Source: Candidatus Hydrogenedentota bacterium
GTDB taxonomy: Bacteria > Hydrogenedentota > Hydrogenedentia > Hydrogenedentales > JAJRTN01
Assembly (NCBI GenBank): GCA_024278275.1
Contig: JAJRTN010000030.1
Coordinates: forward strand, 1-63,256
Reading direction: 5' to 3'
DNA length: 63,256 bases
Numbering within the stretch: the first letter of the stretch is position 1; every line of letters starts with the position of its first letter. Positions 1-63,256 of this stretch are shown piece after piece. Under the pieces are notes generated by a model that was not told the origin of the DNA, made no database searches, and saw only the letters and a program-made list of their open reading frames with translations. Both the position numbers and the translations under genes were made by a program.

Positions 1-71
1 GGACATTCGTCCCGCCGAGACGGCCACTTGAGCGCCGCCATGTGGCGGGGCGCGGAGACCTACCGGTATAT

Positions 72-205
72 CGCCTAACCCGGCGTAGCCGGAACCAAGC
101 ATCGTCTCCACGGAAAACCGTGGTTCCGAAAAAAGTAGAAGTGGCTTCCAGCCGCTTCAAAGCGGCTGGAAGCCACTTCTACGTTTTCCCGCGAACGTGG
201 GGAAA
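72..205 (-). repeat. Modular hairpin repeat, partial copy (family 1)
   Basis: Reverse-orientation copy of the composite repeat seen most completely at 25783-26042. In order it has the AACCCGGC/GCCGG hairpin (75-98), a CCACGG/CCGTGG hairpin (109-127), the long GTAGAAG palindrome (135-182) and a degenerate CCCGCGAACG REP-like core. The remaining sequence at 1-71 and 206-245 shows no gene. Confidence 0.8.
129..182 (-). terminator. Palindrome terminator after the aldo/keto reductase gene
   Basis: Bases 135-182 form a perfect palindrome: two 23-nt arms around a 2-nt loop (CA). On the minus strand the stem is followed directly by a run of six T (129-134). This is the layout of an intrinsic terminator, and it lies 64 nt past the stop codon at 246. 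On the plus strand the stem is followed by GTTTT, so it may work in both directions. It is part of a dispersed repeat, so the terminator role is inferred from structure and position. Confidence 0.65.
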
Positions 206-245
206 GGGGTTATACGGGTGGGCCAAGGCCCACCATGGCTTATAA

Positions 246-2246
246 CTATTCCTTGAAGAAAAGCGTTCCCGTTCGGGCCTCGTTGTTTTGACGCGACCGG
301 CCGTTCCAGGCGGACATATAAACGGGCTGCTGGATGTCGTTGAGGCCCAGTATGGTCATGTCGAAACCGAAGGCCTCGCCGGGTTCGAATCCCCGTTCGT
401 CCATGTCTTCCGTTTCGGCGAGCAGTTCCCATGGGATCTCGATGCGGATCTCCGTCATGGTCCCGTTCTTCTTCCGGGAAAGTGCCACCTTCGCCGGTTC
501 AAGGTTGCCCCGCAACACGTGTGCGCCAGATTCCTCTCCCTCCAGGGGGGTGCGCAGGAGGAACATGGACTGACCGTAGCCCGGTGCCAGTTCGTCCTCC
601 CGGTTACGCAGGTCGAGGATGAAATCTATGAACCACCGGGCGGGGCCGTTGGGTCCCTCGGGCAGATCGCCCTGCTGGTCGATTTCGAGATAAAGCAGGA
701 AGTTTTCTTCCGTGTAACCCGGCCATGCCCGCACGGGCAAGGTGTGGCCCTGGGCGGAATCGCCGACGATGAGCTGTTCCGGGCGGTCGATGGTGATGGG
801 TGCGAGGCTCATGGATTTTTCGTAGAGTTCTTCCATGGAAGCAACGTTGTAACAGGAAGCAAAGGTAAAGGCGGCCGTCTCGGTGCGTGAGCCGGTGGAG
901 TCCTCCACCTCGAAAGCGAGATTCAGCCCGGTGGCCTCCGCGGACGCGATGGTGAGGGTCTGGTTGCGGCGGCGCATGGCTTCTTCCACCTCGAATTCGA
1001 GGTGGGCCGGGGAAATGGAAACCCCCGCTTCCTCCTTGAAACGTACCGTCGCCTTGCCCTCGTCATTGCCCAGGTTGTGGCAACGCGCCCGGACCTCCAG
1101 TTCACCATCCTCCAGGCGGACGGGCGACAAGTCCAGGCACATCTGGCCGTAGTGCGGGTCGAACATCTTCACGGCTTCCAGCAATTGTACCCGGATGGGA
1201 ATGTTCTGGGGGCACTTGGGCTCGCACTTGCCGCAGGCGAAGCAGTAGAAGGCCTTGCCCGTAAGGCCGTTGTAGATGGCCTGGGCGTGCTCCTGGAGGC
1301 CGTAGACCTTGGCGGTGTTCACGGCGGTGAAGTTCCTGGCAATCTCCACGCCCGACTGGCAGGGCATGCAGTAATCACAGCCCGTGCAGTACAGTTCGGC
1401 CAGGCCCTTGAGCTTCTCAAGCTGCGTTTCGATTTGAACTTTCTCTTCCTCCGAGAGGGCGTCCTCCCGGGAGGCCACGGCACAGTTTTCCTCCACCATC
1501 GCCATGGTGCCCATGCCCGAAAGTCCGGCGGTTACATAGGGGTTGGCCAGCACGAAACGCATGGCGGCCTCGGCGGTGGAACCCGCGCCGGGCACCAGCT
1601 TCTGAAAGAGCTCGGAATTGCCGCCCAGACGGCCGCCGCCCACGGGGCCCATGGCGATGATCCCCATGTCATGTTCCGCGCAGGTCTCGAAGGCCGGTTC
1701 GAGACTGCGGTCGAGCAGGTTGTATTGGAGCGTCACCGAACAGAAGGCGTCCGTTTCGGCGATCTTCTTGAGGGCCTCCGCGTTGTCATGGAAAGAGCAG
1801 CAAATGTGCCGGATGAGGCCCTGGTCTTGTGCCTTGTGCATCCAGGTCATGATGCCGTTGGGCACGTTGAACCACTTCTCCCAGTCGTTCCAGTTCACGC
1901 CGTGGATGTTGTAGATGTCGATGTAGTCCACGTCGATGAGGCGCAGGGAATCCTCCAGGTTCTTCCACCATGCCTTCTCGTCGGCGCCCCGGTAATGGTT
2001 CTTGGTGGAGAGATAGACTTTGTCGCGCCATCCCTTGAGAGCCTTGCCCACCACGGCCTGGCTTTGGAAATTGCCATACATGACGGCCGTGTCGATGTAG
2101 TTCACCCCCAACTCGAAAGCGCGGTGGATGATCCGGATCGATTCCTCCTCGTCCAGCTTGCCATCCGCCCGGGTGGGCAGCCGCATGGCTCCGAAGCCCA
2201 ACCGGGAGATTTTCAATTCCGTCTTCCCTAAACGCTTGTACTGCAT
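246..2246 (-). CDS. Aldo/keto reductase with 4Fe-4S ferredoxin domain and CBM9/DOMON-like C-terminus
   Basis: This 666-residue protein has an N-terminal aldo/keto reductase barrel (about 1-280). The expected tetrad is visible: Asp52, Tyr57 in DTAVMYG, Lys82 in STKNH and His115 in YNIHG. A cysteine-rich ferredoxin-like part follows, with Cys287/290/293/296 and Cys335/338/341/345 followed by Pro, the pattern for 4Fe-4S clusters. The last 180 or so residues (about 480-666) look like a CBM9/DOMON-type beta sandwich. Aldo/keto reductases with a C-terminal ferredoxin domain are a known family; the extra sandwich domain is unusual. The start was chosen at MQYKRLGKTE because GGAG lies 8 nt upstream and the family begins there; the open frame extends 61 codons further with no homology-like sequence. 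Substrate unknown. Family call sure; third domain moderately sure. Confidence 0.88.
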   Translation of the reverse strand: MQYKRLGKTELKISRLGFGAMRLPTRADGKLDEEESIRIIHRAFELGVNYIDTAVMYGNFQSQAVVGKALKGWRDKVYLSTKNHYRGADEKAWWKNLEDSLRLIDVDYIDIYNIHGVNWNDWEKWFNVPNGIMTWMHKAQDQGLIRHICCSFHDNAEALKKIAETDAFCSVTLQYNLLDRSLEPAFETCAEHDMGIIAMGPVGGGRLGGNSELFQKLVPGAGSTAEAAMRFVLANPYVTAGLSGMGTMAMVEENCAVASREDALSEEEKVQIETQLEKLKGLAELYCTGCDYCMPCQSGVEIARNFTAVNTAKVYGLQEHAQAIYNGLTGKAFYCFACGKCEPKCPQNIPIRVQLLEAVKMFDPHYGQMCLDLSPVRLEDGELEVRARCHNLGNDEGKATVRFKEEAGVSISPAHLEFEVEEAMRRRNQTLTIASAEATGLNLAFEVEDSTGSRTETAAFTFASCYNVASMEELYEKSMSLAPITIDRPEQLIVGDSAQGHTLPVRAWPGYTEENFLLYLEIDQQGDLPEGPNGPARWFIDFILDLRNREDELAPGYGQSMFLLRTPLEGEESGAHVLRGNLEPAKVALSRKKNGTMTEIRIEIPWELLAETEDMDERGFEPGEAFGFDMTILGLNDIQQPVYMSAWNGRSRQNNEARTGTLFFKE

Positions 2247-2515
2247 GAAACGGTCTCCATTGTAGAGTTTTTCGCGCCCCCGGCACGATGGACCTTGTGG
2301 ACGAAGAGGATGGAAACGGCACCCCATGGAATCCACCACGTCCACGCAGCCCCGAAGTGTACACGTATCGAAGTATCCGTCACAAACAGGCCACAAACGG
2401 ACCACAAACGGCCGAACCGGCGGAGACATGGATAATAGCAGTTATCCTGGCGCGGCGGGCCGAGGCCAAGAGGCTGTCCTCGCGGGAAAGCTTCAGGTGA
2501 CTGTGACATTCCGGT

Positions 2516-3436
2516 TCATTGGGCATTTTCCAGGGGCGCCAGAAAGTCCAATACGGCCGTCACGGCTTCCTCACGGTCATAGTCCCAAAACGCCACGTGG
2601 TCCGAGTTTTTCAACCACACCATGCGCTTCCGCATACTCCCCAGGGCCTCGTAGGCCCGCTGTGCGGCACGGGGTGAGGCCACCGTGTCGTGTCGGCCAT
2701 GCAGCACCAGGGTGGGCACGGTTACCCCGGCCAGCCGGGCCGGGTCGCGCGCCTCTTTTGCCGCGGCCAGCAGGGCCGGTCCGGGCCGCGTGGGGATCCA
2801 TTCATAGGCCAGTGCCAGGGTGCGCGTGGAACGGTCGCGCACGGGGCGTCTTTCCGGGGCACGGTGGGTCCATCGCAACGGCTCCGCCGCCACGTGTACC
2901 AACACATCTGGCGGAAGGATGTAAAACCAGCGATAGGTTAATGCGAAGAAGGGCGAGGCCAGTACCAGCGCGTCGGGTGCCGTATCCTCCAGGGCCAGCA
3001 CCGACAGGGTTGAACCCATGGAGTGTCCCACGAGAACCACCGTGTCGTATTGAGCCCGAAGGCGCCGCATCTCCGCCACCACGGCGGCGCGCATGGTTTC
3101 CACGGAGGTCTTTTCGAGGTCCAGCGGACTGGTGCCGTGGCCGGGAACCAGCATGGCGTGAACCCGCCACCCCCGGGCCGCCAGTGCCTCGGGCAAGGCG
3201 CCGAAGTTGTTGGGGCTCCCCACGTAGCCATGGACGAGAAGGGCGGCGCGGGTTGCATCGGTCGGCCCCACTTCCACGGCGTTCATACCCACCATGATGC
3301 CGGTTTCGGCATCGCGAGGCGCGAGGGCGGCGTAGCGCTCCACGCGTTTTGTAAGGAAAAGGCTGCACCCGGGACACAGCAGGGCCGCGGCCATGAGGAT
3401 GACGCCGCCCCGCATAGCCCCCCGGCACGGTTTCAT
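2516..3436 (-). CDS. Alpha/beta hydrolase lipoprotein (carboxylesterase / monoacylglycerol lipase type)
   Basis: A 306-residue serine hydrolase. The N-terminus has a hydrophobic signal ending in LCPGC (Cys24), a plausible though non-canonical lipobox, so the protein is probably anchored outside the cytoplasmic membrane. The nucleophile elbow GHSMGS (Ser139) is clear, the acid is probably the Asp in HGRHD, and the base is the His in SDHVAF. The start ATG overlaps the stop of the upstream fusion gene as ATGA, so the two are probably translationally coupled. That places this esterase with lysophospholipid/acyl metabolism; a role as a (lyso)lipid or acylglycerol lipase is inference. The open frame continues upstream without conserved sequence. 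Confidence 0.85.
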   Translation of the reverse strand: MKPCRGAMRGGVILMAAALLCPGCSLFLTKRVERYAALAPRDAETGIMVGMNAVEVGPTDATRAALLVHGYVGSPNNFGALPEALAARGWRVHAMLVPGHGTSPLDLEKTSVETMRAAVVAEMRRLRAQYDTVVLVGHSMGSTLSVLALEDTAPDALVLASPFFALTYRWFYILPPDVLVHVAAEPLRWTHRAPERRPVRDRSTRTLALAYEWIPTRPGPALLAAAKEARDPARLAGVTVPTLVLHGRHDTVASPRAAQRAYEALGSMRKRMVWLKNSDHVAFWDYDREEAVTAVLDFLAPLENAQ

Positions 3437-6400
3437 GCGTCGCCTCCCAACTCCAGCGCCACGGTGCGCACGGTCTTGATGTCCATCTTTCCCGTGGCCA
3501 GCACGGGAATGGCCTTGATGCGATGGAAGGCGCTTGGCCGTGGCCGCCACAGGTTCGGCAGGTCACAGCCGGGCAGTTTGTCCAGAAGGGTTTTGAGTTG
3601 GTGGTCGTCAAGGATGTGCAGCACCACCAGGCGTTCGCCCTTTGCCTTGTCGGGCACGCCCGCCACGGCCAACGATTGGTCCGTAAGCCCGAGGACTTCG
3701 TGCAGCGTTTCTTCGATGCGGTTGTGGGGCACCATCTCGCCGCCAATCTTGCTGAATCTTGAGAGACGGTCGGTGATTCGGATGAAGCCTTCTTCGTCCA
3801 GCTTGGCGATATCCCCCGTGTTGTACCAGCCGTCTTTCAGCACCCGGGCCGTTTTCTCGGGCTGATCCAGGTAACCGCGCATAATGTTCACGCCTTTCAC
3901 GTGCAGGAGCCCCGCCTCGCCCAGGGGCAGCAACGCGCCCGTGTACGGGTCGCTGACACGGACGCTCACGCCGGTTACCACGCGGCCGATGGTTCCGTGG
4001 GTGGTGCCATGGAAGAAGAAGCCCGGCGACACGCAATCGGGTATGTTCAGCGACACGGCGGGCGTGCATTCCGTGGTGCCATAGGCCTCCAGGGGCTCGC
4101 AGCCGAACTTCTCGAAGAAGGCGATGCGCACACGGGGCGCGAGTTTTTCCGCGCCGCACACGATAAACTCCAGGCTGGCGAGCTGTTCGGGCGTGCATCG
4201 GCGGATGAAACCCTGCAGGAAGGTGGACGAGCCGAGCATGATGGTGCCTTTGTATTTCTGAATCAGACCGCCGATGACTTTCGCCTCCAGGGGATTGGCG
4301 TGATAGATGCCGGCGATGCCCTGGGTCAGGGGAAGCCACAGGGCGGCCATGAACCCGAAGGAATGGAAGACGGGCAGGAAACCGATGATGGCGGACCGTG
4401 AATGATGCGGAAAGACCTCGAAGGTCCCCTCGATATTTCCAATCACGTTCCGATGCGTGAGCATGACCCCCTTGGGTTCTCCTTCACTTCCACTGGAAAA
4501 AATAATGGTGGCCAGGTCCTCCTCCGTGCGCCGTGTCGCGCCCAACATTTTCTCGATGAGCCGCACGGGCAGCACAAGGGCCACAAGCATGGCCACAATG
4601 CGATCCTTCCCCGTGACGCTTTCCTTCACGTCTTCCAGGAAGATGGTCTCGCCCGGCACGTCGATGGGGACCTTCTCAAGAAAACGCCGGGAGGTGATGA
4701 CTTGGGTGATGCCGCATTGCCCCGCGCAGGAAGCCACCACCGAGGAGGAAACGGAATAGTTCAGGTTGATGGGCGTGCGGCCGAGGAACATGAGCGCCAC
4801 GTTCGTGAGAACGCCGCCTACCGACGGCGGTACCAGGACGCCCACCATGTCCCGGTCGTCCAGCAACTTGCGCAACTTGCGCGCGAAAACCAGGCTGCCC
4901 ACAAAGGTTTTGAAAAAGGACAAGGATCCCGTGATGCCATCGGCCACGGCCATGCGACCGGGATGGCGGCGGGCCATGGCGGCGAAGGCATGGTGCAGCA
5001 AGTCGTAGCGGTGTTTTCGCTCCATGTATGCCGTTAGACCCAACGCCTCGATTCGTGATCGCACCTCGTGGGCGGCAACATCCGCCGGCACTGCCTCGCC
5101 AATGGTGACCAATACCGGGTAGCGCCAGCGCTCCCCCAGCCGCCAGACCAGTTTTCCCTCGTTGAAGTAGTAAAGCCCGTGCCAGAGGCGGCTCATGTGA
5201 ATGGGGACGACGGGGGCGTCCGTGTCTTTCACCAGTTGGTGGTAATCGGCGAACCATGGGTACTCCGGTCCGCCCTCGGCACTGAAACGCTCCCGGTTCA
5301 CGCAGACCACGCGGCCCTGGTCCAATGCCTCTCGAATTGCCGCGAAACAGGCCCCGGGATCGTCCGGATCGAAAAGGATGACGTTCATCATCTTCGCGAT
5401 GCGCCGGCTCCAGCGCACGTCCATAACGTTCTTGCCCATGACAAAACGCACTTCCCGGTCGGTGGCCGCCGTAAGTACCAGCGCGTCAATGATGGAAATG
5501 TGGGTGGATACAAAGAGTACACCGCCCTTGTCCGGCACATGACGCCGTCCCGTAACGGTCATGCGGAAAAGCGTACCGTTGCACAACCACAGCACCGCCC
5601 GGAGCAATACCACCGGTTCGCTCAGGCAGATGTAGCTTCCGGCCGCCATGGCCAGCAGGGATATGGCCAGGAAAACGGCCTGGTTCGAGAAGTGCAGTTG
5701 GTTGTAGAAGAGGTAAAAAAGCCCTGCGGCGCCGAACATGCCCGCGAAGGTGACAAAGTTCGACGTGGCGATCATGCCGCCCTTGATCTTGTCCGGGCTC
5801 CGCTCCTGCAAAGTGGCCGCGAAGGGGATGTCGAAAAGTCCCCCCGAAGCCCCCAGCAGTACCAGGAGTACCAGGGTCTGTCCATAAGAAAGATCCGGCA
5901 GCGCCAACAGTAGGCCGAAGACGACCATGCCCAGGAGTCCCAGCGGCGCGAGACCCACTTCGATCTTTCCCCGTGACAGGTACCCCGCGGCAAAGCTGCC
6001 CAGGCCGATGCCCAGCGCGATGGAGGTGAGCAGCAGGCTCTGCGCGATGCCGCTATCCATGACAACGCCCAGCAAAGTCACCGCCTTCCCGTCCACCATG
6101 GTCTTCCCCAGTTCTACCACGTTCTGCATCACCACGCTGCCGGCGAACCAGAAAAAGGCGATACATACCATGGCCATGAGCAGCCATCGGTCACGAAAGA
6201 AGACGCGGAAATACCGGCCCATGCCATGGTATGGATTCCATGGAATAGCGGCTTCCGGACGCGCCGGCTTCGACGGCGTCACCAGCAGGGAAGCCACCAG
6301 GCCGATCACGGAAAAGCCCACCAGGGTCACCGCCGCCATTTCCAGCCTGCCCGCGAATTGGTCCAGCAGGAAGCCCGCGGCCGCCGTGCCCAGGATGATG

Positions 6401-6873
6401 GCCAGAAACGTTCCCATCTGCATGACGCCATTGCCCCAGGACAAACGGGACTCGGGAAGGATTTCCGGCAGAATGCCGTATTTGGCGGGTGAGAAAACGG
6501 CGGATTGCAGCGCCATCATGAAAAGCATGGTAAAGAGGAGCCAGGGGCTGCCCATCACCAGCCCCACACCCCCGACACTCATCACGCACACCTCGAAAAG
6601 CTTTGTCCACACCGTTACCCGTTTCTTGCTGAAACGGTCCGCCAATGCCCCCGCCATGGCCGGAATCAGCAACCACGGAAGATTGAACAGGGCGAAAGCG
6701 AGCGGTGTATTCGCCGTGCGCGCGGCTTCGCCGTTCTCCGGGGTCAACAACACGGGTACATAGAGCAACACCATCATGCGATACAGATTGTCGCTGAAGG
6801 CCCCTTGCGTCAGGGTGGCTACAAAGGCGAAGAAACCCGCCCGCCTGTATGGTTGTTCCGTTTTTCGGCCCAT
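3433..6873 (-). CDS. aas: LplT-type MFS transporter / PlsC acyltransferase / acyl-ACP synthetase fusion
   Basis: A 1146-residue three-part membrane protein. Residues about 10-420 are an MFS transporter like LplT, the lysophospholipid flippase. Residues about 430-620 are a PlsC-type acyltransferase with the catalytic H-x4-D motif (His458 to Asp463). Residues about 640-1146 are an AMP-forming acyl-ACP/acyl-CoA synthetase with the P-loop IIFSSGSEGEPKGV (790-803) and the adenylate-forming YGTTE motif. In E. coli LplT and Aas are separate partners that import lysophosphatidylethanolamine and re-acylate it; here all three steps sit on one chain, an arrangement also known from other bacteria. The usual EGT acyltransferase motif is replaced by an EGG version near residue 534. 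GGGAG lies about 9 nt before the ATG. It follows a marR gene (169-bp gap) and overlaps the hydrolase gene downstream. Confidence 0.92.
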   Translation of the reverse strand: MGRKTEQPYRRAGFFAFVATLTQGAFSDNLYRMMVLLYVPVLLTPENGEAARTANTPLAFALFNLPWLLIPAMAGALADRFSKKRVTVWTKLFEVCVMSVGGVGLVMGSPWLLFTMLFMMALQSAVFSPAKYGILPEILPESRLSWGNGVMQMGTFLAIILGTAAAGFLLDQFAGRLEMAAVTLVGFSVIGLVASLLVTPSKPARPEAAIPWNPYHGMGRYFRVFFRDRWLLMAMVCIAFFWFAGSVVMQNVVELGKTMVDGKAVTLLGVVMDSGIAQSLLLTSIALGIGLGSFAAGYLSRGKIEVGLAPLGLLGMVVFGLLLALPDLSYGQTLVLLVLLGASGGLFDIPFAATLQERSPDKIKGGMIATSNFVTFAGMFGAAGLFYLFYNQLHFSNQAVFLAISLLAMAAGSYICLSEPVVLLRAVLWLCNGTLFRMTVTGRRHVPDKGGVLFVSTHISIIDALVLTAATDREVRFVMGKNVMDVRWSRRIAKMMNVILFDPDDPGACFAAIREALDQGRVVCVNRERFSAEGGPEYPWFADYHQLVKDTDAPVVPIHMSRLWHGLYYFNEGKLVWRLGERWRYPVLVTIGEAVPADVAAHEVRSRIEALGLTAYMERKHRYDLLHHAFAAMARRHPGRMAVADGITGSLSFFKTFVGSLVFARKLRKLLDDRDMVGVLVPPSVGGVLTNVALMFLGRTPINLNYSVSSSVVASCAGQCGITQVITSRRFLEKVPIDVPGETIFLEDVKESVTGKDRIVAMLVALVLPVRLIEKMLGATRRTEEDLATIIFSSGSEGEPKGVMLTHRNVIGNIEGTFEVFPHHSRSAIIGFLPVFHSFGFMAALWLPLTQGIAGIYHANPLEAKVIGGLIQKYKGTIMLGSSTFLQGFIRRCTPEQLASLEFIVCGAEKLAPRVRIAFFEKFGCEPLEAYGTTECTPAVSLNIPDCVSPGFFFHGTTHGTIGRVVTGVSVRVSDPYTGALLPLGEAGLLHVKGVNIMRGYLDQPEKTARVLKDGWYNTGDIAKLDEEGFIRITDRLSRFSKIGGEMVPHNRIEETLHEVLGLTDQSLAVAGVPDKAKGERLVVLHILDDHQLKTLLDKLPGCDLPNLWRPRPSAFHRIKAIPVLATGKMDIKTVRTVALELGGDA

Positions 6874-6899
6874 CTTGTTTCTGCTCCCGCATTCAATGC

Positions 6900-7027
6900 C
6901 ATGCCTGAAGCGACCATCGCGAAAAGACGGTTTTCAACAGGCTCACCACACGCTCCTGTATGTCACGATCCCGTCAGTTGCAACTTTCAGGATGGCATGG
7001 TAGGAAAACCCTGAATTACGCAAATGT
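6900..7027 (+). repeat. MITE-like element, degenerate copy (family 2)
   Basis: Diverged copy of the element at 14775-14894. It keeps GCGAAAAGACGGTTTTCA at the left, a central CTCCTGTATGT / AGGATGGCATG pairing and ACGCAAATG at the right. It fills most of the 169-bp gap between marR and the aas fusion. Confidence 0.6.
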
Positions 7028-7042
7028 TTTCCGAAAGACGCT

Positions 7043-7513
7043 TCAGCCCGTGTCAATGCACTTGGCCCGTACCCGTTCCAGGCTGTGGATCAGCGTACGG
7101 CAGTCCTTTTCGCTAATATCCGCCAAGGTCCTGTAAATGGATTCGCGGTACAGGGGTTCCACCTTATCCACCAGCGCGCGACCCTTCGCCGTTAGATTCA
7201 CATGATAGATTCGGCGATTGTTGGGCACGGCCTCCCGTTGTACAAGCCCTTTTTCCTCCAGCTTGTCCAGAACCGAGGTCACGCTGGCCCGCGTCACCAC
7301 GAGACGCTTGCCCAAGTCGCTTTGCGTCCACTCCCGCTCCTTGAATTTCAGCGCGAAAAGCACGTTGAACTGCGCTTCCGTAAGGCCGAATTGGCGGAAC
7401 AGAACGCCGCCCAATTGAGACAACAGCGTTGCCGTGCGTACGATGTTCAGCACTGTTTCGTGGCGCACATCTTCCATGGGCCGATCCAGCCCCAATTCCG
7501 TCGTGATGGACAT
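7043..7513 (-). CDS. MarR-family transcriptional regulator
   Basis: A 156-residue winged-helix regulator of MarR type. The DNA-binding part (about 55-125) contains the recognition-helix region VVTRASVTSVLDKLEEKGL and the wing NNRRIYHVNLTAKG. Helices at both ends provide the usual dimer interface. AAGGAG lies 5 nt before the ATG, and a good sigma70-type promoter is 32 nt upstream of the start. The next genes on the strand are the lysophospholipid transporter/acyltransferase/synthetase fusion and the lipoprotein hydrolase, so it may control membrane-lipid turnover and respond to a fatty acid or aromatic ligand. That target is inferred from position only. No clear palindromic operator was seen. 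Confidence 0.9.
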   Translation of the reverse strand: MSITTELGLDRPMEDVRHETVLNIVRTATLLSQLGGVLFRQFGLTEAQFNVLFALKFKEREWTQSDLGKRLVVTRASVTSVLDKLEEKGLVQREAVPNNRRIYHVNLTAKGRALVDKVEPLYRESIYRTLADISEKDCRTLIHSLERVRAKCIDTG

Positions 7514-7544
7514 ACGGTCTCCTTGTCAATCGGGCACTGGGATA

Positions 7545-7574
7545 ATTGTATTCGGAATCACTGTTAGAAGTCAA
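7545..7574 (-). promoter_or_regulatory. Sigma70-type promoter of marR
   Basis: On the minus strand TTGACT (7569-7574) is followed by an 18-bp spacer and TACAAT (7545-7550). The -10 box is 31 nt from the marR start codon at 7513. Confidence 0.6.
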
Positions 7575-7787
7575 ACGATGGATCCCGTGCCGGGCAGGCG
7601 AATAAGCACCACGGCTGTATTCGACGTGGCCACCAGGCGTGCCGGGGGTTGCCGCACCATGGTCACATGGTCACCCCGTGCCACCCAACGGCGGCAAATG
7701 CGTGGTAGAATGGTACGCAGGTTCCTTCGCTGAAAAATGAGCGAGACCGTCACGTGTTTTTTCTTTTCGCCGGTGCCTCTGAAACAC

Positions 7788-7816
7788 TTGTCATTGCTCC
7801 GAACAGTGCTTATAAT
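7788..7816 (+). promoter_or_regulatory. Sigma70-type promoter of pilC
   Basis: TTGTCA (7788-7793), a 17-bp spacer and TATAAT (7811-7816), with TGCT just before the -10 box. It ends 34 nt before the pilC ATG and is followed by a strong AAAGGAGG ribosome-binding site. Confidence 0.65.
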
Positions 7817-7850
7817 TCTTGTCGTTACCAACTAAAGGAGGTTTTCCCAC

Positions 7851-9062
7851 ATGCCCACTTACTCGTATGTCGCGCGAACGCGGACCGGGACGAAACAGCG
7901 GGGTACCCTCCAGGCGGATTCCCGCCAGGCCGCCACCCAGATGCTCCAGCAGCGGGGGCTTCAGGCCGAGGAAGTGAAAGAGGGTCCCGCCGGGAAAGCG
8001 GCCGCCCCCCGCATGAACCGGCGCGTCAAAACCAGTGAACTCCTTGTCTTCACCCGGCAGCTTTCGACCATCGTTAGCGCCGGACTGCCGCTCCTCCAGG
8101 GTCTCGACATTCTTGCCGATCAAACCGAGGACGCGAATTTTGGTGCCATCGTGGATGCCGTTGCCCAGGAGGTGGAGGCGGGCGAGACCTTTTCCGACGC
8201 CCTCCGAAAATACCCCAGGGCCTTTCCCGATCTTTACGTGAGCATGGTACGCTCGGGTGAGGCCAGCGGCGATCTCGACGGCGTGTTGTTGCAGTTGGCC
8301 GACTATCTCGAGGCCTCCGAAGATCTCAAACGGCGCATCAAGTCCGCCATGACCTATCCGGTCGTGGCCTTCAGCATGATCATCCTCATTGCTTCCGGCA
8401 TTATTATCTTCGTGGTGCCCCAATTCCAGGAGATCTTCCGCCAATTAGGCGGGACACTGCCCGTGCCAACGCAAATGCTGATTATCACCAGCCATTTCCT
8501 GCGCAGTTGGATCTTCTGGGTTTCCCTGATCCCCTCCATCATTGTCTTCGTCATGCTCTTTCGCCTTTACCGAAGCACACCCAGTGGCCGTTTCAATATC
8601 GATGCCCTCAAGCTTCGAATACCCGTGTTTGGCGTGCTTGGCCGAAAGGTGGCCATCAGCCGTTTTACCCGCACCCTCAGCACCCTGACCCGAAGCGGTG
8701 TCAACATTCTCCAGGCACTTGAAATCGTGGAGCGCACCGCCGGTAACGAAGTTTTCGCCAAGGTCGTCCGCGAAGCCGCGAACAGTGTGCGTAACGGCGA
8801 ATCCCTTTCCGACCCCCTCGCCCGCTCCGAGGTGTTTCCCTCCATGGTGACCCGCATGATCGGAGTCGGTGAGAAAACCGGTGCCCTTGAGACCATGCTG
8901 GTGAAGATCTCCGATTTCTACGATGCCGAGGTCAAGGCCATGGTGGACGGCCTGACCAGCCTCATCGAACCCTTGCTCATCGGCATGATGGGTATCGTGG
9001 TAGGTGGTATCGTGATTGCTCTTTTCATGCCCATCCTACAGCTTTCCAGCCTCGTTTCATAA
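7851..9062 (+). CDS. pilC: Type IV pilus / type II secretion inner-membrane platform protein PilC/GspF
   Basis: At 403 residues this is the usual length for PilC/GspF. It has the N-terminal Ala/Thr-Gln-rich region, two homologous GspF domains (about 75-195 and 275-400) and three membrane segments (about 170-190, 215-240, 375-398). Each GspF domain has a recognisable S-GE motif (VRSGEASGDLD in the first, IGVGEKTGALE in the second). The protein is the membrane platform that the assembly ATPase works through to add or remove pilin subunits. It stands alone here: no pilB, pilT, pilM-Q or pilin gene is adjacent, so the rest of the machine must lie elsewhere. Start supported by AAAGGAGG 9 nt upstream and a good promoter. 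Confidence 0.95.
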   Translation: MPTYSYVARTRTGTKQRGTLQADSRQAATQMLQQRGLQAEEVKEGPAGKAAAPRMNRRVKTSELLVFTRQLSTIVSAGLPLLQGLDILADQTEDANFGAIVDAVAQEVEAGETFSDALRKYPRAFPDLYVSMVRSGEASGDLDGVLLQLADYLEASEDLKRRIKSAMTYPVVAFSMIILIASGIIIFVVPQFQEIFRQLGGTLPVPTQMLIITSHFLRSWIFWVSLIPSIIVFVMLFRLYRSTPSGRFNIDALKLRIPVFGVLGRKVAISRFTRTLSTLTRSGVNILQALEIVERTAGNEVFAKVVREAANSVRNGESLSDPLARSEVFPSMVTRMIGVGEKTGALETMLVKISDFYDAEVKAMVDGLTSLIEPLLIGMMGIVVGGIVIALFMPILQLSSLVS

Positions 9063-9160
9063 GGGCCTGCTGAAGCGCGCCAGCGTCCCCGGTGGTTTGC
9101 CTTGCCGGGGGCCTATCCAGCCCGGGCTTTTCACCACACCGTTGTGGACCTGTATTTATC

Positions 9161-9240
9161 CTAACCCGGCTTGGCCGGGTTAGGAGCTTCCCCGTGAAGT
9201 TCTGAACCCATGGCTACGAATACATGTTTGCCCTTTCCGT
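9161..9240 (+). repeat. Modular hairpin repeat, partial copy (family 1)
   Basis: A 23-nt hairpin (9161-9183: CTAACCCGGC, loop TTG, GCCGGGTTAG) is followed by CCCGTGAAGTTCTG and an ATACATGTTT stretch. Both match the left arm of the composite repeat at 25783 and 58580. The repeat reaches into the 5' end of the open frame before hypE, which argues against a hypE start at 9224. Confidence 0.65.
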
Positions 9241-9271
9241 CGACGGTACGTTCACACCACAGGTATTGGCC

Positions 9272-10325
9272 ATGACTGAAAACAACGATTTTTCCCTGAA
9301 CTGTCCCATCCCCCTCAACCCGACGGATCATATTACCATGGCCCATGGCGGGGGTGGGGCCGTGATGCAGCGTCTTATTGAGAACGTCTTCTTCAATGCC
9401 TTTGACAACCCGCTTTCCGGGCAGCAGCACGATGCCGCCTGTTTCGAGCCGGGGGGGAAACGGCTGGCCTTCACCACGGACTCTTACGTGGTGCAGCCCC
9501 TTTTTTTTTCCGGGGGGCGATATTGGCGCCATGGCGGTCCATGGCACGGTGAACGACCTTGCCATGGCGGGCGCGCGTCCGCTGTACCTCAGCGCGGGCT
9601 TTATCCTGGAAGAGGGATTGCCCATGGAGACTTTGCAGCGTGTGGTCGCGTCCATGGCGGAGGCAGCCCGCCGTGCTGAGGTCGCCATCGTGACGGGTGA
9701 CACGAAGGTCATCAACCGCGGCGGCGGCGACGGCATGTACATCAACACCGCGGGGGTCGGCGTGGTGGGGGAGAGGTGCCGCATCACGCCCGGCGCCATT
9801 CGCGAAGGTGACCGCATCGTTATCAATGGCGATTTGGCCCGCCACGGCATCGCCATCATGGCCATCCGCGAGGGCCTGGCTTTCGAGACCGCCATTGAGA
9901 GCGATTCCGCGCCGGTCGCCCATGAAGTGCTGGCGCTGCTGGATGCCGGAATCGAGGTTCATTGTCTGCGCGACCTGACCCGCGGCGGTCTGTCGAGCAC
10001 CGCCAACGAGCTGGCGAAGGCCGCCGATGTGACCATCCATCTGACCGAGACCGCCATTCCCGTGCGTGAAGACGTGCGGGGTGCCTGCGAACTGCTCGGT
10101 TTCGACCCCCTCTACGTGGCGAACGAAGGCCGTTTCGCCGCTTTCATTCCCGAAGTCTGCGCGGAACGCGCTGTCGAGGTGCTTGAGAAGGCGGGCGCGG
10201 AACAGCCCTGCATCATCGGCCGAGTGAGCGCCGCCCGCCCCCCCCGGGTGGTACTCCAGAGCCAAATCGGCACCGAGCGCATTCTCGACATGTTGAGCGG
10301 CGAACAACTCCCCCGGATTTGCTGA
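9272..10325 (+). pseudogene. hypE: HypE hydrogenase maturation protein, frameshifted at a T9 run
   Basis: HypE dehydrates a carbamoylated C-terminal cysteine to thiocyanate, supplying the CN ligands of [NiFe]-hydrogenase. Two overlapping frames together encode a complete 350-residue HypE. The first gives the N-terminus ([38 protein letters not shown]). The second continues with [25 protein letters not shown] and LRDLTRGGL, and ends in the diagnostic PRIC tail. The switch falls in a run of nine T (9501-9509); eight would restore one frame. The cause may be a true mutation, a sequencing error, or slippage on the homopolymer giving some full-length protein. The ATG at 9272 is preferred over 9224 because the latter is inside a repeat. 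No other hyp or hydrogenase gene is in the window. Confidence 0.88.
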
Positions 10326-10333
10326 CGCACGCT

Positions 10334-11161
10334 TTAGTGCGTCGTCCTGCCTGAACCCGATTCCCGTGGTTCCCCGGAGCTTCGGGTCCGTGGCCGGGTT
10401 GAACGGTCCCGGTTTGAAGTTCTCGATGCCGTGCGGTGGGCATCATCATGGGTACGGTCGTATCCATCCGCGCCATCGTCTTCGCCATGGAGTGGGTGGT
10501 AGACACGGCGCCAGGGGGTGTCGAAAAAGTAGCCGAAGAAGGGCACGTTAAGACGCTCCCGGTAGGCGTTCTCCTGTGCCAACCCCTCGACCCGGAGTTC
10601 CTGCTCCCGCAGTTGCAGGTCACGCAGGTATTGTTGATAGGCCTCCGTCTCCATACGGCGCTGCTCCTGCTCCCATGCGCGTTGTTGCTCCGCCCTGAGG
10701 TAGGCCCGGCGCGCCCGTTCTTCAAAGATGTAGCGGAGTCTCGCGGCTTCCCGCGCCGGGTCGCGCTTCGCCTTCCCCTTGATGACCAGGCTGGGAATAC
10801 CGGTATCAGACTTCACGACGTGGCCTCCCCGGAGCGCTTCGGTTCCCGGTGTGGACACCGCCGCGGGGGGCTTGATCCGGGGCTGCGTCGCGGTCTTCCC
10901 GCCCGTATTGGGGGTTTGCATGGCCAGCCATTGCTTACGCAGCCGGTCGGAATCGTCACTCCGTGAGAACCCGCTGACGGTTTCATCGCGGCGCGCCACG
11001 CTTCTCACGGATCCATCACGTGGAGAACAGAGATAGTAGTGGGTCTCCGTCACCCGGATATAGAGATTGTCGTATCGACGCCCGTTAACCGTAATGCTGT
11101 CAGCGTTGGCCCACAGGGGCATCACCAGCATGGCGGCCAATGGCAGCAACAGGGTTCTCAT
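10334..11161 (-). CDS. Secreted coiled-coil protein of unknown function
   Basis: A 275-residue protein with a clear Sec signal peptide (1-20, cut after ANA). A short N-terminal module follows (about 22-60, ITVNGRRYDNLYIRVTETHY) that resembles small beta modules in periplasmic proteins. The middle is Pro/Thr-rich and low in complexity, and a long charged helix (about 130-205) rich in Arg, Glu and Gln is likely a coiled coil. The C-terminus is Arg/Ser/Thr-rich and disordered in appearance. I do not recognise a family. The gene is convergent with hypE (8-bp gap); an inverted repeat GACGCAC/GTGCGTC at 10324-10343 lies at the junction and may end both transcripts. It has no clear partner genes. 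Confidence 0.7.
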   Translation of the reverse strand: MRTLLLPLAAMLVMPLWANADSITVNGRRYDNLYIRVTETHYYLCSPRDGSVRSVARRDETVSGFSRSDDSDRLRKQWLAMQTPNTGGKTATQPRIKPPAAVSTPGTEALRGGHVVKSDTGIPSLVIKGKAKRDPAREAARLRYIFEERARRAYLRAEQQRAWEQEQRRMETEAYQQYLRDLQLREQELRVEGLAQENAYRERLNVPFFGYFFDTPWRRVYHPLHGEDDGADGYDRTHDDAHRTASRTSNRDRSTRPRTRSSGEPRESGSGRTTH

Positions 11162-11301
11162 GGGATCGGCCTCACGTCCATGACCTCATCTGTTCTATAT
11201 TATACCGTGAACCAGGCATTGCCGCGCTTGGGGAGATAAGGCTTACCGGTTTTTGTTGGGGGGCGCCCACGGCTGCTGGAATTTTTATGCGGCATGGGGG
11301 C

Positions 11302-14300
11302 CTAGTCGGGTGCGTCTTGTTTATTCAACTGTTGAGCGGCGCGTGCTTTTTCGAGTTCCCTGGCGGCTTTCTCGTTGAAAGGGTTCTTCTCCACCATGTC
11401 GTCCAGCAGTTTTACCGCCTCATCGAATCGACCAAGTTCAATGAGAATAGCGCCTGCGTTGTTACCGGCATCCTCATGCTCCGGCTGAAGGCGATACGCC
11501 TCCAGGTATTGGGCCGCCGCTTCCTTCTTGCGGTTGAGCTGATAGTAGACTCCTCCCAGGAGAAAATGCCCGAGGGCGTGTTTCGGTTGCTCTTGAATCA
11601 CCTGTTCGAGGGGGGCTACGGCCTTCTGGAAATCGCCCTGCTGTGCGAAGATCTGCCCCAATAGAAGGCGGGCCTGCATGAAGGTGGGGGTGATGGCCAA
11701 GGCGGCTTCGGCCGCTTTCGCGGCGGCGGCGAATTGCCCCGCTTTCCGAAGCGCCTGGGCGTGACCATAGCGAAGCGAGGGATCTTTCGGGGTGACCGCC
11801 ACCGCTTCTGCAAAGGCATTCGCCGACTCTTCAAAACGGCCCAATCCACCCAACAGGCGCGCCCGGTTGCCCAGGGCATCGGCGTATTTCGGGTCGCACC
11901 GAATGGCTTCGGCGAATTGACGGAGCGCCTCTTCGGGACGTTCCAAGTTCACCAGGGCCGCGCCCATGCCGTTGTAGGCCGCGGCGAAGCCGGGGGCGCT
12001 TTCGATGGCGGCCCGGAACTGGGCGAGTCCTTCCTCGGCGCGGCCCATGCGTGTCAGGTTCACGCCCAGGGCCGTCCGTAGCTGGGGATTCTTGGGAAAG
12101 AGTTTGACCAATTGCTGGTATTGGGGCAACGCTTCGGCGTATTTTTTCGCGGCGCTTGTGGCCTCCGCCTTCGCCAGCAGGACACGGGCGTAGTTTTCCC
12201 GGGCTTCAAAGTCTGAAACCCGCTGCGAGGTTTCAATGTCCGCCACCAGGTTGTCCACCGGGGCATGGTTATCGGTCAGCACACGATGACCGGCGCGGTC
12301 GACCAGTTCATCCAGTTCCTTTGTTGTCAGCAGATCCCCGGTATAGAAGGGATACTTGCTTCGGATACGCCCCGGCAGGGGGGCCAGGTCCAGGGGCTGC
12401 TTCGCGCAGACCACGACGAAGCTGTCGTGTTGCGCGGCATCGCGGGGCCGGCAGGAGAAAACGCCGACTTGGGGAAAGACTTGCCGGCACGTATTGATTA
12501 CGGCTCCCAGGAAGCGTCCCGAATCGAAGCGGTCCGTGGTATTCAGCAGGTAAAGCCCCGTGTCCCCGAGCAACGAATAGATGTCTTCATTAAACTCCTT
12601 GGTGGTCAACTGGAAGGGGACGCTGTACTGGTTGATGGAATCGCCGATGATGACATCGAAGGGCGGTGTTTCGGGGTTCCGCTCCCGCTGCCGGATCAGG
12701 TCTTCCACGTGGTTCCGGCCATCCATGTCGAAGACCTGGATAGTGCTGTCCTCCGGGAGGCCGAAGGCGGCCCGCGCGGCCTTCGTCACCGCCGGGTCGA
12801 TTTCGGCGACCTGCACCTCGCTCCCCGGCCGCGACCGTTCGAGATAGTGGGGGAATACATACCCGCCGCCGCCGATGGTGAGCGACTTCAGCGGTTTCCT
12901 GCCGGGGAAATGGTCATCGATGACCCTGTCATACACCCACCAGAAGTAGAACATGAGCCGGTCGGGCTGACTCAGGACGATCTCGCTGTGGTTGAGGCTG
13001 TCCAGGATCATTTTCCGGTGGCCGGGGTAGTCCGCGTCATCCGTGATGCCCACCCAGGCATATTGGCTATGGTCTTCGTAGATGAGGCCCGGCAACTTCG
13101 CTTCACGCAGGCGAAACGCCCGCCCGAGCGTGTTCAGCGGCCCGGATGGCGCCAGGGACACCAACAGGGCCAGCGCGCACAGGCCCACCAGCAGGTGGTT
13201 GACGTAGTTGCGGCGGCTGTAGAGGGAACCGCCCAGGGCCAGGAGCACCGCCAGCGTGCAGATGGTGCTGATGGGCCAAAGCCGGTCGATAAGAACGTAT
13301 CCCGTGAAGAAGGTGGCCGCCACGCTTCCCAGGGCGCCCCAGGCGTACACATTGCCCAAGGCGTTGCCCTGCGCGCGCCGTGTCCGCAGGGCCAGCTTGG
13401 CCGCGGCCGGGCTGATGGCGCCGAGAAGGGTACAGGGCAGGAAGAAAGCCAGCCCAATGTGCCAGAACGTCCGTCCCATCCAACTTAACCGCGTTAAGGC
13501 TCCGCCGAAGGCCAGGTACTCGTTGATGGCGGGAATGGTGAGACAGACCAACGCGGACAGGGGGAAAAGGAAGGCCAGCAAGCGGCGCGGGGTGAAGCGG
13601 TCGGCCAGGCGTCCGCCCACGTAATTGCCTACCGTGACCCCCGCCAGCACCACCCCCAGCAGGGTTGTCCACGTGTGCAGCGAATGCCCCAGGGTGCGGG
13701 TCGCCATGCGCGAGGCGGCCAGCTCCACCGTCATGAAAGCCGCGTTGGAGAGGAAGACGGTCGCATTGGGCGCGAGCCACGTGGTCCAGGGCAGTTTGCC
13801 TTCTCGGAGGGGCTCCCGCCGGTCTTCCGCCGCCCGGGTGGTTGCCGTGTTCTTTCGTCCCACGAAAAGATGGATCACCCCCAGCAGCGCCAGGGCGGCG
13901 GCCATGAGCAGCACGATTTGGCTTACGCCCAGGATCATGACGAGATAGTAGCCCGCCAGGAAGGTACCGAGGATACTGCCCGCCGCCGTCGAGGCATAGA
14001 GGGTTCCCACGGCACGACCGTCGGGCTTGCCCCGGCCCAGGCCGAGGCGTGTCGCCACGGGATTCACCGTGCCCAGCAGCAGGGCCGGTCCCAGGAAGGT
14101 GAGGGTGAGATGGGTGAAAATGCGCGCGGGCCACGGCCAACCGCGCAGGAGGGAGAGGTTCCCCAGCCACTGGTTCAGGCCGAGAATCAGCAGACAACCC
14201 GCCGCCGCCGCCAGAAAAAGCACGCCCAGCAGCGGCGCGGGACGGTAGCGGTCCGCTAGGCGACCGCCGAGGTAGTTGCCCATGGCCATGCCGCCGAGAA

Positions 14301-14517
14301 CCACGCCGATGATGGTTGTCCAGGTGTAGAGCGAACTGCCCAGGTACCGCGCGGTCAGGGGGCCGGCGATGATTTCCAGCACCATGATCGCGCCGTTGGC
14401 GGCGAAAACCGTGGCGATAAGGCCGGCCCAGAAGGTGAACGATGCTTGCGGACCCTGTTTTTTTGTGGAGGGATTGGCCACTTCTCGAGGCGAATGATTC
14501 TTGATGCGTTTTGCCAA
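11302..14517 (-). CDS. Duplicated transporter-like membrane module + spermidine-synthase-like domain + TPR repeats
   Basis: A 1071-residue protein. Two tandem homologous membrane modules (about 25-220 and 240-430) each carry a near-identical signature, SLYTWTTIIGVVLGG versus SLHTWTTLLGVVLAG, followed by GGRLADR. A spermidine-synthase-type Rossmann methyltransferase-like domain follows (about 475-720) with the nucleotide-binding IGGGGY and the acidic AEIDPAV. The last 300 residues are about seven TPR repeats. 'Fused MFS/spermidine synthase' proteins are widespread, but a duplicated membrane half plus TPR is elaborate. Substrate unknown; polyamine transfer is not shown. The start was set at a TTG because AGGAG lies exactly 8 nt upstream (14526-14530) and the family-like sequence starts there; an ATG at 14625 would add 36 residues without homology. 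Confidence 0.82.
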   Translation of the reverse strand: MAKRIKNHSPREVANPSTKKQGPQASFTFWAGLIATVFAANGAIMVLEIIAGPLTARYLGSSLYTWTTIIGVVLGGMAMGNYLGGRLADRYRPAPLLGVLFLAAAAGCLLILGLNQWLGNLSLLRGWPWPARIFTHLTLTFLGPALLLGTVNPVATRLGLGRGKPDGRAVGTLYASTAAGSILGTFLAGYYLVMILGVSQIVLLMAAALALLGVIHLFVGRKNTATTRAAEDRREPLREGKLPWTTWLAPNATVFLSNAAFMTVELAASRMATRTLGHSLHTWTTLLGVVLAGVTVGNYVGGRLADRFTPRRLLAFLFPLSALVCLTIPAINEYLAFGGALTRLSWMGRTFWHIGLAFFLPCTLLGAISPAAAKLALRTRRAQGNALGNVYAWGALGSVAATFFTGYVLIDRLWPISTICTLAVLLALGGSLYSRRNYVNHLLVGLCALALLVSLAPSGPLNTLGRAFRLREAKLPGLIYEDHSQYAWVGITDDADYPGHRKMILDSLNHSEIVLSQPDRLMFYFWWVYDRVIDDHFPGRKPLKSLTIGGGGYVFPHYLERSRPGSEVQVAEIDPAVTKAARAAFGLPEDSTIQVFDMDGRNHVEDLIRQRERNPETPPFDVIIGDSINQYSVPFQLTTKEFNEDIYSLLGDTGLYLLNTTDRFDSGRFLGAVINTCRQVFPQVGVFSCRPRDAAQHDSFVVVCAKQPLDLAPLPGRIRSKYPFYTGDLLTTKELDELVDRAGHRVLTDNHAPVDNLVADIETSQRVSDFEARENYARVLLAKAEATSAAKKYAEALPQYQQLVKLFPKNPQLRTALGVNLTRMGRAEEGLAQFRAAIESAPGFAAAYNGMGAALVNLERPEEALRQFAEAIRCDPKYADALGNRARLLGGLGRFEESANAFAEAVAVTPKDPSLRYGHAQALRKAGQFAAAAKAAEAALAITPTFMQARLLLGQIFAQQGDFQKAVAPLEQVIQEQPKHALGHFLLGGVYYQLNRKKEAAAQYLEAYRLQPEHEDAGNNAGAILIELGRFDEAVKLLDDMVEKNPFNEKAARELEKARAAQQLNKQDAPD

Positions 14518-14619
14518 GGCTGATACTCCTGCGAAAGGGGATAATGGTGGCGTACTGAGAAAAATGTAGTAATAAACGAAACGCGGCGCCAACGACAAAA
14601 GGCGAAAGGTATCTTTTTT

Positions 14620-14705
14620 CGTCATTGCGAAGGAGCCCGAGCGACTGTGGCACGATCCTGTTGTGCAAGGACCTGGATTGCCACGTTACTTCGCTCATTC
14701 CGTGC
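14620..14705 (+). repeat. CATTGCGAGGAGC-type dispersed repeat (family 4)
   Basis: Begins GTCATTGCGAAGGAGC and contains the inverted partners GTGGCACGATCCTG and GGATTGCCACG, then ACTTCGCTC. This is the general pattern of a repeat seen in many bacterial genomes. A second copy is at 39989-40081 and a fragment at 58845-58874. Confidence 0.6.
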
Positions 14706-14774
14706 CATGAGCCGTTGAAATCTTAATTCATTTCAACCACGAAATACACGAAACACACGAAAGGGAATCGGGAG

Positions 14775-14894
14775 GTGCCGTTTGCGAAAAGGCGATTCTC
14801 AGCGAGACCGCCACTTGATCCTGTACGTTGCGGCTCTCTTAGCCGCAACATACAGGATGGCACGTAAAAAGATCCTCCATTTCGCAAATGCCTC
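14775..14894 (+). repeat. MITE-like element (family 2), intact copy
   Basis: About 120 bp bounded by GTTTGCGAAA and TTTCGCAAATG, which are inverted repeats of each other. Inside is a strong hairpin, TCCTGTA-C-GTTGCGGCT paired with AGCCGCAAC-A-TACAGGA around a 5-nt loop. Other copies are at 6900, 17101 (inverted), 17335 (inverted, shortened), 23061, 43321 (fragment) and 63038 (truncated). Confidence 0.8.
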
Positions 14895-15054
14895 GGAAGA
14901 ATAGTTGTTCCCGCCCGCACCCCTTTTCGTGTATTCTATACTATTAACATCCATGATCGTTAAACTTGTTTGCCTTTTTCGAGGGGGATGGAGCCTAAGT
15001 CATTGTGCAGTAATATGTTGACTGAGATGGCGAAGAAGGAGATCTCGACACAAC

Positions 15055-15267
15055 CAAAGGCCTTTCTCTTATGTGGCACAGCCGCCCTCGGCTGTGGGGC
15101 CGACAGGCCCCAATTGGACTCAAACTTTTACGCGCATTCAAGGTCTGTTGCTCGGAGAAGGCAAATACCCGTAAGGGGGAGATGGAACCCTGCGGGTTCC
15201 ACAGCCCCCGGTTCGGGCCGAGTACGGCCCACAGAGGGCGGCTGTGCCACATTCAAGAAAGCCTTTG
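15055..15267. repeat. 213-bp element with terminal inverted repeats of about 40 bp (family 3)
   Basis: The left end CAAAGGCCTTTCTCTTATGT followed by GGCACAGCCGCCCTCGGC is matched inverted at the right end by GGGCGGCTGTGCCACATTC and AAGAAAGCCTTTG. The core has no gene. A short piece of the end (GAATGTGGCACAGCC) recurs at 47347-47361. The structure suggests a non-autonomous mobile element. Confidence 0.7.
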
Positions 15268-15364
15268 CGCCGTGAACGGTCTGCACTTCCTTTGGTTGCG
15301 GCCAGACGGTCGCGCTGTGTGTTTCGTGGTTCATCTTTTTCCCGGGTTGTGGGGAAAGCCAACG

Positions 15365-16129
15365 TCAGACCTCGATATCCGCCACCGAATTCACTACATG
15401 GGAGGGGCGGTAAGGAAAACGCTGAATGTCATCGCGGGTGGTCAGGCCACTCAGCACCAGCACCGTTTCCATCCCCGCCTGGATGCCGCCGATGATGTCC
15501 GTCTCCATGCGGTCGCCCACCATGACGGTTTCCTCGGAATGAACATTCAGGTGATTGAGCGCCGTGCGCATCATGAGCGGGTTGGGCTTACCCACGAAGA
15601 AGGGCGCGCAACCCGTGGCCCGCTCGATGAGCGCCGCCATGGCGCCGCAGGCCGGCACGATGCCGTTCTCCGTCGGTCCCGAGGCGTCCGGGTTGGTGGC
15701 GATGAAGCGGGCGCCCCGCGCCACGAAGCGAATGGCTTTGGTGATGGCCTCGAAGTCGTAGGACTGGGTTTCACCCAGCACCACCACCTCGGGGTCGTGA
15801 TCCGTGATGATGTAACCCACCTCGTGGAGCTGGCTTGTAAGCCCGCTTCCGCCGATGACAAAGGCCTTGCCCGCCGGGGCCTGGTGGTCCAGGAATCGCG
15901 CCGTGGCCATGGCCGACGTAAAGATATTCTCCCGGGGGATGTCCAGCCCGACGATTTTCAACCGGTGGGAAAGGTCGCCGGGCGTGTAGAGCGGATTGTT
16001 GGTCAACACCACGAATTTTCGCTTCGCCGACCGGAGCCGGTCGATAAAGGTATCGGCGCCGGGAATGATCGTCCTTCCATGCACCAGGACCCCGTCCATG
16101 TCGATGATAAAATTCTTCTCTGTCTTCAA
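15365..16129 (-). CDS. nagD: HAD-superfamily phosphatase, NagD family
   Basis: A 254-residue HAD hydrolase of subclass IIA. Motif I is [11 protein letters not shown] (nucleophile Asp and second Asp), motif II the Thr in VVLTNN, motif III the Lys in VGKPNP, and motif [10 protein letters not shown]. The order and length match NagD and related sugar-phosphate or p-nitrophenyl-phosphate phosphatases. The cap domain (about 85-180) decides substrate, so ribonucleotide monophosphatase, sugar phosphatase or phosphoglycolate phosphatase all remain possible. It lies 72 bp after the lytic transglycosylase on the same strand and may be co-transcribed. The symbol marks the family, not a proven orthologue. 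Confidence 0.88.
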
Positions 16130-16201
16130 TCTGAAACCTCCGAAGAATTCGGGCCGGACACGGGAACAAACATACCCGTGGAGAACATGGGCGGCGAAGA
16201 A

Positions 16202-17065
16202 CTACGCGGCCTCGACGATCTCTTCGACCAGTTCCTTCCGCACCGGGTAGGTCCGCCGGCCATAGCGGATGTAATAATAGGGGCCGCTTTCCTCGACACT
16301 GTGTGCCGGTTGCTTCAGGCCCCGCTTGAAGCGCACCAGGTAACGCGGGGGGCCCTGCGGCGTTGGCGATCCCCGGCCCGTTCCGCCCCGGCGCAAGAGG
16401 ACCGTTGGCGCCGTGCCCCCCTCAAAAGCCGCGTACTGTTTCATCACCTTCGATACGTATGCCCGTGTCTCGCGGTACGGCGGTATGCCATTATACTTTG
16501 CCACCGCCTCGGGACCGGCATTATAGGCCGCCAGGGCCAACTTCACGTTGCCGTGGAAACGGTCCAGCATCTTGGCAAGATACTGGGTTCCACCGGCGAT
16601 ATTCTGCGCCGGGTCGTAGATGTCGGTGACCCCCATCTCGACCGCCGTGGCCGGCATCAACTGCATCAGCCCACAAGCCCCCGCCGAGGACACGGCCCTG
16701 GGGTTGAAGCCGCTCTCGCATTGGATCACGGCATAAATGAGGTTTTCCTTCACCTTGTTTCGCCGGGCATAGTGGCGCACGATGGATGCCACCGAACCCG
16801 ACGGAACGGTCTTCAAGTTGTCCGGGATCGAGACCGGCTCCAGCTTCATGACGCGCTTGTTCCGGCTTCGCGGCGCTCTGCGCCGTTTCGTAATTTTCAG
16901 CGTGGGAACGCCGTTCCCGTCCACGAACGCCCGGTGTTCATGGTCCGCGGATTCACGGTTTGCCATTAGACGCCGTGCCTTGATGCGATCCTTGATGGTT
17001 TGCCCCTGCGCCGCCACCGGTGGACACCATGCGGTGAAAAGCATCAGGATGATTACAATGACCAT
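16202..17065 (-). CDS. Periplasmic lytic transglycosylase (SLT domain)
   Basis: A 287-residue secreted muramidase that cleaves peptidoglycan glycan strands to 1,6-anhydro ends. It has an N-terminal signal (MVIVIILMLF...PPVAAQ), a basic linker (about 25-85) and an SLT domain (about 100-215). Catalytic Glu is in IQCESGFNP, with the conserved GLMQLMP, NIAGGTQYL and ALAAYNAGP motifs. The C-terminal tail (about 225-287) is basic with many Tyr. The start was chosen at the signal peptide; the open frame runs on upstream through two MITE-like repeats and is not trusted. No strong ribosome-binding site is seen before 17065, so the exact start is uncertain by a few codons. Confidence 0.87.
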   Translation of the reverse strand: MVIVIILMLFTAWCPPVAAQGQTIKDRIKARRLMANRESADHEHRAFVDGNGVPTLKITKRRRAPRSRNKRVMKLEPVSIPDNLKTVPSGSVASIVRHYARRNKVKENLIYAVIQCESGFNPRAVSSAGACGLMQLMPATAVEMGVTDIYDPAQNIAGGTQYLAKMLDRFHGNVKLALAAYNAGPEAVAKYNGIPPYRETRAYVSKVMKQYAAFEGGTAPTVLLRRGGTGRGSPTPQGPPRYLVRFKRGLKQPAHSVEESGPYYYIRYGRRTYPVRKELVEEIVEAA

Positions 17066-17100
17066 GCCGGAGCGCACGGAGCGAAGTCCTTCCTTTGCAG

Positions 17101-17236
17101 AGGCATTTGCGAAATGGGGGATTTCTCCACGTGCCGCTCGCAGGAACACGTTCGGTTTCCCGGTTGCCGCCGAGAGCGCCGCAACATACCGGGTCACCTG
17201 GCGGTCTCGTTGAAACTCACCTTTTCGCAAATGGCA
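17101..17236 (-). repeat. MITE-like element (family 2), inverted copy
   Basis: Bounded by GGCATTTGCGAAATGG and CTTTTCGCAAATGGCA. The interior matches the reverse complement of the 23061 copy. It lies 35 bp upstream of the transglycosylase start, in its likely leader or promoter region. Confidence 0.75.
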
Positions 17237-17334
17237 CTTGACTACCTGTTTAACCTGTTCAGTGTCAACAGTATACCGCAGCCACGCGAGTCTCGCAATA
17301 GGCCCATGTCGCAATAGGCCGAATTGCCTCACCA

Positions 17335-17399
17335 GGGCATTTGTGAAATGGAGGCGCCTGTGACGGTCTCGCCGAAAACCGTCTTTTCGCAACCGGCAC
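17335..17399 (-). repeat. MITE-like element (family 2), shortened inverted copy
   Basis: Both ends remain (GGGCATTTGTGAAATGGA and CTTTTCGCAACCGGCA) but the interior is reduced to about 30 bp, as from an internal deletion. It ends 45 bp before the regulatory-domain gene at 17445. Confidence 0.6.
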
Positions 17400-17444
17400 T
17401 CGATTTGTTCACTTGGATGGGCCTGACCCGGTGCGTTAGTATTC

Positions 17445-19490
17445 ATGGCCCAAGCTCGGGGGCAAACCACAGGGAGGATTGGAGCTTTGTTGACTGCCGC
17501 GGTCGCTGTAATGGCCCTTGCCATGTTTTCCGGTGCCACCGAGTTGTCCGGCTGCGTGCGGGACGAACAGGGCCAGGCGCTTGGAGGGGCGCGCGTGTTC
17601 CTGGAAGAGGGCATGACGGGGCCCGTGCGTGAAGGAAGCGTTTCTCCCGACGGCAGGTTTTACTTCGACGAGATTTTGCCCGGGCAGGTAGGGGTGTTTG
17701 CCGTGGCCGAGGGATACGGTTTCGGGGGCATGAGTCTCACGGTGGGCGTGGAAGACCGGCTTTCCGAGGTGTCCATTGCCCTTCGTCCCGCCGTGTCAAA
17801 AAAAGGCAAGGTGAAAAACGCCCGTGGGGACGCCGTCGCCGGCGCGCGCTTCACCCGTTTGCTTTTGCTCGCTCCCTATAAAGTGGGTATTCCCCTGGCC
17901 AAGCTGGTTTCCCTGGGATTTGATGAGCCCGTGTCGGGCAAGAAGGGCGGGTACGTGCTGGATCGTCTTCCCAGGGGCGTGCCCATCGGGGTGAAGGTCG
18001 CCCATCCGCTTTACGCGCAGGAAGCCGCCGTCTTTTCGGGGGACCATTCGGATGTGGTCCTGTACAAAGGGGTGTTGGTGCAGGGCGATGTGTTCACCCG
18101 GGGGGAAAACCGCGCCGTATCGAATGCCCGTGTCATTATCAAGAACGCCCAGCCCCCGCACGATACGGCCATCACGCGCACGGACAACATGGGAGCGTTC
18201 AGCATTCGCCTGAAGCCGGGGGTATATATCTACCATTCCGAGGCGAAAGGGCTTCGGAGTCCGGGCGGTCAGCAACTGCGGGTGTTGGGAGACCGGCCCC
18301 AGCCCCGCGCCAGGCTTTTCGTCGCGGGCGCCGGTGAGATTGTGGGGACCGTGCAGGACGCGATTACCGGGGAACCCGTCGAGAATGCGCGTTTAACCCT
18401 GCACACCGACGGGCACCTGGCCGCCATAACGCGGACGGGGCCGACCGGTCTTTACCACTTCGCCGTGACCGCGGGGGAAAGTGTGGTCCGCCTGGCGAAT
18501 GCGCCGGGCTACCTTCCCCCCGAGACGCAGGCCTACCGTGTGAGCGTGGCGGAGGGGCAGCGTCTTGAATTGGCCGGCCTGTTCCTCGCGCCCATCCCTT
18601 CCTTCCGGCTGCGCGTGGTCCGGACGGACGGCGAAACCCCCGCGGACGGCGCGGTGGTTACCCTGCTGCGACCACAGGCTTTCGGCTGGCAGGTGGCCGA
18701 TGCCGAAGGGTGGGTTGAACTCAAGATCAATGCTGTTCCCGACGACGGGCGCATCGTGGGGATGGTCGAGCATCCGGGCATGGCGGCGGGGGCGCTTTTC
18801 GCCTTGTCGTTGCAGGATTCCCGCGATGCAAGGGTGCAGTTGCTCCCCTGGTGCCAAGTGTCCGGGCACGTGTCCACGGGACGCGGCAAGGACCTGGCGG
18901 GGGTGCGGATCGAGGGCGTTTATCCGGGAAAAGACGGGGAAGGGGCCGTTGTACTCTGGCGGACCGTTTCCCGTCGCGACGGGATATTTCGTTGGCCCGC
19001 CGTGCTGCCGGGGGTGCCACAGCGTTGCGTGGTTCGGGGTACGGCGGACCTGGGCGGCGAAAGCCGTCTCTTCAACCTTCCGCCCCAAGGCTCGGAAACG
19101 GATGTCAGGCTGGTGTTGGACAAGACCTTCGCGGACACAACTTTGTTCGGCGAGACCCTGTCGTGGCGCGATACCAGCGGGAACATGATACCGGTAACGG
19201 CCATCTCCCGGTTGAAGGGAAAGCCCGCCGTGGTCTTCTTCTGTCGCGGCGGCGAGGTCAAGGCGGTCCTGGAGGGGATTGCCGCCGCGGAGCGGGCGCT
19301 GGGTGCCACGCCATTGGCCTACGCCGTGGTGGTTCGGGGCGGCGTTATGTCTTCCATCACGACCAGGATTCCCGTTCTTGCCGGGGAATCGCCCGGTCCC
19401 GCCACGACCTACGTGGTGAACGGCAAAGGCAAGGTTATCCTGGAGACTTTTGACATGCCCCCCGCGCATTTTCTCGGAGCGGCAAAATGA
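17445..19490 (+). CDS. Secreted carboxypeptidase-regulatory-like (PEG-type) repeat protein
   Basis: A 681-residue exported protein. After the signal (about 14-31) come several beta-sandwich carboxypeptidase-regulatory-like modules, seen as repeated patterns such as GCVRDEQGQALGGARVFL, SPDGRFYFDEILPG, GEIVGTVQDAITGEPVENAR and SGHVSTGRGKDLAGVRI. The last 110 residues (about 570-681) resemble a thioredoxin/TlpA-like fold (LKGKPAVVFFCRGGEVKAVL, then a final VVNGKGKVIL) but with only a single Cys. No enzymatic motif is visible. The ATG has a weak ribosome-binding site; a TTG at 17487, preceded by GGGAGG at 9 nt, is a serious alternative. It overlaps the next gene by 4 bp (ATGA), so the two are coupled. 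Confidence 0.78.
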   Translation: MAQARGQTTGRIGALLTAAVAVMALAMFSGATELSGCVRDEQGQALGGARVFLEEGMTGPVREGSVSPDGRFYFDEILPGQVGVFAVAEGYGFGGMSLTVGVEDRLSEVSIALRPAVSKKGKVKNARGDAVAGARFTRLLLLAPYKVGIPLAKLVSLGFDEPVSGKKGGYVLDRLPRGVPIGVKVAHPLYAQEAAVFSGDHSDVVLYKGVLVQGDVFTRGENRAVSNARVIIKNAQPPHDTAITRTDNMGAFSIRLKPGVYIYHSEAKGLRSPGGQQLRVLGDRPQPRARLFVAGAGEIVGTVQDAITGEPVENARLTLHTDGHLAAITRTGPTGLYHFAVTAGESVVRLANAPGYLPPETQAYRVSVAEGQRLELAGLFLAPIPSFRLRVVRTDGETPADGAVVTLLRPQAFGWQVADAEGWVELKINAVPDDGRIVGMVEHPGMAAGALFALSLQDSRDARVQLLPWCQVSGHVSTGRGKDLAGVRIEGVYPGKDGEGAVVLWRTVSRRDGIFRWPAVLPGVPQRCVVRGTADLGGESRLFNLPPQGSETDVRLVLDKTFADTTLFGETLSWRDTSGNMIPVTAISRLKGKPAVVFFCRGGEVKAVLEGIAAAERALGATPLAYAVVVRGGVMSSITTRIPVLAGESPGPATTYVVNGKGKVILETFDMPPAHFLGAAK

Positions 19491-21334
19491 CACGGCATGC
19501 CTGTTTTCTCCCGATTTTCCTGGTATCCCTGGTGGCGGCGTGTCCGGCCTTCGGTCTTACCATCATTGGTCACGTGGTGAATACCGAAGGCGACCCGGTC
19601 GAGGGGGCCGGCGTGTGGGTGAGCCAGGAGGGACGCGTTCAGCAAACGGAAACCGGACCGGACGGGGCGTACCGTTTCGACGGACTGCGCGTGGGGAGTA
19701 TCGAGTTGACCGCCTTGAAGACAGGCCGTGCCATTGGCGGTAGAACGGCTTTCGCCGTGGGGGACACGGAAATTCGCCTGGTCCTGGTGGAGCCGGGCAG
19801 CGCGTCGGTTCGCGTATTGGACCGGCGTGGCCGCCCTATCCCGGGCGCGCGGGTCAAGACGCTTGCGGTGGGTGGACAGTTCCTCGCTCCCGTGGAGGCC
19901 CTGGCCCCCCATGGATTTCCCACGCTCCGCGCCGATGATGAAGGTGTTATCAGGATCCCCTTTGTTCCGGCCAGGGGTTACGTACAGGCCGTGATCTGGC
20001 ATACCGGTTATGTCGAGTCTCCCGCCACCTATCTGCCCGACCGTGAAAAGCAGGCCGTCCTGGTGTTGCGGGATGGTCTCCGCTTCCGGGGACGGGTGCT
20101 CTACGAGGGCCGGCCCGCCCCCGGGACCCGGGTGTCCGTTTTTCAGAACACGCCCCGTGGCCGGAAAAAGGTTTCGGAAACCATCACCGATGACGATGGG
20201 CTTTTTCGCACGGTCGTCCTCCCCGGCGTGTATTACGTGGCCCTTCGCCACCCCGATTATGCTTCTCCCGAGCCACAACAAGTGGGGATTTCCTACGACA
20301 CCCAGGACAAGGTACACGTTTTTTCCCTGATCACCCCCTGCGTGATTTCCGGGCGCGTGTGTTATCCCGATGGCCGGGGCTTTGGTGGCGTGCGCGTGGC
20401 TTACCGTGAAGGCAAGGTGATATACGAGGACGTTTTCACCGACGTGGACGGAAACTACATTCTCAAAGTGCCGGGCAACAGCGGCGGGTTCCTCCGGGTT
20501 TACGCCCCGCCCGGTTACATGACGGATATTAAGGAAGAACTTCCCCTGGCCATTGGCGAACAGCGCTTGGTTCATGTGCAGGACCTCATGCTTGTCCGCC
20601 TGCCCACGATTCAGGGAACCATCCTCGTGGATGGAGCGCCGGCGGATCACGTGCTGGTGGCGACCATCAATCTTATCAATCCTTCCCTGGCCATTACGGA
20701 CGAGGCGGGGCATTTTTCGCTGTCTTTAAGTGACATCCCCGAGGGAAAGATCCTTTTGGCACGCGCCGAACATGCTTTCCGCTTTCTCCGCAAGGATTTT
20801 GCCGTTCACCTGGATCAGCCCAACCCCGTGGAACTGACGCTGGAGTCTTTCACCCCCAACCAGATCCAAGAGCCGGAAAAGAAGTACCGGAATGACCTGA
20901 AGGCACTCGTGGACGACCCCGCCCCCGATATTGAATGTGATACCTGGTGGAACTCCGATCCCATTCAGATGAGTGACCTGAAGGGTAAGGTGGTGGTGCT
21001 CACCATGTGGGCGGGCTTTGACAGAACACCCGTGGGGGTGAACCGTATCCAGGAGATGCGTGCCCTGCATGCACTCTACGCCGACACGGATGACGTATTG
21101 ATCATCGGCGTCCATGACGGAAGCAGCCTGCCTTCGGAAATCGAAAACTACATCCGTTCCTATGGAATCACTTTCCCCGTGGGCCGGGACAAGGTCCCCC
21201 TGGTTACTTTCGATCACTACGGCGTGAACGCCATACCCCAGACGGTACTCATCGACAAACAGGGCATTCTGCGCTATTACCAGATCGAAGGCCGGCTCCT
21301 GGAACTCGTTAAAGTCCTGCGCCGTCGCGGTTGA
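19487..21334 (+). CDS. Secreted carboxypeptidase-regulatory-like protein with degenerate TlpA-like C-terminus
   Basis: A 615-residue protein with signal peptide (1-23, cut near PAFG). Successive carboxypeptidase-regulatory-like modules follow (GHVVNTEGDPVEGAGVWV, GRVLYEGRPAPGTRVSVF, GRVCYPDGRGFGGVRV, GTILVDGAPADHVLV). The last 140 residues form a redoxin/TlpA-type domain: DPAPDIEC, LKGKVVVLTMWAG, IIGVHDG, a GVNAIPQTVLIDKQG cis-Pro region. The active site normally reading WCxxC is WAGFDRT here, so thiol redox activity is not expected. Same plan and translational coupling as the upstream gene, suggesting a paralogous pair acting together at the cell envelope. Function unknown. Confidence 0.82.
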   Translation: MTRHACFLPIFLVSLVAACPAFGLTIIGHVVNTEGDPVEGAGVWVSQEGRVQQTETGPDGAYRFDGLRVGSIELTALKTGRAIGGRTAFAVGDTEIRLVLVEPGSASVRVLDRRGRPIPGARVKTLAVGGQFLAPVEALAPHGFPTLRADDEGVIRIPFVPARGYVQAVIWHTGYVESPATYLPDREKQAVLVLRDGLRFRGRVLYEGRPAPGTRVSVFQNTPRGRKKVSETITDDDGLFRTVVLPGVYYVALRHPDYASPEPQQVGISYDTQDKVHVFSLITPCVISGRVCYPDGRGFGGVRVAYREGKVIYEDVFTDVDGNYILKVPGNSGGFLRVYAPPGYMTDIKEELPLAIGEQRLVHVQDLMLVRLPTIQGTILVDGAPADHVLVATINLINPSLAITDEAGHFSLSLSDIPEGKILLARAEHAFRFLRKDFAVHLDQPNPVELTLESFTPNQIQEPEKKYRNDLKALVDDPAPDIECDTWWNSDPIQMSDLKGKVVVLTMWAGFDRTPVGVNRIQEMRALHALYADTDDVLIIGVHDGSSLPSEIENYIRSYGITFPVGRDKVPLVTFDHYGVNAIPQTVLIDKQGILRYYQIEGRLLELVKVLRRRG

Positions 21335-21432
21335 ATAAAGTGGATCACCTTGGGGGAGCCACGGTCATGCACCAAGTGGAGGAGTGCGGTGTCCACTACG
21401 TCCATTCCCGGCGCCCCCCGGGGGCCTGGCCG

Positions 21433-21468
21433 ACAAAGAAACAGCCGCGAAGCGGGGTGCCTCGCGGC
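21433..21468 (-). terminator. Intrinsic terminator of rpsT
   Basis: On the minus strand a 7-bp stem GCCGCGA/TCGCGGC (21444-21468) with an 11-nt loop is followed by TGTTTCTTTGT. It lies 25 nt past the rpsT stop. Confidence 0.6.
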
Positions 21469-21493
21469 GGGGGTGAATCTGGATGGTCGGCGT

Positions 21494-21760
21494 CTATGCC
21501 TGTATGGACGAAACGCGGCGCTGGATCGAGGATTTTTTCCGCCCCGCATTGTTCCGGTGGATAACGCCCTTGGAAGCCGCGCGGTCGATGGCCGAAAGCG
21601 CCCGCGGAACGACCTTCTTGATCTTCTCCGCATCCTTGCTCTCAAGCGCTTCTTCGGCCTGCTTGACCAGGGTCCGCATACGGGTTCGGATACTCATGTT
21701 ACGGACACGCCGAAGCTCATTGGTGATAATGCGTTTCTTCTGCTGCTTGATATTGGCCAT
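21494..21760 (-). CDS. rpsT: 30S ribosomal protein S20
   Basis: An 88-residue, very basic protein with the S20 signature: MANIKQQKKRIITNELRR at the N-terminus, three long helices and a C-terminal KGVIHRNNAGRKKS motif. It binds the 5' domain and helix 44 of 16S rRNA early in 30S assembly. Length and start match the family. It is a single-gene unit with its own promoter and terminator, as in many bacteria. Confidence 0.96.
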   Translation of the reverse strand: MANIKQQKKRIITNELRRVRNMSIRTRMRTLVKQAEEALESKDAEKIKKVVPRALSAIDRAASKGVIHRNNAGRKKSSIQRRVSSIQA

Positions 21761-21808
21761 TACGGGTACTTTCTCTCCGTCCGGAAGTTGCTTGGCATAC
21801 GTGAGCGA

Positions 21809-21837
21809 AGTATACCAAACGGATATGGACCGTTCAA
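21809..21837 (-). promoter_or_regulatory. Sigma70-type promoter of rpsT
   Basis: On the minus strand TTGAAC (21832-21837), a 17-bp spacer and TATACT (21809-21814), 48 nt before the rpsT ATG. Confidence 0.6.
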
Positions 21838-21965
21838 ACTTTTCTCGCGCGTCAACAGGGCCAACGCCTTGGCGGGCGTGGCGGGAATATCCTGCCGGTG
21901 CCTCCCGTTAGGTGCATCGTGTCCGGTCGAAAGGCGGCCCATCACAACCAGGAAAGCATCGCGGT

Positions 21966-22889
21966 ATGTCACATGGCATTCTCGGAACGGGCGAACACTG
22001 TTATAGATGGACTCTATGGGGAACGCTCCCCAGGGGTATTCAATTGGGCTACACCCACGGGGTTTGCGAAGACGCCATGGGACGCATCTTCATTCACAAC
22101 ATGAGTGAACACGCCGTCGTTCTATTCGATCCGGAGGGTGAGTACCTTGCTTCCTGGGGCGGCGATTTCGCCCGAGGCGCGCACGGGATGCAGTACCGCC
22201 TGGAAGAGGAGGGTGAATTTCTCTATCTCGCCGATATCGCCCGTCATATCGTCGTGAAAACCACGCTTACGGGCGAAGTGGTCTGGACTATCGAGTGTCC
22301 CATGAACGCGGGGGTCTATACGGCCCCGGAGGAATTCGTGCCCACCAACGTGGCCATTGCCCCCAATGGCGACATCTACATCGCCGATGGTTACGGCAGG
22401 AGTTACATTCACCAGTACACGGCCCGGGCCGAATACGTCCGCACCTGGGGCGGCGAGGGGGAGGAACCCGGAAAAATGCGCTGCCCCCACGGCATCTGGG
22501 TGGACACACGGGGGGAGCGCCCGCTCCTCGTGGTGGCCGACCGCGCCAATGTGCGGCTCCAGTACTTTACCCTGGAAGGCGAGCATGTGGGTTTTGTGGC
22601 CAACGACCTGCTGCATCCCTGCCACTTTGACCAACGGGGCGCCGATTTGCTGGTGCCCGACCTTCACGGTCGCGTGACCATCCTGGACCGGCATAACCGG
22701 CTGGTGACCCATCTCGGCGAGGACCCGGGCGTGGAAGCGCGGCCCGGTTATCCGAACCTCCCCCGCGACCAACGCATACCCGGTAAGTTCATTTCGCCCC
22801 ACGCCGCCATCTGGGACCACCAGGGCAATATCTACGTGGTGGAATGGATCGAAGACGGCCGGATTACCAAGCTCGTTCGCCAGCCGTAA
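21966..22889 (+). CDS. NHL/6-bladed beta-propeller protein
   Basis: A 307-residue protein made of repeated NHL-type blades. Each has a pattern of the kind 'hGV..D..G.I.I.....H.V..F...GEYL..WG': GVCEDAMGRIFIHN, VAIAPNGDIYIADGYG, GIWVDTRGERPLLVVAD, AAIWDHQGNIYVVEW. No signal peptide is visible, so it may be cytoplasmic. NHL-type propellers act as binding platforms or as lactonase/lyase-like enzymes; nothing here decides. The start was chosen at the ATG after AGGA; the frame is open 18 codons further upstream. Its promoter region overlaps that of rpsT, which runs the other way. Confidence 0.8.
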   Translation: MSHGILGTGEHCYRWTLWGTLPRGIQLGYTHGVCEDAMGRIFIHNMSEHAVVLFDPEGEYLASWGGDFARGAHGMQYRLEEEGEFLYLADIARHIVVKTTLTGEVVWTIECPMNAGVYTAPEEFVPTNVAIAPNGDIYIADGYGRSYIHQYTARAEYVRTWGGEGEEPGKMRCPHGIWVDTRGERPLLVVADRANVRLQYFTLEGEHVGFVANDLLHPCHFDQRGADLLVPDLHGRVTILDRHNRLVTHLGEDPGVEARPGYPNLPRDQRIPGKFISPHAAIWDHQGNIYVVEWIEDGRITKLVRQP

Positions 22890-23060
22890 TGGCTTTCTCT
22901 TTCCACCTTGTCCATGCCGTTGGCACCCGTCCCATGTCCTTGGCTATACTCCCTTCCCGTGCGGGAACGCGCGGGAGGGTGCCTGTCCCAATGCATCGGT
23001 GACACGGCGGAGGCGGCGGACCGCTTCCCTCTTCTTTTGCGGGAAAATGAATCCAACCAG

Positions 23061-23204
23061 TGCCATTTGCGAAAAGATGATTTTCAGCGAGACCTCCACA
23101 TGATCCTGGATGTTGCGGTTCGCTGAACCGCAACATGCAAAACACTGGGACCGAACACGGTCCTACGGATGCACGTAAAAGGATCCTCAATTTCGCAAAT
23201 GCCT
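23061..23204 (+). repeat. MITE-like element (family 2), longest copy
   Basis: 144 bp bounded by TGCCATTTGCGAAAAG and TTTCGCAAATGCC. Internal hairpin ATGTTGCGGTTCG / CGAACCGCAACAT region. A further short hairpin (GGGACCGAACACGGTCC) is missing from the 14775 copy but present at 63038. It lies directly before the GH2 gene; the 22890-23060 part of this gap has a TATACT box near 22945 and no gene. Confidence 0.8.
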
Positions 23205-23224
23205 CAACCAGGGAATCCAAGGAC

Positions 23225-25768
23225 ATGGGAACCACCCTATCACTCGATGGCGAATGGCAACTGACGGGCTACGGTTCCGGGGAGGCGGCGAAGGCCGGGG
23301 GCGAAGCCGAGTTCAGTCTCGCCGCGACGGTGCCGGGCGACGTGCATCTCGACCTGCTCCGGACCGGGCAACTTCCCGATCCCTATTTCAGTGAGAACGC
23401 GCTGGAATGCCAGTGGGTGGCGGAAAAATGGTGGACCTACCGGCGTACCTTCACGCTCGAAGCGGGCGATCTGGGCGACCGTGACACCCTTGTCTTCGAG
23501 GGTATCGACACCTACGCCACGGTGCTGTTGAACGGCGAGGCGGTCGCCGAGACGGATAACATGCACGTTCCCTGGCGCTTTGACGTGACGGGCAAGGCGC
23601 GCGTGGGGGAGAACACGCTCGAAGTGCGTTTCCTGCCGCCCCTCCTGCCCATGTCGAAGCGGGACGCGTCGAAGTATTCCGCCGCCTTTTTCACCAACTA
23701 CCGCGTCTTCGACCGCAAGATGCAATGCAGCTACGGCTGGGACTGGTGCCACCGTTTCCTCAATATCGGCTTGTGGCGCTCCGTGCGTTTCGAGTCCGCC
23801 CGCCGGGGCCGGATTGACGATGTTTTCGTGCGGGTCGGCCTGCTCGAATCGAACCGCGCCCTGGTCGATGTGGACGTGGCCTGCGAAGCCTTGACCGCCC
23901 ATGCCGATCCGACCGTGCGGGTGGTCATCGAGGATGCCGGGGGCGTGGAACAGGCCCGTTGGGAAGCGAAAGCCGACGGCCACCTTTCTACCACCCTCAC
24001 CGTGGTCCATCCCCGGTACTGGTGGCCCAACGGCGACGGAGACCAGTATTTATACACGGCGCGGGTGAGCCTGCTGGAGGGGGGAGAAGAACGGGATACG
24101 CGGACAATCCCCTTCGGCATGCGTACCGTGGATATCCTGGAAGAACCCGACGCGGTGGGTGCCAGTTTCACCGTCAGAATCAACGGCGAGAAACGCTTCA
24201 TGAAAGGGGCCGACTGGGTTCCCATGGATTCCTTCCCGGCCTCGGTCACCCCGGAGCGTTATCGGGAAGTGCTTACCCTCTTCCGCGACGCCCATTTCAA
24301 CATGCTGCGCGTGTGGGGCGGCGGCATCTACGAAGCCCCCGCCTTCTACGAGATATGCACCGAACTGGGCATTCTCCTCTGGCATGACTTCATGTTCGCC
24401 TGCGCCGAGTATCCCGAGGACGACCCCGACTTCCTGGCGAAGGTGGAACGGGAACTGCCCCTGGCCTTCCGCGCCCTGCGCAACCACACCTGTATCGCCG
24501 TGTGGTGCGGCAACAACGAAAACGGCATGAACCACCCCACCGGCAAGTATTACTACGGAAAGCATCTCTACGAAGGCTTCCTGCGCCGCCTCTTCGAGAC
24601 CGACCCCTCCCGGCCCCACCGCATCACCACGCCCTATGGCGGGGAACAGCCGAATGGTTCCGAGTCTGGCACGACCCACTGGGGCGCGTGGATGGAATGC
24701 ACCCGCACGCCGGAGCCGGAAAACTTCACGAAAAAGCTGAAGGACTGGGGCGGCCGTTTCCAGGCGGAGATCCACATCAAGGGCGCTCCGCCGGAACGGA
24801 GCCTGGCCCGTTTTCTCACCGAGGCGGAGCTTGCCGACCCGCTGGGTTCGGCCTGGCTGCACCACAGCAAGGACAACCCCCACGGCGGCTGCGACCTGAA
24901 CATGCTGGAGCGTCTCGACCTCTTCGCCTCGACCTGGTACGGCGCGCCCGACGCGCGGCGCGGCCGGGCCGCGCTGCGGGCCTACCAGCTCCGGGAAATG
25001 GTGGCCCGTCACGCCGAGGAACATCGGCGGCAAATGTACCATTGCAGCGGCGCCCTCTTCTGGATGTCCCACGACTGTTGGCCCGCCGTCTCCGGCGCGC
25101 TGGTCGATTACTACATGGCCCAGACCGCCGGTTATTTCGGCGCGAAGCACGCCTTCCAGCCGGTGCTCGTCTCCGGGGAAATCTGGGAAGACACGGCCCG
25201 GGTGGTGCTCTGCAACGACCTGCGCGAAGCCTTCGACGCGGTGGTGGACGTGGAAACCGTGGATTTCGCGGGAACCGTGCATTGGGCGGACCGCTTGACG
25301 TGTCACGTTCCCGCCAACGCCGCGACCACGGTCTTCGAGGCCCCTTTGGCGGAGATCATGCCCGAACCATGCCACGGCCATGTGCTGACCGCTCGCCTTT
25401 ACCGCGATGACGTATTGCTGGGCAAAACCGTGGTGCTGCCCTTACTTCCCCGCGAGATGGCCATTCCCGACATCACCCTTTCCGCCGAAATCGTCGAGCG
25501 GACCGGCACGGAGGTAACCCTCGCCCTTCGGGCCGGGGGCTTCGCCCACGTGGTAACCATTGACCCGGAAGGCAACCTGCCCGGCGGTCCCCACGATCCC
25601 ACGGGCATGCCGGAACAATGGGATGCCGTGGTGTTGTCGGACAACTATTTCCATCTCCTCGCCGGGGAGGAGCGGAACATCCACGTGCGCCTTCGCTACC
25701 CCGGCAAGGTGGAGCGCCTCACCGTGCGTGCCTGGAACGCCGACCCGGTGGCGGTGTCACTCGGCTGA
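23225..25768 (+). CDS. Glycoside hydrolase family 2, beta-mannosidase-like
   Basis: An 847-residue enzyme with the beta-mannosidase plan: an N-terminal jelly roll (about 1-190, WQLTGYGSG, GDVHLDLL, WWTYRRTF), an Ig-like domain (about 190-290), a TIM barrel (about 295-640) and C-terminal Ig-like domains. The acid/base is Glu432 in WCGNNENG. The likely nucleophile is Glu515 in FQAEIHIKGAP, at the place of the family's SEFG motif. The reaction is release of non-reducing beta-mannose, from mannan fragments or N-glycan cores. No signal peptide is visible, so it probably works in the cytoplasm on imported oligosaccharides. The chosen ATG gives the family-typical start; the open frame upstream is repeat sequence. 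Confidence 0.9.
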   Translation: MGTTLSLDGEWQLTGYGSGEAAKAGGEAEFSLAATVPGDVHLDLLRTGQLPDPYFSENALECQWVAEKWWTYRRTFTLEAGDLGDRDTLVFEGIDTYATVLLNGEAVAETDNMHVPWRFDVTGKARVGENTLEVRFLPPLLPMSKRDASKYSAAFFTNYRVFDRKMQCSYGWDWCHRFLNIGLWRSVRFESARRGRIDDVFVRVGLLESNRALVDVDVACEALTAHADPTVRVVIEDAGGVEQARWEAKADGHLSTTLTVVHPRYWWPNGDGDQYLYTARVSLLEGGEERDTRTIPFGMRTVDILEEPDAVGASFTVRINGEKRFMKGADWVPMDSFPASVTPERYREVLTLFRDAHFNMLRVWGGGIYEAPAFYEICTELGILLWHDFMFACAEYPEDDPDFLAKVERELPLAFRALRNHTCIAVWCGNNENGMNHPTGKYYYGKHLYEGFLRRLFETDPSRPHRITTPYGGEQPNGSESGTTHWGAWMECTRTPEPENFTKKLKDWGGRFQAEIHIKGAPPERSLARFLTEAELADPLGSAWLHHSKDNPHGGCDLNMLERLDLFASTWYGAPDARRGRAALRAYQLREMVARHAEEHRRQMYHCSGALFWMSHDCWPAVSGALVDYYMAQTAGYFGAKHAFQPVLVSGEIWEDTARVVLCNDLREAFDAVVDVETVDFAGTVHWADRLTCHVPANAATTVFEAPLAEIMPEPCHGHVLTARLYRDDVLLGKTVVLPLLPREMAIPDITLSAEIVERTGTEVTLALRAGGFAHVVTIDPEGNLPGGPHDPTGMPEQWDAVVLSDNYFHLLAGEERNIHVRLRYPGKVERLTVRAWNADPVAVSLG

Positions 25769-25782
25769 AAAAACGCTGTTTT

Positions 25783-26042
25783 TAGTCCCTTACCCGTGAA
25801 GTTCTGTGCAAATGATCATGAATACGTTTCTGCCTCTCCCTTCCGTCATTCCCGCGAACGCGGGAATCCACGGGAAAAGGTCAAGGTGTTGCCCCCTATT
25901 ATGGTCCCCCTCTTTTGCGGGGATGACGGTAATGTAGAAGCGGCTTCCAGCCGCTTTGAAGAGGCTGGAAGCCTCTTCTACTTTGCTTTGGAACCACGGT
26001 TCTCCGTGGAGACGATTCCTGGTTCCGGCTACGCCGGGTTAG
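25783..26042 (+). repeat. Modular hairpin repeat (family 1), fullest copy
   Basis: About 260 bp filling most of the gap between the GH2 and M32 genes. Modules in order: left arm (TACCCGTGAAGTTCTG), REP-like palindrome ATTCCCGCG-AA-CGCGGGAAT (25853-25872), spacer, inverted REP-like half (TTTGCGGGGATGACGG), a 48-nt palindrome with two mismatches (25934-25981, GTAGAAG...CTTCTAC), a CCACGGTTCTCCGTGG hairpin and a GGTTCCGGC-TAC-GCCGGGTTAG hairpin. The REP core fits the general ATTCCC-N8-GGGAAT pattern known as dRS3 in Neisseria. Confidence 0.85.
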
Positions 26043-26124
26043 GAAGCTCCGGGCGAAATAGACTACAACGCATGTCCACCAGGGCCACGGGGTCCACCCC
26101 CGCGGTACAGGAGAAGACTTCAAC

Positions 26125-27639
26125 ATGACGATAGAATCCACGCTGACCACTTTTCGTGAACGGCTGGGCGAGGTGATGGACCTTCACCAGGCGGCCAGCG
26201 TCCTCCACTGGGACCAGGAGGTTTTCATGCCGCCCAAGGGCGCCGCCGCCCGGGGCCGGCAACTGGCCACCCTCTCCGCCGTGGCCCACCGCTACTTCAC
26301 GCGCGAGGAAATGGGCCGTCTGCTCGATGAACTGACCGAGGCCGCAGACCAACTCGACCCGGACGACGCGAAGCTGGTCGAGGTGACCCGCTACGATTAC
26401 GAACGGGAGACGAAACTCCCCGAGGCCTTCGTGCAGGCTTTCGCCCTGGCCCAGAGCGCCGCCTACGAGGCCTGGGTCAAGGCGCGGGAGACGGATTCCT
26501 TCGCCACCTTCCAGCCCCATCTCGAAAAGATCCTGGACCTGTTGCACGAAAAAGCGGACTACCTGGGCTACGAAGGGTCGTCCTACAACGCCTTGCTCGA
26601 AGAATACGAGCGGGGCATGACCGTGGAGACCCTGCGCGGCCTGTTTGACGTGGTTGCGGAACGCCAGAGCGCCCTGGTGGAAAAGATCGTGAACGCCCCC
26701 GACCCGCCTGACCTGGCCTGGACCCGGGGACCGTGGGACGAAGACGCCCAATGGACCATGACCCTCCGTCTGCTCCAGGATATGGGCTACGATTTCGAGG
26801 CGGGCCGGCAGGACCGAAGCGTCCATCCCTTCACCACCAGCTTCGGCGCCCGGGACGTGCGGCTCACCAACCGGGTCAGCCCGGACGACCTGTTCAGCGC
26901 CCTCCATGGCGCGGCCCACGAGGGTGGCCATGGCCTCTACGAGCAGGGCTTCCAGGAGAAGGATGGCCGCACCCCCCTGGCCGACGGCATTTCCCTGGGG
27001 GTGCATGAATCCCAGTCACGCATGTGGGAGAACATGATTGGCCGCAGTCTGCCCTTCTGGGAACACTACGCGCCCGTCCTCCGGGACCTTCACCCCGGAA
27101 GACTCGACGGCATCACGCCGCAGCAGTTTTACCAGGCGGTCAATCATGTGCAACCTTCCCTCATCCGCGTGGAGGCCGACGAATGCACCTACAACCTGCA
27201 CGTCATCCTGCGTTTCGAGATCGAGGTGGCCCTCATGGAGGGCGAGATCGCCGTGGCGGAGATTCCCGAGGCCTGGAACGCGAAGATGAAGCAATACCTC
27301 GGGCTGGACGTGCCTTCCGACGCACAAGGTTGCCTCCAGGACATCCACTGGTCCCACGGCAGCCTGGGCTATTTCCCCACCTACGCCCTGGGCAACCTCT
27401 ACGCCGCCCAGTTGTTCGAGAAGATTCTCGAAGACCTGCCCGGCCTTTGGGATGACGTTCGCGCCGCCAACTTCGCGCCCCTCCTCGGTTGGTTGCGTGA
27501 AAACGTGCACCGCCATGGGCGGCGGAAGACCGCGGTGGAATTGATCCGGGACATCACCGGCCGTCCCCCCGCGCCAGGCCCTTACCTGACTTACCTGGAG
27601 GAGAAATACGGTCGCCTCTATGGCTTGTCGGGAGGGTGA
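26125..27639 (+). CDS. M32-family carboxypeptidase Taq
   Basis: A 504-residue zinc metallocarboxypeptidase that removes C-terminal amino acids with broad specificity. It is almost all helical, as the family is. The zinc motif HEGGH is at His265-Glu266-His269, and the third ligand Glu lies in the downstream HESQSRMWEN motif. The family marker DIHWSHGSLGYFPTYALGN is present near the C-terminus. Length is standard. The gene stands alone, convergent with the DUF4268 gene. No signal peptide, so cytoplasmic peptide turnover is most likely. Confidence 0.95.
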   Translation: MTIESTLTTFRERLGEVMDLHQAASVLHWDQEVFMPPKGAAARGRQLATLSAVAHRYFTREEMGRLLDELTEAADQLDPDDAKLVEVTRYDYERETKLPEAFVQAFALAQSAAYEAWVKARETDSFATFQPHLEKILDLLHEKADYLGYEGSSYNALLEEYERGMTVETLRGLFDVVAERQSALVEKIVNAPDPPDLAWTRGPWDEDAQWTMTLRLLQDMGYDFEAGRQDRSVHPFTTSFGARDVRLTNRVSPDDLFSALHGAAHEGGHGLYEQGFQEKDGRTPLADGISLGVHESQSRMWENMIGRSLPFWEHYAPVLRDLHPGRLDGITPQQFYQAVNHVQPSLIRVEADECTYNLHVILRFEIEVALMEGEIAVAEIPEAWNAKMKQYLGLDVPSDAQGCLQDIHWSHGSLGYFPTYALGNLYAAQLFEKILEDLPGLWDDVRAANFAPLLGWLRENVHRHGRRKTAVELIRDITGRPPAPGPYLTYLEEKYGRLYGLSGG

Positions 27640-27683
27640 CGGTGCAAGAGGCGGGAAGCCGTTTTTTCTCGTTCCCATGGTCT

Positions 27684-27770
27684 CCCGTGGGAATGCCTCT
27701 CGCGGGCGTTTCGCCCGTGGCTTTCCGCGCCGCGCGATACTGGCGGTGCGCTGAAGCGCACCCTGATACA
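27684..27770 (-). repeat. Direct repeat, copy 1 (family 5), after the DUF4268 gene
   Basis: About 87 bp. It starts CCCGTGGGAATGCCTC, has the hairpins CGGGCGTTTCGCCCG and GGTGCGCT-GA-AGCGCACC, and ends 3 bp from the DUF4268 stop codon. It matches 28968-29049 in the same orientation with few differences. Sitting right after a stop codon with two hairpins, it could also act in transcription termination or mRNA 3' protection. Confidence 0.75.
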
Positions 27771-27773
27771 ACT

Positions 27774-28931
27774 TCACTCCGTATTCGGGAATTCGGTGTC
27801 CGAGCTACTGGACGACTCGGTCTTTGGCACGACTTGTCTCAACGGGGACATATACGGCTGAAGCGCCTTTTCAAGGCGCATCATCGCCTCGATCATGCGG
27901 TCTTGAATGGCCGGCCACCGCTCTTGGGCGTCACGCCATCCACCATCGAAGTCCTGCGCAAGGTAAGATTTCTTAAGATGGTCACACCGGTACCAATCGA
28001 GTTTCCCGCCAAAGGACTTTTCAATTGCTTCGCGCTGTTCACTGAGCCAGTCGAAGCGCGCTTTATTGGTGTTCTTATCCCCATCAAGGAAGAGTTGAAT
28101 GGCGTTGGAATGCTGGCGAACCGCATAACCGTAATGGACGCCGCCAAGGCCGGCCCCCGTTACGATCCAACTCTCTCCTGAAGGGGAGACATTGGAAAAC
28201 AGCTTGGTCTGTCCGAGAGAACGTTCGAGTAGACTCTCCCAGAATGCGTAGCGCAATGCTTGCCGCCCGCCCTCTTCAAGCCGGTCCTGACGTCCCCGCG
28301 TGGCTTTTTCACGGATGCGGACAATGTAGTCTTCTGCCTCGGGCAGGGGAATGACCTGCTGTACGTCAACGAGAATCCGTTCCCCATCCCGGTAAGGACG
28401 CATGCGTACACACCGGATATCCAGGTTGCGCTCGTTCAACCACATCACGGAGGTCGTCAACTCTTTTGAGAAGTCGGCTGCGACGAGGACAATACGGACA
28501 TCCTGGGCAAACCGGTCTTCATCCGCTTCATCCCAGTCGAGGAATTCCAGCAACCCGGTGGTTGCGTCACCCGCAATTCCGTTCTTGCGTATGTGTTCCG
28601 CGTAAGCCTGGGCGGCTTTCTCGAAGGTCATCGCTGAAACCATGGCCGCGTAGCGAATGGCCTGAAGTTCGGCGTACGCGGCATCTTCGGTGCGTTTCAG
28701 TTCGATAACGACCAGGTTTGCGTTCCGATCGATGGCCAGCAGATCCAACTCGCGCCGGGATTCCTCCCACTCCCGGAAACCCTCCGCAATAACCAGCACA
28801 TCCGGGCAAATCACATCGATCTGCCTTTTCAGCAACCGTTGCAGGTCATCACGTTCGCGCAGACCGACCGCCTCAAAAGTGGTCTTGTCGAATGGAACAA
28901 TTTGGTTCGGTGTAATTTCGTATATGGCCAT
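27774..28931 (-). CDS. Nuclease-like protein with C-terminal DUF4268
   Basis: A 385-residue protein. The N-terminal part (about 1-120) has the pattern of a PD-(D/E)xK / NucS-like nuclease: an Asp in RRELDLLAIDR and ExK in LVVIELKR, separated by a short hairpin. The C-terminal part (about 230-350) resembles DUF4268, found next to or fused with nuclease-type domains. GGAG lies 10 nt before the ATG. It lies between two direct repeats of about 85 bp and downstream of alaS on the same strand. A role in DNA repair or in defence against foreign DNA is possible, but no methyltransferase or known defence partner is adjacent. The last 15 residues are Ser-rich. Confidence 0.75.
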   Translation of the reverse strand: MAIYEITPNQIVPFDKTTFEAVGLRERDDLQRLLKRQIDVICPDVLVIAEGFREWEESRRELDLLAIDRNANLVVIELKRTEDAAYAELQAIRYAAMVSAMTFEKAAQAYAEHIRKNGIAGDATTGLLEFLDWDEADEDRFAQDVRIVLVAADFSKELTTSVMWLNERNLDIRCVRMRPYRDGERILVDVQQVIPLPEAEDYIVRIREKATRGRQDRLEEGGRQALRYAFWESLLERSLGQTKLFSNVSPSGESWIVTGAGLGGVHYGYAVRQHSNAIQLFLDGDKNTNKARFDWLSEQREAIEKSFGGKLDWYRCDHLKKSYLAQDFDGGWRDAQERWPAIQDRMIEAMMRLEKALQPYMSPLRQVVPKTESSSSSDTEFPNTE

Positions 28932-28967
28932 TGTGTTATATCTCCACGTCGTCAGGTTTGCCGTCCC

Positions 28968-29049
28968 CCCGTGGGAATGCCTATTCGGGCGTTTCGCCCG
29001 TGGCTTTCCGCGCCGTGCGATACTGGTGCTGCGCCGAAGCACACCCTTA
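28968..29049 (-). repeat. Direct repeat, copy 2 (family 5), after alaS
   Basis: About 82 bp matching 27684-27770 in the same orientation. It includes the alaS stop codon at its edge, so both copies follow the stop of a minus-strand gene. Hairpin GGGCGTTTCGCCC is kept; the second hairpin is imperfect here. Confidence 0.75.
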
Positions 29050-31683
29050 CAATAAGCCGGCCACGATCTCCGGGGCCTTGGCGATGGCTTCCGGCAATTT
29101 CTCCGGGCTTTTGCCGCCGGCCTGGGCCATGTCGGGGCGGCCGCCACCGCCGCCGCCCACGATGGGGGCGACCTGCTTGACGATGTCGCCGGCCTTGATA
29201 CGGCCGGTGAGGTCTTTCGTCACGCCCACGCAGAGCGCGACTTTGCCGCCGTCCGCACTGCCGAGGATGATGACGCCCGATCCGATCTTGTCGCGCAGGT
29301 TGTCGAGGGCCATGCGCAGGCCCTTGCCGTCCTGTCCGTCCAGTTGCACGGCCAGCACCTTCACGCCCGAGATCTCCTGGACCTGGCTCATGTAGTCCAC
29401 CGCGCCGCCGGTGGCCGCGGCCTGTTTCCATTTATCGACCTCGCGGGCGAGGCGCTTGTTTTCGTCGAGCAGGGCCTGCACCCGGCCGCACAGGGCCTCG
29501 GCGGGGGCGCTGAGCAGATGGGCGGTTTGCGCCATCTGGCGTTCCCGCTCCTGGAGGTAGTCCACGCAGGGTTCGCCGCACACGGCCTCGATGCGCCGCA
29601 CGCCGGAGGAAATGGCGGACTCGCCGGTGATCTTGAAGTAGCCAATCACGCCTGTGCGGTCCACGTGGGTGCCGCCGCAGAGTTCGAGGCTTGTGCCGCC
29701 TACCTGCACCACGCGGACCACGTCGTCGTACTTTTCGCCGAAAAGGGCCATGGCACCCTCGGCGCGGGCCGCGTCGAGGGGCATTTCCTTCGTGGACACG
29801 GCTTCGTTTTGCCGGATGTAGCTGTTCACCAGCCGCTCGATGTCTTGAAGCCGTTCCGCGTCGATGCCCTCGAAATGGGTGAAGTCGAAGCGGAGTCGGT
29901 CCGGCGCGACCAGGGAGCCGGCCTGGTGAACATGGCTTCCCAGCACGTTCTGGAGCGCGGCCTGAAGCAGGTGGGTGGCGGTGTGGTGGCTTTCCGTGTT
30001 GCGCCGTTTCGCCTCGTCCACATGAAGCGTCACCGTGTCGCCCACGTGAAGGGTCCCGCGCCGTGTTTCGGCCTGGTGGAGGGTCGTTTTGCCCACGAGC
30101 CGGCGCGTCCCCGTAATCACCGCGTTCCCGTCCGCCCCATCGACCGTACCCGTGTCGCCCGTTTGGCCGCCCGCCTCGGCGTAGAAGGGCGTTCGCGCGA
30201 AGACCAGCTCGCCCGTTTGCCCTTCGCTCAATTCCTCCACCCGTTCGCCGTCCCGCACGATGGCGGTCACGGTGGTTTCCAGCGTGGTGGTGTCGTAGCC
30301 CTCGAAGGCGGTTTCGCCCAGTTCGTCGTGGATCTGGTTGTAGACCGGAGCCACGGCGGCCTGACCGCTGCCGGACCAGGCGCTTCGGGCCTTTTCACGC
30401 TGACCGCGCATGGCCGCGTCGAACCCTTGCCGGTCCACGTCAAAGCCGTTGTCCTCGGCGATGTCCGTCGCCAGGTCGAGGGGGAAACCGTAGGTGTCAT
30501 GGAGGCGGAACAATTCGTCTCCCGGCACGAGGGTGTCACCCTGTTGCTTCATTTTCTCGAAGACTTCGCCCAGGATATCCATCCCACGGGCGAGGGTGCT
30601 CCCGAAACGTTCTTCCTCGGTGTGGACGATCTTCTCGATTTGCACCCGGCTCTCGCCCAGCTCTGGGTAGTGATGGCCCATGAGGTCAATCACGGTGGGG
30701 CACACCTGGTGGAGGAACGGTTTGGTAAGGCCCAGCTCGCGCCCGAAACGCGCGGCCCGGCGCAGCAGGCGGCGCTCCACGTAGCCCCGGCCCTCGTTGC
30801 CCGGCAGGATGCCGTCGGCAATCATGAAACACAAGGCCCGCGCATGGTCCGCGATGACCCGGTAGGGCACGGGATTCTCGGCGTACTTGATCTTTGTCAT
30901 GGCCTGCGTGGCCTCGATAATGGGGAAGATGCCGTCCGTGTCGAAGACCGTTTCCACGTTCTGTAAAATGGCCGCCAGCCGCTCCAGGCCCATGCCCGTG
31001 TCGATGCCCCGGTTCTTCAGTGGCGGGCGGGATCCGTCCGCCTGCTGGTCATATTGGGGGAAGACCAGGTTCCAGAACTCCAGGAAGCGCTCGCACCGTT
31101 CACAGCCCGGCGCGCAGTCCGGTGCGCCGCAACCCTCCGCCGCGCCCCGGTCGATGTGGATTTCCGAACAGGGACCACAAGCCCCCGTGTCCCCCGCGGG
31201 GCCCCAGAAGTTTTCCTTGGCGCCCAGGCGCACGATGCGCGAGGCGGGCACGTCGGTCTCGGAGAGCCAGAGTTGTTCCGCCTCGTCGTCGTCTTCGTAG
31301 ACCGAGACCCACAGTGTTTCAGGGTCCATTTTCAGGATGGTGGTGGTATATTCCCACGCCCACTGGATGGCCTGTTCCTTGAAATAATCGCCGAAGGAGA
31401 AATTGCCCAGCATCTCGAAGAGGGTGAGGTGACGCTTGGTCTTGCCCACCTCGTCCAAATCGTTGGCCTTGCCCCCGGCGCGCAGACATTTCTGCGATGT
31501 CGTGGCGCGGCGGTAAGGCACGGCGACCTCGCCCGTGTAGTAGGGCTTGAACTGCACCATGCCCGCGCTGGTAAAGAGCAGCGTCGGATCGTTGGACGGC
31601 GTCACCGTATCGCTGCGTTCGACCACATGGCCGCGCCGGCGGAAGAAATCAAGAAAACTGGCCCGTATTTCGTCACTTTTCAC
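29047..31683 (-). CDS. alaS: Alanyl-tRNA synthetase
   Basis: An 878-residue class II synthetase that charges tRNA-Ala and edits Ser/Gly mischarging. N-terminal catalytic core with motif 1 to 3 regions (FTSAGMVQFKPYYTG, TLFEMLGNFSFGDYFK), editing domain with the zinc/editing motif HHTATH and CGGTHVDRTG, then a coiled-coil and Gly-rich C-Ala domain with a GGGGGGRPDMAQAGG motif. Start: no ATG fits, and the GTG at 31683 is preceded by GGAG at 8 nt and begins the conserved VKSDEIRASFLDFF; the ATG at 31794 would add 37 residues lacking homology. It lies 180 bp after rsmI and probably has its own extended -10 promoter. Confidence 0.97.
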   Translation of the reverse strand: MKSDEIRASFLDFFRRRGHVVERSDTVTPSNDPTLLFTSAGMVQFKPYYTGEVAVPYRRATTSQKCLRAGGKANDLDEVGKTKRHLTLFEMLGNFSFGDYFKEQAIQWAWEYTTTILKMDPETLWVSVYEDDDEAEQLWLSETDVPASRIVRLGAKENFWGPAGDTGACGPCSEIHIDRGAAEGCGAPDCAPGCERCERFLEFWNLVFPQYDQQADGSRPPLKNRGIDTGMGLERLAAILQNVETVFDTDGIFPIIEATQAMTKIKYAENPVPYRVIADHARALCFMIADGILPGNEGRGYVERRLLRRAARFGRELGLTKPFLHQVCPTVIDLMGHHYPELGESRVQIEKIVHTEEERFGSTLARGMDILGEVFEKMKQQGDTLVPGDELFRLHDTYGFPLDLATDIAEDNGFDVDRQGFDAAMRGQREKARSAWSGSGQAAVAPVYNQIHDELGETAFEGYDTTTLETTVTAIVRDGERVEELSEGQTGELVFARTPFYAEAGGQTGDTGTVDGADGNAVITGTRRLVGKTTLHQAETRRGTLHVGDTVTLHVDEAKRRNTESHHTATHLLQAALQNVLGSHVHQAGSLVAPDRLRFDFTHFEGIDAERLQDIERLVNSYIRQNEAVSTKEMPLDAARAEGAMALFGEKYDDVVRVVQVGGTSLELCGGTHVDRTGVIGYFKITGESAISSGVRRIEAVCGEPCVDYLQERERQMAQTAHLLSAPAEALCGRVQALLDENKRLAREVDKWKQAAATGGAVDYMSQVQEISGVKVLAVQLDGQDGKGLRMALDNLRDKIGSGVIILGSADGGKVALCVGVTKDLTGRIKAGDIVKQVAPIVGGGGGGRPDMAQAGGKSPEKLPEAIAKAPEIVAGLL

Positions 31684-31724
31684 GACGGATTCTCCGTTGA
31701 TTGGAAGCAGGGGGTAGGGGGCAT

Positions 31725-31733
31725 ACTCTAGCA
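31725..31733 (-). promoter_or_regulatory. Candidate extended -10 promoter of alaS
   Basis: TGCTAGAGT on the minus strand, 41 nt before the GTG start. No good -35 box is seen, which fits the extended -10 class. Confidence 0.35.
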
Positions 31734-31862
31734 AATACAGGCCGGAACATGCACATCCCGGCGGCCGGGGAGCCTTCCTTTCGGTCATGGGCAATCGGGA
31801 ACTTGCCTTGGCCGGCGTGCCATCAGGCGGGCGGTGCCGGGAGGGGGAGTACCCCCGTCTCC

Positions 31863-32675
31863 CTACGGCTGTCCGTGCACGTCCGTGTTCGTTCGTGACG
31901 GTCCGTGCTGCTTCGCCTCGTCCTTCCGACGCTCTTCCTCTCCGCCGTGCAGGAACTTGGGGTTGTTGCCGCTGATGACCACGGTGATCTCGCCTTTCAC
32001 CTTACGGTCCGCGAATTCCTCGGCCAGGTCAGCGAGGTAGCCCCGGTGGACGCGCTCGAACTTCTTGGTCAGCTCGATGCAGACCGCCGCCAGACGGTCG
32101 CCCAACGCCACGTGGGCGTCGGCGAGCATTTTCCCGATGCGGAAAGGCGACTCGAAGACGACGAGGGTATGGGGCCGGTCGGCGTCTTCGGCGAAAAAGC
32201 GTTGGCGTTGTCCCGATTTTCTTGGGGGAAAGCCCTTGAAGGTGTAGCTCGACGTGGACAGCCCGGAGGTCAGCAGCGCGGTTGGTACGGCGCTGGGGCC
32301 GGGGAGCACTTCCACGGGGAAATCCTCCTCGCGGCACGCCGCCAGCACCCGGTAGCCGGGGTCGCTGATGGCGGGGCATCCGCCGTCGCTGCAAAGCGCC
32401 ACGGAAGCTCCCTCCCGCAGTAATCCGAGGATGCGCTTCGTCCCCTTTTCCTCGTTGTGTTCGTGGTAGGCGAAGATGTTTCTCGGGCTGGGGATAGCAT
32501 GACGCGCGAAGATTTTCCGTGTTACCCGCGAATCCTCGCAGGCCAGCGCGTCCACCTCCCCCAGCACCCGCGCGGCCCGGTAGGTGAGATCCTCCAGGTT
32601 GCCGATGGGCGTGGCGATCACGTAGAGCGTACCGCCCACGACGTGAGGGCCTTCGGGCTTCTCGGGGGTATCCAT
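31863..32675 (-). CDS. rsmI: 16S rRNA (cytidine-1402-2'-O)-methyltransferase
   Basis: A 270-residue SAM-dependent enzyme of the tetrapyrrole-methylase fold that methylates the ribose of C1402 in the ribosomal P site. Motifs: LYVIATPIGNLEDLTYRA at the N-terminus, CEDSRVTRKI, YHEHNE, and LPGPSAVPTALLTSGL. The SAM loop usually written SDAGTPGISDPG reads SDGGCPAISDPG here, a mild variant. The tail after about residue 240 is charged and extra. It starts 4 bp after the GHMP kinase stop, so the two are clearly in one operon. Confidence 0.95.
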   Translation of the reverse strand: MDTPEKPEGPHVVGGTLYVIATPIGNLEDLTYRAARVLGEVDALACEDSRVTRKIFARHAIPSPRNIFAYHEHNEEKGTKRILGLLREGASVALCSDGGCPAISDPGYRVLAACREEDFPVEVLPGPSAVPTALLTSGLSTSSYTFKGFPPRKSGQRQRFFAEDADRPHTLVVFESPFRIGKMLADAHVALGDRLAAVCIELTKKFERVHRGYLADLAEEFADRKVKGEITVVISGNNPKFLHGGEEERRKDEAKQHGPSRTNTDVHGQP

Positions 32676-32679
32676 GGCG

Positions 32680-33678
32680 TTAGTCCTCGATGGTGGGCTT
32701 GAAGACCTCGATGTCGCCCTCGTTCATCACCTCGACCAGGCGCTTGTACATGGTTTCATCCTCGTAGGTGCCCACGATGGCGCCACCGGATCCGGAGAAC
32801 TTGCCATGGGCGCCGACGGAACGGGCGCGCTCGACCATGTCCACGTTGCGGGGATCAAGCTGGAAGATGGAACGCCGCCGGTCGAAGTTGGCGTCGATGA
32901 GGGGGCCGATCTCCGTGCCTTTTCCCGCCACGATCAGGTCCCGTGCTTCCGAGGCGTATCCCGCGAAGTCCTTCATGGCCTGGACCACCTCGGGATCCCC
33001 CTGGCGCCAACGCTCCTTGATGTTGTTGTGGAAGGTCTCCGAGCCCTCGCCCAGGTCGCGCCGGTACGCGATGAAGAGGTTGGGCAGCAGGCCCGGATCC
33101 AGGGATTCATAGGCCCCGTGCCCCTGCGCTTCCATGAGCGCCCGGTCGAAATCCATGAATACGCAGCCTTCATAGACCTGGATAACCCGGTCCTGCAAGC
33201 CCGCCGCAATGCCCAATTCCTCCGTCTCCACCCGCAGAATGACATTGGGCTGAATGGGCTTGGGAATGTCGATGTCGTAGTACTCCAGCAGGCACCGCAG
33301 CGTCGCCGTGACCAGAGCGCTCGAACCGGCCAATCCCAAACGCCGGGGGATGTTGCTGCGGTAACGGATGGAGAAGTTCTGATCGGGCAATTCAATCTCG
33401 TTTTCGTCGCAGTACTCGAGAAAGGTGCATACCGTCGCTTTCATGATGCGAATGCCGCCGTAGTAGCCGTTGTCCCGCACGTCGTTGACCAGGTCGCGCA
33501 TGGAAGGATATCTCGACCGGTCCTGGAGGCTGGGCACGATTTCCACGTCGCGGCTTTCGTAGAGGCTAACCTTGGCGGCGAAATCGCGGATGACGAAACT
33601 GATGGTCTTGCCGAAATACCCGTCCGACGGGTTTCCCAGCAAACCGGCGCGGGCATGGGCGGTGGCTTCAACGGGCAT
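32680..33678 (-). CDS. GHMP-family sugar kinase (glucuronokinase-like)
   Basis: A 332-residue small-molecule kinase. The GHMP ATP-binding motif is RLGLAGSSALVTATLR (about 120), and the third motif GAHGKFSGSGGAIVG is near 290. The N-terminus MPVEATAHARAGLLGNPSDG is the substrate loop typical of glucuronokinase-like and related uronic-acid or heptose kinases. It would phosphorylate the anomeric oxygen of a sugar to feed nucleotide-sugar synthesis; the exact sugar is unknown. AAGGA lies 7 nt before the ATG. Operon with rsmI (4-bp gap). Confidence 0.85.
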   Translation of the reverse strand: MPVEATAHARAGLLGNPSDGYFGKTISFVIRDFAAKVSLYESRDVEIVPSLQDRSRYPSMRDLVNDVRDNGYYGGIRIMKATVCTFLEYCDENEIELPDQNFSIRYRSNIPRRLGLAGSSALVTATLRCLLEYYDIDIPKPIQPNVILRVETEELGIAAGLQDRVIQVYEGCVFMDFDRALMEAQGHGAYESLDPGLLPNLFIAYRRDLGEGSETFHNNIKERWRQGDPEVVQAMKDFAGYASEARDLIVAGKGTEIGPLIDANFDRRRSIFQLDPRNVDMVERARSVGAHGKFSGSGGAIVGTYEDETMYKRLVEVMNEGDIEVFKPTIED

Positions 33679-33759
33679 AGGGATTCCTTTTCGCAAGTTA
33701 TGGTGAAGCGGAAGGATACGCCATGGCGACAGGCGCGTCAAGCGCGCATTCGGCATCCA

Positions 33760-33850
33760 TTGCTGCCTATTCCGGCAGGTTCCATGCCATGGCGCGACGC
33801 CTTGCCCTTTCCCCATGGGTTCCTGCTTTCGCGGGAATGACGGGCGGGGT
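33760..33850 (-). repeat. Modular hairpin repeat, partial copy (family 1)
   Basis: CTGCTTTCGCGGGAATGACGG is the inverted REP half; the left part (CTATTCCGGCAGGTTCCATGCC) is diverged. It fills much of the 242-bp gap between the flippase-sulfatase and GHMP kinase genes. Confidence 0.55.
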
Positions 33851-33920
33851 GGGACAACCACGTTATTGTGGCCATTTGCGGGATTTCACGGGCGAGGGAC
33901 TACAGCGGTCGTCTTCCGCT

Positions 33921-36900
33921 CTACTCTATGTACCCGAGTGATTCGAGTTGCTCGGTCAATTCGTCGGAAATGGGGGCTTCCGTGGTGGGTTCCGCGGCGT
34001 TTTCCCGGATCACCTCCTGGTACTCTTCCATCCGACGGCCGAGATCCTGTTCGCATTCAACCAGCGTCCCCTGACCGGCGAGATTCTTCTGCTCTTTGGG
34101 GTCATTGGCCAGGTCGAAGAGTTCCACGGCGGGAAGACCCCGGGGGTTGTTTGCGTTGGCGTGGATGAGTTTGCAGTCCGGACTGCGCACGGCCTGCAAA
34201 TCCTGCCCTTCGAAATGAACCTCCGCGTAGGCATAACCGATGGAAGCGTTGGTGAAGGTATCGCCCACCTTATCGTAGAGCGTCTGGCCGGGCATGTGAG
34301 CGCCTTTCTTCAGCCCCGCGAAGTGCAGCATGGTGGGTGCCAGATCCACGTGTCGCGCCAGGTCGGGATTGCGCGCCCCACCGTGGGCGTTGCCCGGCAG
34401 TTTGATGATGAGGGGGACATGGGTCATTTCGTCGTAAAGGGTTTGCCCGTGCCACCAGCCCTGGTGCTCGAAGAATTCCTCGCCGTGATCCCCGGTCAGA
34501 ATGATGAGCGTGTCGTCGTAGAGGCCCCGCGACTTCAATCCGTCAAAGAGCGCGCCCAGGTACTGGTCGAAATGTTCGATGTCACTGATATAAGCGTTAC
34601 GCATGGGCTCCTCGAACTTGTCCGGGTCCGGATGGGCCATGCGCGAGCGGGCATAGCCGCCCTCGATGTAATTGGGGTCCATGAAGGGATCATGGGGGTC
34701 CATGTAGTGGAGAAAGAGGAGGAAGGGCGTGCCTTTGGGGGCCATCTTCTTGTCGACCCAATCCAGGCCCACGCGGGTGACGACCTCGGCGGGCTGGTAA
34801 TGCTCTGTCACGTCGAACTGCACCAGGCCCCGAAAGAGGGGCATGCCGATGAGGGGAAGCCTGGCCAGCTTCATGCCGATGCGCTGGGAGAACTGCTCTT
34901 TCGCCAGGCGCAAAGTGTTGTACATGAAGAGCTTGGACGAACTCAATTCCGCGCCGAAGAGGTGGTTGGGCTTTAGGTCGGTATAGTTCACGAAGCCCTG
35001 GTCGAAGTTGAACAGGGTGTCCGTGTTGGGGTTGTTCGAGAAGCCCTGTGTGTAGTAGCCGCCCGCCTGCAACAGCTCCGCGAAGGTCTCCACTTCGTCG
35101 GGCAGCATGGCCGTTTTCGTGGTGGCTGTGTGGGATTCCGGGTAGAGGCCGGTGAACATGGTGGCGAAGGAGGGTTTGGTCCACGACGCCTGGGAGAAAG
35201 CCTTCTCAAAGAGCACCGCGTCCTTTGCGAAAGCCTCCAGCGCGGGGGTTTTCGCCTTCGCCTCGGGGTTGAAAAGGGGCAGATAGTCCGCCCGCAACGT
35301 ATCGACACCAATGAAAAGGATGTTCGGCCCGTCGCTCTTCGCGGCGGGCGTGAAAGTCGCCTGGTCGTGACCGGGTTCATACGCGCGCCCAAGCTGCGTG
35401 CCCAGCACGATACAGACCACCCACGCGGCGATACCCAACGGGATGAGACCCATGGGCTTGTCGCGCAGGACCTTTCCCGCGATGATCGCGAGGACATAAA
35501 GAAGCACCCCGGCCACGATGGTAATGCCCGCCACGAAGGCCAGCACCATGATTTTCTTGTCCATGGGGATACCGTCGCCGTGCATGATGTCGCGGTTATA
35601 CTGAAATATGCTAATCAAGAGTCCCGTGATCCCCAAGGTACCCGCGAAACTAAGCACATAGGAAACGCGCCACGAGGCGAAACGGTCGAACAGGAGGTAG
35701 AGGAGCAGCAGCGCACCGGCCACCCCCAAGCCCACGCCCGCGAAACACAAGCCGTAGACCACGGGCGCCCAAGTGAACATCTGCATCTCGGTCAGTCCGG
35801 TAAGCAGATGGTGGTGCCACATACATTCCGCGAGGCCGACGAGGCCTCCCGCAAGCAGCCCGCCCGTGATGCCTGCGGCAATGCACCCGTAGATACGCCG
35901 GGCATAGATCCCGACGACCTCCGCCGGCAGGTGGAGGTAGTCCGCCGCGGGACCGACCGCCTCTTCCCGCGCGGTCGCCAGGCGCGCCTCGATCTCTTCC
36001 CGGGGCGGACGTTTCCGCACCAGGTAGATGGGCAGGCCAATAAGAAAGGGCACCACCTCGCCCACCCACCAGCCGAGGTGGGCCAGCGTGGCGGCGGCGA
36101 CCGCCGTGGTGCTCGCGGCCAGCATGGTGACGAAGACTATCTCCCGAATCCCTTCGCCGCCGACCGACGGTCCGATCACCGTGGCGCCAATCATCAGAGG
36201 CGCGGCGAAGAGGATATCCAACAGCCCCGTGTTCTTGGCGCTAATAGCCGACATGGTGCCGAAATACATGAAACACGTGCCTGCGTGGCCGAGCAGTCCG
36301 AAAAACACGGCCAGGATCAGGTTCAGCCGGTTACCGCTGTAGGCCGTGGCCGCGGCGCCCAGTTTGTTCAGCTTGCTCCGGACAAAGCCCGGCGTGGGCA
36401 GCACGGCCACCAGGATCTGGATAATCCGGGGATTCAGCAGCAGCAGGAACAGCACCACCACAACGGACCCCGCAATGCCCAGCATGACCGCCAGCGTGGG
36501 GATATTGATGTTGAACAGGCGGAATCCCAAGGGAAAGGTGAGGAAGACCAGCGCCGTCAACGCGATGAGGCCCGTGAGTTTTTCCACCACGATCACCGTG
36601 GTACACTTGATGACCTCCCCCGTATACATGGACGAATCATAGAGCCGGTAGCCATCCAGGCCGATGGTGCCCGGCAGGAAAATACCGATGGTGCGGCCCA
36701 CGAAGAAACTCTGGACGAGGTAGGGGAAGGGGATATTGAGTCCCTGGCCCTTGAGCAGAAGCCGCCACCGCAGCATGTTGCAGAAGATGCCCGCCAGCTT
36801 GACGATGAGGGCGAAAGAAAGCCAGAAGGCAATATCATGGCCGTTGGCCGCCTGGATTTCACGCCACAGGTCGCCCGGTTTGATACCGCCGAAAACATCC

Positions 36901-36995
36901 GGCGCCAGCCCGAATTTTTCCGGCCAGAAGAGCAGGACAAAAAGCCCGACCGTGACGGCAAGCTTGACGAGGAACATGACGGCTTTTTTCGGCAT
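33921..36995 (-). CDS. Lipid-flippase-like (YbhN/LPG-synthase TM) membrane protein fused to a sulfatase-superfamily domain
   Basis: A 1024-residue protein. Residues 1-330 have the YbhN / lysylphosphatidylglycerol-synthase transmembrane pattern (MLRWRLLLKGQG, FFVGRTIGIFLPGTIGLDGY, GPSVGGEGIREIVF). Residues about 365-540 add more membrane helices. Residues about 555-1024 form an alkaline-phosphatase/sulfatase domain: metal-binding GVDTLRADYLP (Asp565), SWTKPSFATMFTG with a Thr (606) where classic sulfatases have Cys/Ser in CxPSR, LTGDHGEEFFEH, and WWHGQTLYDEMTHVPLI. A Thr nucleophile without CxPxR argues against formylglycine-type sulfatase action and allows a transferase or phosphodiesterase (as in LtaS or EptA). 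The C-terminus LESLGYIE is typical of sulfatases. GGAG lies 10 nt before the ATG. Diverges from moeA. Confidence 0.85.
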   Translation of the reverse strand: MPKKAVMFLVKLAVTVGLFVLLFWPEKFGLAPDVFGGIKPGDLWREIQAANGHDIAFWLSFALIVKLAGIFCNMLRWRLLLKGQGLNIPFPYLVQSFFVGRTIGIFLPGTIGLDGYRLYDSSMYTGEVIKCTTVIVVEKLTGLIALTALVFLTFPLGFRLFNINIPTLAVMLGIAGSVVVVLFLLLLNPRIIQILVAVLPTPGFVRSKLNKLGAAATAYSGNRLNLILAVFFGLLGHAGTCFMYFGTMSAISAKNTGLLDILFAAPLMIGATVIGPSVGGEGIREIVFVTMLAASTTAVAAATLAHLGWWVGEVVPFLIGLPIYLVRKRPPREEIEARLATAREEAVGPAADYLHLPAEVVGIYARRIYGCIAAGITGGLLAGGLVGLAECMWHHHLLTGLTEMQMFTWAPVVYGLCFAGVGLGVAGALLLLYLLFDRFASWRVSYVLSFAGTLGITGLLISIFQYNRDIMHGDGIPMDKKIMVLAFVAGITIVAGVLLYVLAIIAGKVLRDKPMGLIPLGIAAWVVCIVLGTQLGRAYEPGHDQATFTPAAKSDGPNILFIGVDTLRADYLPLFNPEAKAKTPALEAFAKDAVLFEKAFSQASWTKPSFATMFTGLYPESHTATTKTAMLPDEVETFAELLQAGGYYTQGFSNNPNTDTLFNFDQGFVNYTDLKPNHLFGAELSSSKLFMYNTLRLAKEQFSQRIGMKLARLPLIGMPLFRGLVQFDVTEHYQPAEVVTRVGLDWVDKKMAPKGTPFLLFLHYMDPHDPFMDPNYIEGGYARSRMAHPDPDKFEEPMRNAYISDIEHFDQYLGALFDGLKSRGLYDDTLIILTGDHGEEFFEHQGWWHGQTLYDEMTHVPLIIKLPGNAHGGARNPDLARHVDLAPTMLHFAGLKKGAHMPGQTLYDKVGDTFTNASIGYAYAEVHFEGQDLQAVRSPDCKLIHANANNPRGLPAVELFDLANDPKEQKNLAGQGTLVECEQDLGRRMEEYQEVIRENAAEPTTEAPISDELTEQLESLGYIE

Positions 36996-37057
36996 TGATA
37001 CACTTCTCCGCAAGTTTGCCGGTTGCAGTGATTTACGCACGGTCAAGAGACGACGAA

Positions 37058-37066
37058 TGCTATCAT
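37058..37066 (+). promoter_or_regulatory. Candidate extended -10 promoter of moeA
   Basis: TGCTATCAT, 90 nt before the moeA start, with no clear -35 box. Confidence 0.4.
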
Positions 37067-37156
37067 AGCTTGCCCGAAGCCCTCAACACGCGGCCCCGTG
37101 GCGAAAGCCTCCCAATGGGATTGGGGTTCGATAAAATCATGGAAGGATGGAACAGG

Positions 37157-38338
37157 ATGATCACTTTCGAGCAGGCACTTACAACCGTGTTGGACGGCGT
37201 GGCTCCCCTGGATGGCGAGCGCGTCCATGTGATCGAGGCGGTGGGCCGGGTGCTCGCCGAGGATGTGCTTTCGGACATCGACATGCCTCCCTTCAACAAG
37301 TCGGCCATGGACGGCTATGCTTGCCGGCGCGCGGATTTGGACCGGGAACTCACCGTGGTCGAGGTTATCAAGGCGGGCTTCCCCCCCGAACACACGATCA
37401 AAACCGGGCAATGTGCGAAGATTATGACCGGCGCCATGGTGCCCGAGGGCGCGGACTGCGTGGTCATGGTGGAACACACGGAGACACCCACCGAAAACAC
37501 CATGCGCTTCACGGGCGGGAAGACCCAGGACAATATCTGTCCCCGTGGCGAGGATATGAAAGTGGGCGGCCTGGTGCTGCGCCGGGGCACGCGCATTGCA
37601 CCGCGGGAAGTCGCCATGCTCTCGGCGGTGGGGTGCGTTGAGCCGTTCGTGACGCGCCGTCCCAGGGTTGGTGTCATTTCCACGGGAGACGAACTGGTCG
37701 AGCCGGAGGTGAAACCCGCCCCGTCCCAGATCCGAACCAGCAACAGCTACCAGTTGCACACCCAGGCGGCGGAGGCGGGGGGGGCGCCCACCTACTACGG
37801 CATCGCTCGCGACGTGGAGGGCGAAATAGACCGGCTTCTTCGCCGGGCCATCGCCGAAAACGACCTGGTGCTGCTGTCCGGCGGTGTATCCATGGGTGAT
37901 TTTGACCTGGTGCCGCAGATCATGCGCGAAAACGGTATCGAGATCGTCTTCGACGCCGTCGCCATGAAGCCGGGCAAGCCCACCACCTTCGGACGTTCAC
38001 CGGGGAAGTATTGCTTTGGTTTGCCCGGCAATCCCGTGTCGACCTTCGTTCAGTTCGAACTGCTGGTGAAGCCCCTGATAGGCGCGCTCCTGGGCGCGGA
38101 ACACAGGCCGCTGGAATTTCCCATGCCCCTGCGCGCGCCCATCACACGCCGGGGCCTGGATCGCGCCGTGTGGCTCCCGGTCCGCCTCACGGACGATGGC
38201 GGCATTCTCCCCTGTACCTTCCATGGCTCGGCCCACGTGGGGGCCATTTGCGAAGCGGACGGGCTGATCTCGATCCCCGTGGGGGTCGCCGCCGTCGATG
38301 CGGGAACCCTGATGAACGTCCGTCCCATCAGGTCATAG
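37157..38338 (+). CDS. moeA: Molybdopterin molybdotransferase MoeA
   Basis: A 393-residue enzyme that inserts molybdate into adenylated molybdopterin to make Mo cofactor. It shows the four-domain MoeA order: domain with FNKSAMDGYA, MTGAMVPEGAD and CPRGEDMKVGG; the MoCF-binding domain with STGDEL, LLSGGVSMGDFD, FGLPGNPVS; and a beta-barrel C-terminus. Length is standard. The ATG was chosen because AAGGA precedes it at about 9 nt and the family starts with this helix; the open frame upstream includes the divergent promoter area. No other moa/mog gene or molybdoenzyme is in the window. Confidence 0.95.
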   Translation: MITFEQALTTVLDGVAPLDGERVHVIEAVGRVLAEDVLSDIDMPPFNKSAMDGYACRRADLDRELTVVEVIKAGFPPEHTIKTGQCAKIMTGAMVPEGADCVVMVEHTETPTENTMRFTGGKTQDNICPRGEDMKVGGLVLRRGTRIAPREVAMLSAVGCVEPFVTRRPRVGVISTGDELVEPEVKPAPSQIRTSNSYQLHTQAAEAGGAPTYYGIARDVEGEIDRLLRRAIAENDLVLLSGGVSMGDFDLVPQIMRENGIEIVFDAVAMKPGKPTTFGRSPGKYCFGLPGNPVSTFVQFELLVKPLIGALLGAEHRPLEFPMPLRAPITRRGLDRAVWLPVRLTDDGGILPCTFHGSAHVGAICEADGLISIPVGVAAVDAGTLMNVRPIRS

Positions 38339-38520
38339 GGCAACGGGAGGATGACCGGCAAGAGTCTGTCCCCCCGGCAGGTTGCGTCCTGGTGGCATAA
38401 AAGCCCGTGACCCGGTCGGGGCTTGTTTGGTGTATCCCCGGGGCTTTCCCCCGCATCGCGGAACACCGGGAGAGGAAGCCCGGTTTTCAAGGACAGCATC
38501 ACCGGCGGCCAGGCAAGTGC

Positions 38521-39468
38521 TCACGCTTCCCGGGATTCCAGCCAGCGGGTGGCGTCGATGGCGGCCATGCAGCCGCTGCCGGCCGCGGTAATCGCCTGGC
38601 GGTAGACGTGGTCTTTCACGTCGCCGGCGGCGAAGACACCTTCCACGTTGGTATAGGTGCTGTCGGGCCTGGTCACCAGGTAGCGGTTCTCGTCCATGTC
38701 GAGGATGCCTTCGAAAATACGGGTGTTTGGTGAGTGGCCGATGGCCGCGAAATAACCCACGCATGCCACCTCGCTCAGTTCGCCCGTCTTGACGTTTTTC
38801 AGGCACACGCCCGTTACGCCGTCCGTGTCATTACCAAGGATCTCCTCTACCACGCTGTTCCAATGGACCGTGACCTTGGGGTGGGCGACGACGCGGTCGC
38901 CCATGATCCTGCTGGCACGGAAGGCGTCGCGCCGATGTACCACGTGGACCTCGCTCGCGAAATTGGTGAGAAACAGGGCCTCTTCCATGGCAGTGTCGCC
39001 GCCGCCGACCACCACGAGCGGCTTGCCGCGAAAACGGGGCAAAGCCCCGTCGCACGTGGCGCAGGCGGAAACCCCTTTGTTCAGGAAGCGCTCTTCCGAT
39101 TCCAGGCCCAGGTAGCGCGCGCTCGCGCCCGTGGCAATGATCACGGCCTTGGTCTCCCACAGGGAGTCACCGCTGTAGATTTTCAAAGGCTGCCCGGAGA
39201 AATCGACCCTGGTGACGGTTTTGTATTCAAACCGCGTTCCGAAACGTTCCGCCTGCTTCTTAAAATCCACCATCATCTGGGGCCCCGTCACCCCCTCGGG
39301 ATAACCCGGGAAATTCTCCACCTCCGTGGTGGTCATGAGCTGGCCGCCCGGAAGGATGTCCTTGCTCAGTTCGCCCTCAAGGCACAAGGGTTCCAGGTTG
39401 GCCCGCGCCGCGTAGAGGGCCGCCGTGTAACCCGCCGGACCCGATCCGATGATGATCACCTTTTCCAT
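38521..39468 (-). CDS. trxB: Thioredoxin reductase
   Basis: A 315-residue FAD/NADPH disulfide reductase that keeps thioredoxin reduced. FAD-binding GSGPAGYTAALYAARA at the N-terminus, NADPH-binding VVGGGDTAMEEALFLT, redox pair Cys136-Cys139 in SACATCDGALP, and the terminal FAD motif VFAAGDVKDHVYRQ. Length and order match low-molecular-weight TrxB. Start chosen at MEKVIIIG with GGAG 9 nt upstream. Convergent with moeA. Single gene with its own promoter. Confidence 0.96.
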   Translation of the reverse strand: MEKVIIIGSGPAGYTAALYAARANLEPLCLEGELSKDILPGGQLMTTTEVENFPGYPEGVTGPQMMVDFKKQAERFGTRFEYKTVTRVDFSGQPLKIYSGDSLWETKAVIIATGASARYLGLESEERFLNKGVSACATCDGALPRFRGKPLVVVGGGDTAMEEALFLTNFASEVHVVHRRDAFRASRIMGDRVVAHPKVTVHWNSVVEEILGNDTDGVTGVCLKNVKTGELSEVACVGYFAAIGHSPNTRIFEGILDMDENRYLVTRPDSTYTNVEGVFAAGDVKDHVYRQAITAAGSGCMAAIDATRWLESREA

Positions 39469-39530
39469 GGGTAAAACTCCCGTTGTCGTTGCTGGCACGT
39501 TCGGAAAATACGCCCCCGCCGTGTGGTTGA

Positions 39531-39560
39531 ATTATAGCCACGGACTTCCATAACGCGCAA
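39531..39560 (-). promoter_or_regulatory. Sigma70-type promoter of trxB
   Basis: On the minus strand TTGCGC (39555-39560), an 18-bp spacer and TATAAT (39531-39536), 63 nt before the start codon. Confidence 0.45.
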
Positions 39561-39636
39561 CGGCGTGGCGCCTATTCCGGGGGCGGCGTTTTTCCGGAGG
39601 TCTTTTGTGGTGTTATTCGCGGTATCCGTTCACGTC

Positions 39637-39872
39637 TCACCCGGCCCGCTTGACCGGAACCGGGAATCGCGTCTCCACAGGGAACCGCCGTGGTTCCGCG
39701 GTAACGTAGAAGAGGCTGGCAGCCGATTCTACCTTACCGTCATCCCCGCGAAGGCTGGGATCCATGACAGGAGGCAACACCCTGCCCTTTTTCGTGGATT
39801 CCCGCGTTCGCGGGAATGACGGGGAGGGAGCATGAACCCCTTTTCTTGACCATTCGTGCGGAACTTCATTGC
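39637..39872 (-). repeat. Modular hairpin repeat (family 1), full inverted copy
   Basis: Reverse-orientation counterpart of 25783-26042: CACCCGGCCCGC/GACCGGAACC module, CCACAGGGAACCGCCGTGG hairpin, a shortened GTAGAAG...TTCTAC hairpin, GTCATCCCCGCGAAGGCTGG, spacer, ATTCCCGCG-TT-CGCGGGAAT palindrome, and the left arm read backwards (GTGCGGAACTTCAT). With the family 4 copy it accounts for most of the 663-bp gap before 40132. Confidence 0.8.
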
Positions 39873-39988
39873 TAAGAAATTAACGGCTTCAACGCAACTA
39901 CGTATGGATGCGTAGCATGAAAAGTTTCGCTTTTTTTAAGGCCTTCTTGAGGGTAAGGGACCAACCCGGCGCAGCCGGAACAAAAGGC

Positions 39989-40081
39989 CGTCATTGCAAG
40001 GGAGCTTCGGGCGACCGCGGCAACCTGGCGCATGAAACGGTGCCGCGATTACACCAGGTTGCCGCTTCGCTTCGCTCCTCG
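39989..40081 (+). repeat. CATTGCGAGGAGC-type dispersed repeat (family 4), second copy
   Basis: GTCATTGCAAGGGAGC at the left and GCTTCGCTCCTCGC at the right, with the inner pair GCGGCAACCTGG / CCAGGTTGCCGC. The promoter of the following gene starts right at its end. Confidence 0.65.
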
Positions 40082-40084
40082 CTC

Positions 40085-40093
40085 TGCTATAAT
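40085..40093 (+). promoter_or_regulatory. Extended -10 promoter of the membrane amidohydrolase gene
   Basis: TGCTATAAT, a full match to the extended -10 consensus, 38 nt before the ATG at 40132. It directly follows a repeat copy, so its upstream sequence is repeat-derived. Confidence 0.55.
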
Positions 40094-40131
40094 CCGCTTC
40101 CGAGGTGGCGCAACGCGAGGCGAGTGATTCC

Positions 40132-41397
40132 ATGAGCAGGAAACGAAAAAAACAAACGGGGCTTCCACCGCACAACAAGGGAGCGGCCTCCGTCAAACGG
40201 CGTTCTTCCAAGACGGGGGACACCAGGGTTCCTCTTGTCCTGTGGTGGGTTATGGGGGTGGCCGCTTTATTCCTCCTCGCTTCCGCCGGACAACAGGCGG
40301 GGCGTTACTACGAGCGTTTTAACCGTTGGATGAACCCGCCGCTGGCCCGCGCCGAAATCCAGCGGCAGGGCCGTATTGTCGATGTTCATGAGCACATTGG
40401 GTCGGCCAACCTGGCCGCCACCTACCTCGATGTGATGGACGAACTGGGCATCGGCAAGATGTGTCTCATGGGATCGTCGAATTTTACCCTCACCCTGAAC
40501 GAGCAATACGGCTTCACCGGGTACGACGAGAACAACGAAGAACTCATCAAGATTGTCGAGCAGTACCCCGACCGTTTCGAGGCCTGGCCCACGGTCAGCC
40601 CCACGGACCCGGACAAGCTGGAGAAGTTCAAGGCACTGGTGGCACGGGGTGCCACGGGCCTGAAACTCTATGTCGGTCACGGCTACGTCACCAAGAAACG
40701 GCGGTACATGTTTCATCCCGTGGCCATGGACGACCCCGGCATGCTTCCGCTCTACGCCTATTGCGAGAAAAACTTCATCCCCGTCTGCATCCACGTGAAT
40801 CCCTTCGACGACGGCTCACCAAAGGGTAAGCCCGGCTTCGCCGAGGAGTTTTATGCCGTGCTCAAGCAGTTTCCCGATCTCAAGGTGGACGCGCCCCATT
40901 TCATGCTGTCCAGCGTGAAGGATGTGCGTCTGCAGGAGTTCCTGGATACCTTCCCCAACCTTTACACCGATGTCAGTTTCGGCGATTCTTTCATGAAAGA
41001 GCGTTTACGGTATATTTCAAAGCACCCCAAGAAGTTCAAAAAGCTCTTCGCAAAGTATCCCGACCGTTTCATGTTCGGCAGCGACCTGGTGCTCACCCCC
41101 GGGCCCCGCAAAACGCGAAAGTGGATTCACGACCAAATGTCCGCCTACCTGGACATGCTGACCAAGGAGACCTATACCACCGACGCCATTCCGGGCGAAG
41201 TGCTCAACGGCCTCGCCCTGCCCGATGAAATTGTTGAGAATATTCTCTACAAGAACTTTGAGCGCCTGAAGAATGACCGGCCCCAAGGCACGAAAGTTAC
41301 CCGCCGTTTCCAGTGGACCCGCACGGGGGTCAAGCGATCCGGACGCGAACCCGGCCAAGCCTTCCCGCCCAGGCCGCTGAAACGAAGCGGCGGGTAA
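40132..41397 (+). CDS. Membrane-anchored amidohydrolase (amidohydrolase_2 family)
   Basis: A 421-residue protein with a very basic N-terminus, one membrane segment (about 33-52) and a metal-dependent TIM-barrel hydrolase facing the periplasm. Metal site: HEH (86-88) in RIVDVHEHIG, further His in CIHVNPF and the region DAPHFMLS, and the Asp in MFGSDLVLTPG. The family includes decarboxylases (ACMSD-like) and hydrolases acting on small cyclic or aromatic compounds; the substrate is not clear. The last 40 residues are basic and extra. A start 27 nt upstream in the same frame is possible. Confidence 0.83.
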   Translation: MSRKRKKQTGLPPHNKGAASVKRRSSKTGDTRVPLVLWWVMGVAALFLLASAGQQAGRYYERFNRWMNPPLARAEIQRQGRIVDVHEHIGSANLAATYLDVMDELGIGKMCLMGSSNFTLTLNEQYGFTGYDENNEELIKIVEQYPDRFEAWPTVSPTDPDKLEKFKALVARGATGLKLYVGHGYVTKKRRYMFHPVAMDDPGMLPLYAYCEKNFIPVCIHVNPFDDGSPKGKPGFAEEFYAVLKQFPDLKVDAPHFMLSSVKDVRLQEFLDTFPNLYTDVSFGDSFMKERLRYISKHPKKFKKLFAKYPDRFMFGSDLVLTPGPRKTRKWIHDQMSAYLDMLTKETYTTDAIPGEVLNGLALPDEIVENILYKNFERLKNDRPQGTKVTRRFQWTRTGVKRSGREPGQAFPPRPLKRSGG

Positions 41398-41423
41398 TCC
41401 ATGCGCTTCGGCGCAAAAGGCGG

Positions 41424-43226
41424 CTATCCCGCCGACACATACCGGTAGTTGAAGCGCCGTGGCGGTGCGCTGTCGCCGTTGATAAAAAACTCGGTAATAT
41501 CACCAAGCTTCTGGATATTGTCCGCCCAGTGAAAATCAAAGGCGACCCGGTCTGTTTGGCCGACAGCCTCGCGGGGAAGGGCGATCATCAATTCCCTGCC
41601 TTCAACACGAAACCGCGCCCGCCCCGCATCGCGCCATTGGCCGTCCCAGCGTTGGATGGCGGTGGTCGAACCGTCCACGATCTCCGCGTTGACAAGGTAA
41701 TCATAGCCCTCCCAACCCGTGGCGTGGTTTTGATCCGCGTCGAGGAAGAGCAGCATCCAGAAGGGATCGGTACTGGGCGTAATGATCCCGCTGCATGCAA
41801 CATACAGGTAAACCATGGTGTCGTCGTGGGCCACCTTGGAGGCAATGATGTCATTGCGGCCCGTGGTGTTCACATACGGTCCCGCGTCGCCCCAGCCCGG
41901 GTGGTTTCGGTGGTCCGTGCTGCCCGCGTGGTTACGGAACTCGGGCCGTACCTCCGTCCACTGCGTGAAGGGTCCAGCCAGGTCGATGGTTTTGGCGGGA
42001 CCGGCGGCTTCGGGCACGCGCACGCCCTTGTATCGCCGCACGTTGGCCACAAGCTGGTAGTAGTAGTCGTCCGTATGGCCACCCTTCATGGGCTCCGCAT
42101 CGCGGCTGAACTCCCGGTTGTATTGGTCGATAAAGAGCGTGTCTCCCTTGTTTAACGCCCGTGTGGCCCGGCCCATTTTCGCGCCCGGAAAGAAACAGAA
42201 GCGCTCCCACAGGTTCTTGTAATCCCCGTCGAAGGTGAAGCGTCCCGCGATCCATTCGTTCCACCCCGTCACAAAAACAAACGCCGGGTCCACTTCGAGG
42301 GCGCGGCCCCATTGCTCCTGAAAGTGGAGTCCCTCGTCCGTGAAGGGCGTTACGTCATACCGGTCCACCGGTGGCTGTTTGCCGTCATGATAACTGCGGC
42401 CGATACCCGACACGGGGTGCTGTCCCACGCCCACGGGTACGTACTCCGCTTCCCCCTTTACGTCCCAGCCGACGGGCTGGGGGTAGTGGGCGATCCAGGG
42501 CCACCGGTGGTAGCCGCCTTCGCCGTACCAGGGCAGGGAATCCCAGGCCCAGGAGGCACGCATGGTGAAGAAGTCGCGGATCTCCCGCGGATAGGCCGCC
42601 TCCGGCTTCCAGCCGATATGCTGGCCGAACATGAGAAGGGGCTTGCCTTTCCACAGGAACCAGAGGTCCCTGTACAGCCCCTTGGAATAGAACTCCTTGT
42701 AGAGCTGGTGGACGCATTGTTCGTGGGCCAGGAAGGCGATCTGCGGGGTTCCTTCGCCTTGGGCGCGCATCTCCGTATAGACGCGGCAGATGTTGGTGTA
42801 GATCTCGAAAAAGGTACGCCCGTTGGTGACATCGAAGATGATGACATCCACCCCCGCATCGGCCAGTTGACGCGCGTGACGGCGGGTGACGTAGTCATCG
42901 TCGGCCAGGTAGTAGCCCAATTCGGGCTCGCCCCAGTGATGGGAGCCCTTGCCCCATTGCGGGTTCTCCGGGTTGGCCGCGAGGATCTTGGTCACGTCGA
43001 AAGGCCCCGATTCCTGGTGCGTACCATGATTGATGAAATAGAAAATCCCGACCGTCCGGTCTGCCTTCGGGGGGCCGCATTCCGCGTAGCCCGGCAGCGC
43101 GCGCCCCAGCGCATCGGTCGCCACCCAGGTATCGGGATAAAGGTCCCGTACCTCTTCGGCGCGCGCCGTTCCCGTCAAGAGAAGCATCAGCGCCGCACAC
43201 AACAAAACCACCATTACCTGTGTCAT
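41424..43226 (-). CDS. Secreted GH99/GH71-like glycoside hydrolase with CBM9/DOMON-like C-terminus
   Basis: A 600-residue exported protein (signal 1-23, cut after ARA). The central barrel (about 40-400) shows GH99-like features: GIFYFINHGTH, DVIIFDVTNGR, SWAWDSLPW, and VTGWNEWIAGRF near the C-terminal edge, where this fold carries its catalytic acids. The last 150 residues (about 450-600) form a beta-sandwich like CBM9/DOMON (WMLLFLDADQNHATGWEGYD). GH99/71 enzymes cut alpha-mannosides or alpha-glucans; the target is unknown. Start: the second ATG (43226) has GGAG at 9 nt, while the first (43232) is only 3 nt from it, too close. Confidence 0.78.
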   Translation of the reverse strand: MTQVMVVLLCAALMLLLTGTARAEEVRDLYPDTWVATDALGRALPGYAECGPPKADRTVGIFYFINHGTHQESGPFDVTKILAANPENPQWGKGSHHWGEPELGYYLADDDYVTRRHARQLADAGVDVIIFDVTNGRTFFEIYTNICRVYTEMRAQGEGTPQIAFLAHEQCVHQLYKEFYSKGLYRDLWFLWKGKPLLMFGQHIGWKPEAAYPREIRDFFTMRASWAWDSLPWYGEGGYHRWPWIAHYPQPVGWDVKGEAEYVPVGVGQHPVSGIGRSYHDGKQPPVDRYDVTPFTDEGLHFQEQWGRALEVDPAFVFVTGWNEWIAGRFTFDGDYKNLWERFCFFPGAKMGRATRALNKGDTLFIDQYNREFSRDAEPMKGGHTDDYYYQLVANVRRYKGVRVPEAAGPAKTIDLAGPFTQWTEVRPEFRNHAGSTDHRNHPGWGDAGPYVNTTGRNDIIASKVAHDDTMVYLYVACSGIITPSTDPFWMLLFLDADQNHATGWEGYDYLVNAEIVDGSTTAIQRWDGQWRDAGRARFRVEGRELMIALPREAVGQTDRVAFDFHWADNIQKLGDITEFFINGDSAPPRRFNYRYVSAG

Positions 43227-43320
43227 CGCCATGATCTCCGTCCCGTGGATCTTTTCGTGTGTTTCGTGTTCCAGGCATTGTAATCATTCACGGCGCAATC
43301 CGCCAAATGTTCATAAACTT

Positions 43321-43360
43321 GGGGCACTTGCGAAATTGAGGATCCTTTCAAGTGCCATTC
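43321..43360 (-). repeat. MITE-like element (family 2), one-end fragment
   Basis: GGGCACTTGCGAAATTGAGG followed by ATCCTTTCAAGTGCC: one inverted end only, matching the 17101 and 23061 copies. Confidence 0.5.
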
Positions 43361-43368
43361 ATGGGGCC

Positions 43369-43460
43369 GCGTTCGCGGGAATGACGGATCCTGTGCCGCC
43401 CGCCATGCGGCGCATGACCCTACCCGGCCTGGCCGTAACCAGGAATCACGGTTTTCGGTC
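43369..43460 (-). repeat. Modular hairpin repeat (family 1), fragment
   Basis: TTCGCGGGAATGACGGATCC (inverted REP half), an unrelated or diverged spacer, then CTACCCGGCCTGGCCGTAAC and CACGG, the AACCCGGC module. Confidence 0.55.
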
Positions 43461-43504
43461 AATTCCGAAATGAACCTCGCAAGGATGGGTTTGGGGGCGT
43501 AATG

Positions 43505-43513
43505 TGCTATGCT
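43505..43513 (+). promoter_or_regulatory. Candidate extended -10 promoter of sucCD
   Basis: TGCTATGCT, 114 nt before the sucC start. No -35 box. Weaker than the other examples. Confidence 0.3.
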
Positions 43514-43627
43514 GTGTTCCATCCGCGGCATTCCATGAGGGATTGCCGCATGGCGACGGGCTTGGACAGGATAGGCACCATCCGTCACCGTACTTTTTCC
43601 GGAACAGGCTGTCAAGGAGAATTGCCC

Positions 43628-44770
43628 ATGAAGATCCATGAGTACCAGGCGAAAGAACTCTTCAAGGAGTTCGGCATCGTCACAACCGATGGCGAGGCCG
43701 TCTCGACGGCGGAGGAAGCGGTCAAGGCCGCCGAGGGCATGGGACTGCCGGTGGTCATCAAGGCCCAGGTCCATGTCGGTGGGCGAGGCAAAGCCGGTGG
43801 CGTGAAGGTGGTCACCGAGGCCGCCGAGGTGCGTCCCACGGCGGAGAAGATCCTGGGCCTGACCATCAAGGGGCTGCCCGTGCGCAAGCTGCTGGTGACG
43901 CCCGCCGTGGATATCGCCAAGGAGGTCTACCTGAGCATCCTCGTGGATCGTGGCGCGCGGACGGTGGTCTTTATCGGCTGCGCCGATGGCGGCGTGGAGA
44001 TCGAGGAAACGGCCAAGACCGCGCCGGAGAAGATCCTACGCCTGGAGGTGAAGGCCAGTGAGTTGACCCGCCTCCCCTTGGACCAACTCCGCGATTTTGC
44101 CGCGAAACTTTTCACCGGGGAAAGCCAGGTGAACGAGGCGGCCGACATGATGGCCCGCATGGGCAAGCTCTTCCGCGAGAAGGATTGCTCGCTGGTCGAG
44201 ATCAACCCGCTGGTGGTAGACGGCGCGGGCAAGGTGGTGGCCCTGGACGCGAAGGTGCTGCTTGACGACAACGCCTTGCCGAACCACCCGGAGCTGGAGC
44301 CGCTCCGCGACATGGATTCGGAGGACGAGGACGAACTGAAGGCCAAGGACGCGGGCCTCAGCTTCATTCGGCTGGATGGGGACATCGGTTGCATGGTCAA
44401 TGGCGCGGGCCTGGCCATGGCCACCATGGACACGATCAAGCACTTTGGCGGCGATCCGGCGAATTTCCTCGACGTGGGCGGCAGCTCGGATCCGAAGAAG
44501 GTGGTCACCGCCTTCCAGACCATTCTGAAAGACCCGAACGTCAAGGTTATTCTCATCAATATTTTCGGCGGTATTACCCGCTGCGACGATATCGCCAAGG
44601 GCATCCTGGCGTCGCTGGAACAGCTCGACGTGGCGGTGCCCATCGTGATTCGCCTCATTGGCACCAACCAGGAGGAAGGACGTAAGTTGCTCGAAGGAAC
44701 GAAACTCATTGGCGCGAACACGCTGGAAGAAGGGGCCACCAAGGCGGCCAAGATCGGAGGTGCGGCATGA
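43628..44770 (+). CDS. sucC: Succinyl-CoA ligase (ADP/GDP-forming) beta subunit
   Basis: A 380-residue subunit of the TCA-cycle enzyme that couples succinyl-CoA cleavage to nucleotide triphosphate synthesis. [16 protein letters not shown] start, ATP-grasp domain (about 1-235, [18 protein letters not shown]), Mg-binding [10 protein letters not shown], and a CoA-ligase domain with [23 protein letters not shown] lies 8 nt before the ATG. It overlaps sucD by 4 bp (ATGA), a clear co-translated pair. Confidence 0.97.
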
Positions 44771-45627
44771 GTATCCTGATTGATGCCAACACGAAGGTCA
44801 TTGTACAGGGCATTACCGGCCGCGACGGTTCCTTCCATACCGGCCAGATGATCGATTACGGCACGCGGATCGTGGGCGGCGTGACCCCCGGCAAGGGCGG
44901 CCAGGAAATCCACGGCGTGCCCGTCTTCAACAGCGTGCCCGAAGCGGTGGAAGCCACCGGGGCCGATACGTCGGTGATCTACGTGCCCGCCCGATTCGCC
45001 AAGGCCGCCATGCTCGAAGCCGCGCAGGCGCCCCTCAAGCTGCTCGTGGTGATTACCGAAGGCGTGCCCACCCTCGACGCGCTGGAGGCCTACGAACTGC
45101 TCCAGGAAAAAGGCATCCGCATGATCGGCCCCAACTGCCCCGGCCTCATCACCCCCGGCCAGTGCAAGATCGGCATTATGCCCGCCCCCATCCACGCCCC
45201 CGGCAAGGTGGGTGTCATTTCCCGCAGCGGCACGCTGACCTACGAGATCGTGAAGGAACTCACCGACGCCGGTCTCGGGGAATCCACCTGCATCGGTATC
45301 GGCGGCGATCCCGTCATTGGCAGTAAGTTCATCGATCTGCTGCCCCTCTTCGAGGAAGACCCCGAGACGGAGTCGGTCGTCATGGTCGGTGAAATCGGCG
45401 GACAGGACGAAGTCGTCGCGGCGGAATATGTGCAAAAGCACATGACCAAGAAGGTGGTGGGCTTTATCGCCGGCGTCACCGCGCCTCCCGGTCGCCGCAT
45501 GGGCCACGCGGGTGCCATCGTGGGCGGGGAAGACGATACCGCCGCCGCTAAAACCGCCAAGCTCGAAGCCGCCGGTATCCCCGTGGCCAGACTCATCAGC
45601 GAGGTGGTGACGCTCCTGAAGGGATAG
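44767..45627 (+). CDS. sucD: Succinyl-CoA ligase alpha subunit
   Basis: A 286-residue partner of SucC. Rossmann CoA-binding N-terminus ([24 protein letters not shown]), then the ligase domain with [11 protein letters not shown], the [10 protein letters not shown] motif, and the phospho-histidine loop in [15 protein letters not shown]. Standard length. The tail [14 protein letters not shown] matches the family. Confidence 0.97.
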
Positions 45628-45709
45628 GCCGCACGGACGAACACGAAACGTATTGGCGCTGCCGTGAAACGCCTTAGTATGGAATACGGCGCCTGCCCAC
45701 GTTTCATAT

Positions 45710-45852
45710 CGTCATCTCCGCGAACGCGGGGATCCATGGGGGGCGGATTTGTTTTGACCCATTCCATGGATTTCCGCTTTCGCGGGACGGACGGTGGGCG
45801 TGGCAGGAACGGCGGTTGCGATTCCCGCTTCCGGCCAAACCGGGTTGGGAGA
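45710..45852 (+). repeat. Modular hairpin repeat (family 1), partial copy
   Basis: CGTCATCTCCGCG-AA-CGCGGGGATCC and the inverted CCGCTTTCGCGGGACGG pair, then GTGGGCGTGGCAGGAACGGC and GGTTGCGATTCCCGCTTCCG, which match the corresponding parts of the 58580 copy. No left arm. With it the 314-bp sucD/phosphatase gap is largely explained. Confidence 0.7.
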
Positions 45853-45941
45853 AGCACAACTGGTGGACTGACCGCGGCGCTTTCGGGTACGATCTCCCCC
45901 GTTCGTTTCCCACCACCCCAACCCGGAAAAGGCTTTACTGC

Positions 45942-46427
45942 ATGGTAAAAATCCTATTCGTCTGCCTTGGAAACATCTGCCGTTCACCCACCGCTGAAGG
46001 AGTGTGCCGTCATGTGGCACAACAACGCGGGATGGACAAGCGGCTTCTGATTGACTCCGCGGGGACGAGTGCGTGGCATGTGGGTGAAAAGCCTGACCGC
46101 CGCGCCAGCGCGGAGGCCGCCCGCCGTGGAATCGACCTGAGCACCCAGCGGTCGCGCCAGGTGGAAGCGCGTGATTTCGAGCGCTTTGATTATATCCTCG
46201 CCATGGACACGGAGAACTTGCGGGAACTCCGTCAACGGTGCCCCGTTCAATACCGGGATAAACTGCACCGTTGCCTGGACTATGCCCCGGCGACGGCGGA
46301 AAAAGACGTGCCCGACCCCTATTACGGCGGACCGGGCGGCTTTGCCCACGTTTTCGATATCATCGAGGCGAGCGTTCATGGGCTGCTTGACGAAATCGAA
46401 CAAAATCACCCGCGCAAGGGCCGGTGA
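45942..46427 (+). CDS. Low-molecular-weight protein-tyrosine-phosphatase family enzyme
   Basis: A 161-residue phosphatase. The P-loop CLGNICRS (Cys8, Arg14) and the acid loop DPYYGG are both intact, so it should be active. AAGG lies about 9 nt before the ATG. The stop codon is 1 nt before the start of a fructosamine-kinase-family gene. As I recall, low-molecular-weight phosphatases can dephosphorylate ketoamine 5- or 4-phosphates on proteins, and bacterial fructosamine-kinase homologues often neighbour them. So besides a signalling role, a protein-repair role is a strong option. Confidence 0.93.
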   Translation: MVKILFVCLGNICRSPTAEGVCRHVAQQRGMDKRLLIDSAGTSAWHVGEKPDRRASAEAARRGIDLSTQRSRQVEARDFERFDYILAMDTENLRELRQRCPVQYRDKLHRCLDYAPATAEKDVPDPYYGGPGGFAHVFDIIEASVHGLLDEIEQNHPRKGR

Positions 46428-46428
46428 C

Positions 46429-47286
46429 ATGGGCAACAACCTGTTTCTCCGGCTCGAAGAAGTTCTTGGCGTTCGCGCCGGGAAAGCCCGTCCCCTCGGC
46501 GGCGGGTGCATCGGCGAGGTGCATTCCGTCGACCTGGAAAACGGCGACCGGGTGGTGGTGAAGGTGGACCGAAGCAGTACGCCCCGCCTCGATGTGGAGG
46601 GCTATATGCTCCAATACCTCGCCGGCCACAGTGCCTTACCCGTCCCCGCCGTGCGCCACAGCAGTCCCGGCCTGCTGGTCATGGACTTTATCGAAGGGGA
46701 CAGCCGTTTCGGCGAGGTCGAACAACGCCATGCGGCCGAGTTGCTGGCGGCCCTGCATGAGGTCCGGGGCGAAACCCATGGTTTTGAGCGCCCCACCCTC
46801 ATCGGCGCATTGCACCAGCCCAATCCACCCACCGATTCCTGGGTGGCCTTCTTCCGGGATGCGCGCCTGCTTTACATGGCCGATGAAGCGTTGAAAGAGC
46901 GGCGTCTGCCCCGGGAAGTGCATAAGCGTCTTCGCGCCTTCGCGGACCGCATCGGGGAGTTCATCGAGGAGCCCGAGTATCCTTCACTTCTCCATGGCGA
47001 TGTGTGGACCACGAACGTCCTCGCCCACGGCGGGCGCATCACCGCCTTTATCGACCCGGCGATCTACCATGGCCACCCGGAAATTGAATTGGCCTTTACC
47101 ACGCTCTTCGGCACCTTTGGCCCATCCTTTTTCAAGCATTACGACGACATCCGCGGCATACGCCCCGGCTTCCTGGAAGAGCGACGCGACATTTACAACA
47201 TGTATCCTCTGCTCGTCCATGTGCGGCTCTTTGGCGACAGCTATCTCGGCGGTATCGATCAGACCCTCCGGCGCCTGGGCTTTTGA
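46429..47286 (+). CDS. Fructosamine/ketosamine-3-kinase family protein
   Basis: A 285-residue kinase of the aminoglycoside-phosphotransferase fold. Features: GGGCIGEVHSVDL nucleotide loop, VVVKVDR lysine, catalytic SLLHGDVWTTNVL, metal-binding FIDPAIYHGHPEIELAF. These match the fructosamine-3-kinase family, which phosphorylates sugar adducts on protein lysines so that they fall off. AAGGG lies 8 nt before the ATG. Paired with the upstream phosphatase (1-nt gap), it may form a two-step deglycation unit for glycated proteins. Bacterial members prefer ribulosamine or erythrulosamine; the actual substrate here is not known. Confidence 0.93.
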   Translation: MGNNLFLRLEEVLGVRAGKARPLGGGCIGEVHSVDLENGDRVVVKVDRSSTPRLDVEGYMLQYLAGHSALPVPAVRHSSPGLLVMDFIEGDSRFGEVEQRHAAELLAALHEVRGETHGFERPTLIGALHQPNPPTDSWVAFFRDARLLYMADEALKERRLPREVHKRLRAFADRIGEFIEEPEYPSLLHGDVWTTNVLAHGGRITAFIDPAIYHGHPEIELAFTTLFGTFGPSFFKHYDDIRGIRPGFLEERRDIYNMYPLLVHVRLFGDSYLGGIDQTLRRLGF

Positions 47287-47474
47287 AAAGGTTTGAAGAG
47301 GCTTGTCGTGCGCTTCGCGGTAGCCCTCCAGATGTAATCATCTTTTGAATGTGGCACAGCCTTCTCCTCCCCGTCACCCCCTGCCGGCCCATGGTCCCGG
47401 ACGCGCGAAGGGTTGGCATTTTCCATTACGCCAATATCCCATGCTACCATCCGGTATTGGGAGGAGGAAATGCC

Positions 47475-48488
47475 ATGCGGAACGTGGGGCTGAACGAGAC
47501 GCTTGATCTTTTGGTGGTGGGCGCGGGACCGGCGGCGCTGGTGGCCCTGCACGAGGCCAAGGCGCGGGGACTGCGGGCTGTCGCCATGGACAAGGGCCCC
47601 GTGTGCAGCGCCCTGATGAAACACCCCACGTACATGCGCTGGTTTTCCACGACGGACAAGCTGGAGCTGGCCGGTTTCCCCCTGCTGGTGAACGAGAAAA
47701 ACCCTACGCGCGAGGAGTACCTGCGCTACTGCCGGGCTTTCGTGGACTACTTCGCGCTTGAGGTGCTGACCTACCGCGAAGTCACCGCCGTCATCCCCCT
47801 CGACGGTCTTTTCCGCGTCGAGGCGCTGGACATGTTCGGTCGTACCTACGCATGGCGCGCCCTGAATGTCGTGTTGGCCACGGGATTCTATGACAGTCCG
47901 CGGCCCTTGGGCGTGCCCGGAGAGGACCTGCCCAAGGTGTCGCACCGCTACACGGAAGCCCACGGTTACGCGGGGCACGATGTGCTGGTTGTGGGCGCGG
48001 GTTCTTCCGCGGCGGAAGTGGCGCTCGAATTGTACCGTGCGGGCGCGCGGGTCACCGTGGCCATGCGGGGCGAGCGCTTCCAGACAAAGTATTGGGTCGA
48101 GCCGGACATTGAAAACCGCATCCGGGAGGGTTCCATCGTTTGCCACCGGAACGTGGAGGTGACGGCCATCGAAGCGGATGCCGTGCTGCTCAAGGATGAT
48201 CATGGCCGGGAGGTTTCCGTGCCCAATGACTTCGTGCTGGCCATGACAGGCTATGAACCGGACACGACGATCCTGGAGCGCGCCGGGGCGGAGGTGGATC
48301 CCGGGACAAAGAAACCCACCCTCACGGAGAACTTCGAGACCACGGTGCCCGGGCTTTACGTGGCGGGCACGCTTTGCGCCGGTTGTGACTCCAACGTCGT
48401 TTTCGTTGAGAACAGCCGGGAACACGGGCCGCGTATCGTGGCGCATATTGCGGGGCGGAAGTTGTCTTCCGGCCACGCCGAGGAGTAA
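47475..48488 (+). CDS. ypdA: YpdA-family FAD-dependent (bacillithiol-disulfide-type) reductase
   Basis: A 337-residue flavoprotein. FAD-binding VVGAGPAALVALHEAKARGL, the family-specific stretch HPTYMRWFSTTDKLELAGF, NADPH-binding VVGAGSSAAEVALELYRAG, and the C-terminal VPGLYVAGTL followed by CAGCDSN. YpdA reduces bacillithiol disulfide in Firmicutes, but the family is broader than bacillithiol makers, so the thiol here is open. A GAGGAGG ribosome-binding site sits 7-8 nt before the ATG. The broken comB follows after 6 bp and is probably in the same operon. Confidence 0.9.
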   Translation: MRNVGLNETLDLLVVGAGPAALVALHEAKARGLRAVAMDKGPVCSALMKHPTYMRWFSTTDKLELAGFPLLVNEKNPTREEYLRYCRAFVDYFALEVLTYREVTAVIPLDGLFRVEALDMFGRTYAWRALNVVLATGFYDSPRPLGVPGEDLPKVSHRYTEAHGYAGHDVLVVGAGSSAAEVALELYRAGARVTVAMRGERFQTKYWVEPDIENRIREGSIVCHRNVEVTAIEADAVLLKDDHGREVSVPNDFVLAMTGYEPDTTILERAGAEVDPGTKKPTLTENFETTVPGLYVAGTLCAGCDSNVVFVENSREHGPRIVAHIAGRKLSSGHAEE

Positions 48489-48494
48489 TCCCCC

Positions 48495-49226
48495 ATGTGG
48501 TGGCATATTATCGAAGGGGAAGCGGGGTGTGATTATGCCCGGGAACGTGGTTGCGTGGCCGTGGTGGTGGACGCCTTGCGTGCCAGCGCCACGGCGGCCA
48601 TGCTGCTGCACCATGGCGCGCGGTCCATCCTGGCGGTGCGCGAGGTGGAAGAGGCCCTGACCGCGAAAACGAAACATGCTGACGCCCTGTTGTTCGGCGA
48701 ACGGGGCGGTCTTCCTCCCGAGGGCTTTGATTTCGGCAACAGTCCTTTGTAAACCCCGGAGGCGCGGGGCCGCGACGTGATCTTCACCACCACCACCGGC
48801 GCGGGGCGTCTCGTGTCGGCCTGGGGCGCGGCGGCCCTCTATCTTGGCACCACGGTTAATGCCAGGGCGGTCGCGGAACGCACGGCCGCGCACGGCACGG
48901 ACGTGGTGCTGATCCCGGCCGGTCTCACCGGTAACCCGGACTTCGACGCCCAGGAAGACCGTGCCGCCGCGGTGGCCATCGCCATGGTGGCGGATATCGC
49001 TATCGGCGAAGGTCGGGACCTTTATGATTGCTGGGCACCGCGCATCGAGACGGAGGGCCTGAACGCGCTTTTCCGTGGCGCGCCCCATGCCGCCAAGCTT
49101 CGCGCCATTGGAAAAGACGCGGATATTGATTTCTGTGCCCGCATGGACATAACGGACGCCGTGCCCCGGGGCGTGTTGCGCGAGGGCGTGGGGATACGAA
49201 TGGTGCGGGCGAATGAAACAGGGTAA
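48495..49226 (+). pseudogene. comB: 2-phosphosulfolactate phosphatase ComB, interrupted by in-frame TAA
   Basis: ComB removes phosphate from 2-phosphosulfolactate. One reading frame from 48495 to 49226 would encode a complete 243-residue ComB: VVVDALRASATAAMLL, LLFGERGGLPPEGFDFGNSPL, FTTTTGAGRLVSAWGA, LIPAGLTG and a normal C-terminus. It is split by a TAA at 48750-48752 (codon 86), just after GNSPL, where the family usually has an acidic residue. A GAA to TAA change (one G to T) would explain it. Nothing else is damaged and the frame downstream is intact. A recent nonsense mutation, a sequencing error or read-through are the options. No other CoM or sulfolactate gene is near. Confidence 0.85.
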
Positions 49227-49229
49227 CGG

Positions 49230-49300
49230 TTCACGGACCAACGTAGAAGCGGCTTCCACCCGCTTCGAATGCGGCAGGATGCCGCATCCATGTTACCCTT
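49230..49300 (+). repeat. Modular hairpin repeat (family 1), degenerate fragment
   Basis: ACGTAGAAGCGGCTTCCACC followed by GCTTCGAATGCGGCAGGATG: the GTAGAAG module with its right arm lost. Confidence 0.5.
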
Positions 49301-49342
49301 ATTCCGGTTCCGACCCCAAAACCAAAGCATAGGAGACCTTTC

Positions 49343-50296
49343 ATGTTTCTTTACGATATGCCGCTGGAGGAACTGGCCAAGTGCCGTTTCCCCCTGACCC
49401 GGGAAGCGGATTTCGAAGCCTTCTGGGAACGAAAGTTGGCGGAAAGCCGGCGGCAACCCCTGTGTGCCGGGGCGGAAAAGGTGGACTATTCCGTGCCGGA
49501 AGTACGGGTGGAGAAAGTTTCGTGCGAGGCCTTTGACGGAGGCCGTCTCGTGGGATACTGCATCACGCCGGCCGAGATACGACCCCGTCCCACGCTGATT
49601 TTTCACCACGGTTACAGCGGCAACAGGGGTACCGTGGCCGATTACCTCATGTGGGCGTTGCAGGGCTTCACCTGTATCGCCTTCGACGCCCGCGGCCAGT
49701 CCGGGGAGAGCAGCGACGAGGCCCGATACCCGGGGGGAAGCCGGCTGGGCCTGCTGACAAAGGGCATCTTTGACCCCGATAACTACTACGTGGTGCGTCT
49801 TTTTGTGGATGCGCTGCGGATGGTCGATTTCGCCGTGGAGCGGGAGGAAGTCGACCCGGAACGTATCGGGGTTACCGGCGGCAGCCAGGGGGGCGGTCTT
49901 GCCCTTTTTACCGCCAGCATGGACGAGCGAATTCGGCTGTGCATGCCGGAGGTGCCGGGGTTTTGCCATTTCGGCAGGTCGCTGGAGATAACCCGGGAGT
50001 TTCCGTGGACGGAATTAACGGGGATTTTCAAGCAATACCCGCACGACTACGAACACATCATGCGCACCTTGAGCTACGTGGAGTTGAACAACTTCACGGA
50101 GCGCATCCAGTGCCCCACCCTCATCAGCGTGGGACATGTTGACGCGCTTTGCGTGCCGTCAACCATCTTCAGCGCCTACAACCGGCTGCAAGTGAAAGAC
50201 CGGCATTTGGAATACTGCCCCTATGCCGGTCATGAAAGCGGACTCATGACCGAGTTGATGATAACCTGGGCACGGCGTTACCTGGTGGGAACGTAG
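49343..50296 (+). CDS. Acetylxylan esterase / cephalosporin deacetylase-like (CE7)
   Basis: A 317-residue alpha/beta hydrolase of carbohydrate esterase family 7. N-terminal LTREADFEAFWERKLAESR, the RGQ motif in FDARGQSGES, nucleophile Ser181 in GGSQGGG, acid Asp in VGHVDALCVP and base His in YAGHESG. CE7 enzymes remove acetyl groups from short xylo-oligosaccharides and other small acetyl esters, in the cytoplasm (no signal peptide is seen). AGGAG lies 8 nt before the ATG. Fits the oligosaccharide-using theme of the GH2 enzyme. Confidence 0.92.
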   Translation: MFLYDMPLEELAKCRFPLTREADFEAFWERKLAESRRQPLCAGAEKVDYSVPEVRVEKVSCEAFDGGRLVGYCITPAEIRPRPTLIFHHGYSGNRGTVADYLMWALQGFTCIAFDARGQSGESSDEARYPGGSRLGLLTKGIFDPDNYYVVRLFVDALRMVDFAVEREEVDPERIGVTGGSQGGGLALFTASMDERIRLCMPEVPGFCHFGRSLEITREFPWTELTGIFKQYPHDYEHIMRTLSYVELNNFTERIQCPTLISVGHVDALCVPSTIFSAYNRLQVKDRHLEYCPYAGHESGLMTELMITWARRYLVGT

Positions 50297-50311
50297 GGAT
50301 TTCGCGGGTTA

Positions 50312-50728
50312 TCAGCCGAAATGCTTACGGAAGTACGAGGCGTCATCAATACACTGAAGGTCGATTCGGGTAAACTTATCCACTTCCTTCTGGGTAATCG
50401 CTCCCAGGGCGGAAGCGTTTTCCGTCAAGGCCTCTTCTGTGCCCCCCGTCCCTCCCCCATCGCCCCGCATTAATTCCCTGATGCCTTCTCCTGCCATGGG
50501 GAAAAGGCCCGCGTCCAGAAATTCAGCGATCACTTCCGCCAAGTGATCGCGCCGCTCCTCGCGCGTTCCCTCCGTCAAAACACGGCGGTTCAGGGCAATC
50601 ACGGTGTCGCGGTAGTAGACGGCCAACTCATGACACTGGGGGCAGGGCATAACCGCCACCACGTCGCGCGGTACGTCCTGTTTCTGAACGCGGTGAAAAT
50701 TGCAGTGCGGGCAGACAACAACGTCCAT
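50312..50728 (-). CDS. Small zinc-ribbon protein of unknown function
   Basis: A 138-residue protein with a CxxC...CxxC zinc ribbon (Cys6/Cys9, Cys29/Cys32) similar to CpXC-type ribbons, followed by a helical part and a Gly-rich linker (about 85-95). I cannot assign a role. Start: the ATG at 50728 has a GAGAG upstream and gives the ribbon at once; an in-frame ATG at 50764 would add 12 residues. The excellent promoter (50783-50812) serves either start. Convergent with the CE7 esterase (15-bp gap), downstream of the kinase-FGE gene. Confidence 0.72.
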   Translation of the reverse strand: MDVVVCPHCNFHRVQKQDVPRDVVAVMPCPQCHELAVYYRDTVIALNRRVLTEGTREERRDHLAEVIAEFLDAGLFPMAGEGIRELMRGDGGGTGGTEEALTENASALGAITQKEVDKFTRIDLQCIDDASYFRKHFG

Positions 50729-50782
50729 GGGTAAACTACTCTCACCGGCCAATACGCTGGCCATTTGTTGATTACCGCGTAA

Positions 50783-50812
50783 ATTGTAGGATTCACCGTA
50801 AAGCACTGTCAA
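50783..50812 (-). promoter_or_regulatory. Sigma70 promoter of the zinc-ribbon gene
   Basis: On the minus strand TTGACA (50807-50812), an 18-bp spacer and TACAAT (50783-50788). It lies in the gap after the kinase gene, so the ribbon gene has its own transcript. Confidence 0.6.
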
Positions 50813-50837
50813 ATGGGGCGCAGCACACGCAGCATGC

Positions 50838-52838
50838 CTACGACACGGCGGCCTCCAGTTCCTTGAGCTTGGCGGCCATGGCGCCCAAGGTCGCCGGAAC
50901 GGGCCGAACACAGCGAAAGCCAACGGTCGCCGAGCGTTGGTGAAAGGGTATGGAAACACGCGATTGCGCGGGGGGGCGCGGTGTTTCCGTATAGTTTCCG
51001 CCACACACCATGAGGGAATCGCCCAACTCGGGCAACGGCTTGTTCACATCTCCGGCAACGGTCCGAGTCCATTCCGCCACATTGCGTGCCATGTCGCGGC
51101 AGCCAAAGGGGGAAGTATCGGCTTGGGCCTCTTCACTCGCCACGGGATGGAGATACATCATCCAACTCTCCACGACGGCCTTGTCCCCCCAGGGAAAAGC
51201 GGGGGGATCCTGTCCGTAGGCCGCCCGCAACCACTGCGCCTCGGTGGGCAGTTTCTTGCCCCGATACGCGGCACAGGCCATGGCCTCGTAGCCCGTTACG
51301 TAGTGCATGGGAAACTTGAGCATACTCCGGTCCCCGATGCCACGGGCGATTTGCGGCGGAAGATCGAACTTTCCCCCGCTATCGCCGCAGAAAGCCCGGT
51401 AATCGCCAATGGTCACTTCGGTCCGGTCAATAAAAAAAGCGTCCAGCGACTTCGCCCGATTGCCCAGCGTCACCATTCCCGGTGGCACGAAAGCCATGTC
51501 GGGCTGCCACATGGCCACGCCCAGGTAACATTGCAGGGCGTCACGCCCCTCGGCCACGGCATTGACCAAGTTGCCGGCGGCGGCCTCGGCGGCGGCCTTT
51601 TCCCACCGCGCTTCCGCGTCATCCAACACGCTTTGGGCATCGGGATAGCGTCTCACCCGCGCATCCGTCAACCGAAGCGCATCCGTGCGCAATTCACCCA
51701 TAAGCCGCCATTCAGCGAGCACGCCCCGATCTGCGGAGGCCACGGCGCCGCCGGCATCGGACAGGAGGCGCGCCCGTGTTTTTTCGGCCACGGCCAGCCC
51801 CAGCAGCATCATAAAGACCACGCCCACGCAGAGGACCCCGCCCACCAGGCGGTTCCGCGGCGGCTCGGTCCGCTGCTCACGATGAATCGTGGCCTGTTCC
51901 CGTTCGGTGGTCCGGTCCAGGATCGGCCGCAATGCCGCGCGTAACTCCGGCGCCGTCTGGTAGCGGTTGGCCGGTTCGGGATCGACGCACTTCTCGATGA
52001 CACGGTCGAGGTCCGGTGGCACGGCGGCATGGAGTTGCGATGCCGGTTTGGGCACGCCCGTGGGAAGATTCCCCGTCAGTACCTCGTAGAGCATGACACC
52101 CACGCTGTAGATGTCCGCCCGCTGGTCCACGTCGCGGCTGTTGCGCAACTGTTCGGGAGACATATAGAAAGGCGTTCCCATCACCACGGAGGCCCCCGTT
52201 AAACGGGTGTTCGCCATGAGCTTGGAAATACCAAAATCCATCAGCTTGATGGAACCGTCCTCCATGACCATGACGTTTTCCGGTTTGATATCCCGGTGGA
52301 TGGTGAAGCGGTGGGCGTATTCCAGGGCCGAGCACAACTCGTCGAATATGCGCAATACCTGCCCCAGGGGCATGCGCGCGCCGAGAGGAAGATTGTCGAG
52401 AATGTCCCGCAGGGACCGTCCCGCGAGAAACTCCATGGAAATATAGACCGTTCCGGCGGCGGAACCGATGTCGTGAACCCGGACGATGCCGGGGTGGGCC
52501 AGGCGGCGCGCGATCTTCGCCTCGTTGAAGAAGCGTTCCACCACCACCTTGTCTTTCACGAACTGGGGCAACAGGGTCTTCAGCGCCACCACCTCGCCCA
52601 ACACGTTGTCATGGACCTTGTAGATACAGCCCATGCCGCCCCGGCCGATGAGCTGCTGCACCGTGTAGCGCTTCGCCACCACCTGCCCTTGGCTGAACTG
52701 CAACGCCGGCCCGGGCCCCCCGCCCCGGGTGGTTTTTGCCTTGAGACGGACTTTGGGCAACCCGACTCCGCAGGACACGCACACCTCCTGCCCGTCCTCG
52801 TTTACCCGTCCGCATTTGTGACATTTCACTCGCGCCAT
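50838..52838 (-). CDS. Ser/Thr protein kinase with N-terminal zinc ribbon and C-terminal FGE/SUMF1-like domain
   Basis: A 666-residue protein. Zinc ribbon with Cys6, Cys9, Cys20, Cys23. A complete Hanks-type kinase (about 57-310): GRGGMG loop, Lys87, HRDIKPEN (Asp183), DFG (201-203), GTPFYMSPEQ. One membrane segment (about 331-351), a helical stretch with many Ala/Arg (about 355-450) and a formylglycine-generating-enzyme-like domain (about 455-640: VPPGMVTLGN, DRTEVTIGDYRAFC, LPTEAQWLRAAYG, VGFRCVRP). The kinase faces the cytoplasm and the FGE-like domain the periplasm. Such kinase-FGE fusions occur in several phyla; there the FGE fold usually binds ligands rather than oxidising cysteine. Ligand and substrate unknown. 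The zinc-ribbon ATG was chosen; 38 extra upstream codons lack homology. Confidence 0.92.
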   Translation of the reverse strand: MARVKCHKCGRVNEDGQEVCVSCGVGLPKVRLKAKTTRGGGPGPALQFSQGQVVAKRYTVQQLIGRGGMGCIYKVHDNVLGEVVALKTLLPQFVKDKVVVERFFNEAKIARRLAHPGIVRVHDIGSAAGTVYISMEFLAGRSLRDILDNLPLGARMPLGQVLRIFDELCSALEYAHRFTIHRDIKPENVMVMEDGSIKLMDFGISKLMANTRLTGASVVMGTPFYMSPEQLRNSRDVDQRADIYSVGVMLYEVLTGNLPTGVPKPASQLHAAVPPDLDRVIEKCVDPEPANRYQTAPELRAALRPILDRTTEREQATIHREQRTEPPRNRLVGGVLCVGVVFMMLLGLAVAEKTRARLLSDAGGAVASADRGVLAEWRLMGELRTDALRLTDARVRRYPDAQSVLDDAEARWEKAAAEAAAGNLVNAVAEGRDALQCYLGVAMWQPDMAFVPPGMVTLGNRAKSLDAFFIDRTEVTIGDYRAFCGDSGGKFDLPPQIARGIGDRSMLKFPMHYVTGYEAMACAAYRGKKLPTEAQWLRAAYGQDPPAFPWGDKAVVESWMMYLHPVASEEAQADTSPFGCRDMARNVAEWTRTVAGDVNKPLPELGDSLMVCGGNYTETPRPPAQSRVSIPFHQRSATVGFRCVRPVPATLGAMAAKLKELEAAVS

Positions 52839-52871
52839 CGGTCTTCCCGTTACCCGCTTGCCGGAGACTCT

Positions 52872-52900
52872 ATCGTAGCGCGTGGCAATGGGGCAAACAA
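52872..52900 (-). promoter_or_regulatory. Candidate promoter of the kinase gene
   Basis: TTGTTT (52895-52900), a 17-bp spacer and TACGAT (52872-52877) on the minus strand, 34 nt before the start. Moderate match. Confidence 0.35.
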
Positions 52901-52989
52901 ACAAACGCGCTGAGCCGTCGCCTCCACGAAGGAGCCGGCTCCCTGTTCCCACAGACTATTCGCCCCCTCAATCATCCGTACCTGTGTTT

Positions 52990-55152
52990 TCATGGCCCTT
53001 TCACGACGGTCCGGTTGTCCACCTCAAAAAAGGCCCCGAGGTACTCCGTCAGGCGTCCCCGGAAGGTGGCGGCAAGTCCCTTCGAATGGGTGACCTGCGG
53101 AATCTGTGCAAGGTTGGCCCGGTACCGCTCCACATCGAAGACGACCCCCTGCCCGGGGGCGCCCAGGCGCTCACCGTTCCGCGGGTTCAACCCCGTGTTC
53201 CACGTGAAAAGCCATTTTCGGCTGCGCAGCGCGATTTTCAGGGGCGATCCCGTCACCGCGACGGGATCCGCCGCAAAGTGACGCTCCAGCAGGTTCCGGC
53301 CGCGCGTCGCCTGGGGAAGCTCCACCCCGCCCAGGTCGAGGATCGTGGGCATAAGGCTGTCAAGCGACACCATCTCGGGCCGCCGGGCCGCCTTCTTGCC
53401 GGGCACCCGCAATAGCAGGGGGACATGGAGGCCGCTTTCCGACAGGGCGGGAATGCCCGGCCCGTCGCGCCGCCATGTGCCACGGCCCGGCTCCGTGAAA
53501 TCCAGGCCATGGGTGCCCGCGATAAGGATGCTCCACCTTTCGCTGTCGGGGATCTTGGCGATCTCGTCAAGAAAACGGCCAATCTGTTCATCCACGTTTC
53601 GAATGGCCGTATCGTGAATATCAATCGCCCGGGGATTCACCTGCTGCCCCATATACCCGCGCCCATAGCGTCCCCGCGCAACGGGGGTTCGCAGTTCGCT
53701 GAGGCGAATCGCCATCAGGAAGGGATCTCCGCCATGGGCTTGCGCCCACGCCCGCGCCCGGTTCAACGTGTGCCGCGACCCGCCATGACGGCGCGGTCCC
53801 GCAGCGCCGGGCCGCAGTTTCCCCCGGGTCCGCTCGACGGGATAGGCCGGGTCGAACCAGTCAAAGCCGCGTTCCAGTCCGCCGCCCCAATAGAGGTCCG
53901 GTTCCCCCGGCTCTTCGCCTTCCGTGAAGGCCGCCGTCAGGTAGCCCCGCCTCCGAAACACTTCGGCCAGCATGACCACCTCTTCCGGCAAGACGCCGCG
54001 ATGGCCGTTCAAGTATCCGTGGGCGAGGGGTGACAAGCCCGTCATGACGCTCCACACGACCGCCGCGCCTTCCGGTGCCATGGTATATGCGTTTTCAAAG
54101 ACCAGAGCCCTATCGGCGAAGGCGTCCAGGCGGGGGGTGGTCTTTCGGTTGTAGCCCTGGAAGCCAACCTGCTCCGCGCCCAGTCCTTCCACCAGCAGCA
54201 CGATAATGCCCGGCGTCTTGGCGCGGTCCCGAGGCAGGGGAAAGCGCGGTCCCCAAAGCAGCATCTCCCGTTCGCTCTCCTCCGCCGGTTGCAGCCCCAT
54301 CTCCGTGACCCACGCGGGCTGGCGCTCGGTGCTCCACATCACGGTGCAGCGCTCCGCCTCCATGGGCAACGAATCACCCGCCAGCCGAAGGATGGCCCAG
54401 CCGTCGCGATCCAGGGGCACGACTTCCTGGCGAACCGCGGCATCCGGCAGGTCGGGCCGCAACGTTACGTAGACCTCCCGTCCTTTTTCACGGTCGCCCT
54501 CCGGGGCCAGCCAGCCCAGCAGCACGTCGTTGCCCTGGCGGCCCGTCAGATCGATGGTGGTGAAGGCGTTCTCGCGAACTCGGCGCGCGGTAATGCAGGC
54601 CTTGCCCACATGGACCATTTCCTCCGCCGAGCGGGCGGCGGCATGGCTGGCGGTCAGGGCCTGGTGCCAGGTTCCCATGGCCAGGACGCACCCCAGCACG
54701 GCGAATCCACAGGCCGCGAACCAGATGAGCGAGGCCACCCGCTCCGAGGGCCGTGCTTTCGTGGCGCCAAAGAAGGACACCAGCTTGAAGAAACCATGGA
54801 CCACCGCAAAGGCCCCCACGAAGAGAAAGACCTCGAGCTTTTCCGGCACGCGGGGCGGAAGAGGCAGGTCCATGCCCAGCAGGTAGGGCACGAGAAACGC
54901 CGCCCCGGCGTTCGAGAGTGTTTCGGCGAACCAGGGAACGCCGCTGTGGGTGGGCTTGAGCAAACGGAGGAGCGCCACGTACAGCAACTGGAGCGCGGCG
55001 AATCCGCAGGCGATCCCCGCGGCCAGCATGAGCCCGGCGCTGAAACCGGGCACATAGCCCAAGCCCGCCAAGACGTGGCGGCCCAGGACACCCACCAACC
55101 CCGCCGAGAGTCCAAGAGATAAAATATACAACGGTCCGATCAGCAAGAACAC
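52990..55152 (-). CDS. Membrane protein with degenerate sulfatase-superfamily domain
   Basis: A 720-residue protein. About five membrane helices at the N-terminus (to about 190), a beta-rich linker (about 190-310) and a sulfatase-fold domain (about 310-650). The fold is recognisable (QGYNRKTTPRLDAFADRALV, VMTGLSPLAHG, SLDSLMPTILDLGGVELP), but the active site is not kept: the metal-binding Asp of the DTLRAD motif is Glu in LLVEGLGAEQ, the nucleophile region reads PEGAAVVWSV, and the DHG motif reads THG. It is probably not a working sulfatase. Start uncertain: the GTG at 55152 is only 1 nt from GAGG, while the TTG at 55146 has GAGG at 7 nt. Divergent from secA. Confidence 0.8.
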   Translation of the reverse strand: MFLLIGPLYILSLGLSAGLVGVLGRHVLAGLGYVPGFSAGLMLAAGIACGFAALQLLYVALLRLLKPTHSGVPWFAETLSNAGAAFLVPYLLGMDLPLPPRVPEKLEVFLFVGAFAVVHGFFKLVSFFGATKARPSERVASLIWFAACGFAVLGCVLAMGTWHQALTASHAAARSAEEMVHVGKACITARRVRENAFTTIDLTGRQGNDVLLGWLAPEGDREKGREVYVTLRPDLPDAAVRQEVVPLDRDGWAILRLAGDSLPMEAERCTVMWSTERQPAWVTEMGLQPAEESEREMLLWGPRFPLPRDRAKTPGIIVLLVEGLGAEQVGFQGYNRKTTPRLDAFADRALVFENAYTMAPEGAAVVWSVMTGLSPLAHGYLNGHRGVLPEEVVMLAEVFRRRGYLTAAFTEGEEPGEPDLYWGGGLERGFDWFDPAYPVERTRGKLRPGAAGPRRHGGSRHTLNRARAWAQAHGGDPFLMAIRLSELRTPVARGRYGRGYMGQQVNPRAIDIHDTAIRNVDEQIGRFLDEIAKIPDSERWSILIAGTHGLDFTEPGRGTWRRDGPGIPALSESGLHVPLLLRVPGKKAARRPEMVSLDSLMPTILDLGGVELPQATRGRNLLERHFAADPVAVTGSPLKIALRSRKWLFTWNTGLNPRNGERLGAPGQGVVFDVERYRANLAQIPQVTHSKGLAATFRGRLTEYLGAFFEVDNRTVVKGP

Positions 55153-55254
55153 ACCTCATCAGCCAACCGCGGGCGGCAAGGGTCGTTCAACCGCGTCAAA
55201 CCCTTATTCCATGCCGTTTTACGCCGCGTCGCATGGAAATCACCAAGATTGCCC

Positions 55255-55275
55255 TGCTATGATGAAAACATAGCA
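55255..55275 (+). promoter_or_regulatory. Extended -10 promoter and inverted repeat upstream of secA
   Basis: TGCTATGAT (55255-55263) is an extended -10 box; its first seven bases also form the left arm of an inverted repeat TGCTATG / CATAGCA with 7 bp between. The right arm ends 28 nt before the secA GTG. An operator overlapping the promoter is possible. Confidence 0.45.
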
Positions 55276-55303
55276 TGATGTTTCATTCGGAGGCCACTTT
55301 TCC

Positions 55304-58045
55304 GTGCTTAATACACTGCTGAAGAAGGTGCTCGGTACGAGCAAGGAACGCGATATCCGGCGTTACGCGCCCCTTATCAAGGCCGTTCGTGACCAGGGCC
55401 GCCGCGTTCGCGCCATGTCCGACCACGAACTCAGGGCGCAAACCGGGATCTTCAAGCAACGCTTGGCCGAAGGCGCCACGCTCGACGACCTCCTTCCGGA
55501 GGCCTTCGCGGTGGCCCGGGAAGCCGCAAAACGGGTGGCCGGCCTGCGCCTCTTTGACGTCCAGATTATCGGCGGCCATGTCCTCCACAACGGCAACATC
55601 GCCGAGATGGTGACCGGTGAGGGCAAGACCCTCGTCGCCATTCTGCCCGTTTATCTCAACGCGCTCACGGGCCGCGGGGTCCACGTGGTCACCGTGAACG
55701 ATTACCTGGCCCGCCGTGACTATGAATGGATGTTGCCGGTCTACGAGTTCCTGGGCCTGACCGCCGGTCTTATCCAGCAGGGCATGGATACCCTGGAGCG
55801 GCAGGTGGGCTATCGCGCCGACATCACCTATGGCGCCAACAACGAGTTCGGATTCGACTACCTGCGCGACAACATGGCCCGCCATCCCGACTATCGTTGT
55901 CAACGGGAATTGCACTACGCCATCGTTGACGAGGTGGACTCCATCCTCATCGACGAGGCGCGCACGCCGCTCATCATTTCGGGCCGCCCGGAAAAAAGCT
56001 CGGATCTTTACGTGAAGGTGGACGACGTGGTGCGCCGTCTGCGCAAGGATGAACATTTCGAGGTGGACGAAAAGCAGCGCAGCGTCATCCTTACCGACGA
56101 AGGGATGGATCTGGCCGAGAAGATGCTGGGCGTGGACGACATCTACACGGAAGAGTCCATCGGGATGGTTCACCTCATCGAGCAATCCCTCAAGGCGCAC
56201 AATCTCTTCAAGCGCGACCGTGAATACATGGTGAAAGATGGTGAAGTACTCATCGTCGATGAGTTTACCGGTCGTGCCATGGAAGGCCGGCGGTATTCCG
56301 ACGGTCTTCACCAGGCCCTAGAGGCGAAGGAACGCGTGCCCCTGCGCTTCGAGTCGCAGACCATCGCCAGCATCACCTACCAGAATTTCTTCCGTCTCTA
56401 TGAAAAGCTGGCCGGCATGACCGGCACCGCCGCCACGGAGGCCATGGAGTTCTCCAATGTATACGGCCTGGACGTGATGCAGATTCCCACGAACCTGCCC
56501 CTCATCCGGGAAGACCTCAACGACCTGGTCTTCGCCACCGAATTAGGCAAGTTTCGCTACGTGGCGGGAGAGATCAAACGCTTTGTCGAGAAAGGCAGAC
56601 CCGTCCTGGTGGGTACCGTGTCCATCGAGAAGTCGGAACTGGTTGCCCAATTGCTCAAGGAAGAGGGCATCACGGACTTCCAGGTGCTTAACGCCAAGCA
56701 CCACGAGCGGGAGGCCTCCATCGTTGCCAACGCGGGCAAACGCGGGGCCGTTACCATCGCCACCAACATGGCCGGCCGAGGCACGGATATCAAGCTCGCG
56801 GAAGGCGTGCGCGAGCTGGGCGGGTTAAGCATCATCGGCACGGAGCGTCACGAGTCCCGCCGTATCGACAATCAGCTCCGTGGCCGTTGCGGACGCCAGG
56901 GCGACCCGGGCACCACGCGCTTCTACGTGAGCCTCGAGGACGAAGTGGCCCGTCTTTTCGGCGGTAACAAAGTGAAGAAGCTGGTGGACTGGTTCGGCAG
57001 TCAGGAAATGGACACCCAGCCCCTAAGTCAGCGGGTGGTGTCGCGCTCCATCGAGCGTGCCCAGCGGCAGGTCGAGGAGTTCAACTTCGAAGCCCGAAAG
57101 CACATCCTCGAATACGATGAAGTCATGGACCGCCAGCGCAAGTACATCTATGCCATGCGACGCGACGTACTCGAAGATAAAGACATCAGCGAGCGTCTCG
57201 AAAAGATGTTCGAGGATACGCTGGCGGACTACGTGGACGAGTACGCCCCGGAGGACGTTTCCCATGACGAATGGGATCTCGACGGCCTCGGCAAGAAGTT
57301 GAAAAGCATCTTCACCATCGAATTCGACTTTGAGCTGGGTGACGAAATCACCATGACGCCTCTGGTGGATCAGGGGCTCGAACAGGTGAAATCCGAGTAC
57401 GCCAGGCGCGAGGAGATACTGGAAGAGGAAATACGGGAGAGCTTCCGGAAGGAGATCGGCGGCGATGAAAGTAAAATCAATTTCAGGGCGCTGGCCCGAA
57501 AACGGGTTCATGACCTGGAATTGATGTGTCTGCTGCGCGCCGTGGACGACAAGTGGATCGAGCACCTCTACGAAATGGATTACCTGCGCGAGTCGGTTCG
57601 TCTTCGCGCCTTTGGCCAGGTGGACCCCCTGCTCGAGTACAAGCAGGAAGGCTACGAGATGTTCCAGAGCATGATCCGGAACATCGAGGAGAGCGTCATC
57701 CAGGCGCTTTTCCGGCTTACCGACCCCGAGGTGCGCAAGCGCCGCGCCGCGAGCCTGCGTCACGGCACCCTCACCGCCCGGGAAGACCCTTTTGCCCAGT
57801 TGCAGGACTACAGCTACATTGCGGCGGACAAGGAGGTGGACAATAGTTTCTCCACTTTCGACACCTCCCGGTTCACCTTGGGCGGACAGCGTCCCGGTGG
57901 TTCACATGGCCGGAACGACGGTGAGGAAGCCGAACGGCCCAAACGTCAGCCCATTCGTGTGCAGAACAAGATCGGCCCGAACGACCCGTGCCCCTGCGGC
58001 AGCGGCAAAAAATACAAAAAGTGTTGCGGCGGCGTCGCCACCTGA
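55304..58045 (+). CDS. secA: Preprotein translocase ATPase SecA
   Basis: A 913-residue motor that drives secretory proteins through SecYEG. Walker A TGEGKT near residue 105, Walker B DEVDSILIDEART near 208, preprotein cross-linking domain, second nucleotide fold with NMAGRGTDIKL and RGRCGRQGDPG, helical scaffold, and a C-terminal zinc SEC-C tail CPCGSGKKYKKCC that binds SecB/ribosomes. The start is GTG, with GGAGG 10 nt upstream. Complete and of usual length. Single-gene unit here. Confidence 0.98.
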   Translation: MLNTLLKKVLGTSKERDIRRYAPLIKAVRDQGRRVRAMSDHELRAQTGIFKQRLAEGATLDDLLPEAFAVAREAAKRVAGLRLFDVQIIGGHVLHNGNIAEMVTGEGKTLVAILPVYLNALTGRGVHVVTVNDYLARRDYEWMLPVYEFLGLTAGLIQQGMDTLERQVGYRADITYGANNEFGFDYLRDNMARHPDYRCQRELHYAIVDEVDSILIDEARTPLIISGRPEKSSDLYVKVDDVVRRLRKDEHFEVDEKQRSVILTDEGMDLAEKMLGVDDIYTEESIGMVHLIEQSLKAHNLFKRDREYMVKDGEVLIVDEFTGRAMEGRRYSDGLHQALEAKERVPLRFESQTIASITYQNFFRLYEKLAGMTGTAATEAMEFSNVYGLDVMQIPTNLPLIREDLNDLVFATELGKFRYVAGEIKRFVEKGRPVLVGTVSIEKSELVAQLLKEEGITDFQVLNAKHHEREASIVANAGKRGAVTIATNMAGRGTDIKLAEGVRELGGLSIIGTERHESRRIDNQLRGRCGRQGDPGTTRFYVSLEDEVARLFGGNKVKKLVDWFGSQEMDTQPLSQRVVSRSIERAQRQVEEFNFEARKHILEYDEVMDRQRKYIYAMRRDVLEDKDISERLEKMFEDTLADYVDEYAPEDVSHDEWDLDGLGKKLKSIFTIEFDFELGDEITMTPLVDQGLEQVKSEYARREEILEEEIRESFRKEIGGDESKINFRALARKRVHDLELMCLLRAVDDKWIEHLYEMDYLRESVRLRAFGQVDPLLEYKQEGYEMFQSMIRNIEESVIQALFRLTDPEVRKRRAASLRHGTLTAREDPFAQLQDYSYIAADKEVDNSFSTFDTSRFTLGGQRPGGSHGRNDGEEAERPKRQPIRVQNKIGPNDPCPCGSGKKYKKCCGGVAT

Positions 58046-58143
58046 TCGGCCTTTGCTCCGGTCGTCTGAATACCGCGCCTGGGTATGCTTATCCCATGCG
58101 TGTGGGTAAGCCCGGTTTCAATCACAGGGAGTTCTGAGGCGCC

Positions 58144-58539
58144 ATGGAATCCTTTCGCGTGGAAACAGAACATCAGACGGAGTTCGTGAAGATCGATCAC
58201 CAGGTCCAAGCCCTGGTGGACGCCGCCAACGTGCGCGAGGGCGTCGTTCATCTGCACGTGCCCCATACTACCGCGGGCATCACCATCAACGAAAACGCCG
58301 ACCCCGACGTGGTGGCCGACATGGAACTCATCCTGAACCGCATGGTGCCGTGGGAGGGCGGCTACGCCCATGCCGAGGGCAATGCCGCCGCCCACGTGAA
58401 GGCAAGCCTTATGGGCAGCGATCTGAACGTACTCATCGAGAAGGGGCGTCTCCAGTTCGGCACCTGGCAATCCATCTACTTCTGCGAATTCGACGGCCCC
58501 AGGAACCGGCAGGTTTGGGTCAAGATCATCCCCGGCTGA
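58144..58539 (+). CDS. yjbQ: YjbQ-family (UPF0047) protein
   Basis: A 131-residue protein of the YjbQ/UPF0047 family. The signature HVPHTTAGITINENAD and the C-terminal YFCEFDGPRNRQVWVKIIPG are complete. The E. coli member can make thiamine phosphate as a side activity; the true role is unknown. Small trimeric protein with conserved His, possibly metal-binding. A GAGG precedes the ATG at 4 nt and a GGGAG at 13 nt, neither ideal. Confidence 0.9.
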   Translation: MESFRVETEHQTEFVKIDHQVQALVDAANVREGVVHLHVPHTTAGITINENADPDVVADMELILNRMVPWEGGYAHAEGNAAAHVKASLMGSDLNVLIEKGRLQFGTWQSIYFCEFDGPRNRQVWVKIIPG

Positions 58540-58579
58540 CGGGGCCACGATTACACCCGATTGCCCCGGCCGTCGAATA

Positions 58580-58806
58580 TAGTCTCTTACCTGTGAAGTT
58601 CTGTTCAAATTGTCACGAAAAAATATTCGCCCCTCCCTTCCGTCATTCCCGCGAACGCGGGAATCCACGGAAAAGGTCAATGTGATGCCCCCCATCATGG
58701 ATCCCCGCTTTCGCGGGGATGACGGTTGGTCGTGGCATGAACGGCTGTAGCGATTCTTGGTTCCGGCTACGCCGGGTTAGGCGCCTCCACGGAGAACTGT
58801 GGGAAC
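58580..58806 (+). repeat. Modular hairpin repeat (family 1), large copy with reordered modules
   Basis: Left arm (TAGTCTCTTACCTGTGAAG), REP palindrome ATTCCCGCG-AA-CGCGGGAAT, spacer, inverted CCCCGCTTTCGCGGGG, then GGTTCCGGC-TAC-GCCGGGTTAG followed by CCACGGAGAACTGTGGG. The GTAGAAG module is missing and the last two hairpins are in the opposite order to 25783-26042. It fills a third of the 651-bp gap before 59191. Confidence 0.8.
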
Positions 58807-58844
58807 GCGAAAGAAGAGTTCTTGAAAGATGGTCCGCGCCACAG

Positions 58845-58874
58845 AGTGCTTCGTCCTTCCTCCTCGCAATGACG
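58845..58874 (+). repeat. CATTGCGAGGAGC-type repeat, fragment (family 4)
   Basis: GAGTGCTTCGTCCTTCCTCC then TCGCAATGACG: the right-hand end only. The sequence from here to 59127 shows no gene or clear repeat. Confidence 0.45.
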
Positions 58875-59127
58875 ATTTCCTGTGGGTGGCCTCTATAGCC
58901 CATGGCCGCCACCCATGGCCGCATCTCGCGGTCAGCCCGACGTGACCGTCCACGGGCGATTCGTCCGGGGACGGTCGAAACAGGCAAGGCGCCCTCTCTC
59001 ATTCTCCCTGTCATTTCGAACGCCGGCGGGACGCAAGCCCGTGCTCGGCTGGGCACCGAAAGGGTACGAAGCGCTGGCGTGGTGAAACGTCTATGAGAAA
59101 GCTCAACAAGGACCCCTTACGAGGTAT

Positions 59128-59156
59128 TTGACACTTCCCCGGCCATGTTTTAGAGT
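59128..59156 (+). promoter_or_regulatory. Sigma70 promoter of the 59191 gene
   Basis: TTGACA (59128-59133), a 17-bp spacer and TAGAGT (59151-59156), 34 nt before the ATG. Confidence 0.6.
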
Positions 59157-59190
59157 GCCCGTGGTAAACCATCCGGAAAGAGCCCGTTCC

Positions 59191-61650
59191 ATGCGCCTGT
59201 TCATAGCCCTGTCACTTCTTGTTTTGCCCCTGTTGCCCGCTTCCGCGGGGCCGCAGCTGGACGCCCTGAACATCATGAAGGACGAATACCCACGGGCGTT
59301 CTACTTTAGACGCCCGGAAGGATTGGCTGCGCGGTCGCAGGGTACCTACGAGGCGTGGGAGCAGACGTTTCTCTCGCTTGATGGCATTATCGGCAAATGC
59401 CTCGACGAAGAGTTGCCGGGCCGTTCGCGCCGTAACATCGACTTCTTCACCCGCTATAAGCACCGGAATCTGGAGAAGCTGGTGTTGTTGCACTTCAATG
59501 GAAACTCGCGCGATCCGCGCTTTGAAACCGGTGGCTATTTTGCCGGGCACTGGTTGTACTTTAACGGCTGCGGGTTGCGCCGGGATGCCAAGGCGGATTC
59601 CTCGGTGTTGCATGTGACGGACCCTGCGCTCTTCTCCACCCGAGTCGGCCGCCTTCAGGGCAACCGCACCGACGACATCGGCATCTGCCGCCTGGACGCG
59701 GATGGCCGTCCGGATTGGTCGGTGGCGGAGCAGGTATCCCTCCTCTCCGTGGACAAAGCGGCCGGAACCATTACCGTTCGCCGGGGCATGCTGGGCACGA
59801 AACCCCGCCAATGGCCCGCAGGCCAGACCTATGTCGCCGCCCATGTGATGGAAGGCCCCTGGGGCGCGAAGTCGAACATGCTGTGGTCGTACAACTATGC
59901 TACGGCCTCCCCGAAAGATGGCGAGGGAAAACAGTGCGCCGACCGGCTGGCCGATGATTTCGCGCGGTGGTTTGGCGAGGGCGGCCCCCTGGCGGCCTTC
60001 GATGGTGTCGAGTTCGATGTGTTGTCCCGCCGCCCCCACGGCGGAAACCGTTTCCGCGGCATTGACACCGACGCCGACGGCCGACGCGACGAGGGCGTCG
60101 TCAACGGACGCCACACCTATGAAGCGGGGGTGCTGCGTTTTCTCGCCCTCCTGCGGGCGCGGCTGGGGGAAGATCGCCTTATCCTTGCCGATGGCCACGG
60201 CGAGCTCAACCAGCGTGCCGTGCCGTACCTCAACGGTATCGAGAGCGAGGGGTGGCCAAGCCTGCACGACGAAGTGATCGGCGACTGGTCGGGCGGGTTG
60301 AACCGGCACGACTTCTGGCGGGCCAACGCGCGCAAGCCCGCTTTCAGCTATATCAATCACAAGTTCCTCCGTGGGGGCTCCATGGTCGAGGTCCCTTTGA
60401 ACATCACCCGCCTGGTCATGGCGGGCGCATTGATGACCGATTCCGCTTTCACCTTCGCCCTCTGGCCGGAAAACAACGCCCGCGTGTGGGATGAATTGGT
60501 CATGGGGGAGGAGCAACGGCCCCGTTGGTTGGGAAAGCCCTTGGGCGCGCCACGGGCCCTGGCCCTGGAAACGCCGGATTTATGGGGCGGACGGAACCTG
60601 CCGGCGGAATGGGTGACCGACGCGAAAACGGGTCACGTCAGCCTGAAACTTCCCCGGGTGGAACCCGGCACACGGGACCTTACCGTGTGCTGCACGTTCC
60701 GTGGCGCGCCCCTCCCCGAGTTTGGTTCCGGCGTGCCCCGGCTGGCGCACCTTCGCGCCATGTTGTCGGGCCAGCTTATCGTCCCCGCGCTGCCCGCGTT
60801 TGCCACGGCCCTGCGTGGCGGGGAAGAGCAAGCACCCGTCGACCCCGACAGCCTGGTGCGCTACTGGCCTTCCCAGGACTTGGGCGGCGAGCGGCATGAA
60901 GCCTACTTCACGCACCCGCCCTATGGGCCGCGCGGTACGGGCTACCTGGTGTGGGAACGCACGGTAGAAGTGCCTTCGGAAAAGCCCGCGCTCTTTTTTT
61001 ACACCGGGCTGCGCAAAGCGCCCAATCCCTCCGATGGCGTGGTCTTTCGCATTGAAGTGCGCTCCGGGGAGGAAACCACGGAAGTTTTCAACACGCACCA
61101 CACGGACTTTGCCTGGAAGGCCCATGAGGTTGCCCTGACCCCCTGGGCGGGACAAGAGGTCACGCTCCGGTTCATCACCGATTGCGGTCCGGCCGACAAC
61201 CCCGGTTCGGATCACGCCTTCTGGGGCGATATCTTTCTCGCAACGGACGGTCGCCGTCCTCAACGTCCCGGCGAAACACCGGGTACCCTCATGACCTGGG
61301 TCAATGATAGGCCTTTCACGTCACGCTTCTATTTTCGCGACATCGGTCCCGGGCCCGTGGATCTGCTGCTGGAGGTGGAAGGGGATGGGCCCGTCCACCT
61401 GGACGCCCTGTCCGCCCACGCCGCCACCGACGCGATGGTCCGGGAGTTCGAGCACGGCGTCGTCCTCGCCAATCCCGCCCGCCAGCCGTACACCTTCGCC
61501 CTTGAATCGTTGTTTCCCGGTGTTCCCTTCCGAAGGCTGCGGGGCGCCCAGGACCGGGTGGTCAACAACGGCGCCCGCGTGGGCACGACCGTGACGCTTC
61601 CTCCCCGAGACGCCCTGTTCCTGGTCAAGGCCGCGCCGCCGGGCGCGTAG
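59191..61650 (+). CDS. Secreted putative glycoside hydrolase (unassigned)
   Basis: An 819-residue exported protein (signal 1-21, cut after PASA). The middle (about 35-440) looks like a TIM-barrel glycoside hydrolase of the putative, uncharacterised type: FYFRRPEG, VLLHFNGNSRDPRF, LWSYNYATASP, a likely catalytic loop in FDGVEFDVLSR, and YLNGIESEGWPS. The C-terminal part (about 500-819) is beta-rich, with a galactose-binding-like stretch. I cannot name a GH family with certainty; a hypothetical-hydrolase family such as GHL15 is a guess. The GGAAAG before the ATG is a fair ribosome-binding site. Confidence 0.72.
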   Translation: MRLFIALSLLVLPLLPASAGPQLDALNIMKDEYPRAFYFRRPEGLAARSQGTYEAWEQTFLSLDGIIGKCLDEELPGRSRRNIDFFTRYKHRNLEKLVLLHFNGNSRDPRFETGGYFAGHWLYFNGCGLRRDAKADSSVLHVTDPALFSTRVGRLQGNRTDDIGICRLDADGRPDWSVAEQVSLLSVDKAAGTITVRRGMLGTKPRQWPAGQTYVAAHVMEGPWGAKSNMLWSYNYATASPKDGEGKQCADRLADDFARWFGEGGPLAAFDGVEFDVLSRRPHGGNRFRGIDTDADGRRDEGVVNGRHTYEAGVLRFLALLRARLGEDRLILADGHGELNQRAVPYLNGIESEGWPSLHDEVIGDWSGGLNRHDFWRANARKPAFSYINHKFLRGGSMVEVPLNITRLVMAGALMTDSAFTFALWPENNARVWDELVMGEEQRPRWLGKPLGAPRALALETPDLWGGRNLPAEWVTDAKTGHVSLKLPRVEPGTRDLTVCCTFRGAPLPEFGSGVPRLAHLRAMLSGQLIVPALPAFATALRGGEEQAPVDPDSLVRYWPSQDLGGERHEAYFTHPPYGPRGTGYLVWERTVEVPSEKPALFFYTGLRKAPNPSDGVVFRIEVRSGEETTEVFNTHHTDFAWKAHEVALTPWAGQEVTLRFITDCGPADNPGSDHAFWGDIFLATDGRRPQRPGETPGTLMTWVNDRPFTSRFYFRDIGPGPVDLLLEVEGDGPVHLDALSAHAATDAMVREFEHGVVLANPARQPYTFALESLFPGVPFRRLRGAQDRVVNNGARVGTTVTLPPRDALFLVKAAPPGA

Positions 61651-61663
61651 GCCAAGGGCGCGG

Positions 61664-62992
61664 TCAGACCGGCCGCACGGTCTTGCCCACGCCGTAAACA
61701 TGCACCGCGTTGTTGTGGAGCATGTCCGTGGCGGCCCGGCGCTGCCGCGCGGTATCCACGCCAAAGCTCTGGGCATCGAGGGCTTGGGCCAGGATTTCGC
61801 GGGTGAAGCGGCTCGAGCCCACGGCCATCTCGATGGAGGTGGCGTCGTGGGCCAGCATGATCTTGTGGGTGGGCACGTAGTTGAGCCAGGTGTTGAACGA
61901 TTTACGCAGGAATTGCGGGCTGAGCACGGGCTGCCAGCAGGTGTCGATGTACATGTTGGGGACATGCTTGGCCAGCCACCCCGCCTCGTCAATAAAGGGC
62001 CAGCAGTGGAGCATGACGATCTTCATGCGGGGGTAACGCCGTGCCAGGGCCTCCAGGGGCATGGGGGAGGACTCCAGGAGGTTGTGGGTGCCCACGTGTA
62101 CCTGGTGGGGCCAGCCGCGTTCGTGGGCCTGTGTGCAGCACTCGTGCATGACCCAGTCCTGGAAGCGCTTCACCTCGTCCGGCGCAAGGTCGCCACGCCA
62201 CTTCACCGCGGCGTCGTCCACCGCGTCAAAGCGCAGTGGACGCGAGTAGGCCTGCAATTGTTTGATGCCCGTCGTATTCCCTTCGGCGGCGACATCGAAG
62301 AGCTTTGTGATAAAGGCGCGCCATGTGGCGGCATCGGAAGGGTCCACACCCGCGATATGGGCCAGGACGTCCCGACGCGGGCTGTCCCGCTTCCACAGGT
62401 CCATGAACGGATCGACGCGCATGATGGTGTGCGTAAAGGCCCGCTCAATGGCCGCCTCCTCGGGGGTTGCTTCGCGCACGTAGAACTCGGGATGGACCGG
62501 CCGAATGAGCGCGCTGAAGCGGGCCTGCTCCATGGCCCGCTCGTACCACGAGAAAAGGTCGCGGTAGCATTTTCCCACCGCTTGGTCCGCCGCCCGCCAA
62601 TCCGCCAAGGCTAGGGTTGCAATATCGATGCCGTGGAGAAAAAGCAGCCCCCGACGGGTACACTGAAAGACGCCCGTGAAGACCTGCCGTTCGAGGTGGG
62701 GACGGATGGCGGAGAAGGCCGTCTTGGGATCCTGGTCCCACCACGCGCCGAAATCCGGCGCGCCCCGATCCTTGCCCAGGGCCAGGGGATTGACCCCGGT
62801 CGCGCCCATCCACCCAGCGAAGTAAGGGTCGAGCACCAGGTCCCAGATACGCACCGTCCGCGTGGGCACGGCGCCCGCTTCGGTGTCGGCGCGAAACCCG
62901 TTCTCCTTCGGCGCCGGACCGATGGCAGCGATGCTGCCCCAGTGTTCATGGGAGCAGAAGTTGGGAAGGTCGTCCATGCCGAGTCGCTTCAT
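61664..62992 (-). CDS. Amidohydrolase-superfamily protein (uronate-isomerase-like)
   Basis: A 442-residue metal-dependent hydrolase-fold protein. HEH (15-17) at the N-terminus, His in QVHVGTHNLLES, His in VMLHCWPF and Asp in MLAHDATSIEM give the metal site in the expected order. The overall pattern, with long insertions and many Trp, resembles uronate isomerase and amidohydrolase_2 proteins. Substrate not clear. Convergent with the putative glycoside hydrolase (13-bp gap), so a joint role in sugar-acid use is possible. The ribosome-binding site before the ATG is weak. Confidence 0.8.
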   Translation of the reverse strand: MKRLGMDDLPNFCSHEHWGSIAAIGPAPKENGFRADTEAGAVPTRTVRIWDLVLDPYFAGWMGATGVNPLALGKDRGAPDFGAWWDQDPKTAFSAIRPHLERQVFTGVFQCTRRGLLFLHGIDIATLALADWRAADQAVGKCYRDLFSWYERAMEQARFSALIRPVHPEFYVREATPEEAAIERAFTHTIMRVDPFMDLWKRDSPRRDVLAHIAGVDPSDAATWRAFITKLFDVAAEGNTTGIKQLQAYSRPLRFDAVDDAAVKWRGDLAPDEVKRFQDWVMHECCTQAHERGWPHQVHVGTHNLLESSPMPLEALARRYPRMKIVMLHCWPFIDEAGWLAKHVPNMYIDTCWQPVLSPQFLRKSFNTWLNYVPTHKIMLAHDATSIEMAVGSSRFTREILAQALDAQSFGVDTARQRRAATDMLHNNAVHVYGVGKTVRPV

Positions 62993-63037
62993 GGTGTGTT
63001 CTTTCGGGGTCAGGTCGCGGAACGTATATATTCGGAG

Positions 63038-63118
63038 GCTATTGCGAAATAAAGGTTGTTTTTTACGTACCCTCCGTGGGACCGCACTTGGTCCCGCTAT
63101 CCTGTATGTTGCGGTTAA
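63038..63118 (-). repeat. MITE-like element (family 2), truncated by an insertion sequence
   Basis: GGCTATTGCGAAATAAAGG start, GGGACCGCACTTGGTCCC hairpin and TCCTGTATGTTGCGGTT, as in the reverse of the 23061 copy. It stops at GTTAAG, in the middle of the inner hairpin, where the IS begins. Confidence 0.7.
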
Positions 63119-63256
63119 GAGGGTGTTTGCAAAGGCCCTATGCCTTTGGGTGGGGCAACCTTTTGCTCATGAGGTTTATCATGGCGATGAGCACCATGGC
63201 TTCGCTGTTCTCGGTCAATTGCTCATAGTCCTTTGAGAGCCTTCGGTATCTGCCGA
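63119..63256 (-). mobile_element. Insertion sequence end, IS5-like (runs off the window)
   Basis: The IS end starts at about 63119 (AGGGTGTTTGCAAAGGCCC) inside a family 2 repeat and continues past the end of the window. It carries the 3' end of a transposase gene. Only one end is visible, so type and size are uncertain. Confidence 0.6.
63138..63254 (-). CDS. Transposase, C-terminal part (IS5-like DDE), partial
   Basis: The last 38 codons of a frame entering from beyond the window. The sequence RRLSKDYEQLTENSEAMVLI followed by AMINLM is the typical C-terminal helix of IS5-like DDE transposases, which includes the family's YREK-like Glu region. The stop is TAG at 63138-63140. The rest of the gene cannot be judged. 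Confidence 0.7.
   Translation of the reverse strand, partial: GRYRRLSKDYEQLTENSEAMVLIAMINLMSKRLPHPKA

Follow-up and report, generated by a model that had tools for sequence, protein, structure and literature searches.

The CGTC-1 family of REP sequences includes dRS3 of Neisseria. As far as the available text of the 2013 survey goes, no transposase is known for CGTC REPs, and for the CGTC and GTAG superfamilies nothing closer than occurrence within one genome is reported (Di Nocera et al. 2013, PMC3733652). REPs are also known as targets of IS (Tobes and Pareja 2006, PMC1525189). In the Enterobacteria, alternating REPs build mosaics in extragenic DNA, which are called BIMEs. In the intergenic mosaic elements of Neisseria, dRS3-type REPs are combined with other repeat families. 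MITEs are short, non-coding, dispersed elements with defined ends.

An element that resembles each of these systems is present in many copies across the genome of Candidatus Hydrogenedentota bacterium (assembly GCA_024278275.1). It was analysed starting from a window of 63,256 nucleotides (the whole of positions 1 to 63,256 of contig JAJRTN010000030.1, to which all coordinates refer). The element is non-coding and about 200-260 bp long, has fixed ends and a fixed internal order, and is mostly fragmented now. In comparison with BIMEs, its outer limits are defined, it contains modules that are not REPs (L, X, H1 and H2), and it unites two REP superfamilies. In the neisserial mosaics, dRS3 clusters are interleaved with different families, whereas the present element keeps an almost invariant order and spacing and holds its REP dimer inside. 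The composite is real, ordered and lineage-specific, with embedded REP dimers, and is a new arrangement of known repeat types (BIME/NIME-like mosaics).

A full copy lies on the plus strand at 25783-26043, flanked by genes for a family 2 glycoside hydrolase (23135-25768) and an M32 carboxypeptidase (26125-27639). Its best genome copies are 82-90% identical over 255-266 bp. The left end, L (25783-25842, plus strand), starts with TAGTCCCTTACCCGTGAAGTTCTGTGCAAAT and was scored over 25787-25827. Two CGTC REPs follow, R+ (25844-25870, plus strand) and the inverted R- (25902-25928, minus strand), 30-31 bp of conserved spacer apart. The R consensus, CGTCATTCCCGCGAANGCGGGAATCCA, has the CGTC tag, the 8-bp stem starting with AT (ATTCCCGC/GCGGGAAT), the 4-nt loop and the CCA tail of the CGTC-1 family. 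As in that family, R forms inverted dimers (45 R+/R- pairs, spaced 28-37 bp, median 30), and no R was seen in the examined flanks of the Y1/RAYT loci, in keeping with the lack of a dedicated transposase flanked by the repeat. Judged by its sequence, the RR pair consists of two copies of the known CGTC-1 (dRS3-like) REP, inverted relative to each other; this repeat also stands alone in relatives. Relative to the family as the available survey text presents it (Di Nocera et al. 2013, PMC3733652), the difference is that a single dimer, its spacer conserved, lies beside a GTAG dimer within a larger element that has ends of its own.

This GTAG dimer, P, occupies 25934-25981 and forms two 8-bp hairpins; its REP unit is GTAG plus AAGCGGCT TCC AGCCGCTT. 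The tag, the hairpins and the inverted dimers are those of the GTAG superfamily, which identifies P as two copies of the known GTAG REP in inverted arrangement. A single long hairpin was rejected for P, as its pairing falls below that of shuffles and two hairpins fit better. RAYT-like genes are present in the genome, as with GTAG REPs and REPINs; unlike these, P stands at a fixed distance within a composite, and no RAYT flanked by P was found here or at 30 RAYT loci of the class. The right part of the copy is formed by H1 (25991-26014, plus strand), a small hairpin with the sequence GAACCACGGTTCTCCGTGGAGACG, and by the right end, H2 (26013-26043, plus strand), CGATTCCTGGTTCCGGC TAC GCCGGGTTAGG. 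The preliminary description spoke of a REP-like pair and a GTAGAAG palindrome; both repeats are real and are more precisely genuine dimers of REPs, the first of the CGTC and the second of the GTAG superfamily. The genome-wide count that it called for gave 70-179 matches per unit pattern in 5.35 Mb, with 0-6 for the reversed-pattern controls: 179 (control 0) for R, 150 (6) for the P half-unit, 70 (0) for H1, 137 (1) for H2 and 98 (3) for L at up to three mismatches. An Rfam scan of the window gave no match at gathering scores.

Two subtypes could be aligned. Subtype A, L-RR-P-H1-H2, measures ~260 bp (seven copies; 25783-26043 in the window), and subtype B, L-RR-X-H2, ~200 bp (eight copies; 58580-58781 in the window). 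X, which is missing from the units listed in the preliminary description, is a module directly before H2 with the sequence GGTCGTGGCATGAACGGCTGTAGCGATT, seen in the latter copy. Column conservation places the tips of the element at TAGTCCCTTACCCG...CGGGTTAGG and shows both boundaries to be sharp. Conservation is at background at once outside TAGTCCCTTACCCG on the left, where TAGT is conserved at the border, and outside GGGTTAGG on the right, where it falls from 1.6 to 0.05 bits. With the 260-bp copy as query, the genome search returned about ten near-full-length matches of 76-90% identity and many partial ones. Even the most alike full copies reach an identity of only 94% (A) and 90% (B), so recent movement is not apparent.

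The units had been thought to be shuffled between copies. However, the architecture tally reveals one nearly invariant order and orientation, L, RR, P-H1 or X, H2, with H1 followed by H2 60 times, L by H2 44 times and reversed orders rare. Spacings are near-constant as well: L-R 16, R-R 30, R-P 5, h-h 10, P-H1 9, H1-H2 6, R-X 3 and X-H2 3 bp, with a gap of 10-12 bp in 38/38 P dimer pairs. The full reading covered ~1.26 Mb of the 5.35-Mb genome, taken by position, plus loci around unit matches. In this 1.26-Mb sample, which consists of stretches of larger contigs drawn from unit-match lists and is not perfectly random, the canonical order and spacing is seen at 97 adjacencies; random placement of these units in intergenic DNA gave a mean of 0.23 and a maximum of 2. 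By a simple codon-score gene call, 59 of the 62 multi-unit clusters lie between genes; ~15% of the sample is non-coding. Genome-wide copies with only independent single hairpins and no conserved linkage had been named beforehand as the finding that would speak against a modular element; linkage is conserved.

All nine sites of the window at which units had been reported (72, 9161, 25783, 33760, 39637, 43369, 45710, 49230 and 58580) indeed carry them, according to local alignment and unit scans. The subtype B copy at 58580-58781 (plus strand; profile B positions 2-202) had been read as a copy with its last two units swapped. Instead, X replaces P-H1 there, and the unit scan finds the H1-like fragment inverted and beyond the right end, at 58782-58805 on the minus strand. 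A diverged, nearly full subtype A copy lies on the minus strand at 39645-39881 (profile A positions 3-254, E 1.7e-47), with an extra H2 beside it at 39960-39982. That some copies lack units was seen correctly. The site at 9160-9241 (plus strand; local alignment, unit scan and profile) has just the two ends in tandem, the H2 palindrome with the L end directly after it, and 49229-49305 is only a P dimer with an R- remnant (local alignment, profile). A 5'-truncated subtype A copy with an R- remnant, P, H1 and H2 lies at 74-215 (minus strand; unit scan and profile), an L-RR fragment without the right part at 33778-33902 (minus strand; profile A positions 1-125), H2 with a 22-bp R fragment at 43367-43447 (minus strand; local alignment, unit scan) and a subtype B copy without L, RR-X-H2, at 45703-45849 (plus strand; profile B positions 55-202).

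Other repeats are dispersed in the same DNA. The palindrome GGTGGGCCNNGGCCCACC (217-234) is abundant, with 78 strand-wise matches in 1.26 Mb (control 4); it is its own reverse complement, and the number of places is about half of that. Parts of GCACGTAAAAAGATCCTCCATTTCGCAAATGCCTC, found at 14860-14894, 23171-23205, 17100-17135 and 43319-43355, occur in 13-17 copies in 1.26 Mb. The inverted repeat GAGGGCGGCTGTGCCACAT (15057-15089 and 15234-15266) has 19 copies in the 1.26-Mb sample (control 1). A direct repeat of 62 bp (27703-27764 and 28986-29047) is 92% identical over its two copies, 1283 bp apart.

The composite appears to be confined to a narrow lineage. The source genome is the sole member of its family, in a class of 68 genomes and one order, so that no empty site can be compared. 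The R to P junction occurs 22 times in this genome and in none of the other 67 of the class. L, H1 and H2 are not among the class matches listed at E 0.001; H1-like matches in the 67 relatives amount to three, each single and at the 3-mismatch limit, which is the level of absence or chance. Among 85k GTDB genomes, the long exact H1-H2 pattern has no match and the junction pattern a single exact one; the viral contigs searched gave none. The single match (locus L309) lies on contig JAJRSS010000127.1, binned as Alphaproteobacteria (isolate Dive96_bin1.131), and carries R-P-H1-H2. Bins whose names begin with Dive96 have been described in a vent study of the Southwest Indian Ridge. The L309 composite is at most 92% identical to copies of the source genome, and its GC is nearly the same. 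Since the IS end at L309 matches two contig ends of the source genome with 100% identity over 105 bp, mis-binning of a contig from a close relative is a more likely, though unproven, explanation than transfer.

The spacer inside RR gives an indication of how the dimer came to be part of the element. Nearly all composites have one spacer sequence, cgggaaaggtcaaggtgttgcccccyatca. In comparison, about four of the 13 stand-alone RR dimers of this genome have the composite spacer and the others have different ones, and the RR dimers of relatives have unrelated spacers of 23-36 bp. Because one spacer prevails inside the composites and mostly unrelated ones outside, the simplest reading of these sequences is that one RR dimer of the resident population entered the element and was then copied with it. 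P-type dimers are also free-standing in relatives, and by analogy P may have entered by a similar capture.

The partial copies suggest what happened afterwards. Some copies have both ends without the inner modules, and when read by eye their joints lie at short words common to both modules: R is joined to H1 at CCACGG in locus L163, and L to H1 at TTC in locus L257. Several L-only copies stop within the R stem. These joints and ends, together with the positions of profile-match edges given below, indicate that most of the variety goes back to an ordered element that underwent deletions and truncations.

Several observations bear on the way of spreading. No target duplication was found in 42 end-to-end copies, with no excess over shuffled pairs at 2-9 bp. 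Most copies have unrelated flanks; over 60 bp, only 8 pairs among 126 flanks are alike, some of them being other repeats or an IS end. The left tip, CTTACCCG, and the right tip, CTAACCCG, show a weak inverted match of 7/8, read by eye from column conservation. Unlike MITEs, the element shows no target-site duplication. The similarity of its ends is only weak, and an autonomous partner was not seen among the matches listed (for H2, the best 100 of 137), which contain no long L...H2 pair. An element derived from IS200/IS605 would be expected to have subterminal hairpins, no target duplication and insertion 3' of a fixed motif; here duplication was not detected, TAGT is conserved at the left border, and the fold shows a hairpin at the right end and a weak one at the left. 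Insertion without duplication fits, but does not prove, a trans-acting mechanism of the single-strand (HUH/Y1) type or a similar one.

A Y1 (RAYT-type) transposase flanked by the same REP had been named as something to look for. Such genes exist in the genome (six Pfam Y1 matches and three RAYT-model matches at E 1e-15), but the units were not seen beside any of them. Of the Y1 proteins examined, two score below the curated cut-off of the RAYT model, and a third gene, on contig C130, exceeds it. L, R, P, H1 and H2 are absent from the examined flanks of these genes, several of which lie at contig ends with one flank only. The 30 class RAYT loci have no units either, except one H1 match in L273 at the loosest cut-off (6 mismatches). 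Near the four strongest class RAYTs (173-182 bits; L259-L262, in relatives G005, G006, G008 and G010), other GTAG-type repeats were seen by eye, e.g., GTAGGGTGGGTG and GTAGGCCGGGTGGAGCGGAACC.

We consider it likely that the composite is a short, non-autonomous, probably mobile family with L and H2 as ends, which captured REP dimers, spread and then degraded. An ancestor with L on the left and H2 on the right would have taken up one CGTC-1 REP dimer. The branch of subtype A would then hold the GTAG REP dimer and H1 as well, and the branch of subtype B would hold X instead, although the captures may have occurred in another order. The whole element would have been copied to many intergenic sites, presumably by transposition, and later truncation and deletion between short shared words would give it the modular look. 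Effects on transcripts, such as termination or protection of mRNA ends, would be a by-product. A more far-reaching version, which we put forward only tentatively, is that of an undescribed class of non-autonomous mobile elements that have ends of their own, duplicate no target, take up ready-made REP dimers of the two superfamilies and spread them as cargo, and whose CGTC loops serve an IS as landing sites.

The preliminary description proposed a BIME-type system that assembles from parts. A linked composite including REP dimers stands, but free shuffling does not, as there is one order with truncations, internal deletions and one module replacement. A related explanation is a BIME- or REPIN-like assembly, in which independent mobile REP units insert repeatedly beside or inside other repeats and mosaics grow stepwise. 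It would agree with the R and P dimers found alone here and in relatives, and with profile-match edges that are moderately enriched at unit borders (26/68 starts and 40/80 ends, against 22% expected), an enrichment partly inflated by the A/B switch point and accompanied by many edges elsewhere. Independent insertions, however, would not yield a spacing that is constant within a few bases (5 bp from R- to P in 21/21), the rarity of reverse orders or the single RR spacer, and we regard this assembly as unlikely. It is very improbable that the units are mainly IS debris or recombination targets, i.e., landing sites retained by IS targeting of the R loops. At 6 of the 6 junctions found in the sequence examined, IS ends AAAAAATCTCTGC (13-mer, up to one mismatch) do adjoin the R hairpin loop (L016, C101 end; L023, C144 end; L095, C185 start; L175, C133 start; L240, C3 start; and the start of L309). 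AAAAAATCTCTGC is preceded by two different sequences, suggesting a single IS with inverted repeats that is seen from both ends. An ORF tail, MNLPEKLRDEGIEPRIPWLYGLELDFRFK, lies at one of them, and this 29-aa protein tail has no match in the Pfam or plasmid searches. Contigs break at these junctions, and IS-interrupted copies are therefore under-assembled. Yet such targeting accounts for insertions into R and not for the existence, order and ends of L...H2, and most copies are IS-free.

One unit had been taken to double as a terminator at 129-182. A selected module at transcript 3' ends, with hairpins that end transcription or shield mRNA ends, could draw on several features. The whole element strand folds at z = -5.5, the sequence after P is T-rich on the H1 side, and the copy at 74-215 contains a strong terminator-like site on the minus strand (182-135), in which P forms a 48-nt hairpin followed by T6. 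The R hairpin is supported by covariation, with 27 compensatory changes against a shuffle maximum of 25, and the two P hairpins weakly so. The R counts, however, can stem from two arm types inherited by descent; H1 and H2 were ruled out as maintained RNA hairpins by the absence of covariation and compensatory changes, and subtype B has no P. Relative to unidirectional transcription, 18 copies lie on the same strand and 17 on the opposite one, which speaks against a directional terminator function, and multi-unit copies in convergent gaps (14/53, these gaps being ~19% of intergenic length) show no clear excess. A terminator-like site at 135-182 is thus possible, but a genome-wide role is not borne out; without strand bias, the terminator role is incidental. 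The data do not support selection of the whole element for a regulatory role, and we hold a 3'-end module to be improbable. The element is probably mobile DNA and not a gene-control device.

For the REPs themselves, a CGTC dimer amplified within an element with separate ends would offer a concrete route by which such repeats may spread, namely hitch-hiking. The CGTC and GTAG superfamilies are physically joined here. The element provides a test case for mosaic intergenic repeats that may arise through capture and deletion rather than through free shuffling.

Follow-up and report, generated by a model that had tools for sequence, protein, structure and literature searches.

The closest known counterparts of the gene described here are the ComB proteins of the 2-phosphosulfolactate phosphatase family (PF04029; solved relatives are 1vr0, 2z0j and 2yyv). 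The gene shares with them a match to the whole domain profile, the invariant residues and the predicted fold; it differs in that it is interrupted by a stop codon, falls below the cut-offs of all NCBIfam ComB equivalog profiles, and belongs to a genome without ComA above cut-off. Recent nonsense pseudogenes of bacteria carry a single stop in a frame that is otherwise intact, as this comB does. In contrast to these, at least nine genes are hit here in about one fifth of the genome, priA among them, and comB itself shows no other decay.

Stops can also arise from errors in an assembly. Such premature stops share with ours that they stand alone in genes that are otherwise whole, scattered over a single assembly. 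In one study, shortened proteins served as a sign of errors in a long-read assembly (PMC6785717); the errors described there are insertions or deletions, whereas the stops here are substitutions, a frameshift in a hypE-like gene excepted. Reassignment of stop codons is known in bacteria and phages (PMC8629427). Conserved genes with in-frame stops are common to that system and ours, but here all three stops are involved, at low frequency, they still serve as terminators, and no matching tRNA was found. In the sections of the literature that our search brought up, we found no report of internal stops in Hydrogenedentota, which is a weak statement.

The interrupted comB-like gene

The window, by which we mean the whole stretch of 63,256 nucleotides analysed, is contig C183 of a Hydrogenedentota assembly of 5.35 Mb in 200 contigs (up to 132 kb; 96.2% complete). 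The features of the comB locus are the following.

47469–48488, forward strand: YpdA-type putative bacillithiol disulfide reductase, upstream of comB, start codon uncertain (TIGR04018)
48495–49226, forward strand: comB-like gene (PF04029, 2-phosphosulfolactate phosphatase family), interrupted at codon 86 (Pfam match, fold)
48495–48749, forward strand: N-terminal half, 85 codons, ending directly 3' of the GNSP motif (PF04029 profile positions 14–81, 80.1 bits)
48750–48752, forward strand: in-frame TAA, codon 86 of 243, seen in the sequence and missing from 71 other PF04029 matches
48753–49223, forward strand: C-terminal half, same frame, without a further stop (frame translation)
48758–48779, forward strand: candidate restart site, GGAGG at 48758–48762 and GTG at 48777–48779, poorly spaced (sequence; ORF 48777–49226)

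The preliminary description had reported an in-frame TAA in the middle of comB, and our analysis confirms it: the frame opens with ATG at 48495, meets the stop at codon 86 of 243, and continues to the terminal TAA at 49224–49226. Where a ComB gene should have one uninterrupted frame, the window gene thus has a TAA, placed just after the GNSP motif and within predicted helix 84–90. The read-through product of 243 residues gives a single PF04029 match that spans the stop (residues 21–225, 150.5 bits against a cut-off of 26.4). Both halves exceed the cut-off on their own, the stretch 48777–49223 alone covering profile positions 93–222 of 226 with 53.8 bits. Because the halves fit successive parts of the profile and the remaining two forward frames across comB contain several stops each, we rejected a chance boundary of two genes at the TAA. 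At third codon positions the GC content of the halves is 0.71 and 0.78, and that of three neighbouring genes 0.75–0.82. The predicted structure is a single compact domain (mean pLDDT 96.5) that resembles 1vr0 and 2z0j with a TM of about 0.8; the only structures found by sequence were these two and 2yyv/2yzo. Judging from profile match and predicted fold, the window gene is a member of the ComB family, with a phosphatase activity that is only putative.

We searched for PF04029 in the window's own genome and 99 others, 67 of them from the same order and none from the same family. Of the 67 genomes from the same order, 61 have a match, as do 7 of the 32 more distant ones; five of the six same-order genomes without a match are less than 90% complete. 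No internal stop occurs in any of the 71 PF04029 matches outside the window, whose copy is the sole case among 72. A second comB, a possibility raised in the preliminary description, was not found, the window gene being the single PF04029 match in the whole genome. For the alignment, 35 order-level sequences were set beside the window gene (L033, a duplicate of L031, was excluded; L029 and L032 are identical as proteins), and eight distant ComB sequences were compared separately, one of which, L008, likewise comes from a same-order genome. Order-level relatives carry E (14), D (8), T (5) or R (2) at the stop site, and N, Q, G, S, L and H once each, while all eight distant sequences carry E. 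Since 22 of the 35 have an acidic residue there and 8 of 8 distant sequences have E, the proposal that the stop replaces a usually acidic position holds, although the position is variable inside the order; as also proposed, a single base change is sufficient to turn a Glu codon into TAA.

The rest of the gene is well preserved, and the alignment bears out the view that the frame on either side of the stop encodes one continuous, conserved ComB. The window sequence retains all 36 positions that are invariant in the 35 relatives and all 64 that are at least 90% conserved; in a leave-one-out count, six of the 35 relatives likewise kept 100% of the conserved positions. No second stop, frameshift or loss of a conserved residue was seen in comB. 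In a neutral simulation, the chance of an equally clean gene falls to 5% at about 2% divergence when the 64 sites are used and at 3–4% when the 36 sites are used, so that a real mutation in comB would have an age of less than roughly 2–4% neutral divergence. In the tree, window comB groups next to a pair of f11-family sequences, though with support under the mark, and its end branch is 0.34 against a median of 0.28. Residues invariant in the 43 aligned sequences occur both N- and C-terminal of the stop, and the 85-residue product is therefore expected to be non-functional.

The two pieces could in principle be made separately, the second being translated from GTG 48777, and then assemble. GGAGG and GTG do lie within 27 bases after the stop and would open a second ORF of 149 codons. 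The gap of 14 bases between them is long, however, and the GGAGG belongs to ordinary codons. Moreover, the cut would fall inside helix 84–90 of a single compact predicted domain, with invariant residues of the 43 sequences flanking it on either side, and the gene is not split in any relative. We regard a split comB as the least probable of the explanations considered, with hardly any weight.

The surroundings of comB say something about its possible role. The upstream neighbour matches TIGR04018 with 344.2 bits (cut-off 339.9), and a YpdA-type gene adjoins comB in 15 of 36 order-level loci, where flank lengths differ greatly. ComA (PF02679) was above cut-off in none of 68 genomes, the window's own included; one of the 68 has a sub-threshold match, and the own genome has none. 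Because no ComA above cut-off was found in the genome, the gene content does not support a part for ComB in making coenzyme M here, and the PF04029 family probably has another role in this phylum.

Some further observations concern the window itself. An antisense open frame of 666 codons (47259–49259, reverse strand) lies opposite ypdA and comB, and another of 526 codons (43927–45507, reverse strand) lies opposite genes that we take to be sucCD-like; both are probably a by-product of GC-rich codons. A gene at 9272–10322, which we presume to be HypE-like, shows an apparent frameshift in a run of nine T (9501–9509). Its second piece contains AIRS and AIRS_C domains in a frame whose start corresponds to position 31 of the AIRS profile; the N-terminus likely lies in a different frame.

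Isolated stops elsewhere in the assembly

We scanned the assembly for stops with same-frame coding sequence on both sides, over 463 kb, 863 kb and then 1,155,460 bases (about one fifth of the genome), which gave 21, 43 and 60 candidates; of the initial 21, three did not recur. Most of them look like ordinary gene ends. Sixteen candidates besides comB were chosen by eye from more than 60 and searched in Pfam with the stop read as X, and the remaining ones were assigned to ordinary gene ends by eye. Since the 16 were picked in this way, the gene count is a lower bound from an uneven sample. At least eight genes besides comB carry one isolated stop in the 1,155,460 bases, six identified by Pfam and two by relatives (contig and position are given).

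C197:5966: carbamoyltransferase, stop spanned by one Pfam match
C186:19556: integrase-family recombinase, stop spanned by one Pfam match
C186:43794: sulfatase, stop spanned by one Pfam match
C82:60476: TIM-barrel isomerase, stop spanned by one Pfam match
C3:5969: peptidase M3/PepF, stop spanned by one Pfam match
C117:19579: GH65/95-type hydrolase, stop spanned by one Pfam match
C196:38799: PriA, continuity shown by relatives
C186:64950: TPR protein, continuity shown by relatives

With comB, the stops inside these nine genes are TAA in four, TAG in four and TGA in one. For PriA, the TPR protein and PepF alike, 18 of the 19 other genomes had a match (for the TPR protein, only a partial one in three of them). 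Across 106 relative sequences of the seven interrupted genes searched, no stop was found inside the gene. Eight relatives were flagged (L178, L184, L192, L201, L205, L245, L253, L264), but their stops lie outside the gene proper, before the likely start, either upstream of the aligned part or in its first 21 codons. A stop in L208 appears only in a secondary, repeat-shifted alignment, and none is present in its main match listing. This check covered matches with a locus, which two flagged distant recombinase matches from G009 and G015 lack. We did not count GH2, beta-helix, Ig-like-domain and GH42 proteins, an efflux protein (whose Pfam match starts just three residues ahead of the stop), a methylase, a zf-HC2 protein and a protein that we label URO-D-like by assumption, no family having been found for it; these look continuous by eye, with no Pfam match clearly across the stop.

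As a control, we scanned 400 kb from three relatives (G014, G004, G010) and 400 kb from three more (G008, G012, G009). These gave 21 and 26 candidates, and a Pfam search of all 47 found no match across a stop in the 800,000 bases; many of them resemble antisense frames or simply the end of a gene. From the scanned lengths, the chance of nine against none at equal rates is about 0.9%, and that of six against none, when comB and the two genes known from relatives only are set aside, is about 4%. An excess of isolated stops in this assembly over its relatives is therefore likely, with a modest contrast and some doubt. Isolated lesions in excess across unrelated genes are what an assembly artefact would be expected to leave, and this is what the scans show, at that modest contrast. 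A homology-based count of nonsense sites and frameshifts (863 kb of the own genome, 400 kb of relatives) was also tried. In either direction only some 40 kb was covered, with six nonsense sites in the own genome, comB included, eight in the relatives, and the one frameshift in the window. We dropped it as a measure because the listed matches, apart from comB and the frameshift, resemble antisense frames.

Possible decoding of the stop

If the stop were read through or recoded, full-length ComB would be made. The conservation that persists in both halves of comB would fit this idea, as would the internal stops in additional genes of the assembly and the fact that Glu is found in relatives at every one of the eight sites inspected. 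The decoding apparatus argues the other way. In the 41 tRNA matches of the assembly, ARAGORN read 41 anticodon types, all of them sense, in a set that is incomplete (tRNA-Ile is missing). Four release-factor-domain matches are present without an internal stop, and two of the release-factor frames, with 363 and 413 codons, are as long as one would expect for RF1 and RF2. Long ORFs, some of which are possibly antisense frames, end in TGA (178), TAG (116) and TAA (91); all three stops also occur inside genes, and none is preferred there. Another stop in the same frame, at most five codons further on, followed 43 of 385 long ORFs in the own genome and 19 of 167 in three relatives. Recoding is very improbable in our judgement, because neither a suppressor tRNA nor an excess of tandem stops nor a preferred stop codon was found; the argument of the preliminary description against a change of the genetic code is upheld, with sense-only anticodons and all three stops closing long ORFs. 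We give similarly little credit to the broader idea that this Hydrogenedentota lineage would tolerate scattered stops, perhaps former Glu codons, through leaky decoding that yields ComB and PriA at full length.

Besides tRNA-Ile, tRNA-Ala with anticodon TGC was not found among the 41 matches. Both tRNAs often sit in rRNA operons, which assemblies of short reads tend to lose.

Origin and meaning of the stop

The preliminary description of an interrupted comB is supported as a whole; it had left the choice between sequence error and pseudogene to be made. With at least eight more genes carrying isolated stops, the likely cause shifts from comB to the assembly or its source population. We propose that the TAA is a single-base defect of the deposited sequence, one of many isolated stops, in an otherwise ordinary comB and without a function of its own, a reading to which we assign a probability of about 0.55. 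The base could be a wrong consensus call or a minor strain allele adopted by the assembler, and the cause would then sit in the assembly rather than in the cell. If cells do carry the TAA, an 85-residue stub would be made, which should be inactive. Several findings favour the artefact: the genes hit include ones not expected to be lost together (priA, pepF), all three stop codons are involved, comB is otherwise pristine, and the relatives' sequences at the eight aligned genes have no internal stop. The frameshift in the T9 run of the window's hypE-like gene also fits an imperfect sequence. Against it stands simple arithmetic: were all nine stops in 1.16 Mb errors, about 3 bases in 10,000 would be wrong, a high rate for the consensus of contigs that reach 132 kb.

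Mainly because of that implied error rate, we retain as a tentative second choice, behind a wrong or minor-allele base, that the stop is a genuine nonsense mutation of very recent date. In that case comB would be a young pseudogene and perhaps one of many in a population under weak selection. One substitution suffices for this, and no other change leads to a stop as often in this genome as G-to-T at Glu codons. ComB may also be dispensable, as 6 of the 67 same-order genomes have no match and ComA was not found above cut-off. The lack of further decay in comB weighs against a real mutation, such cleanness being only 5% likely at about 2% or 3–4% neutral divergence, depending on the sites used. 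It would also require that several unrelated genes, priA included, were all freshly broken.

An origin of the stops through oxidative damage (G to T) is permitted by the Glu or Gly found at eight sites, yet other residues are commoner at several; at the TGA site of PriA, Gly occurs in 4 of 18 relatives. We claim no damage signature, since chance alone would also produce stops in this genome most often by G-to-T (69.7 of 261 per 1000 codons).

The interrupted comB looks like an ordinary finding, either an artefact or a fresh pseudogene, with no new decoding. The point worth keeping seems to be the excess of isolated stops in this assembly, where a single stop should not be taken as evidence of a lost or recoded gene until reads have been consulted. 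Should reads bear out the stops in priA, pepF and comB together, the lineage would count among the rare bacteria that live with internal stops in many genes, and it would merit study.
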